64,000 nucleotides of DNA from Cyclobacterium sp. (GTDB lineage: Bacteria > Bacteroidota > Bacteroidia > Cytophagales > Cyclobacteriaceae), in contig NZ_JABURL010000123.1 of assembly GCF_014762705.1 (NCBI RefSeq), positions 1 through 64,000 of the forward strand. The letters are read 5' to 3'. The position numbers and the translations under genes were made by a program. The notes beneath the pieces are model-generated. The model was not told the origin of the DNA. It worked only from the letters and a program-made list of their open reading frames with translations, and ran no database searches. Shown here one piece after another: positions 1 to 64,000 of the stretch (position 1 is the stretch's first letter; every line of letters starts with the position of its first letter).

Positions 1-924
1 AAAAATTTGTACAGGACCACAAGCAACCTGCATCGCCATGTTCAGCTCATCTTTACCTCCAAAGGGATCATTGTCATCGATCCCATTATATGAGGGATGA
101 TTGGGGTTATAAATAAAATTTTTATTTGGCCTGCTGGGATCGTCAAGGGTAGGAATATCATATTTCACCTGCCTGCCTGAAATTGGATCAATCTTCGTTG
201 CTAATGCCTCTATTGCGTCAAGGTCTACACTCAATATAGCTGCTCCTAAAGCATATTCTGTAATGTAAGTAAAGTTTTTGGAAGGTGCGCCTGCATTTGT
301 AAATCCTCCACTGGTCACCAATAAAAAGGGCTTTCCATTAATCAAAGTATGCTCAAGCCCATTTGTGGAATGATTTTCCTCAGACCTTGGCAGTCCCCTT
401 ACCAGATCGATTACATCCCAGGCAGAACCAGTCCAGGTTAGCCTGGTGATGGTGCCTGAGTTGGTATCAAGCCCCTTATCTCCACTGGGTCCGCCCCACT
501 TGGGATCACTAGAAGAAACATAAATTATAGGATTAGAGGCCGAACCGGCTACTGTTAACCCAGTTATTTGGCGTTTATTCCTATTATCAAAAGCAGGATT
601 GCCGTTGTCGTCAAAATTTGGAATTTCTTTTACTGCTGTTAAAACCTCAGCACCAATAACCTCATATTGATTCGTCCCAATTTTTAAAATGGTATATATT
701 TTTATGGTCCCATCAATCTGAGAAACGTATAGCCGCTCATCCGGACCAAATTTAAGCGAGGTCCCATTTGAAATGGGACTGAAGCTATTAAATTTTAATG
801 CAGTTTGGTCAAAACTAACACTTTGACCTATCGCCCTGTGGTTCAATAGTAACCCTACTATCAAAACTAAAAAAAATAGGGAAAAAGATGAGGATTTTTT
901 TTTCGCAAAACAGCCCATTTTCAT
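1..924 (-). CDS. Secreted beta-propeller (PQQ-dependent sugar dehydrogenase/sorbosone-dehydrogenase-like) protein, C-terminus cut by window edge
   Basis: Open frame on the minus strand from ATG at 924 (MKMGCFAKKKSSSFSLFFLVLIVGLLLNHRAIGQSVSFDQTALKFNSF...LKFGPDERLYVSQIDGTIKIY...) to the window edge; signal peptide and propeller-like repeats; absent from the ORF track because it runs off the edge. Confidence 0.75.
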   Translation of the reverse strand, partial: MKMGCFAKKKSSSFSLFFLVLIVGLLLNHRAIGQSVSFDQTALKFNSFSPISNGTSLKFGPDERLYVSQIDGTIKIYTILKIGTNQYEVIGAEVLTAVKEIPNFDDNGNPAFDNRNKRQITGLTVAGSASNPIIYVSSSDPKWGGPSGDKGLDTNSGTITRLTWTGSAWDVIDLVRGLPRSEENHSTNGLEHTLINGKPFLLVTSGGFTNAGAPSKNFTYITEYALGAAILSVDLDAIEALATKIDPISGRQVKYDIPTLDDPSRPNKNFIYNPNHPSYNGIDDNDPFGGKDELNMAMQVACGPVQIF

Positions 925-1436
925 TAGAATTATGGTATAACTAGATCTTAACCTGGAATTTAAATTTGGAATAAAACCTCATTGTCAATTTAAAGCAATT
1001 TAAGCAAAAAAATTAATTAACCAACATTTTTATGTTCTTTAAATTCATTTTTGTGTATTTTAACTACCTATTGCTTTGAAGGCTTGTTAAAATAAACCAA
1101 TAGCCATGAAAAAAATTTCAGTCCATTCATGAATATTATCAATTATTCTATTTTCAATCATAATCGCAGGTGTATAATTATATTTTATCAATCAATTATT
1201 CAACTATATAGCTCGCAAATACCGATAAATAGATTCGTTTGTCTGAAAGAAGGAAAAGGAGATAAACCCATTGTCGGTGGTTGAAAAATTGAAAATGCCA
1301 GGCAAGCATACCCCCTTTACATAAAAGGAATTACCCTATCACTAAACGCATTGGTAACGACCATTAAAGTTGCTTTTGGAATTGAGGCAGCAGGATGAAA
1401 AAATGGGAAGAATCCGCACATTGGAGGAATTTACGC

Positions 1437-3125
1437 CTACATGTCCCCTCTTTTCAATGCCTTCACCGCATGGTCTACCGCTCTGGCGGTAAAGGCCATG
1501 TAGGTCAGACTGGGGTTTTGGGTGCCGGTAGAGGTCATGGATGCTCCATCTGTCACATATACATTGGGGCAGGCATGCATCTGATGGAATTTTCCAAGCA
1601 GGGAGGTTTCAGGGTCTTTCCCCATGCGCACTCCGCCCATTTCATGAATATCCAATCCTGGTGCCTGCCTGCTGTCATTTTGCCGGATGTTTTTGCATCC
1701 GGCGCTCTCCAGCATTTCGGCTCCCTGGTCTAAAAAGTCACGCAGGGATTTTTCATCATTTTCATCGTAGCCCACATCCACACGTAGCTGAGGCATGCCC
1801 CAGTCGTCTTTTTGGCTTTGGTCAAGGTAAACCCGATTGTTTAATTTGGGAATGGTCTCCCCCTGCATCATCATGTATACTCCCCAGGGTCCGGCCTCCG
1901 AATTAGCCTCCTTAAAATCCGGGCCGAAATCTTCATTTCTGGCAGCTCCCCAGCCTCCGCGTCCTGCGGAATAAAAACTCATGTATCCGCGCAAAAAATC
2001 CATCTCCTGCCTTTTGACATTCCTGAAATTCGGCAACATGACAGCGGTAGGCCTCCTTCCATAATAGTAGGAATCCAGGTGGCCGTCCATGCGGGCAGAT
2101 AATGACCCGCGGTAATTGTGAAATGCAATATGGGTACCCAACAGACCATTGTCATTCCCCAAACCGTTTGGAAAGCGCTCTGATCTGGAATTCAACAATA
2201 TCAGGTTAGAATTCATTGCCGAGGCATTGACGAAAATTACTTTGGCAAAATATTCCGTGGTCTCTTTGGAAAGGGCATCAACGATGCGGACTCCCGTCAC
2301 CTTTCCCTGGGCATTGTCATAAATTAAGGAATGTGCCACAGAATGGGGCCTGAGTGTCAAATTCCCTGTTGCAGCTGCAGCAGGCAAGGTAGATGCATTG
2401 GAACTGAAATAGGCCCCAAATGGACAGCCTCGCTGGCAAAGGCTCCGTGCCATACACTGTCCCCTGCCCTGGGTTGTATGGTGCGGCTGTGGTTCCGTCA
2501 GGTGGGCACAGCGCCCAATCACAAATTTCCGGTCCGGATACGCACCTAAGATACGTTCCTGAACCAGCCTTTCCACCTTGTTCATTTCCCAGGGGGGCAA
2601 AAACTCTCCATCAGGTAAAGTTTCCAGGCCGTCTTTATTCCCACTAACACCAATAAACCTTTCCACATAGCTATACCATGGGGCGATATCCTCGTATCGA
2701 ATGGGCCAATCTACGGCAAACCCATCCCTCTCTGGCCCTTCAAAATCATATTTACTCCAGCGCTGCACCTGCCGGGCCCATAGCAGGGACTTGCCGCCAA
2801 CCTGATATCCCCTGATCCAGTCAAAGGGCTTGTCCTGAATATAGGGGTGCTCCTTGTCTTTGACAAAAAAGTGATCTGCATCGTCTTTAAAAGCATAACA
2901 ACGGGAAACCACCGGATTTTCCTGGCGAAGCTCCAGAGGCAATTGACCCCTAAGTGGAAATTCCCAGGGAGGGGTATGCATGGTTGGATAGTCGTCCTTG
3001 TGCGTCACATTCCTTCCCCGCTCAAGAACAAGTGTTTTTAAACCTTTTTCGCACAATTCCTTTGCAGCCCAGCCTCCACTGATTCCCGAGCCAATAACGA
3101 TGGCATCATAAGTATGATCATTCAT
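1437..3125 (-). CDS. GMC family oxidoreductase
   Basis: N-terminal FAD motif DAIVIGSGISGGWAAKELCEKGLKTLVLERG and C-terminal VTDGASMTSTGTQNPSLTYMAFTARAVDHAV. Confidence 0.93.
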   Translation of the reverse strand: MNDHTYDAIVIGSGISGGWAAKELCEKGLKTLVLERGRNVTHKDDYPTMHTPPWEFPLRGQLPLELRQENPVVSRCYAFKDDADHFFVKDKEHPYIQDKPFDWIRGYQVGGKSLLWARQVQRWSKYDFEGPERDGFAVDWPIRYEDIAPWYSYVERFIGVSGNKDGLETLPDGEFLPPWEMNKVERLVQERILGAYPDRKFVIGRCAHLTEPQPHHTTQGRGQCMARSLCQRGCPFGAYFSSNASTLPAAAATGNLTLRPHSVAHSLIYDNAQGKVTGVRIVDALSKETTEYFAKVIFVNASAMNSNLILLNSRSERFPNGLGNDNGLLGTHIAFHNYRGSLSARMDGHLDSYYYGRRPTAVMLPNFRNVKRQEMDFLRGYMSFYSAGRGGWGAARNEDFGPDFKEANSEAGPWGVYMMMQGETIPKLNNRVYLDQSQKDDWGMPQLRVDVGYDENDEKSLRDFLDQGAEMLESAGCKNIRQNDSRQAPGLDIHEMGGVRMGKDPETSLLGKFHQMHACPNVYVTDGASMTSTGTQNPSLTYMAFTARAVDHAVKALKRGDM

Positions 3126-3135
3126 GGTAATTCAA

Positions 3136-4380
3136 TTATTCATAACGCAATGATTCTATGGGGTCCAATCGGCTGGCTTTGTAGGCGGGTAACATCCCGG
3201 AAAACAAGCCCACCAAAACACATACGACAAAGGCAAAAATTATCCAGACCCATGGAATCAAAAAACCTCCAGGACCCACTGAATTCCCTACCAGATTTCC
3301 GATACCGATCCCCATTAATACTCCCAAAATTCCTCCAAGAACACAGATCACTATGGCTTCTATCAGAAATTGCTGTCTAATCCGCTGAGGCGTCGCTCCC
3401 AGGGCCTTTCGGATCCCGATTTCCCTTGTTCTTTCGGTTACGGATACCAACATGATATTCATCAGGCCAATGGCTGCCCCGAGCAAAGTGATAAACCCGA
3501 TGCCAAAGCCCCCGATCCTGAGAAATCCTGCGATCTCCTCCAAACTTTCTCCCAGGGTTTGGGATTTTACCACTTCAAAGGAATCCTCCATACCAATGGC
3601 ATCCTCACGGATGGAACGCATGATGCCTGTTGCCTGCCCCATTTCATAATCAAGTTTCAACGGGTCTTTTCCTGCCACCGTGATGGTATACCGAAAGGTG
3701 CCTCTTTGATCCAGGTTTCTCGCATTGAGGATGGGAATGACAATGGCCCTGTCTGCACCTGAATCTCCACCTACCCCTCCTTGTTTTTCCATGACGCCCA
3801 CAATCGTGTAGCGCCTGCCAAAAAAAGAGATGTAATTTCCTATGGGATTTTCCCCCTTATCGAACAAAGTACTTTGGATCTCTGTACCTATCACACAGAC
3901 ATTGTTCCCATATTGAATTTCTATGTTACTGAAATTCCTGCCTTCTTCAATACTTATTCCTTTGATCAAAAAGTAATTTTCATCCCCTCCAATGATCCGG
4001 CTATTGGGATTGGTTTCTTTGGATCCTCTTTTTACCTCAGCCGAGCCTGTCACAGAAGTGGTGATGGTGGATAAACCCCATTCGCTGTATTTGTCTTTAA
4101 AAGCCTCCGAATCCCTGTATGATATATTTGGATAATTTTTTGGCGCAACCCCGGAGGTGGTAGCCCTTCCTCCAGAGAATCTTTTGCCCCGCACATCAAA
4201 ATTATTTGCGCCAAACCCGGAAAGACTTTCCTCAATCTGGGCCTTCATGGCATCTATTGCCGTCAACATGCCTACCAGGGAAGTAATGCCTATAGCAATG
4301 ATCAAACCAGTCAAAATTGTCCGTAATAGATTGGTTTTTACCGACCGGAAGGCCTCACGTATATTTTCGATCAAATTCAT
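3136..4380 (-). CDS. ABC transporter permease, MacB/FtsX type
   Basis: N-terminal TM plus MacB-PCD-like domain and C-terminal FtsX domain ([31 protein letters not shown]). Confidence 0.92.
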
Positions 4381-4492
4381 GCTTTGTCCGTAAATGGCCG
4401 CTTTTATAAATATGGATCAACTATTTCGATAATATTAACCATTTATTGTTTTTGCACAAAGGAATTCAGAGAATTTAACTTTTTAACTCCTT

Positions 4493-5110
4493 TTAATGCA
4501 TCCGGTCTCCCCTGATAGCCAAATGCTCCATCACTCCTTTTTCAAAGGCCAGCCATTCTGCCCAGCGTTGATCCACCTTGCCCGGATCATTATAGGATTT
4601 TGCCAGTTGTATGAAATTTACGTAATGACCGGCTTCGGAAATCATCAATTCGTGATAAAACTGTTTCAACTCCTCATCGGCCAGATTTTTCCAAAGAATT
4701 TTGAAACGCTCACAGGAGCGGGCCTCAATCAGCGCATTCATCAGCAAATGCTCCGTCAATTGGTCTGTCCTGCTACCGCCCTTCCGCACAAAACTTTGCA
4801 ACTGCAGCACATATTCATCCTTTCTGGGGAATCCAAATTTATACCCCCGCTTTCGGATTTGCTCCATGACTGATTCAAAATGCGCCCACTCCTCAGCAAC
4901 TACAGGAACAAGAACATCCACCATCCGGTCATATTCCGGGAATTTGATAATCAGGGAAATGCAGGAGGAAGCTGCTTTCTGTTCGCAATAGGCATGATCC
5001 ACCAATATCTCTTCCAGGCTCATTTTCGCTACATCCACCCAGCGGGGATCGGTGGGCAATTGTAGCCGCAACATTTTTTGCTTTGTCGATTCCTGCCAAT
5101 CCATATTCAA
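4493..5110 (-). CDS. miaE: tRNA-(ms[2]io[6]A)-hydroxylase
   Basis: Di-iron ferritin-like pattern (DHAYCEQKAASSCISL, EEWAHFE, EARSCERFK, SEAGHYVNF) typical of MiaE. Confidence 0.9.
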   Translation of the reverse strand: MNMDWQESTKQKMLRLQLPTDPRWVDVAKMSLEEILVDHAYCEQKAASSCISLIIKFPEYDRMVDVLVPVVAEEWAHFESVMEQIRKRGYKFGFPRKDEYVLQLQSFVRKGGSRTDQLTEHLLMNALIEARSCERFKILWKNLADEELKQFYHELMISEAGHYVNFIQLAKSYNDPGKVDQRWAEWLAFEKGVMEHLAIRGDRMH

Positions 5111-5112
5111 AT

Positions 5113-7035
5113 TTAATCAAAGAAATACCAACTGATTCCCAGGTCCAGCATATTTTTTAAACCCGTATAACCGGGTGTTACGAAGTAGCCATCATTCTCC
5201 AGGTACCCTGCATTCAGGTGATTGTACCTGAAAAGCACCCTGGTGCGGTTGATCCTAAAGTTTAAAAAAGCGTCTACCACCGGATAAGCATAAACATTGA
5301 AATCATTCTGCAGGTAAAATTGCTGGGTGGAGGGCATGTAGGCGGGCGCGAAATTATCTGAGCGGTACCTTACTTCCAGCCCCAACTGCACATACACGTT
5401 TTCATCAAATAAGGGGCCGTCAAAAAACACCCTGGAATTGACAAAAACTTCAGGAATCCTGAATTTTTCAGCTGCACCACCGGTGATCAGGGTGTAATAT
5501 GCCTCAGACTGCCAGTGAAATTTACCGGCAAAGATAAAATGGGCATTCAGTCCGGGGATCACCATAAATGCTTCTGAGGAAGCTTGTTCGGGCACCTGCT
5601 CCTCATTGTAATACACATAATTGTTGATCCTGTTAATGGTAAGGTTGGGTCTTATTTTAAAATGGGTGAAATCAGCTTTAATGGTCCCTTTAATCTGATC
5701 TACCCCCGTATTGGAAAAGTCGTTGTCCCATTGGTAATGATTGCCCCGGTACCGTTCCTGGGCCAGAGTGGGCTTGTACAAAGCTTTGGTGTAACTGATA
5801 TCCAGAAAAGGGGAGATAAATAATCCGCTGACCCTGTAGCCATCGGGAATCAGGTATTCACCTTCTGCCTCAAACACCCAATTTTCATTGATCTCACCCC
5901 TCAATGCCCCACCCAGATACAACTCTGTAAATGAATTGTTGGATGAAAAAAACCTGCTGGCCATTCTTCCGGAACGAAATTTCAGGTATGCATTGTAATA
6001 GACAGGACCAAAATCCCCCTTAAAACCCATTTCATTTCTCCACTCAGAAAAATGATTGTGGTTGTTGGTGGTATCTGTTTTGCTATGCACCAGGCTGGTA
6101 TCAGAAGAGTTGAACCGGTTATCATTAAAAAAAGCCGCATCGGACGTACCCAGGTTGCTAAAAAAAGTCACTTCCTGCTTTTTCTTATCGAAAACATGAT
6201 ATATCTGCCAGCCCTTCAACAATTCGAACTCGTGATAGAGGTGGTATTCCTGTCGCAAATCAACGGCTTTGGAATTCCGAAGCCAGACTTTGGAATCCTC
6301 ATAGGTAAAATACAATGATGTAGTATCTACCTCCGGCGGGATGATCCCTCCCTGCTCGTTGACATTGTGTTTCATCCTGGAAAAACTGGCCAGGAGCCGG
6401 TACTTGCCATTTTCAGAATGGTAATTGGTATGCATTTCATAAGAATCATTGACCACATTGTTATCGTCCCTGCGCGTAGGGTTTAAGGTCTTTCTTGCGC
6501 GTATTGTGCGGTAGGCAATCCCTACATTCCAATTGGGTTTGATATTCCGGACAAATTCCACATCCAGCTTATTGCGGTTTCCGCCACCAAAAAAAGCCGC
6601 AATATGGGTATGGGGAGATTTGGTATCATAATACCTGATGCTGTCCGTGGTATTGTGGTACAGGTCATATACCTCAAAACCTGAGGTGCTGCCTATCTGT
6701 TCGGGCACATCGTAAAATATGGGCCTGGCTGCCGTTCCCAAATTTGCAAGATCCTGGTATTTGTACCAGGTGTCCGCCACGGCTTCATAATTGTGGAAGC
6801 CTGTAAGTGAAGTGTCCAACTCCATTTTTTCAAACCGGTTGTTCCTTACCGATTTTTCATAAAAATAAAGAGAAGTGTTGGGACCGTAGACCATCTTGGT
6901 AGAATCGTCCAACAAGCCTCTTCTTGGACTGTTCTCATCCTCCTCCTCCACAGTTGTTTGCTGGGCGAATAAAGGAAGCTTCCATGACAACAAAATAGCC
7001 AACACAATAAAAAAGAGTCTCATCCTAATTTTCAA
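5113..7035 (-). CDS. Putative Bacteroidota outer-membrane porin
   Basis: Signal peptide, long beta-strand-rich protein ending in an aromatic residue (DLGISWYFFD). Confidence 0.8.
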   Translation of the reverse strand: MKIRMRLFFIVLAILLSWKLPLFAQQTTVEEEDENSPRRGLLDDSTKMVYGPNTSLYFYEKSVRNNRFEKMELDTSLTGFHNYEAVADTWYKYQDLANLGTAARPIFYDVPEQIGSTSGFEVYDLYHNTTDSIRYYDTKSPHTHIAAFFGGGNRNKLDVEFVRNIKPNWNVGIAYRTIRARKTLNPTRRDDNNVVNDSYEMHTNYHSENGKYRLLASFSRMKHNVNEQGGIIPPEVDTTSLYFTYEDSKVWLRNSKAVDLRQEYHLYHEFELLKGWQIYHVFDKKKQEVTFFSNLGTSDAAFFNDNRFNSSDTSLVHSKTDTTNNHNHFSEWRNEMGFKGDFGPVYYNAYLKFRSGRMASRFFSSNNSFTELYLGGALRGEINENWVFEAEGEYLIPDGYRVSGLFISPFLDISYTKALYKPTLAQERYRGNHYQWDNDFSNTGVDQIKGTIKADFTHFKIRPNLTINRINNYVYYNEEQVPEQASSEAFMVIPGLNAHFIFAGKFHWQSEAYYTLITGGAAEKFRIPEVFVNSRVFFDGPLFDENVYVQLGLEVRYRSDNFAPAYMPSTQQFYLQNDFNVYAYPVVDAFLNFRINRTRVLFRYNHLNAGYLENDGYFVTPGYTGLKNMLDLGISWYFFD

Positions 7036-8092
7036 CGACGGAATTTTTTGATTTAATCACTTCATGCACCCGACGCAGTAAATCCTGCTCATCGTTTTTC
7101 TCCATATCAACCTCTACGGGTAACGCAAAAATGGGCAAGTGCGGTAGTATTTTCAATAACTTTTTATCTCTAAGCTTTACGGCATCTTTCTCAGTGGTAA
7201 CAATTGCCGGCCGGGATTCCCTGTACTTATCACAGACATTTCTGATTTTAAGCATGTCACTTTCGGAATACCGGTGGTGATCCGGAAAAGATATGACTTC
7301 AAGCACCCTGTGATTTTTATTCAATTCATTTAACAAGGGCCGGTAATCCACTATTCCTGTGAGCAGGACCAGGTTTTTATGAAGACTCTTTTCTCCGGCC
7401 TCAATAGGGTATGGTTTGCCGTAACGCAACCCGGCAAAATAAACAGGGACTTCCTCTCGGGTATAGGCTTTTATTTTTGCGGTCATTTTTATTTTTTCCT
7501 CAGGTGAAAGGATATCGGGGCATTTGGTTACGACCACTGCATCTGCCCTGTTGGCATTTTTCCTTCCCTCGCGGAGCCTGCCCATAGGCAAAAGGAAATC
7601 TTCGTAAAATGGTTGTTCGTAAGTAGTCAATAACACATACAAATCTGCTTTCAGGTAGCGGTGTTGGTAAGCGTCATCCAGCAATATGCCCTGCACCCCA
7701 TCCTCTACCGCCAAAATCATTGGGATGGCCAGTATTCTTTCTTCTCCTACTGCTACCCGAACATGGTCTTTAAATTTAGAAAATATCTGAAAAGGCTCAT
7801 CTCCAATTTCTGATGGGCCTACCGTATCATCAGCAAGAATAAACCCCCTTGTTTTGCGACCGTATCCCCTGCTCAATACGGCAAGATTTACCTTTGGAGA
7901 CAGGTGTTTGATCAAAAATTCTATGAAGGGTGTTTTGCCCGTCCCTCCCACGGCAAGGTTTCCTGCCACAATGGTAGGCACCTCAAATTGCTGACTTCTT
8001 TTTATTCCCGCATCGAACAAATGGTTTCGAAAGGCAGTGATTCCCCCGTAAAGCAAAGCAAAAGGAAATAACAAAAAGTCAGGGAAGCGCAT
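7025..8092 (-). CDS. lpxK: Tetraacyldisaccharide 4'-kinase
   Basis: VPTIVAGNLAVGGTGKTPFIEFLI and LAVLSRGYGRKTRGF motifs; overlaps the downstream gene by 11 nt. Confidence 0.95.
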   Translation of the reverse strand: MRFPDFLLFPFALLYGGITAFRNHLFDAGIKRSQQFEVPTIVAGNLAVGGTGKTPFIEFLIKHLSPKVNLAVLSRGYGRKTRGFILADDTVGPSEIGDEPFQIFSKFKDHVRVAVGEERILAIPMILAVEDGVQGILLDDAYQHRYLKADLYVLLTTYEQPFYEDFLLPMGRLREGRKNANRADAVVVTKCPDILSPEEKIKMTAKIKAYTREEVPVYFAGLRYGKPYPIEAGEKSLHKNLVLLTGIVDYRPLLNELNKNHRVLEVISFPDHHRYSESDMLKIRNVCDKYRESRPAIVTTEKDAVKLRDKKLLKILPHLPIFALPVEVDMEKNDEQDLLRRVHEVIKSKNSVVEN

Positions 8093-8115
8093 TGTGGTTT
8101 TTTTTGTAGTTTTGA

Positions 8116-9237
8116 TTGAAAAACAAAAGCAAATATATGGTTTATTTGATTAAGGATATCATTTCTCATTTAGAATCCATTGCCCCACCCGCTTACCAGG
8201 AAAGCTATGACAATTCCCAATTACTGGTGGGTAACCCTGAAAGCCCTGTGGAAGGCATTCTCTGTGCGCTCGATGTCACAGAAGCTGTGGTGGAAGAGGC
8301 CAAAAGCAAAGGGTGTAACCTGATCATTGCCCACCATCCCATCCTATTTAAAGGGCTCAAAAGCCTTACAGGGAAAAATTATGTAGAAAGGACCGTCATT
8401 AAAGCCATAAAAGAGGATATTGCCATCTATGCCATCCACACCAACCTGGATGCGGTAGATCAGGGGGTTAACCAAAAAATCGCTCAAAAAATCGGCCTTT
8501 CCGATACAAAAATACTGGCCCCGAAAAAAGGTGTATTGACCAAATTGACAACCTTTATTCCGAAAGGAAATGCAGACGAAGTCCTTCAAGCCTTGTATAA
8601 AGCCGGTGCGGGCATTATTGGCAACTACGCGCATTGCAGTTTTCAAACTGAGGGTCAGGGCAGCTTCCTTCCCATGGAAAATGCCCAGCCCAGTATAGGA
8701 TCCAAGGGAAAAGAAGAAATGGTGACAGAAAAAAGAGTGGAATTGATGTTTCCCAGTCACCTCCAATCAAAAATCATTCATGAACTGAAAGTGGCTCATC
8801 CCTACGAGGAGGTGGCTTATTACCTGCATCCCCTGGAAAATGAGCACCAGGATGTAGGTTCGGGCATGATCGGACAACTGCCGGAGCCCCTGTCGGGAAT
8901 GGATTTTCTGGAGCATCTTAAAAAATCCATGGGACTACAAGTATTGAAACATACGGCTATTTTGGACAAAAAAGTAAGCAAGGTAGCTCTTTGCGGAGGG
9001 GCTGGAATATTTCTATTGGGCAGGGCAATAAAATCAGGAGCCGATGTGTTTGTTACGGCAGATGTTAAGTATCACGATTTCTTTGAAGCGGATCAGCAGA
9101 TTTTACTGACTGACATTGGGCATTATGAAAGTGAAATTTACACAAAAGAACTTTTAAAAGATTTATTGTCGCAAAAATTTAGTAATATTGCAACCTATTT
9201 GACAAATATAGTTACAAATCCAATAAGTTACCTTTAG
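8116..9237 (+). CDS. Nif3-like dinuclear metal centre hexameric protein
   Basis: AYQESYDNSQLLVG, LIIAHHPILFKGLKSL, AIYAIHTNLDAVDQGVN and C-terminal DVFVTADVKYHDFFEA; true start may be ATG 8137. Confidence 0.93.
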   Translation: MKNKSKYMVYLIKDIISHLESIAPPAYQESYDNSQLLVGNPESPVEGILCALDVTEAVVEEAKSKGCNLIIAHHPILFKGLKSLTGKNYVERTVIKAIKEDIAIYAIHTNLDAVDQGVNQKIAQKIGLSDTKILAPKKGVLTKLTTFIPKGNADEVLQALYKAGAGIIGNYAHCSFQTEGQGSFLPMENAQPSIGSKGKEEMVTEKRVELMFPSHLQSKIIHELKVAHPYEEVAYYLHPLENEHQDVGSGMIGQLPEPLSGMDFLEHLKKSMGLQVLKHTAILDKKVSKVALCGGAGIFLLGRAIKSGADVFVTADVKYHDFFEADQQILLTDIGHYESEIYTKELLKDLLSQKFSNIATYLTNIVTNPISYL

Positions 9238-9240
9238 TAA

Positions 9241-10008
9241 ATGGAAAGTCCGGTCGCACAAAAACTAGAAGCTATTCTTAATCTTCAAAATATTGATTCC
9301 CGTTTAGATGCTATTTTTAAGGTGAGGGGAGCCCTTCCCGAAGAAGTCCAGGATTTGGAAGATGAAATCATCGGCTATGAAACACGGTTGAGCAAATTCA
9401 ATTCTGATATATCGGCAACAGAGGATGAGATCAAAAAGCACAAAGATGCCATCAAGGAGTCTGAAAAACTGATCAAAAAATATCAGGATCAGCAGATGAA
9501 TGTGAGAAACAACCGGGAATACGATGCCATTACCAAAGAATTGGAATTACAGGATCTTGAAATTCAAGTCTCCAAAAAGAAAATAGCTGAAGCACAAATT
9601 AGAATCGAGGAAAAACAAAAAGACATTTCCGATCTGAACGAAATCCTGAAAGACAGGCAAAATGACCTCGATCAGAAAAAAGGAGAATTGGATACCATAG
9701 TTTCAGAAAGTGAAACAGAAGAGAAAAAGCTCCGAAACGAAAGGGAAAAAGCTGCCAAAAAAGTAGAAGACCGGTTGATCAAGTCTTATGACAAAATCAG
9801 AAACAACGCAAAGAACGGTCTGGCAGTGGTCCTGGTAAAGAGGGGAGCCTGTGGTGGATGTTTCAATATAGTACCCCCTCAGCGGCAAGCTGAAATCAGG
9901 GAAAGGAAAAAAATCATTGTCTGCGAACACTGCGGAAGGATACTGGCAGGTGTAGAAGATGAAATCGTGGAAGAGCCAACGCCTAAAAGAAAAAGATCAA
10001 AAGCTTAA
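9241..10008 (+). CDS. Coiled-coil protein with C4-type zinc ribbon
   Basis: Long coiled coil followed by GACGGCFNIVPPQRQAEIRERKKIIVCEHCGRIL. Confidence 0.9.
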   Translation: MESPVAQKLEAILNLQNIDSRLDAIFKVRGALPEEVQDLEDEIIGYETRLSKFNSDISATEDEIKKHKDAIKESEKLIKKYQDQQMNVRNNREYDAITKELELQDLEIQVSKKKIAEAQIRIEEKQKDISDLNEILKDRQNDLDQKKGELDTIVSESETEEKKLRNEREKAAKKVEDRLIKSYDKIRNNAKNGLAVVLVKRGACGGCFNIVPPQRQAEIRERKKIIVCEHCGRILAGVEDEIVEEPTPKRKRSKA

Positions 10009-10020
10009 ATCAATTTATAT

Positions 10021-10046
10021 AAACCGGATAAATCCGGTTTTTTTTT
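10021..10046 (+). terminator. Intrinsic terminator
   Basis: AAACCGGAT-aa-ATCCGGTTT followed by a T run. Confidence 0.85.
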
Positions 10047-10099
10047 GAATCCAATTTATTTTTTGTTTCGTATATATTAATTACATATATTACGATTCT

Positions 10100-10510
10100 A
10101 TGAAAACCGTTATTTTAGCATTAACCCTAATTGCCTTTAGTCAGGTTTCCTTTGCAAAAGAAGGTCCTGAAAAGACTTTTTTAATTATTTTTAATGAAGC
10201 GGAATTAAAACGCATTCAGTCAAGTCCTGCAAAGGTGGAATTGAATTTTTTAAGTGCCTTTGAAACCAAGGCCTATGGTGGAAATTCAGAAAGGGCATTG
10301 ATGGTAACAGTCCCCTTTGCTGATTGGACCGTGTGTGAAATGGGAAATATCCTAGTAAAAATAACTGAAGATAAAGAAGTCCCTTTGGATAACATTGCTT
10401 TCCGGATCATAGACCTGAATGAATGCCAGGAGAATTTCAAGGCCTTGCTTTCTGATTCAGAAGATCAAAGGCAAAGCAAAAAAACCGCTACCATCAAACT
10501 TACTTTATAG
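10100..10510 (+). CDS. Small secreted hypothetical protein
   Basis: Signal peptide MKTVILALTLIAFSQVSFAKE; no family recognised. Confidence 0.65.
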   Translation: MKTVILALTLIAFSQVSFAKEGPEKTFLIIFNEAELKRIQSSPAKVELNFLSAFETKAYGGNSERALMVTVPFADWTVCEMGNILVKITEDKEVPLDNIAFRIIDLNECQENFKALLSDSEDQRQSKKTATIKLTL

Positions 10511-11129
10511 CCTCCATTTTTTTAAGCGGAGAAGGGTGGTATTTATCCAGATATATCTGACCATTTTCAGCCTGGTGCAATTCATAGCAACATAGGTTTT
10601 CATGCCTGAAGACATCCATATAGCGGAGGTCATATCCCAGTAATACGGTCATTAAAATGCGAATTGCTCTGCCATGCATGCAAATTAAAATATGAGACCC
10701 TCCCTGGTTTAAAATATAATCCATGGCCCTGCTCAGGCGTTTTGCCACATCTACCGGAGATTCTCCACCATTGATTTTGTTGTCCAATTCTCCTGAAGAC
10801 CATTTATCCAACATGTTGAGATAATACTGATTTTCATCGTGGTCCATAGGTAATCCTTCATAATTACCCCAGGAAATCTCGTTCAATTCCGGCATCTTTT
10901 CCTGGTATACTTCCTCGTTCAAAAAATTCTCAATGGATTGTCTCGTTCGGATAAGGGAAGAATAATAAATATGATCGAAAGGAATATGCCTGAAATTTTT
11001 ATAAAAGGCTTTTGCTTGTTTAATTCCTGTTTCGTTGATGGGGGCATCGATCCCACTTCCCTGCACCACCCCTTTGAGGTTATAATCCGTTTGCCCATGC
11101 CGTACCACATATATTTTTTTACTGCTCAA
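10500..11129 (-). CDS. Histidine phosphatase family protein (phosphoglycerate mutase-like)
   Basis: IYVVRHGQTDYNLKGVVQGSG and HGRAIRILM motifs. Confidence 0.93.
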   Translation of the reverse strand: MSSKKIYVVRHGQTDYNLKGVVQGSGIDAPINETGIKQAKAFYKNFRHIPFDHIYYSSLIRTRQSIENFLNEEVYQEKMPELNEISWGNYEGLPMDHDENQYYLNMLDKWSSGELDNKINGGESPVDVAKRLSRAMDYILNQGGSHILICMHGRAIRILMTVLLGYDLRYMDVFRHENLCCYELHQAENGQIYLDKYHPSPLKKMEAIK

Positions 11130-11182
11130 GATTCTCTATTTTTGATTCCAAAATCAAAGAAAAAAATTTTATTGAATAAAAC

Positions 11183-11602
11183 ATGATATTTACTGAAAAA
11201 CCGGATCTAAATTTTTTAAATCAAATGGGAAAGGAAAGCATGACCGGTTTTCTTGAGATTACTTACACAGCCATTGGGGATGATTTTCTGGAAGCCACCA
11301 TGCCTGTGGGACCAAAAACCAAACAACCATTTGGATTGTTACATGGGGGAGCCAGTGTGGTGTTGGCCGAAAGTCTCGGCTCGGTAGCAGCCTCCCTGAC
11401 TTTGGAAAATGACAAAGCCTATGCAGTGGGATTGGAGATCAATGCGAATCACCTGAGGCCCGTAAAGGAAGGAAGTGTGACAGGAAGGGCCACGCCCATA
11501 CATTTGGGCAAGAAAACCCAGGTTTGGGAGATAAAAATAAAGGATAACAAAGACAGACTATCTTGCATCAGCCGCATTACCCTGGCCATTCTTGAAAAGT
11601 AA
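11183..11602 (+). CDS. Hotdog-fold thioesterase, probably 1,4-dihydroxy-2-naphthoyl-CoA hydrolase
   Basis: PaaI/MenI-like FGLLHGGASVVLAESLGSVAA; directly upstream of menF/menD. Confidence 0.85.
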   Translation: MIFTEKPDLNFLNQMGKESMTGFLEITYTAIGDDFLEATMPVGPKTKQPFGLLHGGASVVLAESLGSVAASLTLENDKAYAVGLEINANHLRPVKEGSVTGRATPIHLGKKTQVWEIKIKDNKDRLSCISRITLAILEK

Positions 11603-11608
11603 GATTTT

Positions 11609-12811
11609 ATGGAAACAACCAATAAGATAGCCGAAATTACGAAAGCCCTATTGCTGGAGCATCTGTTGTTCAGGGCACTGCATGAAAATTTACCCATTGC
11701 CATTTGGAAAAAACCCAAGCAGCCACTAATTGAGGTTATCATTGACGAAGACAAAGAGGGCATCAAACAGCCTGGCATGGACCTGGATCAACTGCCTCCC
11801 GGATTTATGATCCATCCATTTCTTCATTCGAAAGACCACCAACCTTTCTTTATCAAAGCCACCAATTATTACCGGTTTAGCCTGGATGAGAACGATTTGT
11901 CGGATGATCAATTTCCAATTTGGGAAAATTCAAATAAAGAACTGACAGTAAAGATCCGTGATATCATCCAATCCTTTCCTGCAGGCAAAAAGGCAAAAGC
12001 CTCCCGAAAGTCAGATTTTATCCAGACAGTCAATAAAGCCATTGAATCCATAGCATCCGGAAAGCTGTATAAGGTGGTGCCTGCCCGTCTGAAGAAAATG
12101 ACCCTTCCCTCGGATTTCGATTTGGCAGGTACCTTTCTGGCCCTTTGTGATGCCTATCCCAATGCTTTTATCAATTGTTTCTACAGTGAATCCACGGGAT
12201 TCTGGATCGGGGCCAGCCCGGAAACCCTGATCAAGACCAGGGGGGATAGTTTTTATACCATGGCATTGGCAGGAACCCAGAAGGCAAAAGGGGATAACCC
12301 CTTAAAAAATGCCGCATGGACACAAAAAGAAATTGAAGAACAGGCCCTGGTAAGTCGATATATTGTGGATTGTTTCAAGAAAATCCGGCTAAGGGAATAC
12401 CTGGAATTAGGACCTAAAACCACCATAGCAGGTGGCCTGCTGCATCTAAAGTCTGAGTTTCTGGTGGATATGAAAGCGACCAATTTCCCACAATTGGGCA
12501 GCGTGATGCTAGAATTACTACACCCTACTTCTGCCGTATGTGGCATGCCAAAAGCGGAAGCCCTGGAACTCCTTGAAACTGAAGAGAATTTTGACCGGTC
12601 CTATTTTTCCGGTTTTATTGGCCCTGTCAATATTGAAGCGGAGACCGCATTGTATGTCAACCTCCGTTGTGCCAAATTGGAAAACAAGGAAGTCCTTCTT
12701 TTTGCTGGGGCGGGGGTCACGGAAGATTCTGTCCCTGAAAAAGAATGGGAAGAAACGGAAATGAAATGCAACATCATAGGAAAAATCATCAAAACCAACC
12801 AATCCCGTTGA
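11609..12811 (+). CDS. menF: Isochorismate synthase
   Basis: Chorismate-binding fold motifs SPETLIKTRGDSFYTMALAGT and FSGFIGPVN...AGAGVTEDSVPEKEWEET. Confidence 0.9.
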   Translation: METTNKIAEITKALLLEHLLFRALHENLPIAIWKKPKQPLIEVIIDEDKEGIKQPGMDLDQLPPGFMIHPFLHSKDHQPFFIKATNYYRFSLDENDLSDDQFPIWENSNKELTVKIRDIIQSFPAGKKAKASRKSDFIQTVNKAIESIASGKLYKVVPARLKKMTLPSDFDLAGTFLALCDAYPNAFINCFYSESTGFWIGASPETLIKTRGDSFYTMALAGTQKAKGDNPLKNAAWTQKEIEEQALVSRYIVDCFKKIRLREYLELGPKTTIAGGLLHLKSEFLVDMKATNFPQLGSVMLELLHPTSAVCGMPKAEALELLETEENFDRSYFSGFIGPVNIEAETALYVNLRCAKLENKEVLLFAGAGVTEDSVPEKEWEETEMKCNIIGKIIKTNQSR

Positions 12812-14511
12812 TACTCCCTCAAATCAGCCACCTGGTTTCTATTTGTGCAAAAAGTGGTGTTACACAAGCCATTCTTTCTCCGGGGTCCAGGTGTGCTCCT
12901 TTATCGCTGGCCTTCATCAGGCATCCTAACATCCATTGCAGAACCATATCTGATGAAAGATCAGCGGCCTTCATGGCTTTGGGCATGGCACAGCAACTCA
13001 ACAAGCCTGTTGTATTGGTCTGTACAAGTGGTTCTGCTACCTTAAATTACGGACCCGCCATTGCAGAAGCCTTTTACCAGCAAATTCCCCTATTGATCCT
13101 CACGGCAGACCGTCCGGCAGAATGGATAGAACAGTGGGATGGCCAAACTATCCGGCAACAAGATATCTATGCCCCCCATATCAAAGGTAGTTTTACTTTC
13201 CCTGATGATGCAAGCCCAACAGACAAACTGTGGCATGCCAAACGGACCGTCAAAGAAGCCATTGTACTTTCAAAAACCTTTCCCTGTGGCCCCGTACACA
13301 TCAATATCCCGCTAAGGGAACCCTTTTACCCTGCTCCGGGGGAAAACTATAATTTCGAAATTACAGACATGGAGCCGGTTTTGGATGTGGAGACGGGAAG
13401 CTATGCTCTCAGGGAAGAGGTCAGACAAAAATTAAAAAATCAGTTGTCAGGCTTTAAAAGGATACTGCTCCTTCCAGGTCAGCAAAAACCCAACCTGAAA
13501 ATTAAAAGGCTGCTGGAAGAAATTGTCCAAAACCAAAAAGGACTCCTGGTAACGGATGTGACCAGCAATATGGCCCAACCGCTGGCCATCGTTCATCATG
13601 ATTTTTTTGCAGCCGAGGCTTCAAAGGATAAAGAAATGGTCCCAGACTTGCTGATTAGTTTTGGCAAATCCATATTATCCAAGTCGTTAAAACAGTTTTT
13701 AAGGAATTGCCCCGTGTCTCACTGGCATGTACAGCCTGAAGGCAGGGTCCCGGATCCATTCCAACACCTGGATCAAATCATTCGGCTACAACCCGAAACA
13801 TTCCTTGAATTTCTGCTAAAGGAAGGTCCTGAAATAGATCCGGTTTTTGGCCAGGCCTGGAAAGACAAAAATGAGATCGTAAAAGTTCAGCTTCCCCAAA
13901 TGCTTAATGGGGCTTCATTCGGGGAATTGAAAGCATTGTCACGCATTTTGCATTCCTTACCAGCAGCAGGAAAAGTACATCTGGCCAACAGCATGGCTGT
14001 CAGAAATGTGAATTTTTTGGGCTTAAGCCAGGATAAAATCGAAATCATCTGTAACAGGGGCACCAGTGGTATTGATGGCAGCAACAGTACAGCGGTGGGC
14101 TGTACTTTCACCACCAAAGAACCTGTTACGCTGATTACGGGTGACCTGGCTTTCTTTTACGACAGGAATGCTTTTTGGCATCAATACAACATGAGCAATC
14201 TCAGGATTATTTTGTTCAACAATCATGGAGGAGGAATTTTCCGCATGATAGATGGACCTTCCAATTTGCCTGAACTGGAAGAATACTTTGAAACGCGGCA
14301 GAGACTTAACGCCAGGCTGCTGGCCAAAGAGATGGGATTCGAATATACACTGGTCAAATCCATGCCCGGGCTTAAAAAGGGCTTAACCGATTTCTTTCAG
14401 GATTCCATAAAACCTAAAATAATTGAAATTGAAAGCAGCAGTGAGCTCAACTCCCGGGTTTTGAAGTCCTTTCGGAGAAAAATCAAGGCAAGAATCTCCA
14501 AACAGGAATAA
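12808..14511 (+). CDS. menD: 2-succinyl-5-enolpyruvyl-6-hydroxy-3-cyclohexene-1-carboxylate synthase
   Basis: ThDP enzyme: GVTQAILSPGSRCAPLSLAF, TSGSATLNYGPAIAEAFY, NRGTSGIDGSNSTAVG, NHGGGIFRMI. ORF track starts at ATG 12745, but that start overlaps menF by 67 nt; TTG 12808 overlapping the menF TGA is a likely start. Confidence 0.93.
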   Translation: MILPQISHLVSICAKSGVTQAILSPGSRCAPLSLAFIRHPNIHCRTISDERSAAFMALGMAQQLNKPVVLVCTSGSATLNYGPAIAEAFYQQIPLLILTADRPAEWIEQWDGQTIRQQDIYAPHIKGSFTFPDDASPTDKLWHAKRTVKEAIVLSKTFPCGPVHINIPLREPFYPAPGENYNFEITDMEPVLDVETGSYALREEVRQKLKNQLSGFKRILLLPGQQKPNLKIKRLLEEIVQNQKGLLVTDVTSNMAQPLAIVHHDFFAAEASKDKEMVPDLLISFGKSILSKSLKQFLRNCPVSHWHVQPEGRVPDPFQHLDQIIRLQPETFLEFLLKEGPEIDPVFGQAWKDKNEIVKVQLPQMLNGASFGELKALSRILHSLPAAGKVHLANSMAVRNVNFLGLSQDKIEIICNRGTSGIDGSNSTAVGCTFTTKEPVTLITGDLAFFYDRNAFWHQYNMSNLRIILFNNHGGGIFRMIDGPSNLPELEEYFETRQRLNARLLAKEMGFEYTLVKSMPGLKKGLTDFFQDSIKPKIIEIESSSELNSRVLKSFRRKIKARISKQE

Positions 14512-14592
14512 TTTTTGAAAAAGTATTTCATTGTAAAAAAAATCTGATTTGTTTTTTCTACATTTAAGCCAATGAATTTAACCATTTGAATC

Positions 14593-15474
14593 ATGCAAAA
14601 GCAATTCAACGAAAAGGAAAATGCTCCTTTGGGCAATATTGAAGAATGGGAAGAGGACTTAAAAGTGCGTTATCCCAAACCTAAATCCGAACAAGCAAAA
14701 AGCAAGGAGGACTATCGGAATTATCACGATTCTGAACGCATAGATACTGTAAGGGAATTTTACCGTTTGAATCACCAATACCAGACCTATGACTTCGTTT
14801 GCCAAAAACAAGCGGATTTCCTGAAGTTTGACAAGAAGGAAATGCCTTTCTGGGATGCCATAGCTTACCTCAACACCCTGGTGGATGACTCTGACCCAGA
14901 CATCAGCCTGGACCAGCTACAGCACCTGTTGCAGACTTCTGAAGCCATCAGGGCCGATGGGCACCCTGATTGGTTTGTTTTGACTGGCTTTATCCACGAT
15001 ATGGGCAAAGTGTTGTGCCTTTTTGGAGAACCCCAGTGGGCTGTGGTTGGGGATACTTTTCCGGTAGGTTGCGGGCATTCTGATAAAATCGTATACCCGG
15101 AATATTTTAAAGCCAACCCTGATACGGATAATGAACGATTCAATACCAGGTATGGTGTTTATGAACCCAATACAGGGCTGGAAAATGTAAAAATGTCCTG
15201 GGGACATGATGAATACCTTTACCAAATGGTAAAGGATTATTTGCCCGAACCTGCCTTATACATGATTCGGTATCATTCTTTTTATGCCCAGCATAGGGAG
15301 GGTGCATACGACCATCTTTTAAGCGACCATGACAAGGAAATGTTTAAATGGGTAGATAAATTTAACCCCTATGACTTGTATTCCAAGGTACCGGTGCCAC
15401 CAGATGCCAAAGCCTTAAGACCATATTATGAGGACCTGGTAGCGAAATACCTGCCGGCGACCATGAAGTTTTAA
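14593..15474 (+). CDS. Inositol oxygenase (MIOX)
   Basis: MIOX signature [31 protein letters not shown] plus [17 protein letters not shown]. Confidence 0.93.
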
Positions 15475-15501
15475 TCATTTTACCAGAAAATGCCCCAATT
15501 C

Positions 15502-15532
15502 ATTGCTGCCCGGTAGCCCATCGGGCAGCAAT
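15502..15532 (+). promoter_or_regulatory. Intercistronic hairpin between MIOX and symporter genes
   Basis: ATTGCTGCCCG-gtagcccat-CGGGCAGCAAT, perfect 11-bp inverted repeat ending 13 nt before the ATG at 15546. Confidence 0.6.
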
Positions 15533-15545
15533 TTAATGTTAACCC

Positions 15546-17120
15546 ATGCTTACAGCCCTTACCTTTATAGGTTTTACACTTTTTGTAGCTTTTCTTTCCT
15601 GGTATAAATTACGAAAAGACGATATCAGTTCCAGAGACGGCTATTTCCTGGGAGGGCGATCACTTACAGGTGGTGTCATTGCAGGGTCCATGATATTGAC
15701 CAATATCTCCACAGAACACCTGATCGGACTTAATGGATCTGCCTATAAGAATGGCATGATCATCATTGCCTGGGAGGTCACCAGTGCCATTGCCCTGGTG
15801 ATTGCGGCATTGTATTTTCTCCCTATTTACCTGAAAATGGGCTTAACCACCATTCCGCAATACCTGGAAAACAGGTTTGACAGTAGTACCAAAACCATCG
15901 TGGCATTTCTGCTCATGGTCTCGTTTGTGGTCACCTTGCTTCCCATTGTTCTCTACACAGGTGCCATCAACCTGGAAAGTATTTTCAATGTTTCAGAAGT
16001 GCTGAACGTCGGCCTTTCGGAGGGAATCTGGATTACCGTTATTACTATTGGTGTAATCGGATCCATCTATGCTATCTTTGGAGGCTTAAAAGCCGTGGCC
16101 CTTTCAGATTCCATCAATGCCATAGGACTTATTATCGGAGGCTTAATGGTACCTGTATTTGCACTTTGGGATATAGGAGACGGGAACATTTTCACCGGAA
16201 TGAGCAAGGTGTATGATTATGCGCCTGAAAAATTCAACGTCATTGGTAAGGCAGACTCGGTTTTGCCATTCAGTACCATTTTTACCGGGCTGATGATCAA
16301 TCAGCTTTATTTCTGGGGGATGAACCAGACCATTATTCAACGTGCTTTTGGAGCCAAAAACATGGCTGAGGCACAAAAAGGGCTTTTGCTTACGGGCTTG
16401 TTTAAAATCCTGATACCCCTGATCATTGTTTTGCCAGGCATTATTGCCTATTATTATTACAGCGACCAATATTATGACAATCAGGATTTTATTTATCCCG
16501 TTTTGCTGACACGTGTCATGCCACTGGGATTGTTGGGTTTTTTCGCTGCTGTGGTCCTTGGAGCCATATTGAGTACCTTCAACAGTGTATTGAATTCGGC
16601 AGCCACCATTTTCAGCCTGGACATCTACAAAAAAATATTCCGACCCGATTGTTCTGACAAAACTTTGGTGCGGGTAGGACGCCTAAGCTCATTGGTATTG
16701 GCAGTCCTGGCCATTTTAATTGCTCCTCTGGTAGGAAATGCTCCGGAAGGCCTTTACCAGCTGATGCAACAGCTCAATGGTATCTTTTTTATTCCCATAG
16801 CTTCCATATTAATTGCCGGTTTCTTTATCCCAAAGGTAACTGCCAGAGCCGCCAAAATTGGTTTATTCACAGGCCTGTCTTTTTACCTGATCACCAGTTT
16901 TTTCCTGGATATTGGCATTCATTTCATCCATATTTGGGCCATTGAGTTTATTCTAAACCTGGCCTTGATGCTGTTGGTTAGCCATTATTTTCCCGGAAAA
17001 CCAAATACCTTTGTCAGCAGGCCTCCTGTATTGGAAATGAAACCCTGGAAATATGCCAGACCTGTAGCGGCTATCCTCTGCCTGGTGACTGTATTGATCT
17101 ATATCTGGCTGGGAAGTTGA
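15546..17120 (+). CDS. Sodium:solute symporter (SSS family)
   Basis: Multi-TM SSS-family features (GYFLGGRSLTGGVIAGSMILTNISTEHLIGLNG, FGGLKAVALSDSINAIGLIIGG); downstream of MIOX. Confidence 0.92.
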   Translation: MLTALTFIGFTLFVAFLSWYKLRKDDISSRDGYFLGGRSLTGGVIAGSMILTNISTEHLIGLNGSAYKNGMIIIAWEVTSAIALVIAALYFLPIYLKMGLTTIPQYLENRFDSSTKTIVAFLLMVSFVVTLLPIVLYTGAINLESIFNVSEVLNVGLSEGIWITVITIGVIGSIYAIFGGLKAVALSDSINAIGLIIGGLMVPVFALWDIGDGNIFTGMSKVYDYAPEKFNVIGKADSVLPFSTIFTGLMINQLYFWGMNQTIIQRAFGAKNMAEAQKGLLLTGLFKILIPLIIVLPGIIAYYYYSDQYYDNQDFIYPVLLTRVMPLGLLGFFAAVVLGAILSTFNSVLNSAATIFSLDIYKKIFRPDCSDKTLVRVGRLSSLVLAVLAILIAPLVGNAPEGLYQLMQQLNGIFFIPIASILIAGFFIPKVTARAAKIGLFTGLSFYLITSFFLDIGIHFIHIWAIEFILNLALMLLVSHYFPGKPNTFVSRPPVLEMKPWKYARPVAAILCLVTVLIYIWLGS

Positions 17121-17953
17121 TTTTTTAACCATCTGCTCATTTCCCATTAATTTGAATTCCCTGGTGTACTTCAGTGTCTTTTAGCTGTAACCTCAACTTT
17201 TCAGGTAAAACCCGAAATCCATTAACCTGATTTGGATGGATAAACTTGTGGGTAAGACCATGTTTATTTGCTCAGGCAATTCCCTTATTGAATACAAGCT
17301 AAAAAGAGCAAATCAGTCAAATCCCCCCACCTTTATTTCTTTTTAAGGCCTGTTTCCTTGTTTGAACGGTACTATTTTTGGTGCTTTTGTTATTAACTTT
17401 GTACTGTGGAATTAAGAATAGTAAAAATATCAACTTTTTTTTCCAGGTATATCCTCACCAATTTACTCGCTTTGTTTTTGGTGGGTCTTTCCGTGGCTGA
17501 GGGAAAAGAAGCTATTCATCAATTTCCTACAGCAGGTATACATTGGGACATGTCGGACCTAGACTTTGTGGATTTTCCCACCTCAGTGAGCAGAGGCCAG
17601 TCTGGAAATCAACAATCCAGGGAAATGATGCTCCCGCTTTTTTATTTAAAAAACAATCCTTTCCGCCTGCTACAGTTTTTACATGCCTCATTACCAGAAA
17701 TATTTACTCCATTCTCCACGCCAGGCCAAATCAGGCAAATCGTCTCCCTGGTAGTTTGGTGCAATGCCCCCTGATCCATTTCTCCTTTTTTAATGGTGAA
17801 GAGCTATTACTCTCTTGCACATCCTATTATCCTTTACAACCCAAAATAGCCACCATCCCGGATTGCGCGGAAATTGGTTGAAACTGCCTGTTTTCTTGCT
17901 GTTCACTGGATGGATAGAGCTTGTTCAAGTGTTTATTTAATCCCATTTCAGCA

Positions 17954-19186
17954 ATGAATAAAAAAATTCTGGGGCTCCGGTATTCCGGTATTAAAAATGC
18001 CCGATTTAATCACCTGTCTAAATTACTTGTCATAACGGTCATTGGGGCTACCTTTCTTTCCTGTAGTGAAGGAAGAGGTAAAAACAAGAAGAATGCAGAA
18101 GTGTTGGAAGTCCCTGTTTTTACCCTAATGCCCAAAGACATTGAGGTCCCCCAGACCTATGTCTGTGATCTTCAGGCGATACAATTTGTGGAAGTCAGGT
18201 CCAAGCTGGAAGGATTTGTAGAAGAAATATTTGTAGATGAAGGCCAGGAGGTAAAAAAAGGGCAACCCCTTTTCCAATTGTCATCGGCAGAATACAATGA
18301 ATTGGTCAATTCTGCTACTGCCAAACTCATGCAAGCCAGGGCAGAGGAGAAAGCCGCCACCCTGGAAATGGAAAGGCTGAAAGTGCTGGTGGACAAGAAG
18401 ATTTACTCTTCCTCTGAATTAGAGTTGGCACAATCGAGAAAAGAAATGGCCCAATCTGCGATCATGGAAGCCCAATCCATGCTAAAGAATGCCCAGGTAG
18501 GGCTTTCTTATACCACCATTAAAGCCCCCTTTGACGGCATAGTGGACCGGATACCCTACAAAACGGGCAGTTTGGTAAAAAGTGGAGACCTGCTGACCAA
18601 CATCACGGATATCAGTGAGATTTTTGCCTACTACCGTATCACGGAAAACGAATACCTGGAATACATGCGCGGGGAATTGGACAAGGACGCAGACTCAGAG
18701 CAAATGAATGAACAGGTGAGGGAAACCCTTAAAGACGAACAAGAGGAGATTTCGCTGATCCTTTCGGACGGGGTGGAATACCCTTACAAGGGTAAACTGG
18801 AAACCATGGAAGCGGACTTTGAACAAGGCACCGGTTCCATTGCGCTGCGGGTCCGGTTTCCAAACCCTGACGGCTTGATCAAACATGGGGCCAGCGGTAA
18901 GGTCCAAATGACCAATGAATTAAAAGACGTGTTCCTGATACCCCAAAAGTCCACTTTTGAAATTCAGGAATACAATTATGTCTACCTGGTAGATAAAGAA
19001 AACAAGGTAAATGTGAGAAGTTTCCGGCCATTGAGAAGGCATGGGTTATTCTATGTGGCCCAGGACTTTAACACCAATGACAAGGTGGTCCTTGAAGGCA
19101 TACAACTCCTGAAAGATGAGGCTACTGTAAAGCCAAATCCAATAGGTGAAGAAGAAGTGTACCATTCCTTGAATCTACCGCTTTAG
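17954..19186 (+). CDS. RND efflux periplasmic adaptor subunit
   Basis: HlyD/AcrA pattern (VEVRSKLEGFVEEIFVDEGQEVKKGQPLFQL; YTTIKAPFDGIVDRI); ORF track starts at 17921, lipoprotein-like start MNKKILGLRY at 17954 more likely. Confidence 0.92.
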   Translation: MNKKILGLRYSGIKNARFNHLSKLLVITVIGATFLSCSEGRGKNKKNAEVLEVPVFTLMPKDIEVPQTYVCDLQAIQFVEVRSKLEGFVEEIFVDEGQEVKKGQPLFQLSSAEYNELVNSATAKLMQARAEEKAATLEMERLKVLVDKKIYSSSELELAQSRKEMAQSAIMEAQSMLKNAQVGLSYTTIKAPFDGIVDRIPYKTGSLVKSGDLLTNITDISEIFAYYRITENEYLEYMRGELDKDADSEQMNEQVRETLKDEQEEISLILSDGVEYPYKGKLETMEADFEQGTGSIALRVRFPNPDGLIKHGASGKVQMTNELKDVFLIPQKSTFEIQEYNYVYLVDKENKVNVRSFRPLRRHGLFYVAQDFNTNDKVVLEGIQLLKDEATVKPNPIGEEEVYHSLNLPL

Positions 19187-19207
19187 CAGGCCAAAACCCA
19201 TTGACAA

Positions 19208-22200
19208 ATGTTTGATTTATTTATTAAACGACCCATTCTCTCCACAGTAATCTCCATATTGATTACTTTGATCGGATTATTGGCCCTTTTTGGTTTGCCC
19301 GTAACCCAATTCCCTGAAATTGTCCCCCCATCCGTAACCGTCACTTCCCAATACCGGGGAGCCAACGCTGAAGTGGTCACCAAAGCCGTCACCACCCCGC
19401 TAGAAAGGGCGATCAACGGTGTTCCCGGAATGACCTATATGTCATCGGTAAACACCAATGACGGGGTATCCGTGATCACGGTCTTTTTCAATGTGGGCAC
19501 TGATCCCGACCAGGCAGCCGTCAACGTACAAAACCGGGTAGCCACGGTAGTGGATGAATTGCCCGAAGAAGTCATTCGGGCCGGTGTCATGACAGAAAAA
19601 GAGGTGAATTCGATGTTGCTATACCTTAACCTCATGACATCGGACAGTACCCAGGACGAAAAATTTGTATACAATTTTGCCGACATCAACATCCTGCCCG
19701 AGCTTAAGCGGATCGACGGAGTGGGCCGGGCTGAAATCATGGGAAACAGGGATTATGCCATGCGTATCTGGCTGAACCCGGACCGCATGGTGGCTTATAA
19801 CCTAACCCCTCAGGATGTCAGTGAGGCCATACAAAGCCAAAACGTTGAAGCTGCTCCGGGGAAATCGGGAATCAGTTCCGACCGGGATCCCCAGGCCCTG
19901 CAATATGTGCTCAAGTACACCGGGAAATTTAATACTCAGGAAGATTATGAAAACATCACCTTAAAATCCCTGCCCGATGGCTCACTATTGAAAATTCGGG
20001 ATGTGGCAGAAGTAGAATTCGATTCCGAAGACTACAATATGGTTTCCATGACTGACGGGCGGCCTTCCGCCTCTATCATGATCAAACAGCGCCCCGGATC
20101 CAATGCCCGGGAGGTCATTCAAAACATCAAGGACAAGATGGAAGAACTTCAGGGATCTTCCTTTCCACCGGGCATGAAATATAATATCTCCTATGATGTC
20201 TCCCGATTTTTGGATGCCTCCATTTCGGAAGTGGTGAAAACCTTGATCGAGGCATTTTTGCTGGTATCATTTGTGGTGTTTATTTTCCTTCAAGATTGGA
20301 GGTCCACCCTTATCCCAGCCATAGCAGTGCCTGTCTCGCTTATTGGAACCTTCTTTTTTATGGGCCTTCTCGGATTCTCCATCAACATGCTGACCTTGTT
20401 TGCGATGGTACTGGCCATTGGCATAGTGGTGGACAATGCCATTGTCGTCGTGGAAGCCGTTCACGTGAAGATGCACCAAAACGGAATGAACGCCAAAGAG
20501 GCTACCTTCGCAGCCATGAAGGAAATTGGAGGTGCGATCATCGCCATTACCCTGGTCATGTCCGCCGTATTCATACCGGTAAGTTTTCTTTCTGGTCCTG
20601 TAGGGATTTTTTACCGGCAATTCTCTCTTACGCTGGCCATCGCCATTGTCATTTCCGGGATCAATGCCCTGACCCTTTCCCCGGCCTTATGCAGTTTGCT
20701 TTTGAAGCCTGTACATCACGAAAAAGGAAAAGGGCTGATGAGTCGTTTCTTTACGGCTTTCAACGAAAAATACGATGCTTTTTCGGGAAAATATGCCCAT
20801 TTCATAGGAAAAACCGCAGGAAGAAAAGCACTTACTTTTGGCATTTTAATCCTGTTTTTTGTCCTTACCTATGGCATGACCTTTGTTTTGCCCACGGGCT
20901 TTATCCCTAACGAAGATCAGGGGATGATTTATGTCAATGTGACCACTCCTCCGGGTTCAACCATGGACCGCACCCAACAGATAATGGATGATGTGCAAGC
21001 CTCCATCCTACCCTTTGAAGAGGTGGAAACCATCTCCACGCTGGCAGGATATAGCCTGCTTACCGAAACTGCCGGTGCTTCCTATGGCATGGGCATGATC
21101 AACCTGGTCGGATGGGATGACCGGGAAGCGGATGTCAATGAATTGATCCAAAAATACCAGGAAAGAACCGACCACATCACAGGTGCCTCTATCCAGTTTT
21201 TTGGTCCGCCTCCAGTACCAGGTTTTGGTAATGCATCTGGATTTGAATTGCAAATGCAGGACAAAACCGGAGGGGACCTGGAATTTACCGCCCAGACAGT
21301 AGACGATTTCCTTACAGCCATCAGACAAAGGCCGGAAATACAGGATGCCTTTACCAATTTTGACCCCTCATTCCCTCAGTATATCCTCAGGGTAGACCAT
21401 GACAAGGCCGCCAAACTGGGGGTTGACGTCCGTGCTTCCATGCAGACGCTACAGAGTTTTATAGGAAGTTATTACAGCTCCAATTTTATACAGTTTGGTC
21501 AGATGTACAAAGTCATGTTACAGGCCTCACCCGAATTCCGAACCAATCCGGAATCCCTGCTGAAAATGTACACCAAAAACAAGCAGGGAGAAATGGTCCC
21601 CTACTCTAATTTTGTGACCCTGGAACGGGTGTACGGTCCCGAGCAGCTGACCCGGTACAACATGTTTATATCCGCCATGGTCAATGGTGATGCCGCTCCA
21701 GGTTATTCCAGCGGAGATGCCATCCGGGCAGTAGAAGAAACCGCTGTTTCCATTCTTCCGAGAGGCTTTTCCATCGATTGGTCCGGTATGACCAGGGAAC
21801 AAATCGCCTCCGGCAATCAGGCAGTGTACATATTTATTATTTGCCTCCTGTTTGTTTACCTGCTCCTTGCAGCCCAATACGAAAGCTATCTGCTTCCTTT
21901 GCCTGTAATCCTCTCTTTACCGGCCGGGGTATTCGGTTCCTTCCTTTTATTATACCTCACAGGCTTGGAAAACAATATTTATGCGCAGGTTTCCCTGATC
22001 ATGCTGATCGGTCTGCTGGGTAAAAACGCCATTCTTATCATTGAGATTGCCGTTCAGTCCCGGCAAAAAGGCATGGGGATCCTGGCTTCAGCAAAACATG
22101 CGGCAGTAGAAAGGCTACGGCCCATCCTGATGACTTCATTCGCATTTATCAGCGGCCTGATCCCACTTGCGCTTGCCAGCGGAGCGGGAGCTATAGGCAA

Positions 22201-22375
22201 CCGAACCATTGGCACCGCAGCAGCAGGAGGAATGTTTATTGGAACTTTTGTCGGAATTATCCTCATTCCCGGACTATTCGTCGTGTTTGAATCCCTGGCT
22301 GCCTATTTCAAAAAGCAACCCGCACCGGTAGCTGAAGATCAAAGCGTTCCTTCAGGTAGTCTCAAAACTTCTTAA
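19208..22375 (+). CDS. RND efflux inner-membrane transporter (AcrB/HAE1 type)
   Basis: 1055 aa, FIKRPILSTVISILITLIGLLALFGLPVTQFPEIVPPSVTVTSQYRGANAEVV and AMVLAIGIVVDNAIVVVEAV. Confidence 0.97.
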   Translation: MFDLFIKRPILSTVISILITLIGLLALFGLPVTQFPEIVPPSVTVTSQYRGANAEVVTKAVTTPLERAINGVPGMTYMSSVNTNDGVSVITVFFNVGTDPDQAAVNVQNRVATVVDELPEEVIRAGVMTEKEVNSMLLYLNLMTSDSTQDEKFVYNFADINILPELKRIDGVGRAEIMGNRDYAMRIWLNPDRMVAYNLTPQDVSEAIQSQNVEAAPGKSGISSDRDPQALQYVLKYTGKFNTQEDYENITLKSLPDGSLLKIRDVAEVEFDSEDYNMVSMTDGRPSASIMIKQRPGSNAREVIQNIKDKMEELQGSSFPPGMKYNISYDVSRFLDASISEVVKTLIEAFLLVSFVVFIFLQDWRSTLIPAIAVPVSLIGTFFFMGLLGFSINMLTLFAMVLAIGIVVDNAIVVVEAVHVKMHQNGMNAKEATFAAMKEIGGAIIAITLVMSAVFIPVSFLSGPVGIFYRQFSLTLAIAIVISGINALTLSPALCSLLLKPVHHEKGKGLMSRFFTAFNEKYDAFSGKYAHFIGKTAGRKALTFGILILFFVLTYGMTFVLPTGFIPNEDQGMIYVNVTTPPGSTMDRTQQIMDDVQASILPFEEVETISTLAGYSLLTETAGASYGMGMINLVGWDDREADVNELIQKYQERTDHITGASIQFFGPPPVPGFGNASGFELQMQDKTGGDLEFTAQTVDDFLTAIRQRPEIQDAFTNFDPSFPQYILRVDHDKAAKLGVDVRASMQTLQSFIGSYYSSNFIQFGQMYKVMLQASPEFRTNPESLLKMYTKNKQGEMVPYSNFVTLERVYGPEQLTRYNMFISAMVNGDAAPGYSSGDAIRAVEETAVSILPRGFSIDWSGMTREQIASGNQAVYIFIICLLFVYLLLAAQYESYLLPLPVILSLPAGVFGSFLLLYLTGLENNIYAQVSLIMLIGLLGKNAILIIEIAVQSRQKGMGILASAKHAAVERLRPILMTSFAFISGLIPLALASGAGAIGNRTIGTAAAGGMFIGTFVGIILIPGLFVVFESLAAYFKKQPAPVAEDQSVPSGSLKTS

Positions 22376-22392
22376 AGTCAATTCCCTATTCT

Positions 22393-23850
22393 ATGAATAC
22401 CAAACAATCAAGATACCTGTTATTCTTTATTTTGCTTGGAATGGGTCTCTATTCCTGCAAAATACCGCAACATGTGACAGATGAACACATCAGCCCGCCG
22501 GAATCCTATCCCGAATCCCTGGCTTCTCCAGCGGATAGTACCAAACTGGCACTGACCCGGTGGGAGGCCTTTTTTGGTGACCCGCAACTACAGGCCCTGA
22601 TAAAAAACGGTTTGGAAAACAACCAGGATTTGGCCAAAACACTGATGCAGATCCGAATTGCCAGAGCGGCCATGAGCCGGGCAAAAATGGGCCAATTGCC
22701 TGAAATCAATCTTGAGGCCGGAGCAGGAATCCGGAAATTCGGCGACTATACCATGGACGGGGTCGGAAACGACGACACCAACCGTTCCCCCACCGTTCCG
22801 GAAGACAAACGTATTCCGGTGCCCTATAAGGATTTTATTCTGGGAGCGGCATTTAATTGGGAGCTGGATATCTGGGGAAAACTCAATATGAAAAAAAAGC
22901 AGGCTTTGTCCAGGTATCTGGCTTCAGAAGAAATGAGTAACCTGACAAAGACCTGGTTGATAGCGGAAATTGCCAATACCTATTACACCGTAGTGGGCCT
23001 GGATGAAGAAATAGAAACGCTGCTTTCCAATATCGCCTTCCAGGAACAGGCATTCGAATTGGGAAAAAGCTTGAAAAATGCCGGTCAGGAAAGCCAATTG
23101 TCGATCGATCAGTTTGAAGCCCTGATGCTCAACTCCAAGGGCCTTTTGGTCAGGAAACGCAGGGAACTGAGACAGGCAGAATTGAACCTGGCTTACCTCA
23201 CCGGGGGCTATCCGGAAGCCATATCCCGGCAGTCTTTGTCAGAAGTGGACATTTTTCCGGATGCCCTTCAGCTGGGTCTGCCATCGGATCTGTTAAGGAT
23301 GAGACCGGATATCCGGGCAGCCGAACAAACCCTTAAAGCCAATAACCTGGAAGTGGGAATCGCCAGAACGGCATTTTTCCCTACTTTTAACCTGTACGGC
23401 ATGGCCGGATTCAATGCTTTTGAATTCAGCAAGCTCTTTCTGAACCCGGCCTCAACAGTACACCAGTTAGGGGGAGGCCTGGTGGCACCGGTATTCAACA
23501 GAAACAGGATCAAGGCTGCTTATGAAAGCGCCAGGGCCCGGCAAAAGATAGCCTTGTATGACTATGAACAAACCGTTCTCAATGGTTATTTGGAAGTGCT
23601 GGGGCTGGTCAATAATTACACCACCTATCAGGAAGAACTCGAGTTGAAAACCAATGAGGTATTGGTGCAGCGGAGGTCTGTGGACAATGCCAATACCATG
23701 TTTAAGGTAGGATATGCAGACTACCTGGATGTGATCAATAGCCAGTCCAATGCCCTTTCTTCCGAGCTGGACTATATCAACCTAAAAGTGCAACAACTAC
23801 AAAATATCACCAGTTTGTACAGGGCCCTGGGCGGGGGCTGGCAGCAATAA
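22393..23850 (+). CDS. TolC/OprM-type efflux outer-membrane protein
   Basis: Lipoprotein signal (LYSCKIP) and NodT-family pattern GLPSDLLRMRPDIRAAEQTLKANN. Confidence 0.94.
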   Translation: MNTKQSRYLLFFILLGMGLYSCKIPQHVTDEHISPPESYPESLASPADSTKLALTRWEAFFGDPQLQALIKNGLENNQDLAKTLMQIRIARAAMSRAKMGQLPEINLEAGAGIRKFGDYTMDGVGNDDTNRSPTVPEDKRIPVPYKDFILGAAFNWELDIWGKLNMKKKQALSRYLASEEMSNLTKTWLIAEIANTYYTVVGLDEEIETLLSNIAFQEQAFELGKSLKNAGQESQLSIDQFEALMLNSKGLLVRKRRELRQAELNLAYLTGGYPEAISRQSLSEVDIFPDALQLGLPSDLLRMRPDIRAAEQTLKANNLEVGIARTAFFPTFNLYGMAGFNAFEFSKLFLNPASTVHQLGGGLVAPVFNRNRIKAAYESARARQKIALYDYEQTVLNGYLEVLGLVNNYTTYQEELELKTNEVLVQRRSVDNANTMFKVGYADYLDVINSQSNALSSELDYINLKVQQLQNITSLYRALGGGWQQ

Positions 23851-23930
23851 GCCTACTCTGCGAAGAGGCACATGAATAACAGGTAGGCAGTATGGTTACC
23901 GAAAAATTACTCCTACACATAGCAGGAAAA

Positions 23931-23963
23931 AATCCTGCCGGATAATGCCGGCAGGATTTTTTT
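23931..23963 (+). terminator. Intrinsic terminator downstream of RND operon
   Basis: AATCCTGCCGG-ataat-GCCGGCAGGATT followed by T run. Confidence 0.85.
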
Positions 23964-24219
23964 GTCCTTTTCCCCAGGAAGGGGATGCAATCATTTAAAT
24001 TCCGCCAAGCAATCCGGGAAGATAAAGCTGAATTTTTTAGTGGATAACAGACAATTGCAGTACTTCCTTTGACTGAATAAAGTTTTGATACCAGCATTCC
24101 CGATGATTTTAAAGAAATAATTAATAATATTAAACCCTGACTAAAAGTTGATTTTGTGAGGGATATCCAACTGGATTTTGTAAGCTATCCCTGATTATGT
24201 CAGGGTTATAATATGTTAT

Positions 24220-24717
24220 ATGCCATTAGAAAAAATAATTTCCGTGAAAGAAATAACAATTAAAAAGGGTGAAACAATACAGCGAAGTGGAGAGATTGGA
24301 ACAAAAGTATATCATGTAAAATCTGGACTATTACGCAGCTATTCTATTGATAAAAATGGCAAGGAAAATATTTTCATGTTTGCACCTGAAGGATGGGTTA
24401 TTGCAGACACTTGCGAACCTGAATCAAAATCAACTCTTTTTATAGATGCATTAGAAGATTCCACTGTTATTGAATTCAAAAAAGACCTCGAACGAGAAAA
24501 ACAGAATGTTGGAGCGATCACAAAAAGGTTGAATGCAATGCAAAATCGAATCATGATGCTAATTAGCACAAACGCCATTGAACGTTATGAGTACTTCATT
24601 CAAACCTATCCCAATATTGTCCAGCGTGTTCCTCAACACATGATTGCTTCATATATTGGTGTGAATCCTGAAACATTAAGCGCTGCCAAAGCAAAACGCC
24701 TGAAGAAAAGCAGTTAA
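24220..24717 (+). CDS. Crp/Fnr family transcriptional regulator (short N-terminus)
   Basis: cNMP-binding-like KGETIQRSGEIGTKVYHVKSGLLRSYSIDKNGKENIFMFAPEGW and C-terminal RVPQHMIASYIGVNPETLSAAKAKRLKK. Confidence 0.85.
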   Translation: MPLEKIISVKEITIKKGETIQRSGEIGTKVYHVKSGLLRSYSIDKNGKENIFMFAPEGWVIADTCEPESKSTLFIDALEDSTVIEFKKDLEREKQNVGAITKRLNAMQNRIMMLISTNAIERYEYFIQTYPNIVQRVPQHMIASYIGVNPETLSAAKAKRLKKSS

Positions 24718-24798
24718 TTCATTTCTTATGAAATCATAATGGATAGGTTTTACCCTAGAATTAACTTTGCACTTCAGTAAAACAATATCAAAATAGAA

Positions 24799-25248
24799 AT
24801 GAAAAATTTATTAAAAGTATCAGCTGTACTTTGGATCATTTGGGGACTTATACACGTTTTGGCAGGAGTAATGACAATGAAAGGAATATTGACCAATGAC
24901 ATTGCTTCGTCAGTTGCAGGAATTGCTGATGCCGTGGACTCTGAATCGTTGCAAATGAACTACCCAAAAGCAGCAGGTGCAGTAATCGGACAACACGGAT
25001 TTAACTTACTTTGGATTGGATTGGTAACACTCATAAGTGCTTTCTTTATTTGGAAAGGAAATAAAAATGCAATTTTTCTTGCTGCAATTTGTGGTGGTTT
25101 AGCTGATTTAGGCTATTTCCTATTTATGGATTTAGGCGAATATGTAAATTTTATGCCTGGAACCGTAATGACTATAGTTTCATCTTTAGCAATAATTACA
25201 TCCTTTTATGCTTATTCTAAAAGCAGGAAACTAAATACATCCGAATAA
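24799..25248 (+). CDS. Hypothetical membrane protein (about 4 TM)
   Basis: Hydrophobic segments; preceded by TAACTTTG (24762-24769), resembling a Bacteroidota -7 element. Confidence 0.7.
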   Translation: MKNLLKVSAVLWIIWGLIHVLAGVMTMKGILTNDIASSVAGIADAVDSESLQMNYPKAAGAVIGQHGFNLLWIGLVTLISAFFIWKGNKNAIFLAAICGGLADLGYFLFMDLGEYVNFMPGTVMTIVSSLAIITSFYAYSKSRKLNTSE

Positions 25249-25317
25249 AAAACGGCATACAATCGAGTAGCCTGACCTGAGCCAAATGGCTCAGGTTGAG
25301 GCTCTCACACCACCAAG

Positions 25318-25885
25318 GTGCGACAAGAAGTCGCTTTGATAACTGTTTAACGTTCCATGAACGATTAAACCTTGTGTTCCATCACAAGTAGCCTATGGAC
25401 ACGTGCATTTCTGGTAACGGAATTGTGCGAAGCTATCCGGACAATATAGCCCGTAAAGAGATTCTGCTAAGAATGTCTGTTGCGCACCAACGTCAGGTGC
25501 GGGGGAGTATTGGGTATGGTCAACATACGTGAACTGCTGATAAATGTCGTGACGTGTAGACAGCGAAAGACGTTGACAGGCTGTGACTAAAGCGGTCTGC
25601 CTGGCAGGCTTTGCGGTGTCTGCTACATGGATTTCAATTTTCCCGGCAAAGAGGCAGGATCAAAACCCTCCTATCATCTAATCGTAACTTGGTAAGTACT
25701 CCGAGACAGCTTGCCCCAACACCTCCTGGCGATCCCCAAGCTAAGGGATACAGAAATTCGGCACAGGCTACTGATGGGGATTAGTACAGGCTTTCACCCG
25801 TTGGAACGGTCAACTTTTTGACCTATATTCACCATTCAAGGCACACACATTGGCTTGAGTACAGCGGGAAGGAAGCGAATAAAAT
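25318..25885 (+). mobile_element. Group II intron 5' fragment (domains I-III and start of IV), no reverse transcriptase ORF
   Basis: 5' GTGCGAC boundary-like motif and bacterial group II intron RNA pattern (GCGAAGCTATCCGGACAATATAGCCCGTAAAGAGATTCTGCTAAGAATG ... GAAATTCGGCACAGGCTACTGATGGGGATTAGTACAGGCTTTCACCCGTTGGAACGG ... GAGTACAGCGGGAAGGAAGCGAA); no ORF or recognisable domain V follows. Confidence 0.7.
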
Positions 25886-25994
25886 AAATTTAGTATATTA
25901 AATGAAGTTCGGGAAAGCCGGGGGATTGGGCTCCGAAAACCCCCACAGCACCCAAGCCCGAACCTTGCCATTAATTTGGAAAATATAAAAACAA

Positions 25995-26576
25995 ATGGAA
26001 AAATTACTCTTTGATTTCATCTCAAAATATATCACCCTCACAGCGGATGAAGAAAAAGCTTTAATAGACCTAAATATCTTTCGTTCTTTTAAAAAAGGAA
26101 CTTTACTGTTAGCGGAGGGACAAAAGTCGAACAATGGTTATTTTGTATTAAAAGGCTGCATTCGAATCTATTATATGATTGATGGAGAGGAGAAAACAAC
26201 CGCTTTTTATACCGAAATGGAAGGTTTTACCCCTCCAGGTGTGGTGGACAAAAAGCCATCGAAGTTCTATGTTTCCTGTGTCGAGGACTCGATTCTTACC
26301 ATTTCTGACCCTAGTATGGAAGAAGAGATTTTCCAAAAATTTCCAAAATTTGAAACAATGTGCCGGGTTTTATCGGAAGAGCTTCTGGTAAAGCAACAGC
26401 TTGATTTTGATACCTTTAAAACCTCATCCCCTGAGCAGCGTTACCTTAAACTTTTAGAAAATCGCCCCGATTTGATTCAGCGTGTTCCGCAATATCAATT
26501 AGCAAGTTTTTTGGGTATTAAACCGCAATCTTTGAGCAGGTTACGTGCAAGAGTACTTGAAAAAAATAAGAGATAA
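25995..26576 (+). CDS. Crp/Fnr family transcriptional regulator
   Basis: cNMP-binding fold plus QRVPQYQLASFLGIKPQSLSRLRARVLEKNKR. Confidence 0.9.
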   Translation: MEKLLFDFISKYITLTADEEKALIDLNIFRSFKKGTLLLAEGQKSNNGYFVLKGCIRIYYMIDGEEKTTAFYTEMEGFTPPGVVDKKPSKFYVSCVEDSILTISDPSMEEEIFQKFPKFETMCRVLSEELLVKQQLDFDTFKTSSPEQRYLKLLENRPDLIQRVPQYQLASFLGIKPQSLSRLRARVLEKNKR

Positions 26577-26660
26577 AATCCCTTTCTTAACTTAAGTGAA
26601 CGATTATCGGTTTCGCACTCCCCTATTTTTGTCATATCGTTTTACATTAACTAAACAGAT

Positions 26661-27281
26661 ATGCAAAAGAAATTTTTATGGATTGGAATTGTTTTAGCTT
26701 TGACAAGCAGTTTTAAGGTCAATGCACAATACTCTATGCAGGATAGCAATTCCAAAAGATATTTTATTGGAAGTACATTTTTCGTCCTGGGAAATTTCGT
26801 TGAGAGCAACCAACCTGATTTTGCTCAGCTTAATTTTGGCTACCGCATCACAGAAAAGAATGTGGTATCCCTAGAGCTAAAAACCTGGAAATACGCCTGG
26901 TCCCTGGGTATTCCCTATGGAGATTCTTATGAAGCACCGGAAGAAAAGTTTCCCGGCTACATCAGAGAATATGGCTTTGCAGTAGCTTATCAGCGATTCT
27001 TGTGGAAGGGCCTTTATGCTGGAGTTCACGTAATGAATGCCTGGCAAAGCTTTGTTGACGAGGACAACCAGAAAATTGGTAAGGGCTTTCAGATTTTCAA
27101 CACCTATAGAGTGGGCTATCACATTAAACTATTTAGAAACAGAATATTTATAGAACCATCTTTAGCTATTACGCATCGTCCGTACCACACAAAAATGCCT
27201 GATTCCTTTAAACAACTTGATGACAAAAATTCAAAATTCTTTTTCGGAGAACCGGGTCTGCATTTTGGGTTTAATTTTTAA
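26661..27281 (+). CDS. Hypothetical secreted/outer-membrane beta-barrel-like protein
   Basis: Signal peptide, aromatic-rich strands, C-terminal GLHFGFNF. Confidence 0.65.
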   Translation: MQKKFLWIGIVLALTSSFKVNAQYSMQDSNSKRYFIGSTFFVLGNFVESNQPDFAQLNFGYRITEKNVVSLELKTWKYAWSLGIPYGDSYEAPEEKFPGYIREYGFAVAYQRFLWKGLYAGVHVMNAWQSFVDEDNQKIGKGFQIFNTYRVGYHIKLFRNRIFIEPSLAITHRPYHTKMPDSFKQLDDKNSKFFFGEPGLHFGFNF

Positions 27282-27284
27282 TCG

Positions 27285-27653
27285 ATGAAAACTATCCTGA
27301 ATCTAACAAAATCAGTCATTTTCGTATTCTCATTCGCACTAATTTCATGCGAAAAAGAAGACCCCCATTTCTCACCTACAAATTTGTGCGAAGTACAAAA
27401 CCCCGTACAGGAAGTAGAATGGCTAAAAAATGCCATTGATGAAGTGCGTAGTGATGAATACTCCTATTATTCCACGGCTTTGTATCAAGGTGAAAGGGTC
27501 TTCTTCTATGGAAATTGCGACCCACTGATCAATTATGCATCATTCATTAGAAACTGTGCCGGCGATAATTTAGGAAATACAGAGGAGCTTTATAATAGAC
27601 TTTCAGAAATAAATGTGCTATGGAAACACGAAAACTCAAAATGTATTTTTTAA
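27285..27653 (+). CDS. Hypothetical lipoprotein
   Basis: Lipobox-like VFSFALISCEKED; 4 nt after the preceding gene. Confidence 0.6.
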   Translation: MKTILNLTKSVIFVFSFALISCEKEDPHFSPTNLCEVQNPVQEVEWLKNAIDEVRSDEYSYYSTALYQGERVFFYGNCDPLINYASFIRNCAGDNLGNTEELYNRLSEINVLWKHENSKCIF

Positions 27654-27845
27654 TACAATCATTTACCCCAAATAATCAATAGTTTAATGTTTAATAGGTC
27701 CAATATTAATTGTATTAATAATGATAGGGTATAAAAATTAAAACCTTCGAAAAAGTCGATGGACTTGAGAATATGTATGCTAGCCGGCTCAGAAAAAGGG
27801 ATCTGCAACTAAGCACTGAAAGGGATTCAGTTTTCTCAATCCGGA

Positions 27846-28964
27846 TCATAGATAAGCCGGTTCCTGCTGGCTCAGGCAATGGAAAGATCCCAGCCCCCAA
27901 ATCAAATCCCAGGAATCTATACCCACCACCTGCCTGTCGGGAAAACAGCCGCTGAGTATATCCAGTGCTTTTTCATCATTTTTATCCCTGAAGGTGGGCA
28001 CAATCACATGTTTATTGGCGATGTAAAAATTGGCATAACTGGCCGGTAAGCGGGTATCTTCGTAAATCACAGGAGAAGGCATGGGTAATTCAACAATATC
28101 CAGGGACTGCCCGTCCGGAAGCCTGAAAGCCTGTAACATCTCCAGGTTTTCTTTCAATACCTGGAAATTCTCATCCTTTTTTTCGGACTCGACCACGGTC
28201 ACCACTTTATTTTCGCTGACAAAGCGGGTAAGGTCATCCACATGTCCATCTGTATCATCCCCAATGATCCCATCTTTTAGCCAAAGTAGCTGCTGTATAC
28301 CATAATAGTCCCTCAATATATTTTCGATCTCTTCCCGGCTATGTTGGGGATTCCTGTTGGGGTTTAACAAACAGGCTTCGGTAGTGATCAGGGTACCTTT
28401 GCCGTTAAAATCCACCGATCCCCCTTCCATAATGATACCGGGTTTAAAGCAGGGAATATTCAAAATCAAGGCCACTTTTTCCGGGATTTGATTGTCCAGG
28501 TCATAGGGTGGGTATTTATTCCCCCAGGCATTGTATCCCCAATCCACGATGGCTTTTCCCATTTCCTTATCCTTATTCAGCAAAAAAGAAGGGCCATGGT
28601 CCCTGCACCAGGCATCGTTGGTAGGAAAATGGTGAAAAATCACCTGATTCATGTCTGCCTCTGCCCTGTCAAGCTGCTCGCAGGCAAAAGTTTGCATGGC
28701 TGAATCGCTTACCATGATGTTCACTTTTTCACCTTGTGTCAGATAAGCCACAAACTTACTGTAGGCGGGATAAATGGTTTCGATTTTTCCCGGCCAGGAG
28801 GCTTCCTTATGAGGCCAGCTCAACCAGGTGGCATCGTGTCTGTGAAATTCCGCAGGAAAGAAATACCCCAAAGCTGAGGGGCATACCGGGTCAGTGCCTG
28901 AATTGCCTTTAAAATTAAATTTAGGATCAATTTCCATCCAGGTAGCGCTTGAGAATTGGGTCAT
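27846..28964 (-). CDS. aguA: Agmatine deiminase
   Basis: Peptidyl-arginine deiminase family: FFPAEFHRHDATWLSWPH, DAWCRDHGPSFL, EGGSVDFNGKGTLITTEACLLNPNRNP, C-terminal GSFHCLSQQEP. Confidence 0.93.
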   Translation of the reverse strand: MTQFSSATWMEIDPKFNFKGNSGTDPVCPSALGYFFPAEFHRHDATWLSWPHKEASWPGKIETIYPAYSKFVAYLTQGEKVNIMVSDSAMQTFACEQLDRAEADMNQVIFHHFPTNDAWCRDHGPSFLLNKDKEMGKAIVDWGYNAWGNKYPPYDLDNQIPEKVALILNIPCFKPGIIMEGGSVDFNGKGTLITTEACLLNPNRNPQHSREEIENILRDYYGIQQLLWLKDGIIGDDTDGHVDDLTRFVSENKVVTVVESEKKDENFQVLKENLEMLQAFRLPDGQSLDIVELPMPSPVIYEDTRLPASYANFYIANKHVIVPTFRDKNDEKALDILSGCFPDRQVVGIDSWDLIWGLGSFHCLSQQEPAYL

Positions 28965-29802
28965 AACTATCTATCCTTCTATCCCTAAGAAAAGGCCAAT
29001 GGGTCCTGTAACGGTCAGATCCGGACAGGCTGACAGGAACTACCTGCACTGCTTCCTCCAAATGTGGGGCCTGATAAATGACTTTTCCGAATGCGTTGGT
29101 CACAAAAGAACCTCCCCAAAACTGCAATTCTCCCTCTTTTCCGGTACGGTTTACAGCTATTACCGGAACCCCGTTGGCAACTGCATGAGATTTTTGTATG
29201 GTTTGCCAGGCCTGGTATTGTTCTTCATTGGTGTCCGGATCCTGCGATTCATGCCAGCCAATGGCTGTTGGGTAAAACAACATATCAGCACCCATAAGAC
29301 TGGTGATCCTGGCTGCTTCGGGATACCACTGGTCCCAACAAATGAGTATTCCCAAATTGCCATATCTTGTGGAAAATACTTTGTACCCCAGATCACCGGG
29401 GGTAAAATAAAATTTTTCATAAAAACCGGGATCATCCGGTATGTGCATTTTGCGGTATTTACCCAAATAGCTGCCATCGGCATCCAGCACTGCTGTAGTA
29501 TTGTGGTATATGCCCTCCGCACGCTTTTCAAACAGAGAGGCAATGATGACGATATCCAGCTCTGCAGCCAACTTTGAAAAGATTTCGGTACTTGGACCAG
29601 GAATTTTTTCAGCAAGTGAGAAGTTTTCATAAGCTTCTACATCGCAGAAATAAAGCGACCTGAAAAGCTCCTGCAGACAAACAATCCTGGCACCCTGACC
29701 GGCCGCCTTTTTGATGGCGGCAACTGTTTTTTCAACATTCGCTTCAGGTTCTCCCCCACAAGTGAGTTGCACCAAACCAATATTAATATTCTTTTCTGTC
29801 AA
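28927..29802 (-). CDS. aguB: N-carbamoylputrescine amidase / carbon-nitrogen hydrolase
   Basis: Nitrilase fold: CLQELF, YRKMHIPD, LGILICWDQWYPEAARI; adjacent to aguA. Confidence 0.93.
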   Translation of the reverse strand: MTEKNINIGLVQLTCGGEPEANVEKTVAAIKKAAGQGARIVCLQELFRSLYFCDVEAYENFSLAEKIPGPSTEIFSKLAAELDIVIIASLFEKRAEGIYHNTTAVLDADGSYLGKYRKMHIPDDPGFYEKFYFTPGDLGYKVFSTRYGNLGILICWDQWYPEAARITSLMGADMLFYPTAIGWHESQDPDTNEEQYQAWQTIQKSHAVANGVPVIAVNRTGKEGELQFWGGSFVTNAFGKVIYQAPHLEEAVQVVPVSLSGSDRYRTHWPFLRDRRIDSYDPILKRYLDGN

Positions 29803-29860
29803 AGGAATTTTATTTAATTGTATGAATACCTGTTACTTAATCCAAAAACTTAAAAAAATA

Positions 29861-31000
29861 CTAAGTAGCCAATAGTTGCATTTTCTCTTTATGGATGACC
29901 GGATTGGCATACATGGCAAGGAAATTTCTTACAGCCACCGGATTATCCAATTCCACACCCTCTCTCATTCTTTCCTCAAATTCATCTTTTTCCTGAACGG
30001 TATATTGATCTTTATGTTCTTCTGATTGGTTGAGCAAATCCAGGGCAATGTAGTTGGTTGGCCATAGCCGGTAATTTTTTACAATTTCTTTATCCAGCTC
30101 CTCCACCAACAATTGTAATTGTTTATTTACCGTTTTTTCCTTTTCAAATATTACCTCTATTTCTTTTTCCAGTATCTCACCTACCGAGATGTGAATCCGC
30201 TTTTTTTGCCCCATTATACCACTCATAAGGGTAATAAAATCCTCATTTTTTTGCTTCACATAAGCCTCTTCCCGGGACTTTGCCAAAAGCTCGGGCATTT
30301 TAAGCATATCCGTAGGATCATTTTCATAGGAAATGGATACCGGCACAATCTTAAGCTTGATAAAATAATCCTTTAAAGGCATCTCTCCGCAGGCTTTAGA
30401 CAGCATTTTCAACACCCCTTTCTGTGTCAAATCCATCCCATCCTTGGTTCTTCCCTCTCTCTGGGCAATCCAAACAGACCTGTTTTGGGAAAAAATGGCC
30501 TCACGGATAAATTCAGCATTGAGCAGGGAATATTCCAACATGGCCTTATGGCTCAGCCCCCTGTGCACGATGAAATTCCGCGTAAGCCTGGATAGGGTTT
30601 TTAAAAATGGTTTCTTAACCAGATTATCTCCAATAGCAGAAGTGGTCATTAACATGCCGTGTTCGTACAGGGTCGTGTTCAAGAGGGAAGTATCGAGGAT
30701 GATATCCCGGTGGTTGGAAATAAACAAATAGGCCGTATTGGGTTGCAGCTTTTCAAAACCCGAGGTTGTCAGCCCATTCGAACTGATGGCCAGCACCTTT
30801 TGAACGGAATGGTATATGAAGTTGATCTGAAAGTCTCGTATTGAATGCGTTTTTAGCAACTGCTCTGTCCATTCTTCATCCGTCTTATCAGGAAAAGTAA
30901 AATTCATCATTGCTTTCATCATGGGATGAGCTGCCACTTCCATCAAAGCCCGGTTGACTTCACTATCATAAAAAGGTCTTATCGAATCAAATTTGGACAT
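29861..31000 (-). CDS. 1-acyl-sn-glycerol-3-phosphate acyltransferase family protein
   Basis: PlsC-like motif block YLFISNHRDIILDTSLLN and VWIAQREGRTKDG. Confidence 0.85.
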   Translation of the reverse strand: MSKFDSIRPFYDSEVNRALMEVAAHPMMKAMMNFTFPDKTDEEWTEQLLKTHSIRDFQINFIYHSVQKVLAISSNGLTTSGFEKLQPNTAYLFISNHRDIILDTSLLNTTLYEHGMLMTTSAIGDNLVKKPFLKTLSRLTRNFIVHRGLSHKAMLEYSLLNAEFIREAIFSQNRSVWIAQREGRTKDGMDLTQKGVLKMLSKACGEMPLKDYFIKLKIVPVSISYENDPTDMLKMPELLAKSREEAYVKQKNEDFITLMSGIMGQKKRIHISVGEILEKEIEVIFEKEKTVNKQLQLLVEELDKEIVKNYRLWPTNYIALDLLNQSEEHKDQYTVQEKDEFEERMREGVELDNPVAVRNFLAMYANPVIHKEKMQLLAT

Positions 31001-31082
31001 ACTTTATCTATTAATAGGGTGCAAATTACAAAAAATGGCCCAAAGGTTCCTTCCTTTTGTCAAACAATAGTACTGAAACAAA

Positions 31083-31112
31083 AAAGCCCCGGGTAGAATG
31101 GGGCTTTTTTTT
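31083..31112. terminator. Bidirectional intrinsic terminator
   Basis: AAAGCCCC-gggtagaat-GGGGCTTTTTTTT. Confidence 0.8.
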
Positions 31113-31162
31113 AAGTTTGGCTTCACCTTATTGGGGTTTCAGCACCAGAAAATAAATTTTTA

Positions 31163-31774
31163 TTACAAAGTGGTCACTTTGATATTTTTCCATGAAATTT
31201 TTAATCCTCCACCACTGTGAATCTGTAAGGCAATCTGCCCCTCTCCTTCTCCGATTTTTTCATCGGTATAATCTACCATTTCTACCCCGTTTAACCAGGT
31301 GGTAACATGATCCCCTTCTACACGGATTTTGATATCATTCCATTCTCCAAATTTTAGGTTCTTGTCCTTTTCAGGATCTGGCTTGATCAACCAGCCCCTG
31401 CCATAGGACTCATAAATCCCCCCTGTATCATTGCCGGGAGGAGCCACTTCAACCTGCCATCCGGACACCTTGGTGCCTTCAAATGTGGATCGGAAGAAAA
31501 TACCACTATTGCCGTCCTGATCTTGCTTGAATTGCGCTGTCAACTCGAAATCCTTGTAGTTTTCCTCTGTTCCCAAATAACCATATTCTGCATCTGGCCC
31601 ACTTTCTGAAACCAAAATCCCGTCTTCCACATACCACTTTTCCGTCCCATATATGGTCCACCCGGACAGGTCTTCACCATTAAAAAGTTCTTTCTCTCCG
31701 GAAGATGAGGCACAGGACAACAAGAAGACCAGGGACAATACCAGGCTTCCACTTTTTACAATTGTTTTCATCAT
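31163..31774 (-). CDS. DUF1080 (3-keto-disaccharide hydrolase-like) lipoprotein
   Basis: LSCASS lipobox; ELFNGEDLSGWTIYG...NSGIFFRSTFEG...GGIYESYGRGWL. Confidence 0.92.
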   Translation of the reverse strand: MMKTIVKSGSLVLSLVFLLSCASSSGEKELFNGEDLSGWTIYGTEKWYVEDGILVSESGPDAEYGYLGTEENYKDFELTAQFKQDQDGNSGIFFRSTFEGTKVSGWQVEVAPPGNDTGGIYESYGRGWLIKPDPEKDKNLKFGEWNDIKIRVEGDHVTTWLNGVEMVDYTDEKIGEGEGQIALQIHSGGGLKISWKNIKVTTL

Positions 31775-31805
31775 TTGTTCTAGGTTTTACTTATCTGTTT
31801 GAAAT

Positions 31806-33152
31806 TTATACCAAAGTCATATTTACGGGATCCCATTGGATAAACTGATCCTGAAAATAACTGTCATTGCACAATAATGCAGGTGCTGCGGCGCGAAAAG
31901 CAAAAACCGGATCCTCTACTACCTTCCCGCCTTCACGGATGGCCTGGAAGAAGTTGCCAAAATGATCGTAATGAGCCCCTTTATACCCCGGCTCCACTTT
32001 GTATACCATTTCATTCGGGGGAAGGATCCTTTTCCTGTCGGCTGCGGCTCCTCTCATTTTTGCCTGTGCTTCCATAAAAGGATCATCACTGGCTGTCTGC
32101 TGATTGGTTTTCACGACGACCTCATCCCACTTCACATCCATAGACCCCTTGCTCCCCACAATCCTAAGGTAGGTAGTTCCGCTGGTGCCGTCTACAAAGT
32201 TACACCTTAATGAAAGGTTGAAACCAGGGTGCTGTTCACTGTCCGGATATTGAAACATACCCAGCAACACATCGGGTACTTCCCTGCCATCCTTCCAATA
32301 CCTCAATCCACCCATAGCTGATACTTTATCGGGACCCAGGGAATTGGTAATGAAATGAAGACTGGTAAATAAATGTACAAAGAGATCACCTGACATGCCG
32401 GTGCCATAATCCAGGTAATTTCTCCATCTGAAGAACCGCAACGGATCAAATTCCCTAGATTTGGTATTGGAAATATAGCGTTGCCAGTCCACCGTACTTT
32501 CAGAAGCATCTTTGGGAACCAGGTATTGCCATGCCCCTTCAGGGGAATGCCTGGCCCAGAATCCTTCTGCATAATTGATGTCGCCTATGGCACCTGATGC
32601 CAGCAACTCCCGGGCCTTCTCATTTCCCAGACTGGAAATACCCTGACTGCCAACCATAAAAACTTTTCCCGATTTTTTCCAGGCATCAATCACTTCTTTT
32701 CCTTCGGAAACATGGTGTACCATGGGTTTTTCGCAATACACATGCTTTCCGGCATTCAAGGCATCTATGCTGATCTGTTTGTGCCAGTGATCTGGTGTCC
32801 CAATCAACACAGCATCAATATCCTTCCTTTTAAGTATTTCTTTGTGGTCCTTGGTCAGGAACAAATGATCTCCCCACTTTTCTTTGGCTGATTCCAACCT
32901 GCCATCATACAAGTCACAAACTGCTGTGATTTGAACATTGTCATGCTGAAGAGCGGTGTTCATGTCCTGGGTTCCCATAATCCCAGCACCTATAAGCGCT
33001 ATTTTAAGCTCACCGGCTGCAGCATCCTGCTGCTGTCTCCGCATATGGGTGAAATCAGGTGACTCCTGATGGGCAAAGGCTGCTGGTGCCAATGCCGAAG
33101 CTGCTCCGGCAAGGCTCAATCTTCTTAAAAATTGACGTCGGTTATTTTCCAT
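31806..33152 (-). CDS. Gfo/Idh/MocA family oxidoreductase (Tat-type signal)
   Basis: NNRRQFLRRLSLAGAASALAPAAFA leader; IALIGAGIMGTQDM; HVYCEKPMVHHVSEG. Confidence 0.94.
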   Translation of the reverse strand: MENNRRQFLRRLSLAGAASALAPAAFAHQESPDFTHMRRQQQDAAAGELKIALIGAGIMGTQDMNTALQHDNVQITAVCDLYDGRLESAKEKWGDHLFLTKDHKEILKRKDIDAVLIGTPDHWHKQISIDALNAGKHVYCEKPMVHHVSEGKEVIDAWKKSGKVFMVGSQGISSLGNEKARELLASGAIGDINYAEGFWARHSPEGAWQYLVPKDASESTVDWQRYISNTKSREFDPLRFFRWRNYLDYGTGMSGDLFVHLFTSLHFITNSLGPDKVSAMGGLRYWKDGREVPDVLLGMFQYPDSEQHPGFNLSLRCNFVDGTSGTTYLRIVGSKGSMDVKWDEVVVKTNQQTASDDPFMEAQAKMRGAAADRKRILPPNEMVYKVEPGYKGAHYDHFGNFFQAIREGGKVVEDPVFAFRAAAPALLCNDSYFQDQFIQWDPVNMTLV

Positions 33153-33289
33153 AATTATCAGTTTGATCCAAACAAAGAATAAATATAGCCAAATATTTAA
33201 AACATATTTTTACACAATGAGATAAACTTAATAAATAATTTAAGCTATCTCCCCTTTTATTCCCCGTTAAGCCCTGAACTATGCACAAA

Positions 33290-33323
33290 AAAAATCCCTG
33301 CCAGATCTGGAAGGGATTTTTTT
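33290..33323. terminator. Intrinsic terminator
   Basis: AAAAATCCCT-gccagatctgga-AGGGATTTTTTT. Confidence 0.7.
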
Positions 33324-33339
33324 GATTACCTAAAATCCG

Positions 33340-33409
33340 AAAACCTGTCAGGTTTTTGTTGATATTCAAACTACAATAATCTTTGAATAGGTGAATCCTG
33401 ACAGGTTTT
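33340..33409. repeat. Inverted repeat pair AAAACCTGTCAGG ... CCTGACAGGTTTT
   Basis: Perfect 13-bp arms at 33340-33352 and 33397-33409; left arm lies in an AAACCTG-T-CAGGTTT palindrome. Confidence 0.75.
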
Positions 33410-33517
33410 ACCCCTGCTTAATCAGTTGAATATTAGGATTGGGTTGTTGAATTACGGGATGAAGTAACTAAAATTTGTTTTGTGACTTAAATACAATCCT
33501 GATTATTTATTGGGGCC

Positions 33518-33856
33518 TTACTGATTGGGTTGATTCTGGTTTCTATTGTTGTCGTAATTAGGATCGTTGGGGTCCATCATGCGCTGTTGCGGCCATTGAG
33601 GGACCAATTCCTTTTCCTCTAAACTTACCAATTCATCGTTTTCAAAAGTGGCTAGCAAATAGAATCGTTCATCTTTGTTGATCCGGTAAACTTTTTTTTC
33701 ATTGGTCAACTGGCTGATTACTGCATCTTTATTTTGTCTCAGAAATTTACTTTCAGACATTCCTAACTGATAGGGAATTCTAGGCTGAAACAAAGCACAG
33801 GAACCCATTAAAAATACCAAACTCAAAATACTCAGTGTTCTTTTCATTACATGCAT
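33518..33856 (-). CDS. Hypothetical lipoprotein
   Basis: LSLVFLMGSCALFQ lipobox; Asn/Gln/Pro-rich C-terminus. Confidence 0.7.
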   Translation of the reverse strand: MHVMKRTLSILSLVFLMGSCALFQPRIPYQLGMSESKFLRQNKDAVISQLTNEKKVYRINKDERFYLLATFENDELVSLEEKELVPQWPQQRMMDPNDPNYDNNRNQNQPNQ

Positions 33857-33973
33857 TTGCGTTAAATAATAAATTGACAGTCTTTATCAATTTCATACAA
33901 TACAAGTACAATAATTTTGCCAAAAGTTTACCGTTTGAACCTAAAGCCATTAGCTGTTGGGGCAATAAAATTT

Positions 33974-34004
33974 TTTGTCGATGCAAAAATTTTATTTACC
34001 TTTG
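33974..34004 (+). promoter_or_regulatory. Bacteroidota-type promoter of the SRP RNA
   Basis: TTTG (33974-33977), 19-nt spacer, TACCTTTG (33997-34004), matching the TTTG/TAnnTTTG consensus immediately before the RNA. Confidence 0.75.
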
Positions 34005-34009
34005 TCATG

Positions 34010-34098
34010 AGCGGCACGACCAGCTCCTGCTAAATCCCCCAGGTCCGGAAGGAAGCAAGGGTAGGCGGTTGTAGCGGTGCGATGCCGCTTATTTTTTT
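34010..34098 (+). ncRNA. ffs: Signal recognition particle RNA, small bacterial type
   Basis: Domain IV core CCCCCAGGTCCGGAAGGAAGCAAGGGTAGG; ends pair (AGCGGCA...TGCCGCT) and are followed by a T run. Confidence 0.93.
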
Positions 34099-34179
34099 AT
34101 CCTTTTCCCCAACACTTCCCGCTTTTTATTAATTTTGATTTAAATTTACCAGCATACATCAAAAACCATACTTATTAAA

Positions 34180-34836
34180 ATGAAATTCTTTATTGATACA
34201 GCGAATTTAGAAGAAATTAAAGAAGCCTATGAATTGGGTGTACTGGACGGAGTAACTACCAATCCCTCTCTGATGGCCAAAGAAGGCATCAGTGGTGAAG
34301 ACAAGGTCAGGGACCACTATAAGGCCATTTGTGATATAGTAGATGACAAAGTCAGTGCTGAGGTAATCGCCACGGATTTTGACGGGATGATAAAAGAAGG
34401 CAAAGCCCTGGCAAAAATTGATGACAAAATAGTAGTCAAAATACCTATGATCAAAGATGGTATCAAGGCCATCAAGTATTTTTCCAGTGAGGGTATCCGA
34501 ACCAATTGTACATTGGTTTTTTCTGCGGGGCAGGCCATATTGGCAGCAAAGGCAGGGGCAAGTTATCTTTCCCCTTTTATTGGAAGATTGGATGACATCG
34601 CGTTTGATGGTTTGGATCTGATTGCACAGATCGTCCATATCTATCAAAATTACGGCTTTGAAACGGAAGTATTGGCTGCTTCTGTGCGCCACACCATGCA
34701 CCTGGTAAAATGTGCAGAGCTGGGAGCAGACGTGGTCACTTGTCCATTAAAGGTAATTACAGGCTTATTGAACCATCCCCTGACAGATAAAGGTCTGGCT
34801 CAATTTCTGGCAGATCATGCCAAAGCCAATAAATAA
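34180..34836 (+). CDS. fsa: Fructose-6-phosphate aldolase / transaldolase-like protein
   Basis: [63 protein letters not shown]. Confidence 0.93.
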
Positions 34837-34844
34837 AAGAAGCA

Positions 34845-34875
34845 AAGGACAGGTATTCCATCTGTCCTTTTTTGG
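34845..34875 (+). terminator. Intrinsic terminator
   Basis: AAAGGACAG-gtattccat-CTGTCCTTTTTT. Confidence 0.8.
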
Positions 34876-34917
34876 TTATATATTGTCCTAAAAGAAAGCA
34901 AACCTCTCAAAAAACGC

Positions 34918-35127
34918 TTGGTCATGTACATCATCAAAGTGAAAGGAAAGGCCAAAATACCGGATTACATCCAGATCAGGGATGAAAATTTTGTTTTGGT
35001 AGCTTATTTCAGAGCGGATCGTCCATTAAAGAACATAGAGAAGTTTGGTCTGGAAGGCAAAGAAGCTGCTTTGGAACAATTGATCAAAGAATTGCCTTTC
35101 GGTAAACTAAAAAAACTCAGCCTCTGA
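34918..35127 (+). CDS. Small hypothetical protein upstream of ftsE
   Basis: 69 aa, stop adjacent to the ftsE start (operon spacing); no family recognised. Confidence 0.6.
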   Translation: MVMYIIKVKGKAKIPDYIQIRDENFVLVAYFRADRPLKNIEKFGLEGKEAALEQLIKELPFGKLKKLSL

Positions 35128-35128
35128 T

Positions 35129-35842
35129 ATGATTTTCTCTAATGAGCCTGTGGTCAAAGTAACCAATGCCTGTATTTTTCAAGGGATCAATACCATCCTG
35201 AAAAATGTAAATTTCAATATTGAAAAAGACGAGTTCGTATTTTTAATTGGCCGTACCGGAAGCGGAAAGAGTTCCCTGCTCAAAACTTTGTATGCTGACT
35301 TGCCATTGATTATGGGTGAGGCCCAGGTGGTAGGATATTCCATAGCCAATATCAAAAAGAAGGAAATACCCTTTTTGCGCCGCAAGCTGGGCATTGTTTT
35401 TCAGGATTTTCAATTGTTCCCCGACCGCAGTGTTGCGGAAAACCTGTATTTTGTGTTACGAGCAACTGGCTGGAAAGACAAAATCAAAATGAAAAACCGG
35501 ATGATCGAGGTGTTGATGGGCGTGGGGCTGGGCGGTGCCGCCACCAAAATGCCTCACCAACTTTCCGGTGGGGAACAACAGCGTGTGGTCATTGCCAGGG
35601 CCCTGCTCAATGAGCCTTCCATTCTGTTGGCAGATGAGCCTACCGGTAATCTTGATCCGGATGTTTCAGACGGCATATTCAAACTCTTCCAGGAAATCAA
35701 TAAAAAAGGGACAGCCATCCTGATGGCAACCCACAACTACGAATTGCTTAAAAAATACCCCTACCGCATCCTTAAATGTGAAAACGGGCAGGTTTTGGAT
35801 AGCAAAACATCGGAAATTTCGCTTTCTGGCTCTGGTCTTTGA
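35129..35842 (+). CDS. ftsE: Cell-division ABC transporter ATP-binding protein FtsE-like
   Basis: Walker A GRTGSGKSS, signature LSGGEQQRVVIARALLNEPSILLADEPTGNLDP. Confidence 0.88.
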   Translation: MIFSNEPVVKVTNACIFQGINTILKNVNFNIEKDEFVFLIGRTGSGKSSLLKTLYADLPLIMGEAQVVGYSIANIKKKEIPFLRRKLGIVFQDFQLFPDRSVAENLYFVLRATGWKDKIKMKNRMIEVLMGVGLGGAATKMPHQLSGGEQQRVVIARALLNEPSILLADEPTGNLDPDVSDGIFKLFQEINKKGTAILMATHNYELLKKYPYRILKCENGQVLDSKTSEISLSGSGL

Positions 35843-36017
35843 CCGCTAAAGCAGAACTTTTTTCTGCATACTATACTTCCCGATTTAAAAAAACAAGCCA
35901 TAAAAGCACCATAAATTTCACATCTCCCGAAAATCCTAATTGGGGAAAATTTGCTGAAAAGGGCAACTTTATTTTCCCTGTGAGAGTAGAGTAAGTAAAA
36001 CCATTAAATAAAGTCCC

Positions 36018-36203
36018 ATGGAAATTGAACATTATTTTCAGTGTCCTTATTGCCTGGCTGAAATTTCCATGCTTCTGGACCCCAGTGTGACGGAGCAGGA
36101 ATATATTGAAGATTGTGAAATTTGTTGCAATCCGATCCAGGTAGCTTATGGAATAGAAAATGGAGAACTTCACTGGTTTAATGCATCTGGTATAGAACAG
36201 TGA
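36018..36203 (+). CDS. CPXCG motif-containing cysteine-rich protein
   Basis: MEIEHYFQCPYCLAEISMLLDPSVTEQEYIEDCEICCNPIQV. Confidence 0.88.
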   Translation: MEIEHYFQCPYCLAEISMLLDPSVTEQEYIEDCEICCNPIQVAYGIENGELHWFNASGIEQ

Positions 36204-36272
36204 AATTTTATTCAAATTAACCTTGAAAATCCTGCCACAGCCCTTATTTTAGGTGATAAATTAGATAGGGAT

Positions 36273-36797
36273 ATGGTTAGATATTTAGGTTTTTCACTCT
36301 TTTTATTGGTATTTTTTCGCGCATTTCAGGGCCAGGCACAGGTCGTGGAAGAAATCAAAACGGCTGGCCAGATTTATGCCTATGCGCAGCTTCATGGGGA
36401 CCATGAGATTCTGCTTGATTTTACTTATCCCGCGCTGATTGAAAAAGCCGGGGGCAGAGATGCCATGAAAAACATATTGAAGCAGATCCAGGAAACCAAA
36501 CACAAAAAAGGACAGCATTTGACCTCTGTGGAGTTTGGAGACCAGATCCAATCGGTCAGTGTCAAAGATGAAATTCACGCCATTGTGCCCATTACACTTG
36601 TCACCAAGGTACCGGGAGGCACGCTCACCAGCAGCAGTAACCTAATCGCCGTTGGTACGGAAAACCGGGAAAATTGGTACTTTATAGAGACCACCGCTCT
36701 GGAAGAAAGAAACATCAAAAAGGTGCTTCCCAATTGGGATCATAGCCTTACTTTGCCTTTCAAAAAAGCGCCGGTATTCAAGGAAGACAAGCGTTGA
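36273..36797 (+). CDS. Hypothetical secreted protein
   Basis: Signal peptide; 174-aa frame with codon content consistent with coding. Confidence 0.65.
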   Translation: MVRYLGFSLFLLVFFRAFQGQAQVVEEIKTAGQIYAYAQLHGDHEILLDFTYPALIEKAGGRDAMKNILKQIQETKHKKGQHLTSVEFGDQIQSVSVKDEIHAIVPITLVTKVPGGTLTSSSNLIAVGTENRENWYFIETTALEERNIKKVLPNWDHSLTLPFKKAPVFKEDKR

Positions 36798-36808
36798 GCG
36801 TTATCACA

Positions 36809-37681
36809 TCATTTCTTTCCCTTCCTTTTCTCTTCCATGGCATCCCACCATTCATTTTTGATGGAACTCAAGCCATTGAACTGGCCTGCACCCTGAAGCC
36901 ATTCACCACCATCGATGGTAATGATTTCGCCATTGATAAAAGCCGAATATGGAGAGATCAAATAAGCAGCCAGGTTGGCCAATTCCTGATGTTCCCCTAC
37001 CCTTTCCAGCGGAACTCTTCTTGCAGGATTAAATTTATCTGCAAGTTCCCCGGGCAATAGTCGCTGCCAGGCTCCTTCGGTTGGAAAGGGGCCGGGAGCA
37101 ATGGCATTGCTCCGAATACCATAAGGAGCCCACTCTACGGCCAAAGAGCGGGTCATGGCCAAAACACCGGCTTTTGCCGCTGCACTGGGCACCACAAAAG
37201 CAGAACCGGTAAAGGCATAGGTGGTCACAATATTCAGGAAGGTCCCTGCTTCCTTTTCCCTGATCCATTCTCTTCCTGCCACCAGGGTAAGATTTGCTGA
37301 TCCTTTTAGAACAATATCCAGGATGGTATGAAAGGCATTAGCAGAAAGCCTCTCCGTCGGAGAAATGAAATTAGCGGCAGCATTGTTGACCACCACATCA
37401 ACTTTACCGTAATGCTGCCTGGCTTTCCCATACATTTCTTCCACCTGATCATAATCCCTCACGTCACAAGCCAAAGGCAACAGGTCCCCTCCGGTTTGTT
37501 CCCTCAATTTATCCGCTGTCTTTTCCAGAACTTCCATTTTCCGGCTACTGATGACCAGCCTCGCCCCGAGGGTCAGAAAATACCTGGCCATGGATTTTCC
37601 CAATCCCGTGCCCCCACCGGTTACCAGGACTACCTGATCCTTTAGCGCATCGGCCACCAACATCCCTTGATTATATTTCAT
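36809..37681 (-). CDS. SDR family oxidoreductase (2,4-dienoyl-CoA reductase-like)
   Basis: VVLVTGGGTGLGKSMARYF; VVNNAAANFISPTERLS; GEIITIDGGEWL. Confidence 0.93.
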   Translation of the reverse strand: MKYNQGMLVADALKDQVVLVTGGGTGLGKSMARYFLTLGARLVISSRKMEVLEKTADKLREQTGGDLLPLACDVRDYDQVEEMYGKARQHYGKVDVVVNNAAANFISPTERLSANAFHTILDIVLKGSANLTLVAGREWIREKEAGTFLNIVTTYAFTGSAFVVPSAAAKAGVLAMTRSLAVEWAPYGIRSNAIAPGPFPTEGAWQRLLPGELADKFNPARRVPLERVGEHQELANLAAYLISPYSAFINGEIITIDGGEWLQGAGQFNGLSSIKNEWWDAMEEKRKGKK

Positions 37682-37906
37682 CTGTTTATAATTTGTTTTT
37701 AATAGGCCGCATGCCTGCCTGTAGACAGACAGGGAATCTTTGACGATTAAAATAATCTTTGCCCGGTGTGTTTAATGATGATTTTAATCGTGTCGATTTC
37801 ATGTGTTTATAATTGTTTTATATAGCCATAACTTGTCCCGCACCGTAGGTCGGGATGCTTGTCTTTCGGGGAGATTCTCGCATTTTGCCCCGAACCCTAT
37901 CGGGGC
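37676..37906 (-). repeat. Dispersed 5'-leader repeat, copies B (37797-37906) and partial B' (37676-37705)
   Basis: Minus-strand CGGGACAAGTTATGGCTATATAAAACAATTATAAACACATGAAA (copy B) and CCTATTAAAAACAAATTATAAACAGATGAAA (B'); related to 54386-54484 and 62093-62173. Confidence 0.7.
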
Positions 37907-38076
37907 ATCCGGCTCTTCGTGCCTTGCGACATCCCTGATTTCATAAGCTTGCGGTATTTAGGCAAACTTATTTTTAAAATACGTAATTTTATGATCAATC
38001 AAATGATTGGGTTAAAGTTTATTTATCTTTGGCCGATTAACTGATTAGGAAACACCCGAAAAATGTCACGTTTCTC

Positions 38077-38883
38077 ATGAAATCTATTTTCAGATACATT
38101 CTTTTCCTTTTTTTGCTTTCCTGTAACCTGGACAATAACAGGGAATTGCAGATTGATCAGTCCTATGAGGGGGAAGAAGCCTATTGGGTTTCTAAATCCA
38201 TGGACGAACACCTGCACCTTGCTTTTTATGATTTGGAAGCATTCAAAAAGAAGGCTTTTACCGATAGCCTGCCTGGCTGTCCTTCGGTATTATTTTCCAC
38301 CGATTCACTAAGCCTTACCCTTAATTATGATCAAGCCGCTTGTGAAGATGCAGGCAACTCAGAGTTTGAGGGCTCCATCCAGCTTCAGTACAGCCTCCCT
38401 TCTCCGGGCAGCAACGACACCCTTCAACTGAATTTCCAAAACTACCACAAAGAAAACACAAAGGTACAGGGCGCGAGGGTTTTCTATATCGCCAGAAAAC
38501 GTACAGATAGTAAACTATTGATTGAGGAAACTGATTCGCTGTTATTGGTTAACAACTTTGGCTCCAGCACCCGTATCAGACCACGGCTTGAGCATCAAGC
38601 CCAGTTTCAATCGGGTGTCTTGACAGAAATCAGCAGCAGTGGCGACATGACAGGTAGAAATTGGAGTGGAAATGAAATCATGATTAACCTATCCAAAACA
38701 ACAGGATCTGAATGCCTGTCCAGCTCTATTTTCAGACCTACTTCGGGATCTGAAACCTGGACCATTTTGAGAACTGGCGGAGGCAATGTCATCCATGAAT
38801 TGGTTTATTCCGAAACCGGAGATTGCGAGACCAAAACCACCATCCGTTTATCTGAAGGAGTGGTGATGGAAAAAAGCCCCTGA
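38077..38883 (+). CDS. Hypothetical lipoprotein
   Basis: MKSIFRYILFLFLLSCNLD lipobox; 268 aa. Confidence 0.7.
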   Translation: MKSIFRYILFLFLLSCNLDNNRELQIDQSYEGEEAYWVSKSMDEHLHLAFYDLEAFKKKAFTDSLPGCPSVLFSTDSLSLTLNYDQAACEDAGNSEFEGSIQLQYSLPSPGSNDTLQLNFQNYHKENTKVQGARVFYIARKRTDSKLLIEETDSLLLVNNFGSSTRIRPRLEHQAQFQSGVLTEISSSGDMTGRNWSGNEIMINLSKTTGSECLSSSIFRPTSGSETWTILRTGGGNVIHELVYSETGDCETKTTIRLSEGVVMEKSP

Positions 38884-38891
38884 AGGTAGAT

Positions 38892-39638
38892 CTACATGGC
38901 CCGCAAAGCTGCTAGCAACGCTTCTTTTTTTCTGGTTGATACGTCTATTTCGGATCCATTTTCCAAAATCAGGGTTCCACCTTTCCCTTTTTTAAATTGT
39001 TTTACCTTGGAAAGATTAACCAGATGGCTGTTGTGAACCCTGAAAAATCCCAATACCTGTAACATGGACTCGAATTCTTTGAGGGTTTTAGCCACAGTGA
39101 TTTTTTGTTTGTTTTGAAAATGTATGACCGTGTAGTTTACGTCGGCTTGCAAGTGGCTTATTTCGTCCAACTCCACAAAAACAAGTCCCTCTTGTGTAGG
39201 AATCGGAATCTTTTTTTTGGCCATGTAGAAAGCAGGCAAAACCTCTGCAGCTCTGACCAAAGCTTCGGGTTTCCGGTCAGATTTTGACTTAATTTTTTCT
39301 AATGTTAGCAGCAATTCATCGGGATCAATGGGTTTTAGCAGGTAGTCAAGGGCATTGGCTTTGATCGCTTCTATCGCATACCTTTCATGTGCTGTTGTGA
39401 ATACCAATGCAAAGGGCGGGTCTTTTTTCCCATTTAACCAATTAAACACAAGCTCCTCATCCAATTCAATATCCAGAAAAACAACATCCGGGACATTGCT
39501 TTCCAAAAAGACATCCAAAGATTCTGTATCTGAAAATGATCCCAAAACCTTTACTTTTTCATTTGCATATACCGCCAGCAAATTTTCCAACCTGCTTCTG
39601 CAGTGGTCTTCGTCGTCTATGATTATCGCATTCAGCAT
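38892..39638 (-). CDS. LytTR family response regulator
   Basis: Receiver start MLNAIIIDDEDHCRSRLENLL at 39638 (ORF track begins at 39725); C-terminal LytTR domain FFRVHNSHLVNLSKVKQFKKGKGG. Confidence 0.93.
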   Translation of the reverse strand: MLNAIIIDDEDHCRSRLENLLAVYANEKVKVLGSFSDTESLDVFLESNVPDVVFLDIELDEELVFNWLNGKKDPPFALVFTTAHERYAIEAIKANALDYLLKPIDPDELLLTLEKIKSKSDRKPEALVRAAEVLPAFYMAKKKIPIPTQEGLVFVELDEISHLQADVNYTVIHFQNKQKITVAKTLKEFESMLQVLGFFRVHNSHLVNLSKVKQFKKGKGGTLILENGSEIDVSTRKKEALLAALRAM

Positions 39639-41728
39639 AATTCCGGCAATTCCAATTCTACCCGATATCCTGTATCCATAGCCCCATGCTGAACCCTGGC
39701 TTTTGCCTTTCTGGATTGGTTCCAAACCGATATCCTGTCTTCAGTAAGGCGCATCCCCATCGAGTGCCCATTTTTGATTTTCTTAAGCGGCTCCGGTCCA
39801 TCAAGGCCTTTGCCATTGTCCTCTACGATTAAGGTAATCCCATTACCTGATTTCCTGATGACTACCCTTATTTCACCCGGAATTTCGTTCTTTTTTGAAA
39901 AACCATGCCAAATGCTGTTTTCTACATAAGGTTGGAGCAATAAGGGAGGCACCTGGATTTTATCGGAATCAATTCCGGATTCAAGATCAATTACGTAGGA
40001 AAATTTACCGTTAAATCGAAAAGCCTCCAGTTGCATGTATATTTCCAACATTTGCAAATCCTCCTTTAATGAAATGGTTTGTTCTCCACTTTTTTCCAGG
40101 ATCATGCGCATCAATTTTGCAAATTTACCCAGGTAATAGTCAGCGGTAATCGGGTCATGCTTTAAAATAAAATCGCTGATCGCATTGAGGGAATTAAAAA
40201 TAAAATGAGGATTGAGCTGAGCTTTGAGCCATTTCATTTCTGTTTCTGCAATTTTTTGTTTCAATGCTGCCTCCTGCTCCCTTTCTCTTGCATCTCTTTT
40301 TTTCTTGTATAAAACGGCGACCACCAGAAAGAAAAATACAAAAAACACAAAGACCCCTGCTATCAATTGCTTTTTATAAGCTTGTTCTTCCACCGCTGTT
40401 TTGCCCATGGCCAGGGCCTTTTCATGGGAGGCCTTTAAAAGCATTTCCTTTTTATCGAATTCAAATCTGGCTTGTTGGCGGAGCAATTCTTTTTGTTTTT
40501 CATCATTAAAAATACTATCCCTGAATTCCAGGTGCTTTTTATGCCAGAAAAGGGCATTTTCAAAATCATCCTTTAAGGCATGGGTATTGCTCAAACCTAA
40601 ATACACATCCTGGAGCAAAGATTTTGCTCCAGAACGCAAAGCCATAACCCTTCCCTTTTCCTGCCATTCCAGTGATTTGCTGATTTTGTTTTCGGGGGTA
40701 ATGGACTCAAATGGCAATAAATCAGGTGGCATAGCAGCGATCAGCTTACCCAATAAGTGGTAATTCATCGCCCCGTTTTCCAGATCGTTGGTTTGTTCAT
40801 AAGCCTTGATAGCCTGCAGATGGAAATAATAGGCTGAATCATACTGCTTCAAATTTAAATGCACCCTTCCCATATTGGTCAGGTCACTTCCTATTCTTCT
40901 GAGATTGCCAATTTCTTTGTTTATGGCAAGGGAATGATTAAAATGAATCAATGCCTCTTCATGCACTTTGTTTAGATCCAGAATAACGCCCATATTACCC
41001 AAAGCATTGGCCATGCCCTGTTGGTTTCCTGCTTTTTCAAACCATTCATAGGCGCGTTGCTGATAATTAAAGGCCGTATCAAGTTCTCCTGTATTCTTAT
41101 AGACCAAACCGATATTGGTGGCAAGATTTGCCTGTAACAATTCCTCCTCTTCCGGCATCAATTTCAAAGCTTCAAAAAAAGCCGCCAATGCTTTCGGGTA
41201 ATCTGCCAAAGAAAGGTATACCACACCCAAATTGGATAAGTTATAATAAATCCCCGGTGCATGGCTCATGGTTTGGAAACGGGAAATCGCCTCCTCATGA
41301 CTTCGAATGGCCTCCAGAAAATCGGACTGATTGTATTGGATCAGGGCCATGTTACTCAGGGCTTTTGCCACACCCAATTCATTTTTCAAGGAGGTGTGTA
41401 TTTTCATGGCCTCCATGTAGGCTTTTAAGGCCAAAGAATCCTCTCCTTTGGCCCAATAATTTGAGCCCAGGTTGTTCCAGGAAACTGCCTGATAATGTTG
41501 ATGCTTCAGTTTTTCTGCCAGATTCCTTGCCATTTGGGCATAGTAGATTCCGGAATCAGGCTTAATGCTATAAAAAGCATAAGCCATTTCATTCCATAGC
41601 ATGATTTTAGTAGTGTCAGGAATACCGGTCCGCTGTACAATTTGCCGGAGACTGTCCAATTCATTTCGCTGACCGAAGGCCGTCAGGCAAGGAGTTATTA
41701 CCCATATCCAAACAACAATTAACCTCAT
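39632..41728 (-). CDS. TPR-containing LytS/His_kinase-type sensor kinase
   Basis: TPR repeats, TM, then LKAQLNPHFIFNSLNAISDFILKHD and LLLQPYVENSIWHG; overlaps the response regulator. Confidence 0.95.
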   Translation of the reverse strand: MRLIVVWIWVITPCLTAFGQRNELDSLRQIVQRTGIPDTTKIMLWNEMAYAFYSIKPDSGIYYAQMARNLAEKLKHQHYQAVSWNNLGSNYWAKGEDSLALKAYMEAMKIHTSLKNELGVAKALSNMALIQYNQSDFLEAIRSHEEAISRFQTMSHAPGIYYNLSNLGVVYLSLADYPKALAAFFEALKLMPEEEELLQANLATNIGLVYKNTGELDTAFNYQQRAYEWFEKAGNQQGMANALGNMGVILDLNKVHEEALIHFNHSLAINKEIGNLRRIGSDLTNMGRVHLNLKQYDSAYYFHLQAIKAYEQTNDLENGAMNYHLLGKLIAAMPPDLLPFESITPENKISKSLEWQEKGRVMALRSGAKSLLQDVYLGLSNTHALKDDFENALFWHKKHLEFRDSIFNDEKQKELLRQQARFEFDKKEMLLKASHEKALAMGKTAVEEQAYKKQLIAGVFVFFVFFFLVVAVLYKKKRDAREREQEAALKQKIAETEMKWLKAQLNPHFIFNSLNAISDFILKHDPITADYYLGKFAKLMRMILEKSGEQTISLKEDLQMLEIYMQLEAFRFNGKFSYVIDLESGIDSDKIQVPPLLLQPYVENSIWHGFSKKNEIPGEIRVVIRKSGNGITLIVEDNGKGLDGPEPLKKIKNGHSMGMRLTEDRISVWNQSRKAKARVQHGAMDTGYRVELELPELC

Positions 41729-41880
41729 GATTCAACTTAATCCGACTACAAAATACTTCTTTATTGTATCATTTACTAAATTAAGACAGGCAAAAAATAA
41801 ATGAATGCCAGCACTTAATCAATCTGACTTTTGGATATTAACTAAGGGAGGTACATTGAAGCCAAAACGATATAAAAAAT

Positions 41881-42489
41881 TTGGCTATGAAAATTACAAG
41901 TTATTTACACCAGAATACATATAGTTTATTGACATTATGTAGCATTTGTTTTCTTTTCCTGTTTTATTCAGGTGCTCAGGGTCAGGCTTTTGATAAAGGC
42001 ACAAAAGTAGTCAGCGCCGGAATAGGAATCGGGAGTTCCCTTGGAAGTTTTTCCCACAATTCCCAAACCCCGGCCATAAGTGTTCAATATGAGCAAGGGG
42101 TATGGGATGCGGGCGCAGATGGGGTTGTCAGCCTCGGGGCTTATGTGGGGTACAAAAGCTTTGGTTGGAAAACAGAAACCTCCGGCTTCAACACTTCAGC
42201 CAGCTGGAAATACACCATTATCGGCATCAGAAGTGCCTATCATTATCAAGGGCTGGACAACGAGGACCTGGATGTTTACGGGGGCTTGATGCTGGCTGCT
42301 AATTTACTTAATTATTCTTACACTGATTCCCAGGGTAATCGTCAGGGGGCTGGAAATTTTGGCAACAGTACAGGGCTGACTTTGTATCTTGGGGGGCGCT
42401 ATTATTTCTCTCCTATGGCTGCTGGCTTTGCTGAAATAGGCTACGGTATTTCCTACCTGAACCTTGGATTGGCCCTTAGATTTCAATAG
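41881..42489 (+). CDS. Hypothetical outer-membrane beta-barrel protein
   Basis: Signal peptide, alternating strands, C-terminal YGISYLNLGLALRFQ. Confidence 0.75.
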   Translation: MAMKITSYLHQNTYSLLTLCSICFLFLFYSGAQGQAFDKGTKVVSAGIGIGSSLGSFSHNSQTPAISVQYEQGVWDAGADGVVSLGAYVGYKSFGWKTETSGFNTSASWKYTIIGIRSAYHYQGLDNEDLDVYGGLMLAANLLNYSYTDSQGNRQGAGNFGNSTGLTLYLGGRYYFSPMAAGFAEIGYGISYLNLGLALRFQ

Positions 42490-43448
42490 TGTTCGGCCAA
42501 TTTATTGGAACTTGTCCTTCCTATATGGACAAGGGCATCACCGGCATTGACTACAGGTTGATTATTGATGCCAATGACATGTCCCGAAGAAGAGCTCTTT
42601 ACAGGAACTTTTACCTGTCCGTAAGGGTCAGATATTTTTGCCAATACCTGACCTCTCTTTACTTCATCTCCCAATGATACCGAAGCATTGAAAATTCCGG
42701 AAATTTTCGCCCTGACCCAGCCACTTTCCTGAATCTTCAATGTTCTTACCGGTGGAAAATCGCCTGCTATCATGTCCAGATGTTTCAAGAGTCTTCCGGT
42801 ACCCATGATACCCTCCTGAATCACCTGTTCATCCAAACGCATGGATTCTCCCCCTTCGAAAACCAAAATATGTTTCTTGTTTTTATAAGCTTCCTTACGG
42901 AAGGACTTGTCGATATGGGGAGAATTTACGGTGAAATTAGCCCCAAAGATCTCTGCCAATTTTAACCCAGTCTTATCCCTGAAATCCACCCTTACCTGGG
43001 GATAATTGGAAAGCATCCTTCCCCCGGTGTGGAAGTCTATACCGAAATCTATTTGAGGGATGATCTCGTGTGTCATGATATAGGCAATCTGAGAGGCCAG
43101 AGACCCTTTACTGCTTCCGGGAAAACTCCTGTTGAGATCTCTTCCATCGGGAAATGTTCTGGAATTACTTAAAAACCCATACACATTTACAAGTGGAATA
43201 AAAATAAGGGTACCCTTTTTGGGCTCATAGATATTTTCTTCCAGCATTCTCTTTACCGTGACAATACCATTAATTTCATCTCCATGGACTCCCCCACTGA
43301 TCAAAACGGTAGGGCCAGGATTACTGGAACTCCGGATAAAAACCGGCAAATCGATAAGGGTATGGGTAGGAAGCCTTGCAATGGCTATCTCTATGTTCAG
43401 GGTTTGGCCGGGCCTTACCCTGATACCATTTATCACCATTTCTTTCAT
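42483..43448 (-). CDS. Succinylglutamate desuccinylase/aspartoacylase family protein
   Basis: VLISGGVHGDEINGIVTV; FPDGRDLNRSFPGS; DFHTGG. Confidence 0.92.
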   Translation of the reverse strand: MKEMVINGIRVRPGQTLNIEIAIARLPTHTLIDLPVFIRSSSNPGPTVLISGGVHGDEINGIVTVKRMLEENIYEPKKGTLIFIPLVNVYGFLSNSRTFPDGRDLNRSFPGSSKGSLASQIAYIMTHEIIPQIDFGIDFHTGGRMLSNYPQVRVDFRDKTGLKLAEIFGANFTVNSPHIDKSFRKEAYKNKKHILVFEGGESMRLDEQVIQEGIMGTGRLLKHLDMIAGDFPPVRTLKIQESGWVRAKISGIFNASVSLGDEVKRGQVLAKISDPYGQVKVPVKSSSSGHVIGINNQPVVNAGDALVHIGRTSSNKLAEHY

Positions 43449-43563
43449 AAAAAAGCAGACTATAATTATTTTTCCATAATGTTTAACCGCTACTTTTTAG
43501 GGCTAAATTGCTGGATTTTTTTTCTATTTGGTCAAATAACCTTTAATTCGTGGTATATTTTAT

Positions 43564-44607
43564 ATGATGAAGATACAAGAAAATATTTCTTTAAGTGCCT
43601 ATAATACTTTTGGAATAAACAAAAAAGCCCGATTTTTATATGAAGCTGAAAGCAAGGAGGACGTACTTTACGCTTTTAACCAGTCCCGTCAATTAAACAA
43701 GCCCCTATTCGTTCTTGGAGGAGGAAGTAATATTTTATTGCTCGAGGACCTGGATGCGGTGGTACTGAAAATCAACATTCAGGGAATTGACAGCATCCGG
43801 GAAGATGGTGAGCAGGTGATACTGAAAGTAGGCGCAGGTGTGGTATGGCACGATTTGGTGAAGTATTCCATAGAAATGGGATTAAGTGGTTTGGAAAACC
43901 TTTCCCTAATTCCCGGTACGGTGGGAGCTGCTCCCATGCAAAATATTGGTGCCTACGGGGTGGAAATCAAATCGGTATTTGATCATCTGGAAGCCATGGA
44001 AATTGCATCCGGACAATCCAGGGTGTTTACCGGGCAGGATTGCAGGTTTGGCTATAGGGAAAGTATCTTCAAAAATAAATTAAAGGGGAAGTATATCATC
44101 ACTCATGTTGCCTTCAGGCTTAGCAAAAACCACGAACCCAATATAAATTATGGAGACATCCGACTCACCCTGAAGGAAATGGGAAATGCTTATCCAAGCC
44201 CTGCCAATATCAGTGAAGCAGTAGTGAAAATCCGGCAACAAAAACTTCCTGATCCAAAAGAATTGGGGAATGCCGGAAGTTTCTTCAAAAATCCAACCAT
44301 ACCCCAGGTTGACTTCAATCAGCTTAAGAACCAATACCCGGAAATTCCGGGCTATCCCATTGAAGACAACATGGTGAAAATCCCGGCAGCATGGCTGATA
44401 GACACTGCCGGCTGGAAGGGAAAACGGTGGGGAGCTGTAGGCGTGCATGAAAAACAACCCCTTGTTCTGGTAAATTACGGCGGAGGTACCGGAACGGACA
44501 TACTCGAATTGAGCGGGAAAATCCAGGCTGATATTGTGGCCAAATTTGGCATACAGCTTGAAAGGGAAGTTAATACCGTCAGCTCGGAAAATTTGATCCA
44601 GCTTTGA
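43564..44607 (+). CDS. murB: UDP-N-acetylmuramate dehydrogenase
   Basis: NTFGI, LGGGSNILLLED, IPGTVGAAPMQNIGAYGVEI, GNAGSFFKNP. Confidence 0.97.
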   Translation: MMKIQENISLSAYNTFGINKKARFLYEAESKEDVLYAFNQSRQLNKPLFVLGGGSNILLLEDLDAVVLKINIQGIDSIREDGEQVILKVGAGVVWHDLVKYSIEMGLSGLENLSLIPGTVGAAPMQNIGAYGVEIKSVFDHLEAMEIASGQSRVFTGQDCRFGYRESIFKNKLKGKYIITHVAFRLSKNHEPNINYGDIRLTLKEMGNAYPSPANISEAVVKIRQQKLPDPKELGNAGSFFKNPTIPQVDFNQLKNQYPEIPGYPIEDNMVKIPAAWLIDTAGWKGKRWGAVGVHEKQPLVLVNYGGGTGTDILELSGKIQADIVAKFGIQLEREVNTVSSENLIQL

Positions 44608-44827
44608 AACCCGAGTTCAAGCCCAAAGGAATGGTACGCGAAACTGATTTGATTGTCCGGGGATGAGCCTTCTTGTATTTGATGGTTTTGGATATAACGC
44701 AGAATCGCTTATCTGGCAGTTATCAAATCCTCCTATGGATAGTACCTTCAAAGAATCCTTTAAAAGACCTGCCAATACCCGTTTGAGGACAAGGAAATTA
44801 TGAATTAAAACCTATTAAAAGGGCATA

Positions 44828-45310
44828 TCAAATCAAATCATCCTTTATTTGAAGCGTCTTTTGATAGTGTTCCACCCTCACTCCAAACTTCTCGAGAAAC
44901 ACCAATCCTTCATCAATTCCGATTCCTTTGTAGCTGGCATAGGAATACAAATAAACCACCTTTTGAATACCCATGGAATAGATGATTCGCGCACAAGGGA
45001 GACAAGGAGCCAGGGTCACATAAAGGGTGGATCCTTCGACAGAGGCCTTGTTTTTAACGGCATACAGGATAGCGTTTTGTTCAGCGTGCAATGCCAGTGA
45101 ACAGCTTCCTTTACTATCTCTGCTACATCCCACGTCTGGAAATTCTTCGTCACAATTATGGGTTCCTGAAGGAGGCCCATTATAACCTATGGAAATAATA
45201 CGGGTTTCTTTGGACAGGACAGCACCAACATGTTTTTTGATACAATGAGACCGTTGGGCAAGGCTGACTGCCAATTCCATAAAAATATCATCAAAATCTG
45301 GTTTGGCCAT
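44828..45310 (-). CDS. dCMP deaminase family protein
   Basis: LHAEQNAILYA and LAPCLPCARIIYSMGIQKVVY zinc motifs. Confidence 0.94.
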   Translation of the reverse strand: MAKPDFDDIFMELAVSLAQRSHCIKKHVGAVLSKETRIISIGYNGPPSGTHNCDEEFPDVGCSRDSKGSCSLALHAEQNAILYAVKNKASVEGSTLYVTLAPCLPCARIIYSMGIQKVVYLYSYASYKGIGIDEGLVFLEKFGVRVEHYQKTLQIKDDLI

Positions 45311-45534
45311 AATGTAAAATTCTGTTATTTAAAGATGAACCGGTTTCCTTCAGATAAGGCTATGTTTGAAAATTTTCCCGGGCATTAACTCACAAATCTA
45401 GTGTTTTTAACGTTTTCGATTAGTGAAAAAATTGGCTTAAAAAAAATAATCTTCACCATAATTTATTTATTGAAAATAAAATTCTACTTTTGTATCAATT
45501 TATTTGCTTTTCAAAAACAAGTTTATGTATTTCA

Positions 45535-45912
45535 ATGGTTAAAATAGTTTTAATTGACGATGATCCTATCAGTATTTTTGTTACAGAAAAATTGATACAA
45601 CGGAATATCATGGAGCCTTGTAGGGTTTTCTCTTTTGACAATGCTATGGATGCCTTAAAAGACATTTATCACATCAACCCCCATTATTTATTTCTTGACC
45701 TGAATATGCCAGAAATGACTGGCTGGGATTTTTTGGAAGTTTTCAATCCTGTCAAAGCAGATCCTGAGATTTATATTTTAAGCAGTTCCGTTGATGAACG
45801 GGATATCATGAAGGCCAATCAATATGATAAAGTAAAGAAATACCTCTCCAAACCACTTATTAAGCAATATATCAATTTGATTTTTGGCAAATCCGGACAG
45901 GATTCCCACTGA
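45535..45912 (+). CDS. Single-domain response regulator
   Basis: MVKIVLIDDDPISIFVTEKLI, YLFLDLNMPEMTGWDFLE, KPLIKQYI; ORF track begins at 45490. Confidence 0.92.
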   Translation: MVKIVLIDDDPISIFVTEKLIQRNIMEPCRVFSFDNAMDALKDIYHINPHYLFLDLNMPEMTGWDFLEVFNPVKADPEIYILSSSVDERDIMKANQYDKVKKYLSKPLIKQYINLIFGKSGQDSH

Positions 45913-45983
45913 AAAAAATAATTTTTTTAGGCTAAGCAGAAACTACTTTTGCTGAAATTGGTTTATACATAAAAAATAAAACC

Positions 45984-46469
45984 ATGGCAAAAGCGAATCC
46001 CAACCTGATATTTAAACTGCGTAAAACAGTAGAAAAATTAAAGAAAGGTGCAACTTACCAATGGGGGCACATGGGTGCCTGTAATTGTGGAAACCTGGCA
46101 CAGGAAATCATTCAGATAAGTAAGGCTGAAATTCATAGGCTGGCCATGCAGCGTTCCGGAGATTGGAGCGAACAGCTGGTAGACTATTGTCCGAGTAGTG
46201 GCATGCCCATGGACCTTATGATTTCAAAACTGTTGGATTCAGGGCTGGAAAGAGATGATCTGATTCACCTGGAAAAGTTGTCAGACCCTGAAATATTGTC
46301 CCATATCCCAAAAGAGCGGAGGGATAAAATGGTTAAAAATCACATTGGGGATGTAATTCTTTATCTGGAAACCTGGACTCAGATTCTGGAAACACAATGG
46401 GCTGCTGCTCAGCCCGTACAGGTCCTTTCTGTAGGCCGGAAAATAAATTATTCAGAGGCCTTGAGTTAA
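45984..46469 (+). CDS. Hypothetical protein with GACNCG motif
   Basis: 161-aa coding frame, KKGATYQWGHMGACNCGNLAQEI; no family recognised. Confidence 0.75.
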   Translation: MAKANPNLIFKLRKTVEKLKKGATYQWGHMGACNCGNLAQEIIQISKAEIHRLAMQRSGDWSEQLVDYCPSSGMPMDLMISKLLDSGLERDDLIHLEKLSDPEILSHIPKERRDKMVKNHIGDVILYLETWTQILETQWAAAQPVQVLSVGRKINYSEALS

Positions 46470-46524
46470 TTCCGAAAATTTCATTAATTAGCCAAAATTA
46501 ACGTAGATAAAAAACCTGGGGCTT

Positions 46525-46710
46525 ATGAATGAAGACTTTGACAACGATTTTGAAGAAGATCCTGATGATGAATTCGATGAGGAATTCAACGATTTGGTTT
46601 TCGATGAAGAAGAAGACAATGGACTGGAGGATGATGTTTTCATGGATTTTGATGAAGATGATTTCGATGAACTGGAGGAAGACTTTTCAGAAGACGATGA
46701 GTTTGAATAA
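46525..46710 (+). CDS. Extremely acidic small protein
   Basis: 61 aa, 37 Asp/Glu, no Lys/Arg/His; ATG start with short intergenic spacing after 45984-46469. Confidence 0.6.
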   Translation: MNEDFDNDFEEDPDDEFDEEFNDLVFDEEEDNGLEDDVFMDFDEDDFDELEEDFSEDDEFE

Positions 46711-46845
46711 TACTCTTGTGGATTAAACTCATTTAGTGGATTCATAAAATTGAGGCTTTACCGGTATTGGTTTGGATAAATCCTTTGTAATCCGTTTTTT
46801 GCTTCCTAAATTGCGTTCAATTTTGATATCAAAACCATTTTGTAT

Positions 46846-46992
46846 ATGTTATTAGAAATATTCAGTTCTCCGATAGCGTCCGGAGCCCAGGTTTTTTGGT
46901 TGATTGTGGCCATCCTGGTTGGCTTGGGAGCAGGCTTGTCTGCCATTGATTTTAGAAGCACTGTGTTTAAAAAAGAAGAGAAAGATCATTAA
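46846..46992 (+). CDS. 48-aa single-TM protein
   Basis: MLLEIFSSPIASGAQVFWLIVAILVGLGAGLSAIDFRSTVFKKEEKDH*, immediately followed by a terminator; below ORF-track length cutoff. Confidence 0.6.
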   Translation: MLLEIFSSPIASGAQVFWLIVAILVGLGAGLSAIDFRSTVFKKEEKDH

Positions 46993-47026
46993 AAAAAAGC
47001 CGGTCACACTGACCGGCTTTTTTTTT
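46991..47026. terminator. Bidirectional intrinsic terminator
   Basis: AAAAAAAAGCCGGTC-acact-GACCGGCTTTTTTTTT between convergent genes. Confidence 0.9.
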
Positions 47027-47060
47027 ACTTTTAGTTTTTCTGCCGTTACGATATTTTTTT

Positions 47061-48656
47061 TCATCGGACCTTGCCCATTAATTTTCTTATGGGGCCGGAT
47101 AAAACCATTAGCACCAATCCTGCGCCTACTACAGTGTAGACGATTAAAAGGTACTGTTGGGGCATTTCAGCCAATGCTTCGCTGGTACCTCCACTGGCGC
47201 TTCCGGCAATTCTCCCTGCAACAAGGTTACCCATAGCGATGGAAAGAAACCACATGCCCATCATTTGGCCGGCAAACTTCTTCGGCGCCAGTTTGGTGGT
47301 CAAACTCAATCCCACCGGGCTAAGACTTAGCTCACCAAAGGTATGAAACAAGTAAGTAATCACCAGCCAGGTAGGAGCTGCCAGATCACCTGAAGCGGCA
47401 ATTTTGGCTGCAAAATACATGACCAAAAATCCTATCCCCAATAAGATAAGCCCAAACGAAAATTTCAATGGGGAACTAGGCTCCATTTTTTTCCTGGCCA
47501 GCCCCACCCACATGGCTCCAAAAAAAGGAGCGAAAATAATGATAAATATACTGTTTACAGACTGAAAATATCCCGCAGGAATTTCCCAGCCCAACATCAT
47601 CCTATCTGTAAACCTTTCTGCAAATAAATTCAGAGATGATCCGGCCTGCTCAAATCCGGACCAAAATATCGCGGAAAAAACAAAAAGTATCATGATCACC
47701 AAAACCTTCTTTTTTTGCTCCGCGTCCAATCCCCCAAACAGTAATACATAACCAAAATACAACAGTGCCACTATAGCGATTACGGTATTCGAAACTTCTG
47801 CAATAGCCACGGGATCCAGTCGGATGATTTGTAAAAAGAACAGTACTATCAAAACAAAAGTCAGGCCCAATATGAGCCACATCCCTTTAAAAGCACGCTT
47901 TTGTGCTGCCTTTTCCCCAGGATCCTGTGGCAAAACAGCTTCTCCTATTCCTTTTAAATATCCTCCTGTGAGCTTGTACTGCACCAGCCCCATCAACATT
48001 CCGAATCCGGCAAGTCCAAATCCAAGATGCCAGTTGTATACAGCGAGGGTACTACAGGCTATGGGAGCCAAAAATGCCCCCAAATTGATCCCCATGTAGA
48101 AAATGGAAAATCCAGCATCTCTCTTTGAACTGTTTTCCGGATACAACTGCCCAACAATTGAACTGATATTCGGTTTGAGCAAACCTGTACCCAAAACGAT
48201 CAGTACAAGGCCCAAAAAGAAGGAAGGCAAGTCTATGCCCGAAAGCTGATTGGAAGTGCCTTCTTTTCCAGATAGCCAATGAAATAGACCCGGCAAAGCC
48301 ATGGTAAAATGCCCTATGGTGATGATGATTCCACCGATCCAGACGGATTTTTTGAGACCGATAAGGCGGTCTGCTATCCAGCCTCCCGGAAGAGCCAGCA
48401 GATAAACCCCCATAGAATACAAACCGTAAATGGCCCCAGAGGTCTGATCATCAAAACCCAGGCCTCCGGTGGCAATAGGTGCTGTCATGAACAAAATGAG
48501 CAGGGCCCGCATGCCATAATAGCTAAATCGTTCCCACATTTCTGTAAAGAAAAGGGTCATCAGGCCTTTGGGGTGACCAAATAATTGGGGGCCTTCGTAT
48601 TCCAGAATGTCTTCCGGGGCATTGTGTTTTCCTAAAAACTTGTCTTCTTTTTTCAA
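47061..48656 (-). CDS. POT/PTR family peptide MFS transporter
   Basis: GLMTLFFTEMWERFSYYGMRALLILFMT; GLLKPNISSIVGQLY; SPVGLSLTTKLAP. Confidence 0.95.
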   Translation of the reverse strand: MKKEDKFLGKHNAPEDILEYEGPQLFGHPKGLMTLFFTEMWERFSYYGMRALLILFMTAPIATGGLGFDDQTSGAIYGLYSMGVYLLALPGGWIADRLIGLKKSVWIGGIIITIGHFTMALPGLFHWLSGKEGTSNQLSGIDLPSFFLGLVLIVLGTGLLKPNISSIVGQLYPENSSKRDAGFSIFYMGINLGAFLAPIACSTLAVYNWHLGFGLAGFGMLMGLVQYKLTGGYLKGIGEAVLPQDPGEKAAQKRAFKGMWLILGLTFVLIVLFFLQIIRLDPVAIAEVSNTVIAIVALLYFGYVLLFGGLDAEQKKKVLVIMILFVFSAIFWSGFEQAGSSLNLFAERFTDRMMLGWEIPAGYFQSVNSIFIIIFAPFFGAMWVGLARKKMEPSSPLKFSFGLILLGIGFLVMYFAAKIAASGDLAAPTWLVITYLFHTFGELSLSPVGLSLTTKLAPKKFAGQMMGMWFLSIAMGNLVAGRIAGSASGGTSEALAEMPQQYLLIVYTVVGAGLVLMVLSGPIRKLMGKVR

Positions 48657-48770
48657 ATCAAATGCAGTGTAAGTGGTGGTATTTTATAAAATGGGTAATG
48701 GATTGAGTACAATTATAACATGATACTACCATTATTTCAGTATTATTGCAAAAAAACAAATGATCGTTAT

Positions 48771-49205
48771 ATGAAAACAGGTGAAATTCATACCGAAAAG
48801 GGTACCATGAAAATTAATTTTTATGATGAAGATGCCCCCAAAACTGTAGAAAATTTTATCCAACTTGCCCAAAAAGGGTTTTATGATGGGCTAACTTTCC
48901 ATAGGGTTATCCCTAATTTTATGGTACAGGGAGGCTGCCCCAAGGGAAACGGTACAGGTGGACCAGGCTACCACATCGACTGTGAGTTGGATGGGGAGCT
49001 ACAATACCATGACAGGGGGGTGCTTTCCATGGCACATGCAGGAAGGAATACAGGAGGCTCCCAATTTTTCATTTGCCATAATCGGGACAACACACAACAT
49101 CTGGACAGAAACCATACCTGCTTTGGAAAAGTGACTGAAGGAATAGAGACCCTGGACCAGCTAAAACAAGGGGATAAAATCACAAAAATCATTATCCATG
49201 ATTAA
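48771..49205 (+). CDS. Cyclophilin-type peptidyl-prolyl isomerase
   Basis: MKTGEIHTEKGTMKI...FHRVIPNFMVQGGCPKGNGTGGPGY...GGSQFFICH; ORF track begins at 48720. Confidence 0.95.
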   Translation: MKTGEIHTEKGTMKINFYDEDAPKTVENFIQLAQKGFYDGLTFHRVIPNFMVQGGCPKGNGTGGPGYHIDCELDGELQYHDRGVLSMAHAGRNTGGSQFFICHNRDNTQHLDRNHTCFGKVTEGIETLDQLKQGDKITKIIIHD

Positions 49206-49223
49206 GGATAGGTCCGGCAAAAG

Positions 49224-50507
49224 CTAAAATAGTGCCCCGGCAACAGTGGCAGTCATCAGACAGGCAATGGTAGCGGCCAGTAAAGCACGCATACCCAACC
49301 TGGAAAGGTTACCCTGTTGTCCGGGTGCTATACTTCCAATCCCACCTACCTGAATGGCAATGGAACTGAAATTTGAAAAACCGCAAAGCGCATATGTAGC
49401 TATCACAATGGATTTTTGAGACAGCGAACCTGCAGCCTTCATTTCTGCCAGTCCCAAATAAGCCACAAATTCATTGATTACGGTTTTTTGCCCAAGTAAA
49501 GACCCTACCTCCAGGGTATCCTTCCATTCTACACCTATAACCCAGGCAAAAACCCTGAAAACCTGCCCCAAAAGGTATTCAAGCGACAAACCGGAAAATG
49601 TTCCATCGGTTCCTGATGCCACCAATGCATTGAGTCCCGAGAAATCGCCTACAATTTCGGAAAGTAAATAGTTTAGGGCTGCGATCACGGCAATGAAAGC
49701 CAACAACATGGCCCCAACGTTAAGGGCCAGTTTCAATCCCTCAGCAGCTCCTCTTGACATGGCGTCTATGAGGTTTACATCAGGAATCTGATCACTGATT
49801 TGTAAATTATCATTGATGATATCCTTGTTTTCTTCAGGGATGATTATTTTAGAGATTACAATTGCAGCAGGGGCATTCATAATACTTGCCCCAAGCAGGT
49901 AAGTGGCGAACCGGGTTTTTTCAACAGGGTCATCTCCCCCCAAAAAAGCAACATAGCCAGCCAATACCCCCCCGGCAATGGTAGCCATTCCGCCCGTCAT
50001 CAAACACATCAGCTCAGACCTGGTCATGGTAGGAATAAATGGCCTGACCAATAGAGGTGCCTCCGTTTGACCCAAAAATATATTTCCAGCAGCCGACAAG
50101 CTCTCTGCACCGGATAGCCGCATTGTCCTTGCCATTACCCAGGCAATACCGAAAACGACCTTTTGAAGAATACCTAAATAATAAAGCCCTGCAGAAACAG
50201 TAGAAAAAAAGATAATGGTAGGCAAAACCTGAAATGCAAAAATAAATCCAAAAGAACTGGTAGCCAGATCTCCAAATAAAAACTCAGCCCCTTCTTCCGA
50301 AAAACTTAAAAAAGTTACAAAACCCGCACTAACTTTGGAAAAAAGCCCGGCAACAAAATCAACCTTTGTAATCAAAATACCAAAAATCACCTGTAGGCTT
50401 ATACCTATGCCCACTAATCGCCAATCTATTTTTTTTCTATTTAAAGAAAATAGGGCAGCAAAAACTACCAGGACCAAAATCCCAAATACACCTCTTAAAT
50501 AATCCAT
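49224..50507 (-). CDS. Concentrative nucleoside transporter (NupC family)
   Basis: LPTIIFFSTVSAGLYYLGILQ, NIFLGQTEAPLLVRPFI, ALCGFSNFSSIAIQVGGIGSIAP. Confidence 0.95.
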   Translation of the reverse strand: MDYLRGVFGILVLVVFAALFSLNRKKIDWRLVGIGISLQVIFGILITKVDFVAGLFSKVSAGFVTFLSFSEEGAEFLFGDLATSSFGFIFAFQVLPTIIFFSTVSAGLYYLGILQKVVFGIAWVMARTMRLSGAESLSAAGNIFLGQTEAPLLVRPFIPTMTRSELMCLMTGGMATIAGGVLAGYVAFLGGDDPVEKTRFATYLLGASIMNAPAAIVISKIIIPEENKDIINDNLQISDQIPDVNLIDAMSRGAAEGLKLALNVGAMLLAFIAVIAALNYLLSEIVGDFSGLNALVASGTDGTFSGLSLEYLLGQVFRVFAWVIGVEWKDTLEVGSLLGQKTVINEFVAYLGLAEMKAAGSLSQKSIVIATYALCGFSNFSSIAIQVGGIGSIAPGQQGNLSRLGMRALLAATIACLMTATVAGALF

Positions 50508-50626
50508 ACCAGTCCTTTCATTTCACAAACATCACTTGCCGAACTGATACCGGATTTGCCATGGTAAGCCTTTCAAATTAAAATAATGGTTTGTGTAAAG
50601 GGAAGAAAAACATGTCCGTGCTGGCT

Positions 50627-51238
50627 TTAATTTCTTCTATTGATCTCGTCTCTCAACCGGGCAGCCTTTTCATAATCCTCATTGCTGATGGCCTTTTCAA
50701 GCATCTGGTTTAATTTATCCAGGCTGAAATCCTTCAAGGAGGCTTCCTGAGATTTGCTCTTTTCTTTAGCCCCCTTACCAGTTCCGCCACTTGCCGATGC
50801 TTCCTGCTCTCTTTTTTCATCTTCCTCGGTAAACTCTATCGCTGCCTCCGTCATTACCGAACTGGCACAAAATATGGGTGCATCAAACCTTACTGCTATC
50901 GCAATGGCGTCGGATGGCCTTGCGTCAATCTCTACTTTTTTGAAAGAACTGTGGCACATAATTTTGGCATAAAACACTCCCTCTCTCATGTCTGAGATCA
51001 AAATATGATCCACAGAAAATTGAAAATTCGAAGCAAAAGATTTAAATAAATCATGTGTCATAGGCCGATTGGGAATGATTTTCTCAATTTCTATGGCAAT
51101 AGCCTGAGCTTCAAACATACCAATTACGATAGGAAGCTTTCTTTTTCCTTCAGATTCACCCAATATCAGGGTAAAAGAACCCGATTGTGCGCTATTCGAA
51201 GACAAGCCCAGGATTTCTAACTCAATTGTATTATCCAC
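50627..51238 (-). CDS. Bifunctional nuclease family (DUF151) protein with C-terminal UVR motif
   Basis: LPIVIGMFEAQAIAIEIE, DARPSDAIAIAVRFDAPIF; C-terminal LEKAISNEDYEKAARLRDEIN. Confidence 0.92.
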   Translation of the reverse strand: MDNTIELEILGLSSNSAQSGSFTLILGESEGKRKLPIVIGMFEAQAIAIEIEKIIPNRPMTHDLFKSFASNFQFSVDHILISDMREGVFYAKIMCHSSFKKVEIDARPSDAIAIAVRFDAPIFCASSVMTEAAIEFTEEDEKREQEASASGGTGKGAKEKSKSQEASLKDFSLDKLNQMLEKAISNEDYEKAARLRDEINRRN

Positions 51239-51241
51239 AGT

Positions 51242-52210
51242 TTATTGTTTTAATGCTTTAATCGCTTCTGTCAGCTTTGGGACTATTTCAAAAGCGTCCC
51301 CTACTATACCATAATCCGCTGCCTTAAAAAAAGGAGCCTCTGGATCCTTGTTTATAACCACAATATGTCTGGAGGCGTTCACTCCAGCCAGGTGCTGAAT
51401 CGCCCCTGAAATCGCTATAGCTATATACAAAGAAGGAGCCACCTTCACTCCGGTTTGACCCACATGTTCATGGTGGGGCCTCCACCCCAAATCCGAAACA
51501 GGTTTGGAGCATCCCCTGGCTGCATGAAGGGAATCAGCCAAATCCTCTATCATCCCCCAGTTTTCCGGACCATTCAAGCCCCGCCCCCCTGATACGACGA
51601 TATCTGCCTCGGGCAACAAAACCTCCCCGCTAGCCTTTTCCTTCCCGGTTATTTTGGCGGCAAAAACGGACTCAGGCAACTCTAAGGTCAACTTCTCAAC
51701 AGTAACAGCCGTACCATCCGTTTTGATAGGCTGGGTATTCTTTTTTATGGCCAATATCCTGTTCTCTGTTGTAATGGCAGTATCCACAAAAGCTTTTCCC
51801 GTGAAAATACTTCTTTTTACTACAAAGCCATCCGAAAGTTCAGGCAAACCAACTACATTGGAAACCAAACCTGCATTCAATTTAACAGCTAATCTTGCTG
51901 CTACTGCATCACCTAAAGCAGATTTTGCCAGGACAAGAGTACTGGCGTTAACCTGTTGATAAACCAAAGCGATCATATGGGCATGAGCCTGAATGACTCC
52001 GGAATTTAATCGCTCATCAGCCACATGATAAATGGCCTCTGCCCCTGCCTGACCCAACAGTTCCCAGTCCTCTTCTGCAATCGTACCCAATCCCAAAACA
52101 CTGACTTTTCCTCCGGATCTTTCTGACAGAGCGGATGCATAGGAAACAGCTTCCAAAGAAGAGTTCTTGATTTTTCCCTGATCTTGTTCTATATATACTA
52201 ATATTGACAT
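51242..52210 (-). CDS. etfA: Electron transfer flavoprotein alpha subunit
   Basis: VSGGRGLNGPENWGMIEDLADSLHAARGCSKPVSDLGW; VGQTGVKVAPSLYIAIAISGAIQHLAGVN. Confidence 0.96.
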   Translation of the reverse strand: MSILVYIEQDQGKIKNSSLEAVSYASALSERSGGKVSVLGLGTIAEEDWELLGQAGAEAIYHVADERLNSGVIQAHAHMIALVYQQVNASTLVLAKSALGDAVAARLAVKLNAGLVSNVVGLPELSDGFVVKRSIFTGKAFVDTAITTENRILAIKKNTQPIKTDGTAVTVEKLTLELPESVFAAKITGKEKASGEVLLPEADIVVSGGRGLNGPENWGMIEDLADSLHAARGCSKPVSDLGWRPHHEHVGQTGVKVAPSLYIAIAISGAIQHLAGVNASRHIVVINKDPEAPFFKAADYGIVGDAFEIVPKLTEAIKALKQ

Positions 52211-52223
52211 TTTCTTTGGCTAT

Positions 52224-52955
52224 TTAAAGTATTTTGGCGTCATTTTTCAGCAATTCCACCAACTGATCCACATTTTCCACAATCTTTACCTCACCCTTCG
52301 GCGCAGGAAGTTCGTAAATCCTGGTCTCTGTCCTTTGCTCCATTGAGACAGCATCCACCACATTCAATGGCTTTGTTCTGGCAGACATGATCCCTCTCAT
52401 ATTCGGGATTTTCCATTCTGCTATGGGTTCCTGGCATCCTGCTATGAAAGGCAAGGCTACCTCAATAAATTCTTTCCCGCCTTCGATTTCCCGGTCCAAT
52501 CTGGCAGTCTTACCTTCTAATTCCAGTTTCATTACAGGGGAAACGGAGGGGATACCTAATAATTCACCCACCATGCCATGTACCATACCTCCATTAAAAT
52601 CAATCGATTCCCTTCCCATTAGGATCATGTCGTAATCCTTTTCTTTGGCCTGATGGGCAATTTGCTCCGCCACAAAATAGGCATCCTTGGGAAATGCATT
52701 TACACGTATGGCTTCATCTGCACCAATGGCCAACGCCTTCCTCAGGGTAGGTTCAGTTTCCGCCTCGCCAACATTGAGCACAGTAATGCTGCCGCCAGTC
52801 TCTTCTTTAAGTTCCACCGCCCTTGCCAGCGCATAGTCATCATAGGGCCCAATAATAAATTGAACACCGGTTTTGTCCAACTGTGTATTTCCAGCTGTGA
52901 ATTTGATCTTTGAAGTGGTATCAGGCACATGCGTGATACATACCAATATATTCAT
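52224..52955 (-). CDS. etfB: Electron transfer flavoprotein beta subunit
   Basis: MNILVCITHVPDTTSKIKF; NPYDDYALARAVELKE-like block; MGRESIDFNGGMVHGMVGELLGIPSVS. Confidence 0.95.
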   Translation of the reverse strand: MNILVCITHVPDTTSKIKFTAGNTQLDKTGVQFIIGPYDDYALARAVELKEETGGSITVLNVGEAETEPTLRKALAIGADEAIRVNAFPKDAYFVAEQIAHQAKEKDYDMILMGRESIDFNGGMVHGMVGELLGIPSVSPVMKLELEGKTARLDREIEGGKEFIEVALPFIAGCQEPIAEWKIPNMRGIMSARTKPLNVVDAVSMEQRTETRIYELPAPKGEVKIVENVDQLVELLKNDAKIL

Positions 52956-53010
52956 GTAATTTTTAATTAACTTTGTTCACAATTCTTAAAAATAAATGCA
53001 ATTCCCCTAC

Positions 53011-53338
53011 CATGAAACATGCTGACAGGATAAAGGAACTTTTACAATACATTGAAAAAGAACCTAATGATCCTTTTAACATTTATGCCCTGGCTTTGGA
53101 ATACCAAAATCAAGACAAAGAAAAGGCTTCTTTTTATTTTAACAAACTATTGGAAGAACATAAAAGCTATCTTCCTACCTATTATCATGCTGCCTTACTG
53201 TTTATGGAACTTAATCAGCCTGAAAAAGCAGAAAAAACATTCCTTGATGGCATTGCCCTGGCAAATACCCAAAACGATGCACATGCCAAAAAGGAATTGC
53301 AAAACGCTTATTTCAATTTTCAGGTTGATGGAGATTAG
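53011..53338 (+). CDS. Small TPR-like protein
   Basis: MKHADRIKELLQYIEKEPNDPFNIYALALEYQ...YHAALLFMELNQPEKAEKTFLDGIALA; ORF track begins at 52973. Confidence 0.8.
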
Positions 53339-53392
53339 ACCGGCGTGCCCTTTCGGGGATCCTATTGAATTCCAAAACTGTAGTGGTACAAA

Positions 53393-54391
53393 TCAGTCTA
53401 TTTTCAAAACCAACTTTCCTAACTGCTGGCTGTTTTTCATTTTATCAAAGGCAGGCACAGCATTTTTCAGAGAAAATACTTCGTCTACAAGGGGAATGAT
53501 TTTATGAAGCGTTACCCATTCCAGCATCTTTTTAAAATCTAAATCAGACCCCATGGTGGAGCCTTGTATGTTCAGCTGTTTCCAGAATATTTTACGGGCA
53601 TCAATTTCACCAGGATTTCCCAAAGTGGCTCCATAGACTACAATCCTTCCTCCTGGTCTGGCCACTTCGATTAAATCATTCAATGTGTTTCCCATGGCAC
53701 TGTCTATAATAAGGTCAAAACCCATTTCGGCAGTTTTAGCTTCATTGACCCAATCTGCTTTATAGTTATATCCGGCTCCAACGCCCATTTCGAGGGCTTT
53801 TTCAAGTTTCCAGTGCTCACCACTGCTCACGCTGACTTTTGCTCCGGAACTCAGGGCAATCTGAACGGCCATTTGGGCTACCCCTCCTCCAAAACCAGTC
53901 ACCAATACCTTGTCTTCCTTATGCAAATGTCCCTGGTAGACCAGGGCCCGGAACGCTGTTAGTCCTGCCAATGGTAAAGCCGCTGCCTGAAAATCATCCA
54001 AATGGGAGGGTTTTTCGTGAACCCTGTCCATTTTTACACAAATATATTCGGCCAGGGTTCCATGATTGGGCATACCCAGAATACTGAAATCAGCTCCCTG
54101 GGCGGATGGATTATTCCCCCAATTATTGGCAGGGTTTATTAACACTTCTTTTCCTATCCAATCCGGATCTACCCCTTTTCCTGCTTCTACAACTGTTCCG
54201 CTTCCATCCGAACCCAAAATAATACCGTCCTTTAAATTGGGATATTTCCCTTGCCTGCACCATTGATCTCTATGGTTCAAGGCTGCAGCTTTTATTTTTA
54301 TTTTAATTTCCTGCCGACCCGGAACTGGTTCTTTTAAATCCACCAGGGAAATCCCTTCGGGGTGATTACTATTTAAAACGATACACTTCAT
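53393..54391 (-). CDS. Zinc-binding alcohol dehydrogenase family protein
   Basis: MDR fold: LNHRDQWCRQGKYP, ILGSDGSGTVVEAGKG, VLVTGFGGGVAQMAVQIA. Confidence 0.93.
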   Translation of the reverse strand: MKCIVLNSNHPEGISLVDLKEPVPGRQEIKIKIKAAALNHRDQWCRQGKYPNLKDGIILGSDGSGTVVEAGKGVDPDWIGKEVLINPANNWGNNPSAQGADFSILGMPNHGTLAEYICVKMDRVHEKPSHLDDFQAAALPLAGLTAFRALVYQGHLHKEDKVLVTGFGGGVAQMAVQIALSSGAKVSVSSGEHWKLEKALEMGVGAGYNYKADWVNEAKTAEMGFDLIIDSAMGNTLNDLIEVARPGGRIVVYGATLGNPGEIDARKIFWKQLNIQGSTMGSDLDFKKMLEWVTLHKIIPLVDEVFSLKNAVPAFDKMKNSQQLGKLVLKID

Positions 54392-54484
54392 CTGTTTATA
54401 TTTTGATTTTCTAAGGTCGAAACTGGACTGGCACCGAAGGTTCCTGTTCTTTGGGAGAATCTCGCACCTTCCGGCAGGAAGGTG
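54386..54484 (-). repeat. Dispersed 5'-leader repeat, copy C
   Basis: Minus-strand CACCTTCC-tgcc-GGAAGGTG hairpin then TGCGAGATTCTCCC ... CCTTAGAAAATCAAAATATAAACAGATGAAG at the ADH start. Confidence 0.65.
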
Positions 54485-54659
54485 ATTATAATCATCTCGC
54501 TGTTTGTCCCCTTCAACACGTTCGATTTCTTAATATAAGAACTTTCTTTCAATTCAGGTCGATTGGTGCATCCCGTTCCATAGAGACAACAGCGCAAGGC
54601 TGAAAGCTGTCTATTGCTTTAAAGATTCAATTTCAGGGATTTAAATATTTTGCCAATAT

Positions 54660-56240
54660 TTAAAATGGAGCTTTGTCTTCTCCACCAGGAAAGGGGTTCT
54701 CCCCTTGCTCATCTCCATTGGCACGGCTTCCCATCCTAACCATTCCTCCTTCATCAAAACCCTTACCCCCTGCACTACTAGGAAAACGACTTCCATATAG
54801 CGCATCCTGGGCCTGGTAGGGAACATTCAAATCCAAATCGGTAAACTTGGTGTACTTGCCAATAAACCTGAGCTTCACATTTTCCAGCGAGCCGTTTCTA
54901 TGCTTGGCAATAATGACTTCACCTACGCCAGAGGTACTGTTTCCATCTTCATCCTCAGTAATCCCATAGTATTCCGGACGATATAAAAACATGACAATGT
55001 CGGCATCCTGCTCAATGGCTCCAGACTCCCTAAGGTCGGATAATTGAGGTCTTTTGTCTCCTCCCCTTGTCTCCACGGCTCTGGAAAGCTGCGACAAGGC
55101 TATTACCGGAACGCTAAGTTCTTTGGCTATTTTTTTCAGGGCCCTGGAAATACTTGAAATTTCTTGTTCCCGATTGCCTCCATTATTTCCCTTACTGTCT
55201 CCGGACATAAGCTGAAGGTAATCCACTACGATCAACTGAACATCATTCTGGGCCTTGAGGCGACGGCATTTGGCCCTTAATTCCAAAATAGATAAAGCCG
55301 GGGTATCATCCACAAACAAGGGTGCTGAAGTAAGTTTTCCGGTTTTATGGATCAGCTGCTGCCATTCATAATCTGCCAGGTTTCCTTTCTTAATTTTTTC
55401 AGAATCCAGTTCTGCTTCTGAACTGATCAATCGATTGACCAGCTGAATGGAAGACATTTCCAATGAAAAAATGGCAACCGGTCGATCATGGTCTACCGCA
55501 GCATTTCTCAAAACCGATAGCACAAAGGCAGTTTTTCCCATTGCCGGACGTGCAGCAATGATCACCAAATCTGATTTCTGCCAACCAGAGGTGACTCTGT
55601 CCAGGGCTGTAAAACCAGAGGGCACACCTGTAAGTCCATCCTTTTGCCCCTTTTTGCTCTCCAACTCAATTATGGCCTCGCGCATGATAGAGCGCATGTC
55701 CACGTAGTTTTTCTTGATATTATTTTCGGAGATTTCAAACAGGGACTGCTCCATCTTATCCAAAAGTTCAAAGACATCGGTGGTATCCTCGAAAGCCTCC
55801 TTTTGTATATCAGAAGCGATCCTGATCATGTCCCGTTTCATGGCCTGCTCAGTGATGATTCTGGCATGATATTCAATATTTGAGGCTGATGAAACCCTTG
55901 AGGTAAGCTCTGTGATAAAGTAAGCTCCGCCTACCAATTCCAACTTCCCGTTCTTTCTGAGTTGATTTGTAACGGTAAGCAAATCAATGGGTTCCCCTGC
56001 ATTGAACAAATCCAGAATGGCCTCATAGACCATCTTGTGGGCATCTTTATAAAAACTGTCTGGCAAAAGAATATCAACCACCGCCGTCAGGGCATCTTTT
56101 TCCAACATCAATGCTCCCAGGACGGCCTCTTCCAAGTCAATGGCCTGGGGAGGCAATTTGCCCAATGCAGCTGCAGGATCACCTGATCGCCTCCTTAACG
56201 TCCCTAATCGTTCAGTTTTATTGCTGTTTTTATCTGCCAT
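54660..56240 (-). CDS. dnaB: Replicative DNA helicase
   Basis: PPQAIDLEEAVLGALMLEKDAL; ARPAMGKTAFVLSVLRNAA; VDYLQLMSG; no intein insertion seen. Confidence 0.97.
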   Translation of the reverse strand: MADKNSNKTERLGTLRRRSGDPAAALGKLPPQAIDLEEAVLGALMLEKDALTAVVDILLPDSFYKDAHKMVYEAILDLFNAGEPIDLLTVTNQLRKNGKLELVGGAYFITELTSRVSSASNIEYHARIITEQAMKRDMIRIASDIQKEAFEDTTDVFELLDKMEQSLFEISENNIKKNYVDMRSIMREAIIELESKKGQKDGLTGVPSGFTALDRVTSGWQKSDLVIIAARPAMGKTAFVLSVLRNAAVDHDRPVAIFSLEMSSIQLVNRLISSEAELDSEKIKKGNLADYEWQQLIHKTGKLTSAPLFVDDTPALSILELRAKCRRLKAQNDVQLIVVDYLQLMSGDSKGNNGGNREQEISSISRALKKIAKELSVPVIALSQLSRAVETRGGDKRPQLSDLRESGAIEQDADIVMFLYRPEYYGITEDEDGNSTSGVGEVIIAKHRNGSLENVKLRFIGKYTKFTDLDLNVPYQAQDALYGSRFPSSAGGKGFDEGGMVRMGSRANGDEQGENPFPGGEDKAPF

Positions 56241-56546
56241 ACAAACAAAAGTACCCCTTTAAGGTCAAAGGTTTTGAACAATTTATACACTTTATTATCC
56301 ACAAGCCTGTAACCATTACTTATACAACCCATTGGGGACAAAATCTATTCCAGAGATGTGAAATTATTTTTTTACCAGCTCCAGAGCAAAAATCGGTTGA
56401 TTAATTAAACCCGTAAAAATTCCTATATTTGCAATCCTGGTTTAACTAACAATACTCCAAAAAAAGTTCAGGTAGGAGGAAGGGCCAGGAAACGTCGTAC
56501 ACTCAATTTTGAACCTAACCTTTTTCATATACAAAGAAAAATTCCA

Positions 56547-57353
56547 ATGAAATTGAATTTAAAGAATCCGATTGCATTTTTTGATCTTGAAGCCACAGGA
56601 GTCAACATATCTACAGATAGAATTGTAGAAATATCTGTATTAAAAATTTATCCCGATGGCAAGGAGGAAATCAAAACCATGAAAATCAATCCTACGGTAC
56701 CCATACCGCTGGAATCCTCCCTTATTCATGGCATCTATGACAAGGACGTGGTCAATGAACCTGTTTTTAAGGATGTGGCGCGGGAGCTGCAGCAGTTTTT
56801 TGAGGGAGCGGACCTGGCAGGCTTTAACGTATTGAAATATGATATCCCCTTATTGGTCGAGGAATTTTTAAGAGCGGGCATTGACTTTGATCTGGAAAAG
56901 AGAAACCTGCTGGATGCCCAAAAGATCTTTTTCATGATGGAAAAAAGAAACCTGGCATCTGCTTATAAATTTTATTGCGGAAAGGTCCTGGAAAATGCCC
57001 ATAGTGCCGAGGCAGATACGCTGGCTACTTATGAGGTGTTCAAGGCCCAGATAGATAGGTATGCGGGAGAGCAAATGGAAGACCTCCAGGGAAACATCGT
57101 GGGTGTTATGGAAAATGATATGAAAAAAATCCACAGCATGATCAATGAAAAAATGGTGGATTTAGCAGGGAGATTTGTTTTCAATGACAAAGGGGAGGAA
57201 TGCTTTAATTTTGGAAAACAAAAAGGAAAACCTGTTACGCAGGTCTTAAAAGAAGAACCCGGTTATTACGACTGGATGATGAAGGGAGACTTTCCGCTGG
57301 ACACCAAAAGAAAACTAACTCAGGTAAAACTCCGGGGGTTTAATCAGAGATAA
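56547..57353 (+). CDS. 3'-5' exonuclease (DEDD)
   Basis: FFDLEATGVNISTDRIVEISVLKI; LAGFNVLKYDIPLLVEEF; HSAEADTLATYEVF. Confidence 0.92.
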   Translation: MKLNLKNPIAFFDLEATGVNISTDRIVEISVLKIYPDGKEEIKTMKINPTVPIPLESSLIHGIYDKDVVNEPVFKDVARELQQFFEGADLAGFNVLKYDIPLLVEEFLRAGIDFDLEKRNLLDAQKIFFMMEKRNLASAYKFYCGKVLENAHSAEADTLATYEVFKAQIDRYAGEQMEDLQGNIVGVMENDMKKIHSMINEKMVDLAGRFVFNDKGEECFNFGKQKGKPVTQVLKEEPGYYDWMMKGDFPLDTKRKLTQVKLRGFNQR

Positions 57354-57418
57354 TGGTTTTTTTGGCACTGTATTTCCTATAAAAGGTCGGCGTGGACGGT
57401 CATAAGATTGAACCGATG

Positions 57419-57916
57419 ATTAAAATTTACCAGGCAGACAGCCAACAAATCCCACTAATTCAGGATATGGCCAAAATCATTTGGCCCATTGCATTTGGGG
57501 AAATTCTTAGTTCCGAGCAATTGGCCTACATGATGGACATGATGTACAGCAAAGGCTCCCTTCAAGAGCAAATGGGAAAAAAAGCCCACAAATTCCTTAT
57601 CGCTTCCAAGGGAAAGGAATCCTTGGGCTTTGCCTCCTATGAACTTCATTACCTTGGATTGCCTCAGCTTAAAATCCATAAATTGTATATACTGCCTACA
57701 GCACAAGGCAGTGGCATCGGCAAGAAAATACTAACCTACCTTGAAACGGAAGGGGAAAAAACCGGCATGAAGAACCTGGTGCTGAATGTCAACAAATACA
57801 ATAGTAAAGCTATCCAATTTTATGAAAAGCGGGGATTTACAAAGATAAGGGATGAGGTTATCCCTATCGGAAATGGCTATGTGATGGATGATTTTACCCT
57901 GAATAAAAAAATTTAA
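57419..57916 (+). CDS. GNAT family N-acetyltransferase
   Basis: KLYILPTAQGSGIGKKILTYLE and LNVNKYNSKAIQFYEKRGFTKI; ORF track begins at 57392. Confidence 0.93.
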   Translation: MKIYQADSQQIPLIQDMAKIIWPIAFGEILSSEQLAYMMDMMYSKGSLQEQMGKKAHKFLIASKGKESLGFASYELHYLGLPQLKIHKLYILPTAQGSGIGKKILTYLETEGEKTGMKNLVLNVNKYNSKAIQFYEKRGFTKIRDEVIPIGNGYVMDDFTLNKKI

Positions 57917-57929
57917 TTACTAATAAACA

Positions 57930-58940
57930 TTACTCATCGGGCAAATCAATTTTCCTGGTTTTGGAATTAATATCCTTGATCACATCATCCAATTCTGAAG
58001 CAGAAACCAAAACATGATCCAACAATTCCTTTTTATCTTTTGACAAACCTTCTAGTTCAACTTCCAGCAGACTTACCAAGCCCATCAAACGGGCAAGGGG
58101 AGCCCTAACCACATGAGACTGAATCCATGCAATATCTTTGAGCCTTTTGTTCTGTTCTTCTATGGTTTCAATGTAAGCCTTTTTTAGAGTGACATCGTTG
58201 GCCAGTACCAACTTGGCAGGGCGACCACTGAAGTTGATCGGATTAGAGCTGATTTCCACCGTAATGATCTCCCCGTTTTTTTTTGAATGCAGGAAAGTTC
58301 CTGCATTTTTAAAGCCAGGATTTTTTTTACCCTCTTCTACAGCGATTAGCAGCTTATTTCTTTCCTGCTCAGGCCGTATATCCGCTATGGTCATGCCAAG
58401 AAATTCTTCTCTCGGAAAACCATAAGATTGAATGGCTGCTTCATTGACATCCAAAAATTCAAATGAAACCTGATCGTATACCCACATGGGCAAAGGGCTG
58501 AGATGGAAAAGTTCTTTGTACCGGTGTTCCGATTCTTCTAACCTATTGAATACTTTCTTTCTTTCTATACTGTAAATGATACTCCGAAATAATATATCCG
58601 GGTGAAGCTCATCCTTAACCATGTAATCAGACATGCCCAAACTGATAGATTTGACAGCAAAATTCCTATCCGCATAACCGGTCAAAACTACAATGGGAAT
58701 CCTGGCAGCCATGGCCAAAATTTCTTTGATCAATGGCTCTCCGCTTTTATCCGGGAGACTAAGATCCAAAAGTATGATGTCAAAATCCGCAAAATTTTGT
58801 GCAGCAGCATCTTTGTAGGTAGCCACCCAATCAATTTTGGATGTGGGGAATTTTTCTTCCAGGGCCTCTGCCACCAAAATATAATCCCCTTCATTATCTT
58901 CGATAATGAGGATCCGTTGAATATCTTCCTCTGAGGACAT
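57930..58940 (-). CDS. Response regulator with PAS domain and C-terminal DHp-like helix pair, no ATPase domain
   Basis: Receiver ILIIEDNEGDYILVAEAL...ILLDLSLPDKSG; PAS EHRYKELFHLSPLPMWVYDQ; C-terminal IAWIQSHVVRAPLARLMGLVSLLEVE, then ends. Confidence 0.9.
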   Translation of the reverse strand: MSSEEDIQRILIIEDNEGDYILVAEALEEKFPTSKIDWVATYKDAAAQNFADFDIILLDLSLPDKSGEPLIKEILAMAARIPIVVLTGYADRNFAVKSISLGMSDYMVKDELHPDILFRSIIYSIERKKVFNRLEESEHRYKELFHLSPLPMWVYDQVSFEFLDVNEAAIQSYGFPREEFLGMTIADIRPEQERNKLLIAVEEGKKNPGFKNAGTFLHSKKNGEIITVEISSNPINFSGRPAKLVLANDVTLKKAYIETIEEQNKRLKDIAWIQSHVVRAPLARLMGLVSLLEVELEGLSKDKKELLDHVLVSASELDDVIKDINSKTRKIDLPDE

Positions 58941-58943
58941 ACC

Positions 58944-59384
58944 TTATACCCTGGAAGGGAGTTTTACCAATGAGAACCAAAAGCTTTCAATCTTTTGCAA
59001 GATATCCTGATAGCTTTCCGGCCCCATAGGCTTTGAAATGTAACTGTTTGCATGATTTTTGTAAGATTCCAGGATATCCGTCTCACTGGAGGAAGTAGTT
59101 AGCATGATTACGGGTATTTGCTTTAACCCATTTGAGCTTTTGATAAATTGCAACACTTCCTGACCGTTCTTTTTAGGTAAATTAATATCCAGCAAAACCA
59201 GATCAGGAATATTGTTGTCGTTTACACACAAGCAACTTTCCAAAAACTCCACTGCTTCATGACCATCTTTTGCATAACTGATTTGTAGCGGTATATTAAG
59301 TTCCTCCAAAGCATCTGAAATCAATAAAACATCTCCTTCATTATCTTCGATCAAAAATATATTCAACATGTTCATGATCAGCAA
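58944..59384 (-). CDS. Single-domain response regulator
   Basis: IFLIEDNEGDVLLISDALEELNIP; PDLVLLDINLPKKNGQEVL; YISKPM. Confidence 0.93.
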   Translation of the reverse strand: MLIMNMLNIFLIEDNEGDVLLISDALEELNIPLQISYAKDGHEAVEFLESCLCVNDNNIPDLVLLDINLPKKNGQEVLQFIKSSNGLKQIPVIMLTTSSSETDILESYKNHANSYISKPMGPESYQDILQKIESFWFSLVKLPSRV

Positions 59385-59801
59385 CTTAACTTGGTTAGAA
59401 TCTTTAACCCGTAATTTTTCTCAGGTCATGTAAGGAAATAAGTATAAAAATTATTTAATTCCAAAGATTGAACGAGAAATTACACACCTCACAAGTATGG
59501 AATGGGTAAAATTTATTCTATTGGAAAGGTATGATTTGTATTATCCTATTCCAATTGTATAACGTTAAAGCTTAAATTAGGGTATATTTTGAAGCAGGCA
59601 AAAGTTCAATGAACGAAATAGTTGTAAAAGGTTTTTTTTGTCAGGAAGTGATGGCTCAAAGGCGAAAACTGCTTCCCTTTGACCTGCCCCTGGAGGATAG
59701 GCTAAATTAAGGCATCCCAAGGAATATATATAAACTTTTATGACCTTTTGAAAACATCAGATGAAAGCGAAAATCGGGCTTCCCGATACCTTTTTTCCAG
59801 G

Positions 59802-60767
59802 CTAGACTTTTTCTCTGGAAACCGCATCTTTTACGGTAAAATGGATGGCACTACCTTCTCCTAAAACAGAAGTAGCCCAAATTTTACCCCCTCCATCTTC
59901 TATGATTTTTTTACAAATAGCCAGGCCCATACCTGAACCTCTCCTGATGAGGCCTTGATCATATTGCTGTAAAATATAAAATATGCTGTCCAGGTTTTGA
60001 GAGGCTATGCCTACACCGTTATCTTTTACGGATATGGTTTGAAAACCATCAGCTTTGAAAACACTGATTTCAATCTTCAGTGGTCTTGATGAATCCCTGA
60101 AATTAAATGCGTTATTTAACAGCTGATCAAATAATTGCAAAAACCTTTTGTAATCACCTTTGATACTCGGCAAATCTTCTTTCTTCAAATCGATTTTTCC
60201 TACCCCGAATTTCCTGGAATTCAAATGAATAGCCTTTTCCAAAACTTCATTCAGATCTACAATCTGCAAAGCTTCCCTTTCCTTTGTCAATTGTGAAAAC
60301 TCTACCAAATCCTGAATCACATCTTTAATTTTATAGAAATTATCTAATGTCAATTCCAGAAAGGAAATAGATTTTTCTGGAAGACTGTTTTTGTTTTTCC
60401 GGATAAATAGCTCCAAAAAACCATGACTCTGTCTTACTGGCTCAACCAATTCATTGGATGCCACGGAAATAAACTGATCCAATTGATTTTTGGCATGATC
60501 GGATTTTTTCCGTTCCTTTTCGATCTTTAAATTGGCTTTTTCAAGCTCTTTGACCTTACTATCCAAATACAGGTAATGTTTTTCCATTAAATAGTACAAC
60601 AAAATCCCTGTCAAAAAAATAAATGCTGTCCCTTTAAAAGATTGATAATTTGTTAATATTGAAACATCTGTACTCTGGAAAAAATAAAGTATCAAAGTAT
60701 CACTTGCAAAAATCCATAGTATCCCTACAACTACATAAAGAATGGCTATTTTTAAACTCGTTTTCAT
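59802..60767 (-). CDS. Membrane histidine-kinase-like protein (Asn at canonical phosphoacceptor position)
   Basis: Two N-terminal TMs; DHp region DQFISVASNELVEPVRQSHGFLELF; HATPase QLLNNAFNFRDSS, VKDNGVGIA, GSGMGLAICKKIIEDGGGKIWA. Confidence 0.92.
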   Translation of the reverse strand: MKTSLKIAILYVVVGILWIFASDTLILYFFQSTDVSILTNYQSFKGTAFIFLTGILLYYLMEKHYLYLDSKVKELEKANLKIEKERKKSDHAKNQLDQFISVASNELVEPVRQSHGFLELFIRKNKNSLPEKSISFLELTLDNFYKIKDVIQDLVEFSQLTKEREALQIVDLNEVLEKAIHLNSRKFGVGKIDLKKEDLPSIKGDYKRFLQLFDQLLNNAFNFRDSSRPLKIEISVFKADGFQTISVKDNGVGIASQNLDSIFYILQQYDQGLIRRGSGMGLAICKKIIEDGGGKIWATSVLGEGSAIHFTVKDAVSREKV

Positions 60768-60964
60768 TTATGCTGGTTCTTCATCCTACCCTATCTCTCA
60801 ATGCTACATATCAAATGATTAAATTACGAAACAAAATTGATTAGCGGAGATTTCAACACCAATTAATTTTAACGAATTAAATTTTATTTTCAAGTACAAA
60901 TCCATTCATCAAAATGCCTTAAATTGGTGAAGTGAAAAAAGTTGATAGTTAAAAACAATTAACC

Positions 60965-62047
60965 ATGTTTAAAATCTCTCAAATTACTATTTTCAGCTTG
61001 CTGGTCATCTTTATTTCCTGCTCTACTTCCACTGAAAAAATTACTCCCAACAGGCAAAATATCAGCCTTTCGGTTTATGCTTCAGGAAAAGTATTGAGCA
61101 AAAATCAATATGAGGTACAGCCAAATGGTAGTGGATACATCCAAAAAATCTTTGTCAGCGAGGGCGATATTGTAAATAAGGGGGATATTTTGTTTTCTTT
61201 GTCCAATGAGGCCACCGAACTGAACCAGGACATGGCCAGCCTCTCCAAATCATTTGCGGAAAAGGAAAACAACACCGCAAGGCTGAAAGATTTGGAGGTA
61301 AAAATAAAACTGGCTCAGGAAAAAATGACCCATGACTCCTTATTATGGGAAAGACAAAAAAAACTGCATGACAAAGGAATTGGGACAAATCTTGACCTTG
61401 AACAGCGGCTGTTGCAGTATTCCCAATCCGAAACGGAACTCAAAGCCCTGCAACTTAACCAGGAAACCCTGATCAGGGAAATCGAATTCAATGCTGAAAA
61501 TGCTCAAAAAAACTTTGAAATAGCCAGTTCCCTGGCGAATGATTTGGAAATTAAGAGTAAAATAGATGGAAAGGTTTACTCCCTTTTGAAAGAGACAGGT
61601 GAACTAGTGAACCAACAAAGCAAACTTGCCGTGTTGGGTAATGGGGAGGAGTTCATATTAGAGCTTTTGGTAGACGAATATGACATTGCTCAAATCAAGG
61701 CGGGGCAGAAAATTAAAATCAACATGGATAGTTACCGTGGAGAAGTCTTTGATGCTACCGTTACCAAAATCCATCCCATTATGGATGACAAAACCAAAAG
61801 TTTTGTTGTTGAAGCTGAGTTCACCAACTCTCCCCCGCAGTTGTACCCCAATTTGACTTTGGAGGCTAACATTATCCTTCAAACAAAAGAAAATGCCCTT
61901 CTGATTCCGTCTTCCTATCTGATTCAGGATCAGTATGTCATCAATATCGAAGGAGACACCGTTGGAGTCAAAACCGGCATTAAAAACTACCAAAATACAG
62001 AAATATTAAGTGGAATTGAAGAAACAACTGAATTGATTAAACCTTAA
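60965..62047 (+). CDS. HlyD/MacA-like periplasmic adaptor lipoprotein
   Basis: LVIFISCSTST lipobox; EVQPNGSGYIQKIFVSEGDIVNKGDILFSL; coiled coil; ELLVDEYDIAQIKAGQKIKINMDSY. Confidence 0.92.
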   Translation: MFKISQITIFSLLVIFISCSTSTEKITPNRQNISLSVYASGKVLSKNQYEVQPNGSGYIQKIFVSEGDIVNKGDILFSLSNEATELNQDMASLSKSFAEKENNTARLKDLEVKIKLAQEKMTHDSLLWERQKKLHDKGIGTNLDLEQRLLQYSQSETELKALQLNQETLIREIEFNAENAQKNFEIASSLANDLEIKSKIDGKVYSLLKETGELVNQQSKLAVLGNGEEFILELLVDEYDIAQIKAGQKIKINMDSYRGEVFDATVTKIHPIMDDKTKSFVVEAEFTNSPPQLYPNLTLEANIILQTKENALLIPSSYLIQDQYVINIEGDTVGVKTGIKNYQNTEILSGIEETTELIKP

Positions 62048-62092
62048 AATCTGGCAGAAAGATCCTGTAAAAACAAGGGGCAATTATTCATC

Positions 62093-62173
62093 ATCCGAGA
62101 TTTTTCCGAGTGTCGGAATCCTTCAGTACAGGACAAGTTATGGCCTTAGAAAACAAATTATAAACACATGAAA
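62093..62173 (+). repeat. Dispersed 5'-leader repeat, copy A
   Basis: AGGACAAGTTATGGCCTTAGAAAACAAATTATAAACACATGAAA ending at the permease start; matches minus-strand copy B at 37797-37906. Confidence 0.7.
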
Positions 62174-63427
62174 TTCGGTTTATTACTGGAAATAGCCCAA
62201 AAACTCATGCTTGCCAGGTTCAAACAAACACTGGTCGCCGCTGTAGGAGTAACTTTTAGTATTACCATGTTTGTGGCACTTTTAGGCTTTATGAATGGTT
62301 TAAACATGATGCTGGATGGATTGGTACTGAACAGAACACCTCATATCCGCTTTTACAATGAAATCAAGCCAAACCCCAACCAACCTGTTGACATGTCTGA
62401 TACCTATAGCAGCTATAACAATACCATCAGGTCCATCAAACCCAACAGCAGCCGCAAAAGTATCTATAACAGTACTGCCATGATCCATACCTTGCTAAAC
62501 GATGAGCGGGTTTTGGGAGTAGCCCCAAAAGTAAACACCCAGGTGTTTTACAACATCGGAAACATAGATATAACGGGATCCATAAATGGAATCGATGTAG
62601 ATGCAGAAAATGCACTTTTTAGTTTTGAAGATTATGTCACTGCAGGAAACAGCGATGACCTGAAAAACATCAATAACAGCATCATATTGGGCAAAGGTGC
62701 CGCCGACCGCATGCTGGCCCAGATTGGGGATGTGATTCAGGCCACTACGGCCCAAGGGAATACCGTACGATTAAAGGTGGTGGGATATTATCAATCTGGT
62801 TTAGGTGACCTGGACAATGTACAAAGTTATACATCCCTGGAAACGGCCCAAAAAATATTGGGCGAACCTCCTTCATTTATTACGGACATACAGGTAAAGT
62901 TGAAATCACTGGAACTGGCCCCTTCCATGGCCATCGATTATGGGAATTTATTTGAGATAAAAGCAGATGACATACAAACCGTCAATGCACAGTTTGAAAC
63001 CGGCACAGAAATAAGAAACCTAATCAGCTATGCGGTTGGCATTACCCTGCTTATCGTTTCAGGATTTGGGATTTACAATATTCTGAACATGATGATTTAT
63101 GAAAAAATGGATACCATAGCTATATTAAAGGCTACAGGGTTTTCAGGAAGAGATGTAAACATCGTTTTTACCCTGATCGCTCTGATCATTGGAATAGTGG
63201 GTGGAGCGGTAGGATTAATCTTAGGTTATCTGGCAGGAATGGGCATTGATCAACTCCCCTTTGAAACTGAGGCCTTACCCACCATCAAGACATTCCCTGT
63301 AGACTTTAATCCCCGGTATTACATTATTGGTGGTGTTTTTAGTTTGTTGACCACTTACATGGCCGGTTATTTCCCGGCTAAAAAAGCGAGCAGTGTAGAT
63401 CCGGTAGAAATCATAAGAGGAAAATAA
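62168..63427 (+). CDS. ABC transporter permease (MacB/DevC-like)
   Basis: FtsX domain IYNILNMMIYEKMDTIAILKATGFSGRDVNIVFTLIALIIGIVGG; between adaptor and ATPase genes. Confidence 0.93.
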   Translation: MKFGLLLEIAQKLMLARFKQTLVAAVGVTFSITMFVALLGFMNGLNMMLDGLVLNRTPHIRFYNEIKPNPNQPVDMSDTYSSYNNTIRSIKPNSSRKSIYNSTAMIHTLLNDERVLGVAPKVNTQVFYNIGNIDITGSINGIDVDAENALFSFEDYVTAGNSDDLKNINNSIILGKGAADRMLAQIGDVIQATTAQGNTVRLKVVGYYQSGLGDLDNVQSYTSLETAQKILGEPPSFITDIQVKLKSLELAPSMAIDYGNLFEIKADDIQTVNAQFETGTEIRNLISYAVGITLLIVSGFGIYNILNMMIYEKMDTIAILKATGFSGRDVNIVFTLIALIIGIVGGAVGLILGYLAGMGIDQLPFETEALPTIKTFPVDFNPRYYIIGGVFSLLTTYMAGYFPAKKASSVDPVEIIRGK

Positions 63428-63428
63428 C

Positions 63429-64000
63429 ATGAAGGAAATACCTGTATTGGAAGCCCGAAACATCAATAAATTTTTCTATAATCTTGTAGAAACCCAAGTG
63501 CTGAAAGATATCACTTTCACCATCAAAAGGGGGGAATTTGTATCGGTTATGGGGAAATCTGGCTGCGGAAAATCCACTTTACTTTATATTTTATCTACTA
63601 TGGACACCAGTTACCAGGGCAGGTTGCTGATAGATGAAAGCCCTGTAACCGGTCGATCTCAATCCTTTCTTTCCCGGATCAGGAATGAAAAAATCGGTTT
63701 TGTCTTTCAGTTCCATTACCTATTGGCGGAATTTTCTGTACTTGAAAATGTAATGATTCCTGGGCTCAAACTAGGAAAAATGGGCCGAAAGGAATTGGAA
63801 TACAAAGCCATGGAAAAACTCCGTATTTTTGGTATGGAAGACCATGCCCTTAAAAAAGCCAATCAATTGTCCGGCGGACAAAAACAAAGGGTAGCCATTG
63901 CGAGGGCATTGATCAATGATCCTTTAATTATCATGGGGGATGAACCCTCCGGAAACCTGGACAAAAAAAACAGTGATATTGTCTTTGGGATTTTTAAAGA
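63429..64000 (+). CDS. ABC transporter ATP-binding protein, cut by window edge
   Basis: MKEIPVLEARNINKFFYNLVETQVLKDITFTIKRGEFVSVMGKSGCGKSTLL...LSGGQKQRVAIARALINDPLIIMGDEPSGNLD; not in ORF track because it runs off the end. Confidence 0.93.
   Translation, partial: MKEIPVLEARNINKFFYNLVETQVLKDITFTIKRGEFVSVMGKSGCGKSTLLYILSTMDTSYQGRLLIDESPVTGRSQSFLSRIRNEKIGFVFQFHYLLAEFSVLENVMIPGLKLGKMGRKELEYKAMEKLRIFGMEDHALKKANQLSGGQKQRVAIARALINDPLIIMGDEPSGNLDKKNSDIVFGIFK

Follow-up and report, generated by a model that had tools for sequence, protein, structure and literature searches.

The leader repeat and its copies in the window

Why should unrelated genes share a leader that ends at their start codons? The question is raised by a 64-kb stretch of Cyclobacterium DNA (64,000 nt, here ‘the window’), where the first-pass annotation described three copies of a dispersed 5′-leader repeat and read them as a transposable or duplicated leader or regulatory cassette. 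The sequence strings that it quoted are all found in the window. The number of copies is, however, four: the repeat at 37.8 kb is a tandem pair, and the unit that had been missed is the one adjoining the real start of the SDR gene (Table 1). The extent given earlier for copy A, 62093–62173, was correct at its right end; the 5′ boundary, inferred from empty and filled orthologues, lies further left. The hairpin on the GGGACA side turned out to be an optional insertion, the constant parts being the element ends, and the proposed hairpin with the GGACAAGTTATGGC motif (exact at 62131 (+) and 37838 (−)) characterizes one sub-type only. The right-end motif AAAACAAATTATAAACASATGAAR has 0 mismatches at 62150 (+) and 37699 (−), two at 54409 (−) and three at 37820 (−); every match elsewhere in the window has at least six.

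Table 1. Element copies and other features in the window
Feature	Position	Strand	Basis	Flanks and adjoining gene
Copy A, long sub-type, decayed 5′ part	about 62050..62173	+	Exact right end; body HMM match 62077–62173	Terminal ATGAAA is start codon and codon 2 of ABC permease gene 62168–63427 (+)
Decayed left ATGAAA of copy A, now TTAAAA	62044..62049	+	Orthologue comparison; ORF list	Still provides the stop codon of the upstream gene (ORF 60965–62047)
Distal copy of tandem pair, long sub-type	37797..37938	−	Sequence; right part matched by HMM; orthologous copy in relative G005	Left ATGAAA at 37944–37939 (−)
Proximal copy of tandem pair, type B (TCGACACGATTAAAATCATC...)	37676..37796	−	HMM E=1.4e-25, full length 1–100 of 100	Terminal ATGAAA is start of SDR-family gene 37681–36809 (−)
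Copy C, long sub-type, diverged	54386..54525	−	HMM match 54387–54525, model 1–90; also in G005	Terminal ATGAAG is start of alcohol-dehydrogenase-like gene 54391–53393 (−); left hexamer decayed to AAGAAA (54531–54526)
Group II intron match	25370..25508	+	RF02012, 99.6 bits	
Bacteroidales small SRP RNA match	34002..34094	+	RF04183	

A large family of elements in Cyclobacteriaceae

The leader repeat is a member of a large family of protein-less mobile elements of the family Cyclobacteriaceae. The exact 16-base right end WTATAAACANATGAAR gave 49 matches in the 6.08-Mb genome against 0 for a control with the right-end pattern reversed; with up to three mismatches in 23 positions the counts were 128 and 4. 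A BLAST-type search with the body of one copy led to dozens of places in the genome. Further copies thus exist genome-wide, and their identity extends beyond an A/T-rich RBS spacer across the whole 90–140 bp body. Elements are about 87–140 bp long (lengths of 87–94 and 100–116 bp are common, and longer forms have extra hairpins); no copy has any protein coding capacity.

Eleven other genomes of the genus have 3–165 copies each, and two other Cyclobacteriaceae genera have 124 and 50 (right end with at most two mismatches, both strands). The tandem junctions with a named host come mostly from Cyclobacteriaceae (Cyclobacterium, Algoriphagus, Lunatibacter, Lunatimonas, Pleomorphovibrio and Mongoliibacter). 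Outside this family Maribellus gave one weak match, and a Flavobacteriales MAG, possibly mis-binned, has one tandem array. No family among the Rfam 15 covariance models matched over the elements. The element was absent from the sampled plasmids and phages, and viral contigs had no match to the body pattern; matches to the junction pattern in viral contigs looked like chance and had no element bodies. An uncultured Treponema contig (L168) has two copies, at 4178–4197 and 4840–4859, of an unrelated repeat containing TTATAAACAGATGAAATCGACTGTG without the element body.

Empty and filled sites

In four relatives (G001, G003, G006 and G007) the permease orthologue has no element, and its ATGAAR start overlaps the end of the upstream gene. 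The element lies between the two genes in the window genome (G000), in G005 and in G004, and what remains of the left hexamer still provides the stop codon of the upstream gene; in G004 the site reads CCATAAAATCGAGCC. The SDR gene site is free of the element in seven relatives (G001, G002, G003, G007, G008, G010 and G011). G000 and G005 have the distal copy of this site in common, while the proximal copy is of type B in G000 and of type A in G005.

The DNA of G005 is about 96% identical to that of G000 over the window region. The comparison of orthologous sites covered 1.65 Mb of G005 and included six G000 copies: two sites were empty in G005 (pyrH and the L047 site), two had an element of another type and two copies were shared, one of them strongly diverged. 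The SDR site and L042 are places where the element type differs. Since so close a relative has both empty sites and different elements at the same site, the element is mobile. The idea of a transposable or duplicated leader is borne out by the empty sites of relatives, the tandem insertion and the large differences in copy number.

Element anatomy and predicted fold

Each element lies between two ATGAAA hexamers, in the layout host...ATGAAA/TCGAG...hairpins...TTATAAACANATGAAA/gene; it begins directly 3′ of one ATGAAA and its own right end is ATGAAA. Copies stack head-to-tail at this hexamer, and the ATGAAA of a tandem junction is common to both neighbours, which fixes both ends of the element. 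We distinguished three body types: A (TCGAGCATGACGnnnnCGTCACACACTGGGATGATTAT...CATGCGAGA), B (TCGACACGATTAAAATCATC...GATTTTAATCGTC) and C (TGCCCATGAGAA...TTCTCACACAGGGGGATGATTAT...GGGCA). Common to all three are GATTCCATNTGRCC and the right end AAAACAATTATAAACANATGAAA. Terminal inverted repeats are absent (TCGAGCATG... versus ...CACATGAAA or ...AAACACATGAAA); imperfect subterminal hairpins are conserved at both ends.

Some copies have been altered further. A second repeat family (GTATTAAAAATTGGCATTTACAGAAAGGAAATGACATT...) is inserted within element copies at L130, L189 and L207, near CACACAGA/GGGATGATTAT. In a type B copy at about 1556–1651 of L042 the loop of the hairpin has the opposite orientation to that in other copies, which would fit a flip between the arms of the palindrome.

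In the RNAalifold prediction CATNTG pairs with the right-end CANATG. Among 155 short forms, the variable base N of the internal TTCCATNTG was complementary to N′ at the right end of the same element, CANATGAAA, in 134 (G-C 66, C-G 49, A-T 19), about 58 being expected from the table margins. Pairing across tandem copies was ruled out: of 97 cases in tandem arrays, N fits the right end of its own copy in 86 and that of the copy upstream in only 33. A match of N to the host base before the target was also rejected (only 12 of 67), so N serves the element's own right end. At the other end, the first element bases covary with the bases before TTCC (TC/GA, TG/CA, TA/TA); the left ATGAAA, the first hairpin and TTCCAT can therefore form one helix, ATGAAATC...GATTCCAT, with a constant A·C mismatch.

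In an alignment in which the right end was joined to the left end, double-sided changes were found in 63 cells versus 21.4 (sd 4.3) after shuffling, and sliding the partners abolished the signal. The three body types keep the same fold, compensatory changes being present in three helices. Most of the outer helix does not vary, in part because sequences were selected by TTCCAT and ATGAAA; the information comes from the N/N′ columns, the TC/GA pair and both inner helices.

The target hexamer

Host sequence left of the element has no motif other than ATGAAA. The left hexamer reads ATGAAA in 153 of 161 tandem copies and in 70 of 140 parsed non-tandem copies, much of the remainder being decayed or mis-parsed sub-types. 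Among copies found by body alone (‘unbiased’ copies), 22 of the 23 right ends of the form ATGAAN are ATGAAA, versus 64% of ATGAAN gene starts; a binomial calculation from the counts puts the probability of such an excess at about 5e-4. The sixth base belongs to the target site.

Strict targeting of start codons found no support, as 17 of 29 unbiased copies adjoin an ORF of at least 60 aa, near the ratio of start to non-start sites among non-coding ATGAAA (266:330). Since non-coding ATGAAA sites are used roughly in proportion, the target is the hexamer itself. None of the 29 unbiased copies interrupts a long ORF. Association with gene starts is largely what survives once harmful insertions have been removed, start codons being favoured because insertions there are harmless: the old start is left upstream and ATG AAA is recreated before the gene. 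A 6-bp target duplication and a retained target look the same here, both flanks being the same hexamer.

Proposed mechanism and candidate enzyme

The repeat is probably a hairpin element of the single-strand type that is non-autonomous, recognizes ATGAAA through base pairing and is moved by an enzyme acting in trans, most likely one of the HUH/Y1 type. Such an element would move as a folded single strand. TTCCAT would be the guide and would have two alternative partners: the left/target ATGAAA, in a helix continuous with the first hairpin, and the ATGAAA of the right end. This pairing would define both cleavage sites and the target. The chemistry would most likely be done by a trans-acting, IS200/IS605-like single-strand transposase, and the excised circle would carry the junction ...TTATAAACANATGAAATCGAG.... 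Survivors would be found mostly at gene starts, since the element brings a start codon and an A-rich initiation region there; copies inserted within genes would be lost.

An analogue is IS608, which has hairpin ends, guide–target base pairing and a circular junction, and which integrates on the 3′ side of a short target that stays in the left flank; base pairing decides which target IS608 chooses, and additional pairing 3′ of its left hairpin can extend that choice (PMC5934647). Like IS200/IS605 and their non-autonomous derivatives, the Cyclobacteriaceae element is inserted 3′ of a fixed short left-flank sequence, has subterminal hairpins and no inverted repeats, a right end that would be cut at a defined motif, predicted guide–target pairing and site-regenerating junctions that lead to stacking. 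Unlike them, it has a 6-nt target that is a start codon plus AAA, with identical left and right sites; it is only about 90–140 bp long, no tnpA/tnpB copy was found and it has been amplified family-wide to over 100 copies. In IS608 the guides lie 5′ of each hairpin, whereas the single shared guide TTCCAT lies 3′ of the first hairpin.

A Y1/HUH enzyme fits this anatomy best, as a candidate. None of the PF01797 (Y1) loci sampled from the genome and ten relatives carries element copies or ends. G000 has three Y1/RAYT-like genes (L061, L062 and L063, on C52, C6 and C84), each amid its own palindromic repeat family (GACCCCGTCGGGGTC, CCCTTTCAGGGCT and GGATTTGTAATCC types, unrelated to the element). 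We thus rejected Y1/RAYT as a linked mobiliser, these loci having other palindromes and no element ends. Among about 400 parsed copies we found no autonomous one with a gene between the ends, nor did 1.65 Mb of G005 or the sampled plasmids and phages contain any; left-end-only matches considered as such proved to be contig edges, runs of N or decayed copies.

The same element could instead have moved by another route, either with a 6-bp duplication produced by a recombinase or DNA transposase, or by an RNA/cDNA route in which the structured transcript is copied by reverse transcription and joined at ATGAAA. The identical hexamer on both flanks is what a duplication would give, the element probably lies within 5′ UTRs and folds as RNA, and the group II intron match in the window hints at a possible reverse transcriptase in the genome. 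We nevertheless consider such a route rather unlikely: there are no terminal inverted repeats, one fixed target hexamer matched by an internal guide sets the element apart from ordinary DDE transposition, and none of 44 relatives has an integron integrase (TIGR02249) over the curated cut-off, the enzyme that an integron attC cassette would call for.

Other small repeats share some of these traits. REP sequences (RAYT/TnpA-REP) are likewise short, high-copy intergenic hairpin repeats, and RAYT-like Y1 genes with REP-like palindromes are present in these genomes; the palindromes at the RAYT-like genes of G000 are, however, unrelated in sequence to the element, and REPs neither have defined ATGAAA flanks nor sit exactly at start codons. 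Rickettsia palindromic elements are mobile hairpin elements of about 100–150 bp that enter genes in-frame without killing them (PMC10969869). They resemble our element as small mobile hairpins that spare genes, but they add a peptide inside proteins, while ours lies ahead of the start codon, which it restores. MITEs and proposed mobile promoters are also small non-autonomous repeats altering the upstream regions of many unrelated genes; the present element differs in its strict hexamer target and its lack of inverted repeats, and none of 301 copies had a Bacteroidetes promoter motif. TAACTGA direct repeats of Beggiatoaceae, Cyanobacteria and some Bacteroidetes are found just upstream of the starts of unrelated genes, and the mechanism of their spread is not known (PMC4679880). 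Their placement is similar, but they are heptamer arrays without a structured 90-bp body or a hexamer target.

Effect on host genes

Insertion swaps the initiation region of a gene for an A-rich one and recreates ATG AAA. The promoter motif TTTG-N-TAnnTTTG (Bacteroidetes type, the only type searched for) was scored by its −7 part, TAnnTTTG, which occurs in 0 of 301 copies and 4 times in shuffles; we thus rejected a promoter cassette or mobile promoter. In 233 copies with an intact old ATG, the frame opened by this codon ends 7 nt short of the new ATG in 61 and overlaps it as ATGA in 50, or else stops earlier; in only one of the 233 does it run in-frame through the flank examined. A conserved leader peptide found no support, since type C has no open frame and in many copies frame 2 is open as well. 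An effect on translation is plausible: the AUG lies in a predicted hairpin that a ribosome on the leader ORF could open.

The repeat might then be seen as a cis-regulatory RNA (a switch or thermometer) spread by duplication. The stem CATNTG/CANATG would hide the AUG, the guide would alternatively pair with the old upstream AUG so that the two starts compete, and the leader ORF could open the stem and couple translation. The AUG-containing stem does covary, and the positions at which the leader frame ends, close before or overlapping the new ATG, would suit such coupling. We find this reading very improbable, since left ATGs decay and the guide pairing is gone from older copies, copy A among them; type C and the long forms have no open leader frame; and a pure RNA role leaves exact ATGAAA junctions and empty sites unexplained. 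The downstream genes have no obvious common function, and some copies are located at non-start ATGAAA. The description as a transposable leader cassette was essentially right, while the word ‘regulatory’ is unproven.

An ordinary likeness of A-rich Bacteroidetes translation-initiation regions, or chance, has a negligible probability: the last 25 bases are indeed A-rich and end at a start codon, but the counts over reversed-pattern controls, the 90–140 bp bodies with covarying stems and the exact empty sites stand against it.

Implications

No published description of the element was found in the literature searched (subscription journals were outside its reach). The element would belong to a known kind, the small non-autonomous elements of single-strand type. 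It may also represent an undescribed minimal mobile class, base-pair-programmed and start-resupplying, whose guide would pair with ATGAAA, the commonest start context here, and which would bring its own initiation region.

For annotation, the element accounts for spurious upstream ATGs and leader ORFs in Cyclobacteriaceae genomes. Its target-matching internal guide points to a possibly reprogrammable insertion system guided by base pairs. By targeting the start hexamer and returning it, a parasite can reach over 100 copies at gene starts without breaking genes. Its insertions replace translation-initiation regions and can part overlapping genes, as at the permease, so that expression may be rewired across a bacterial family.
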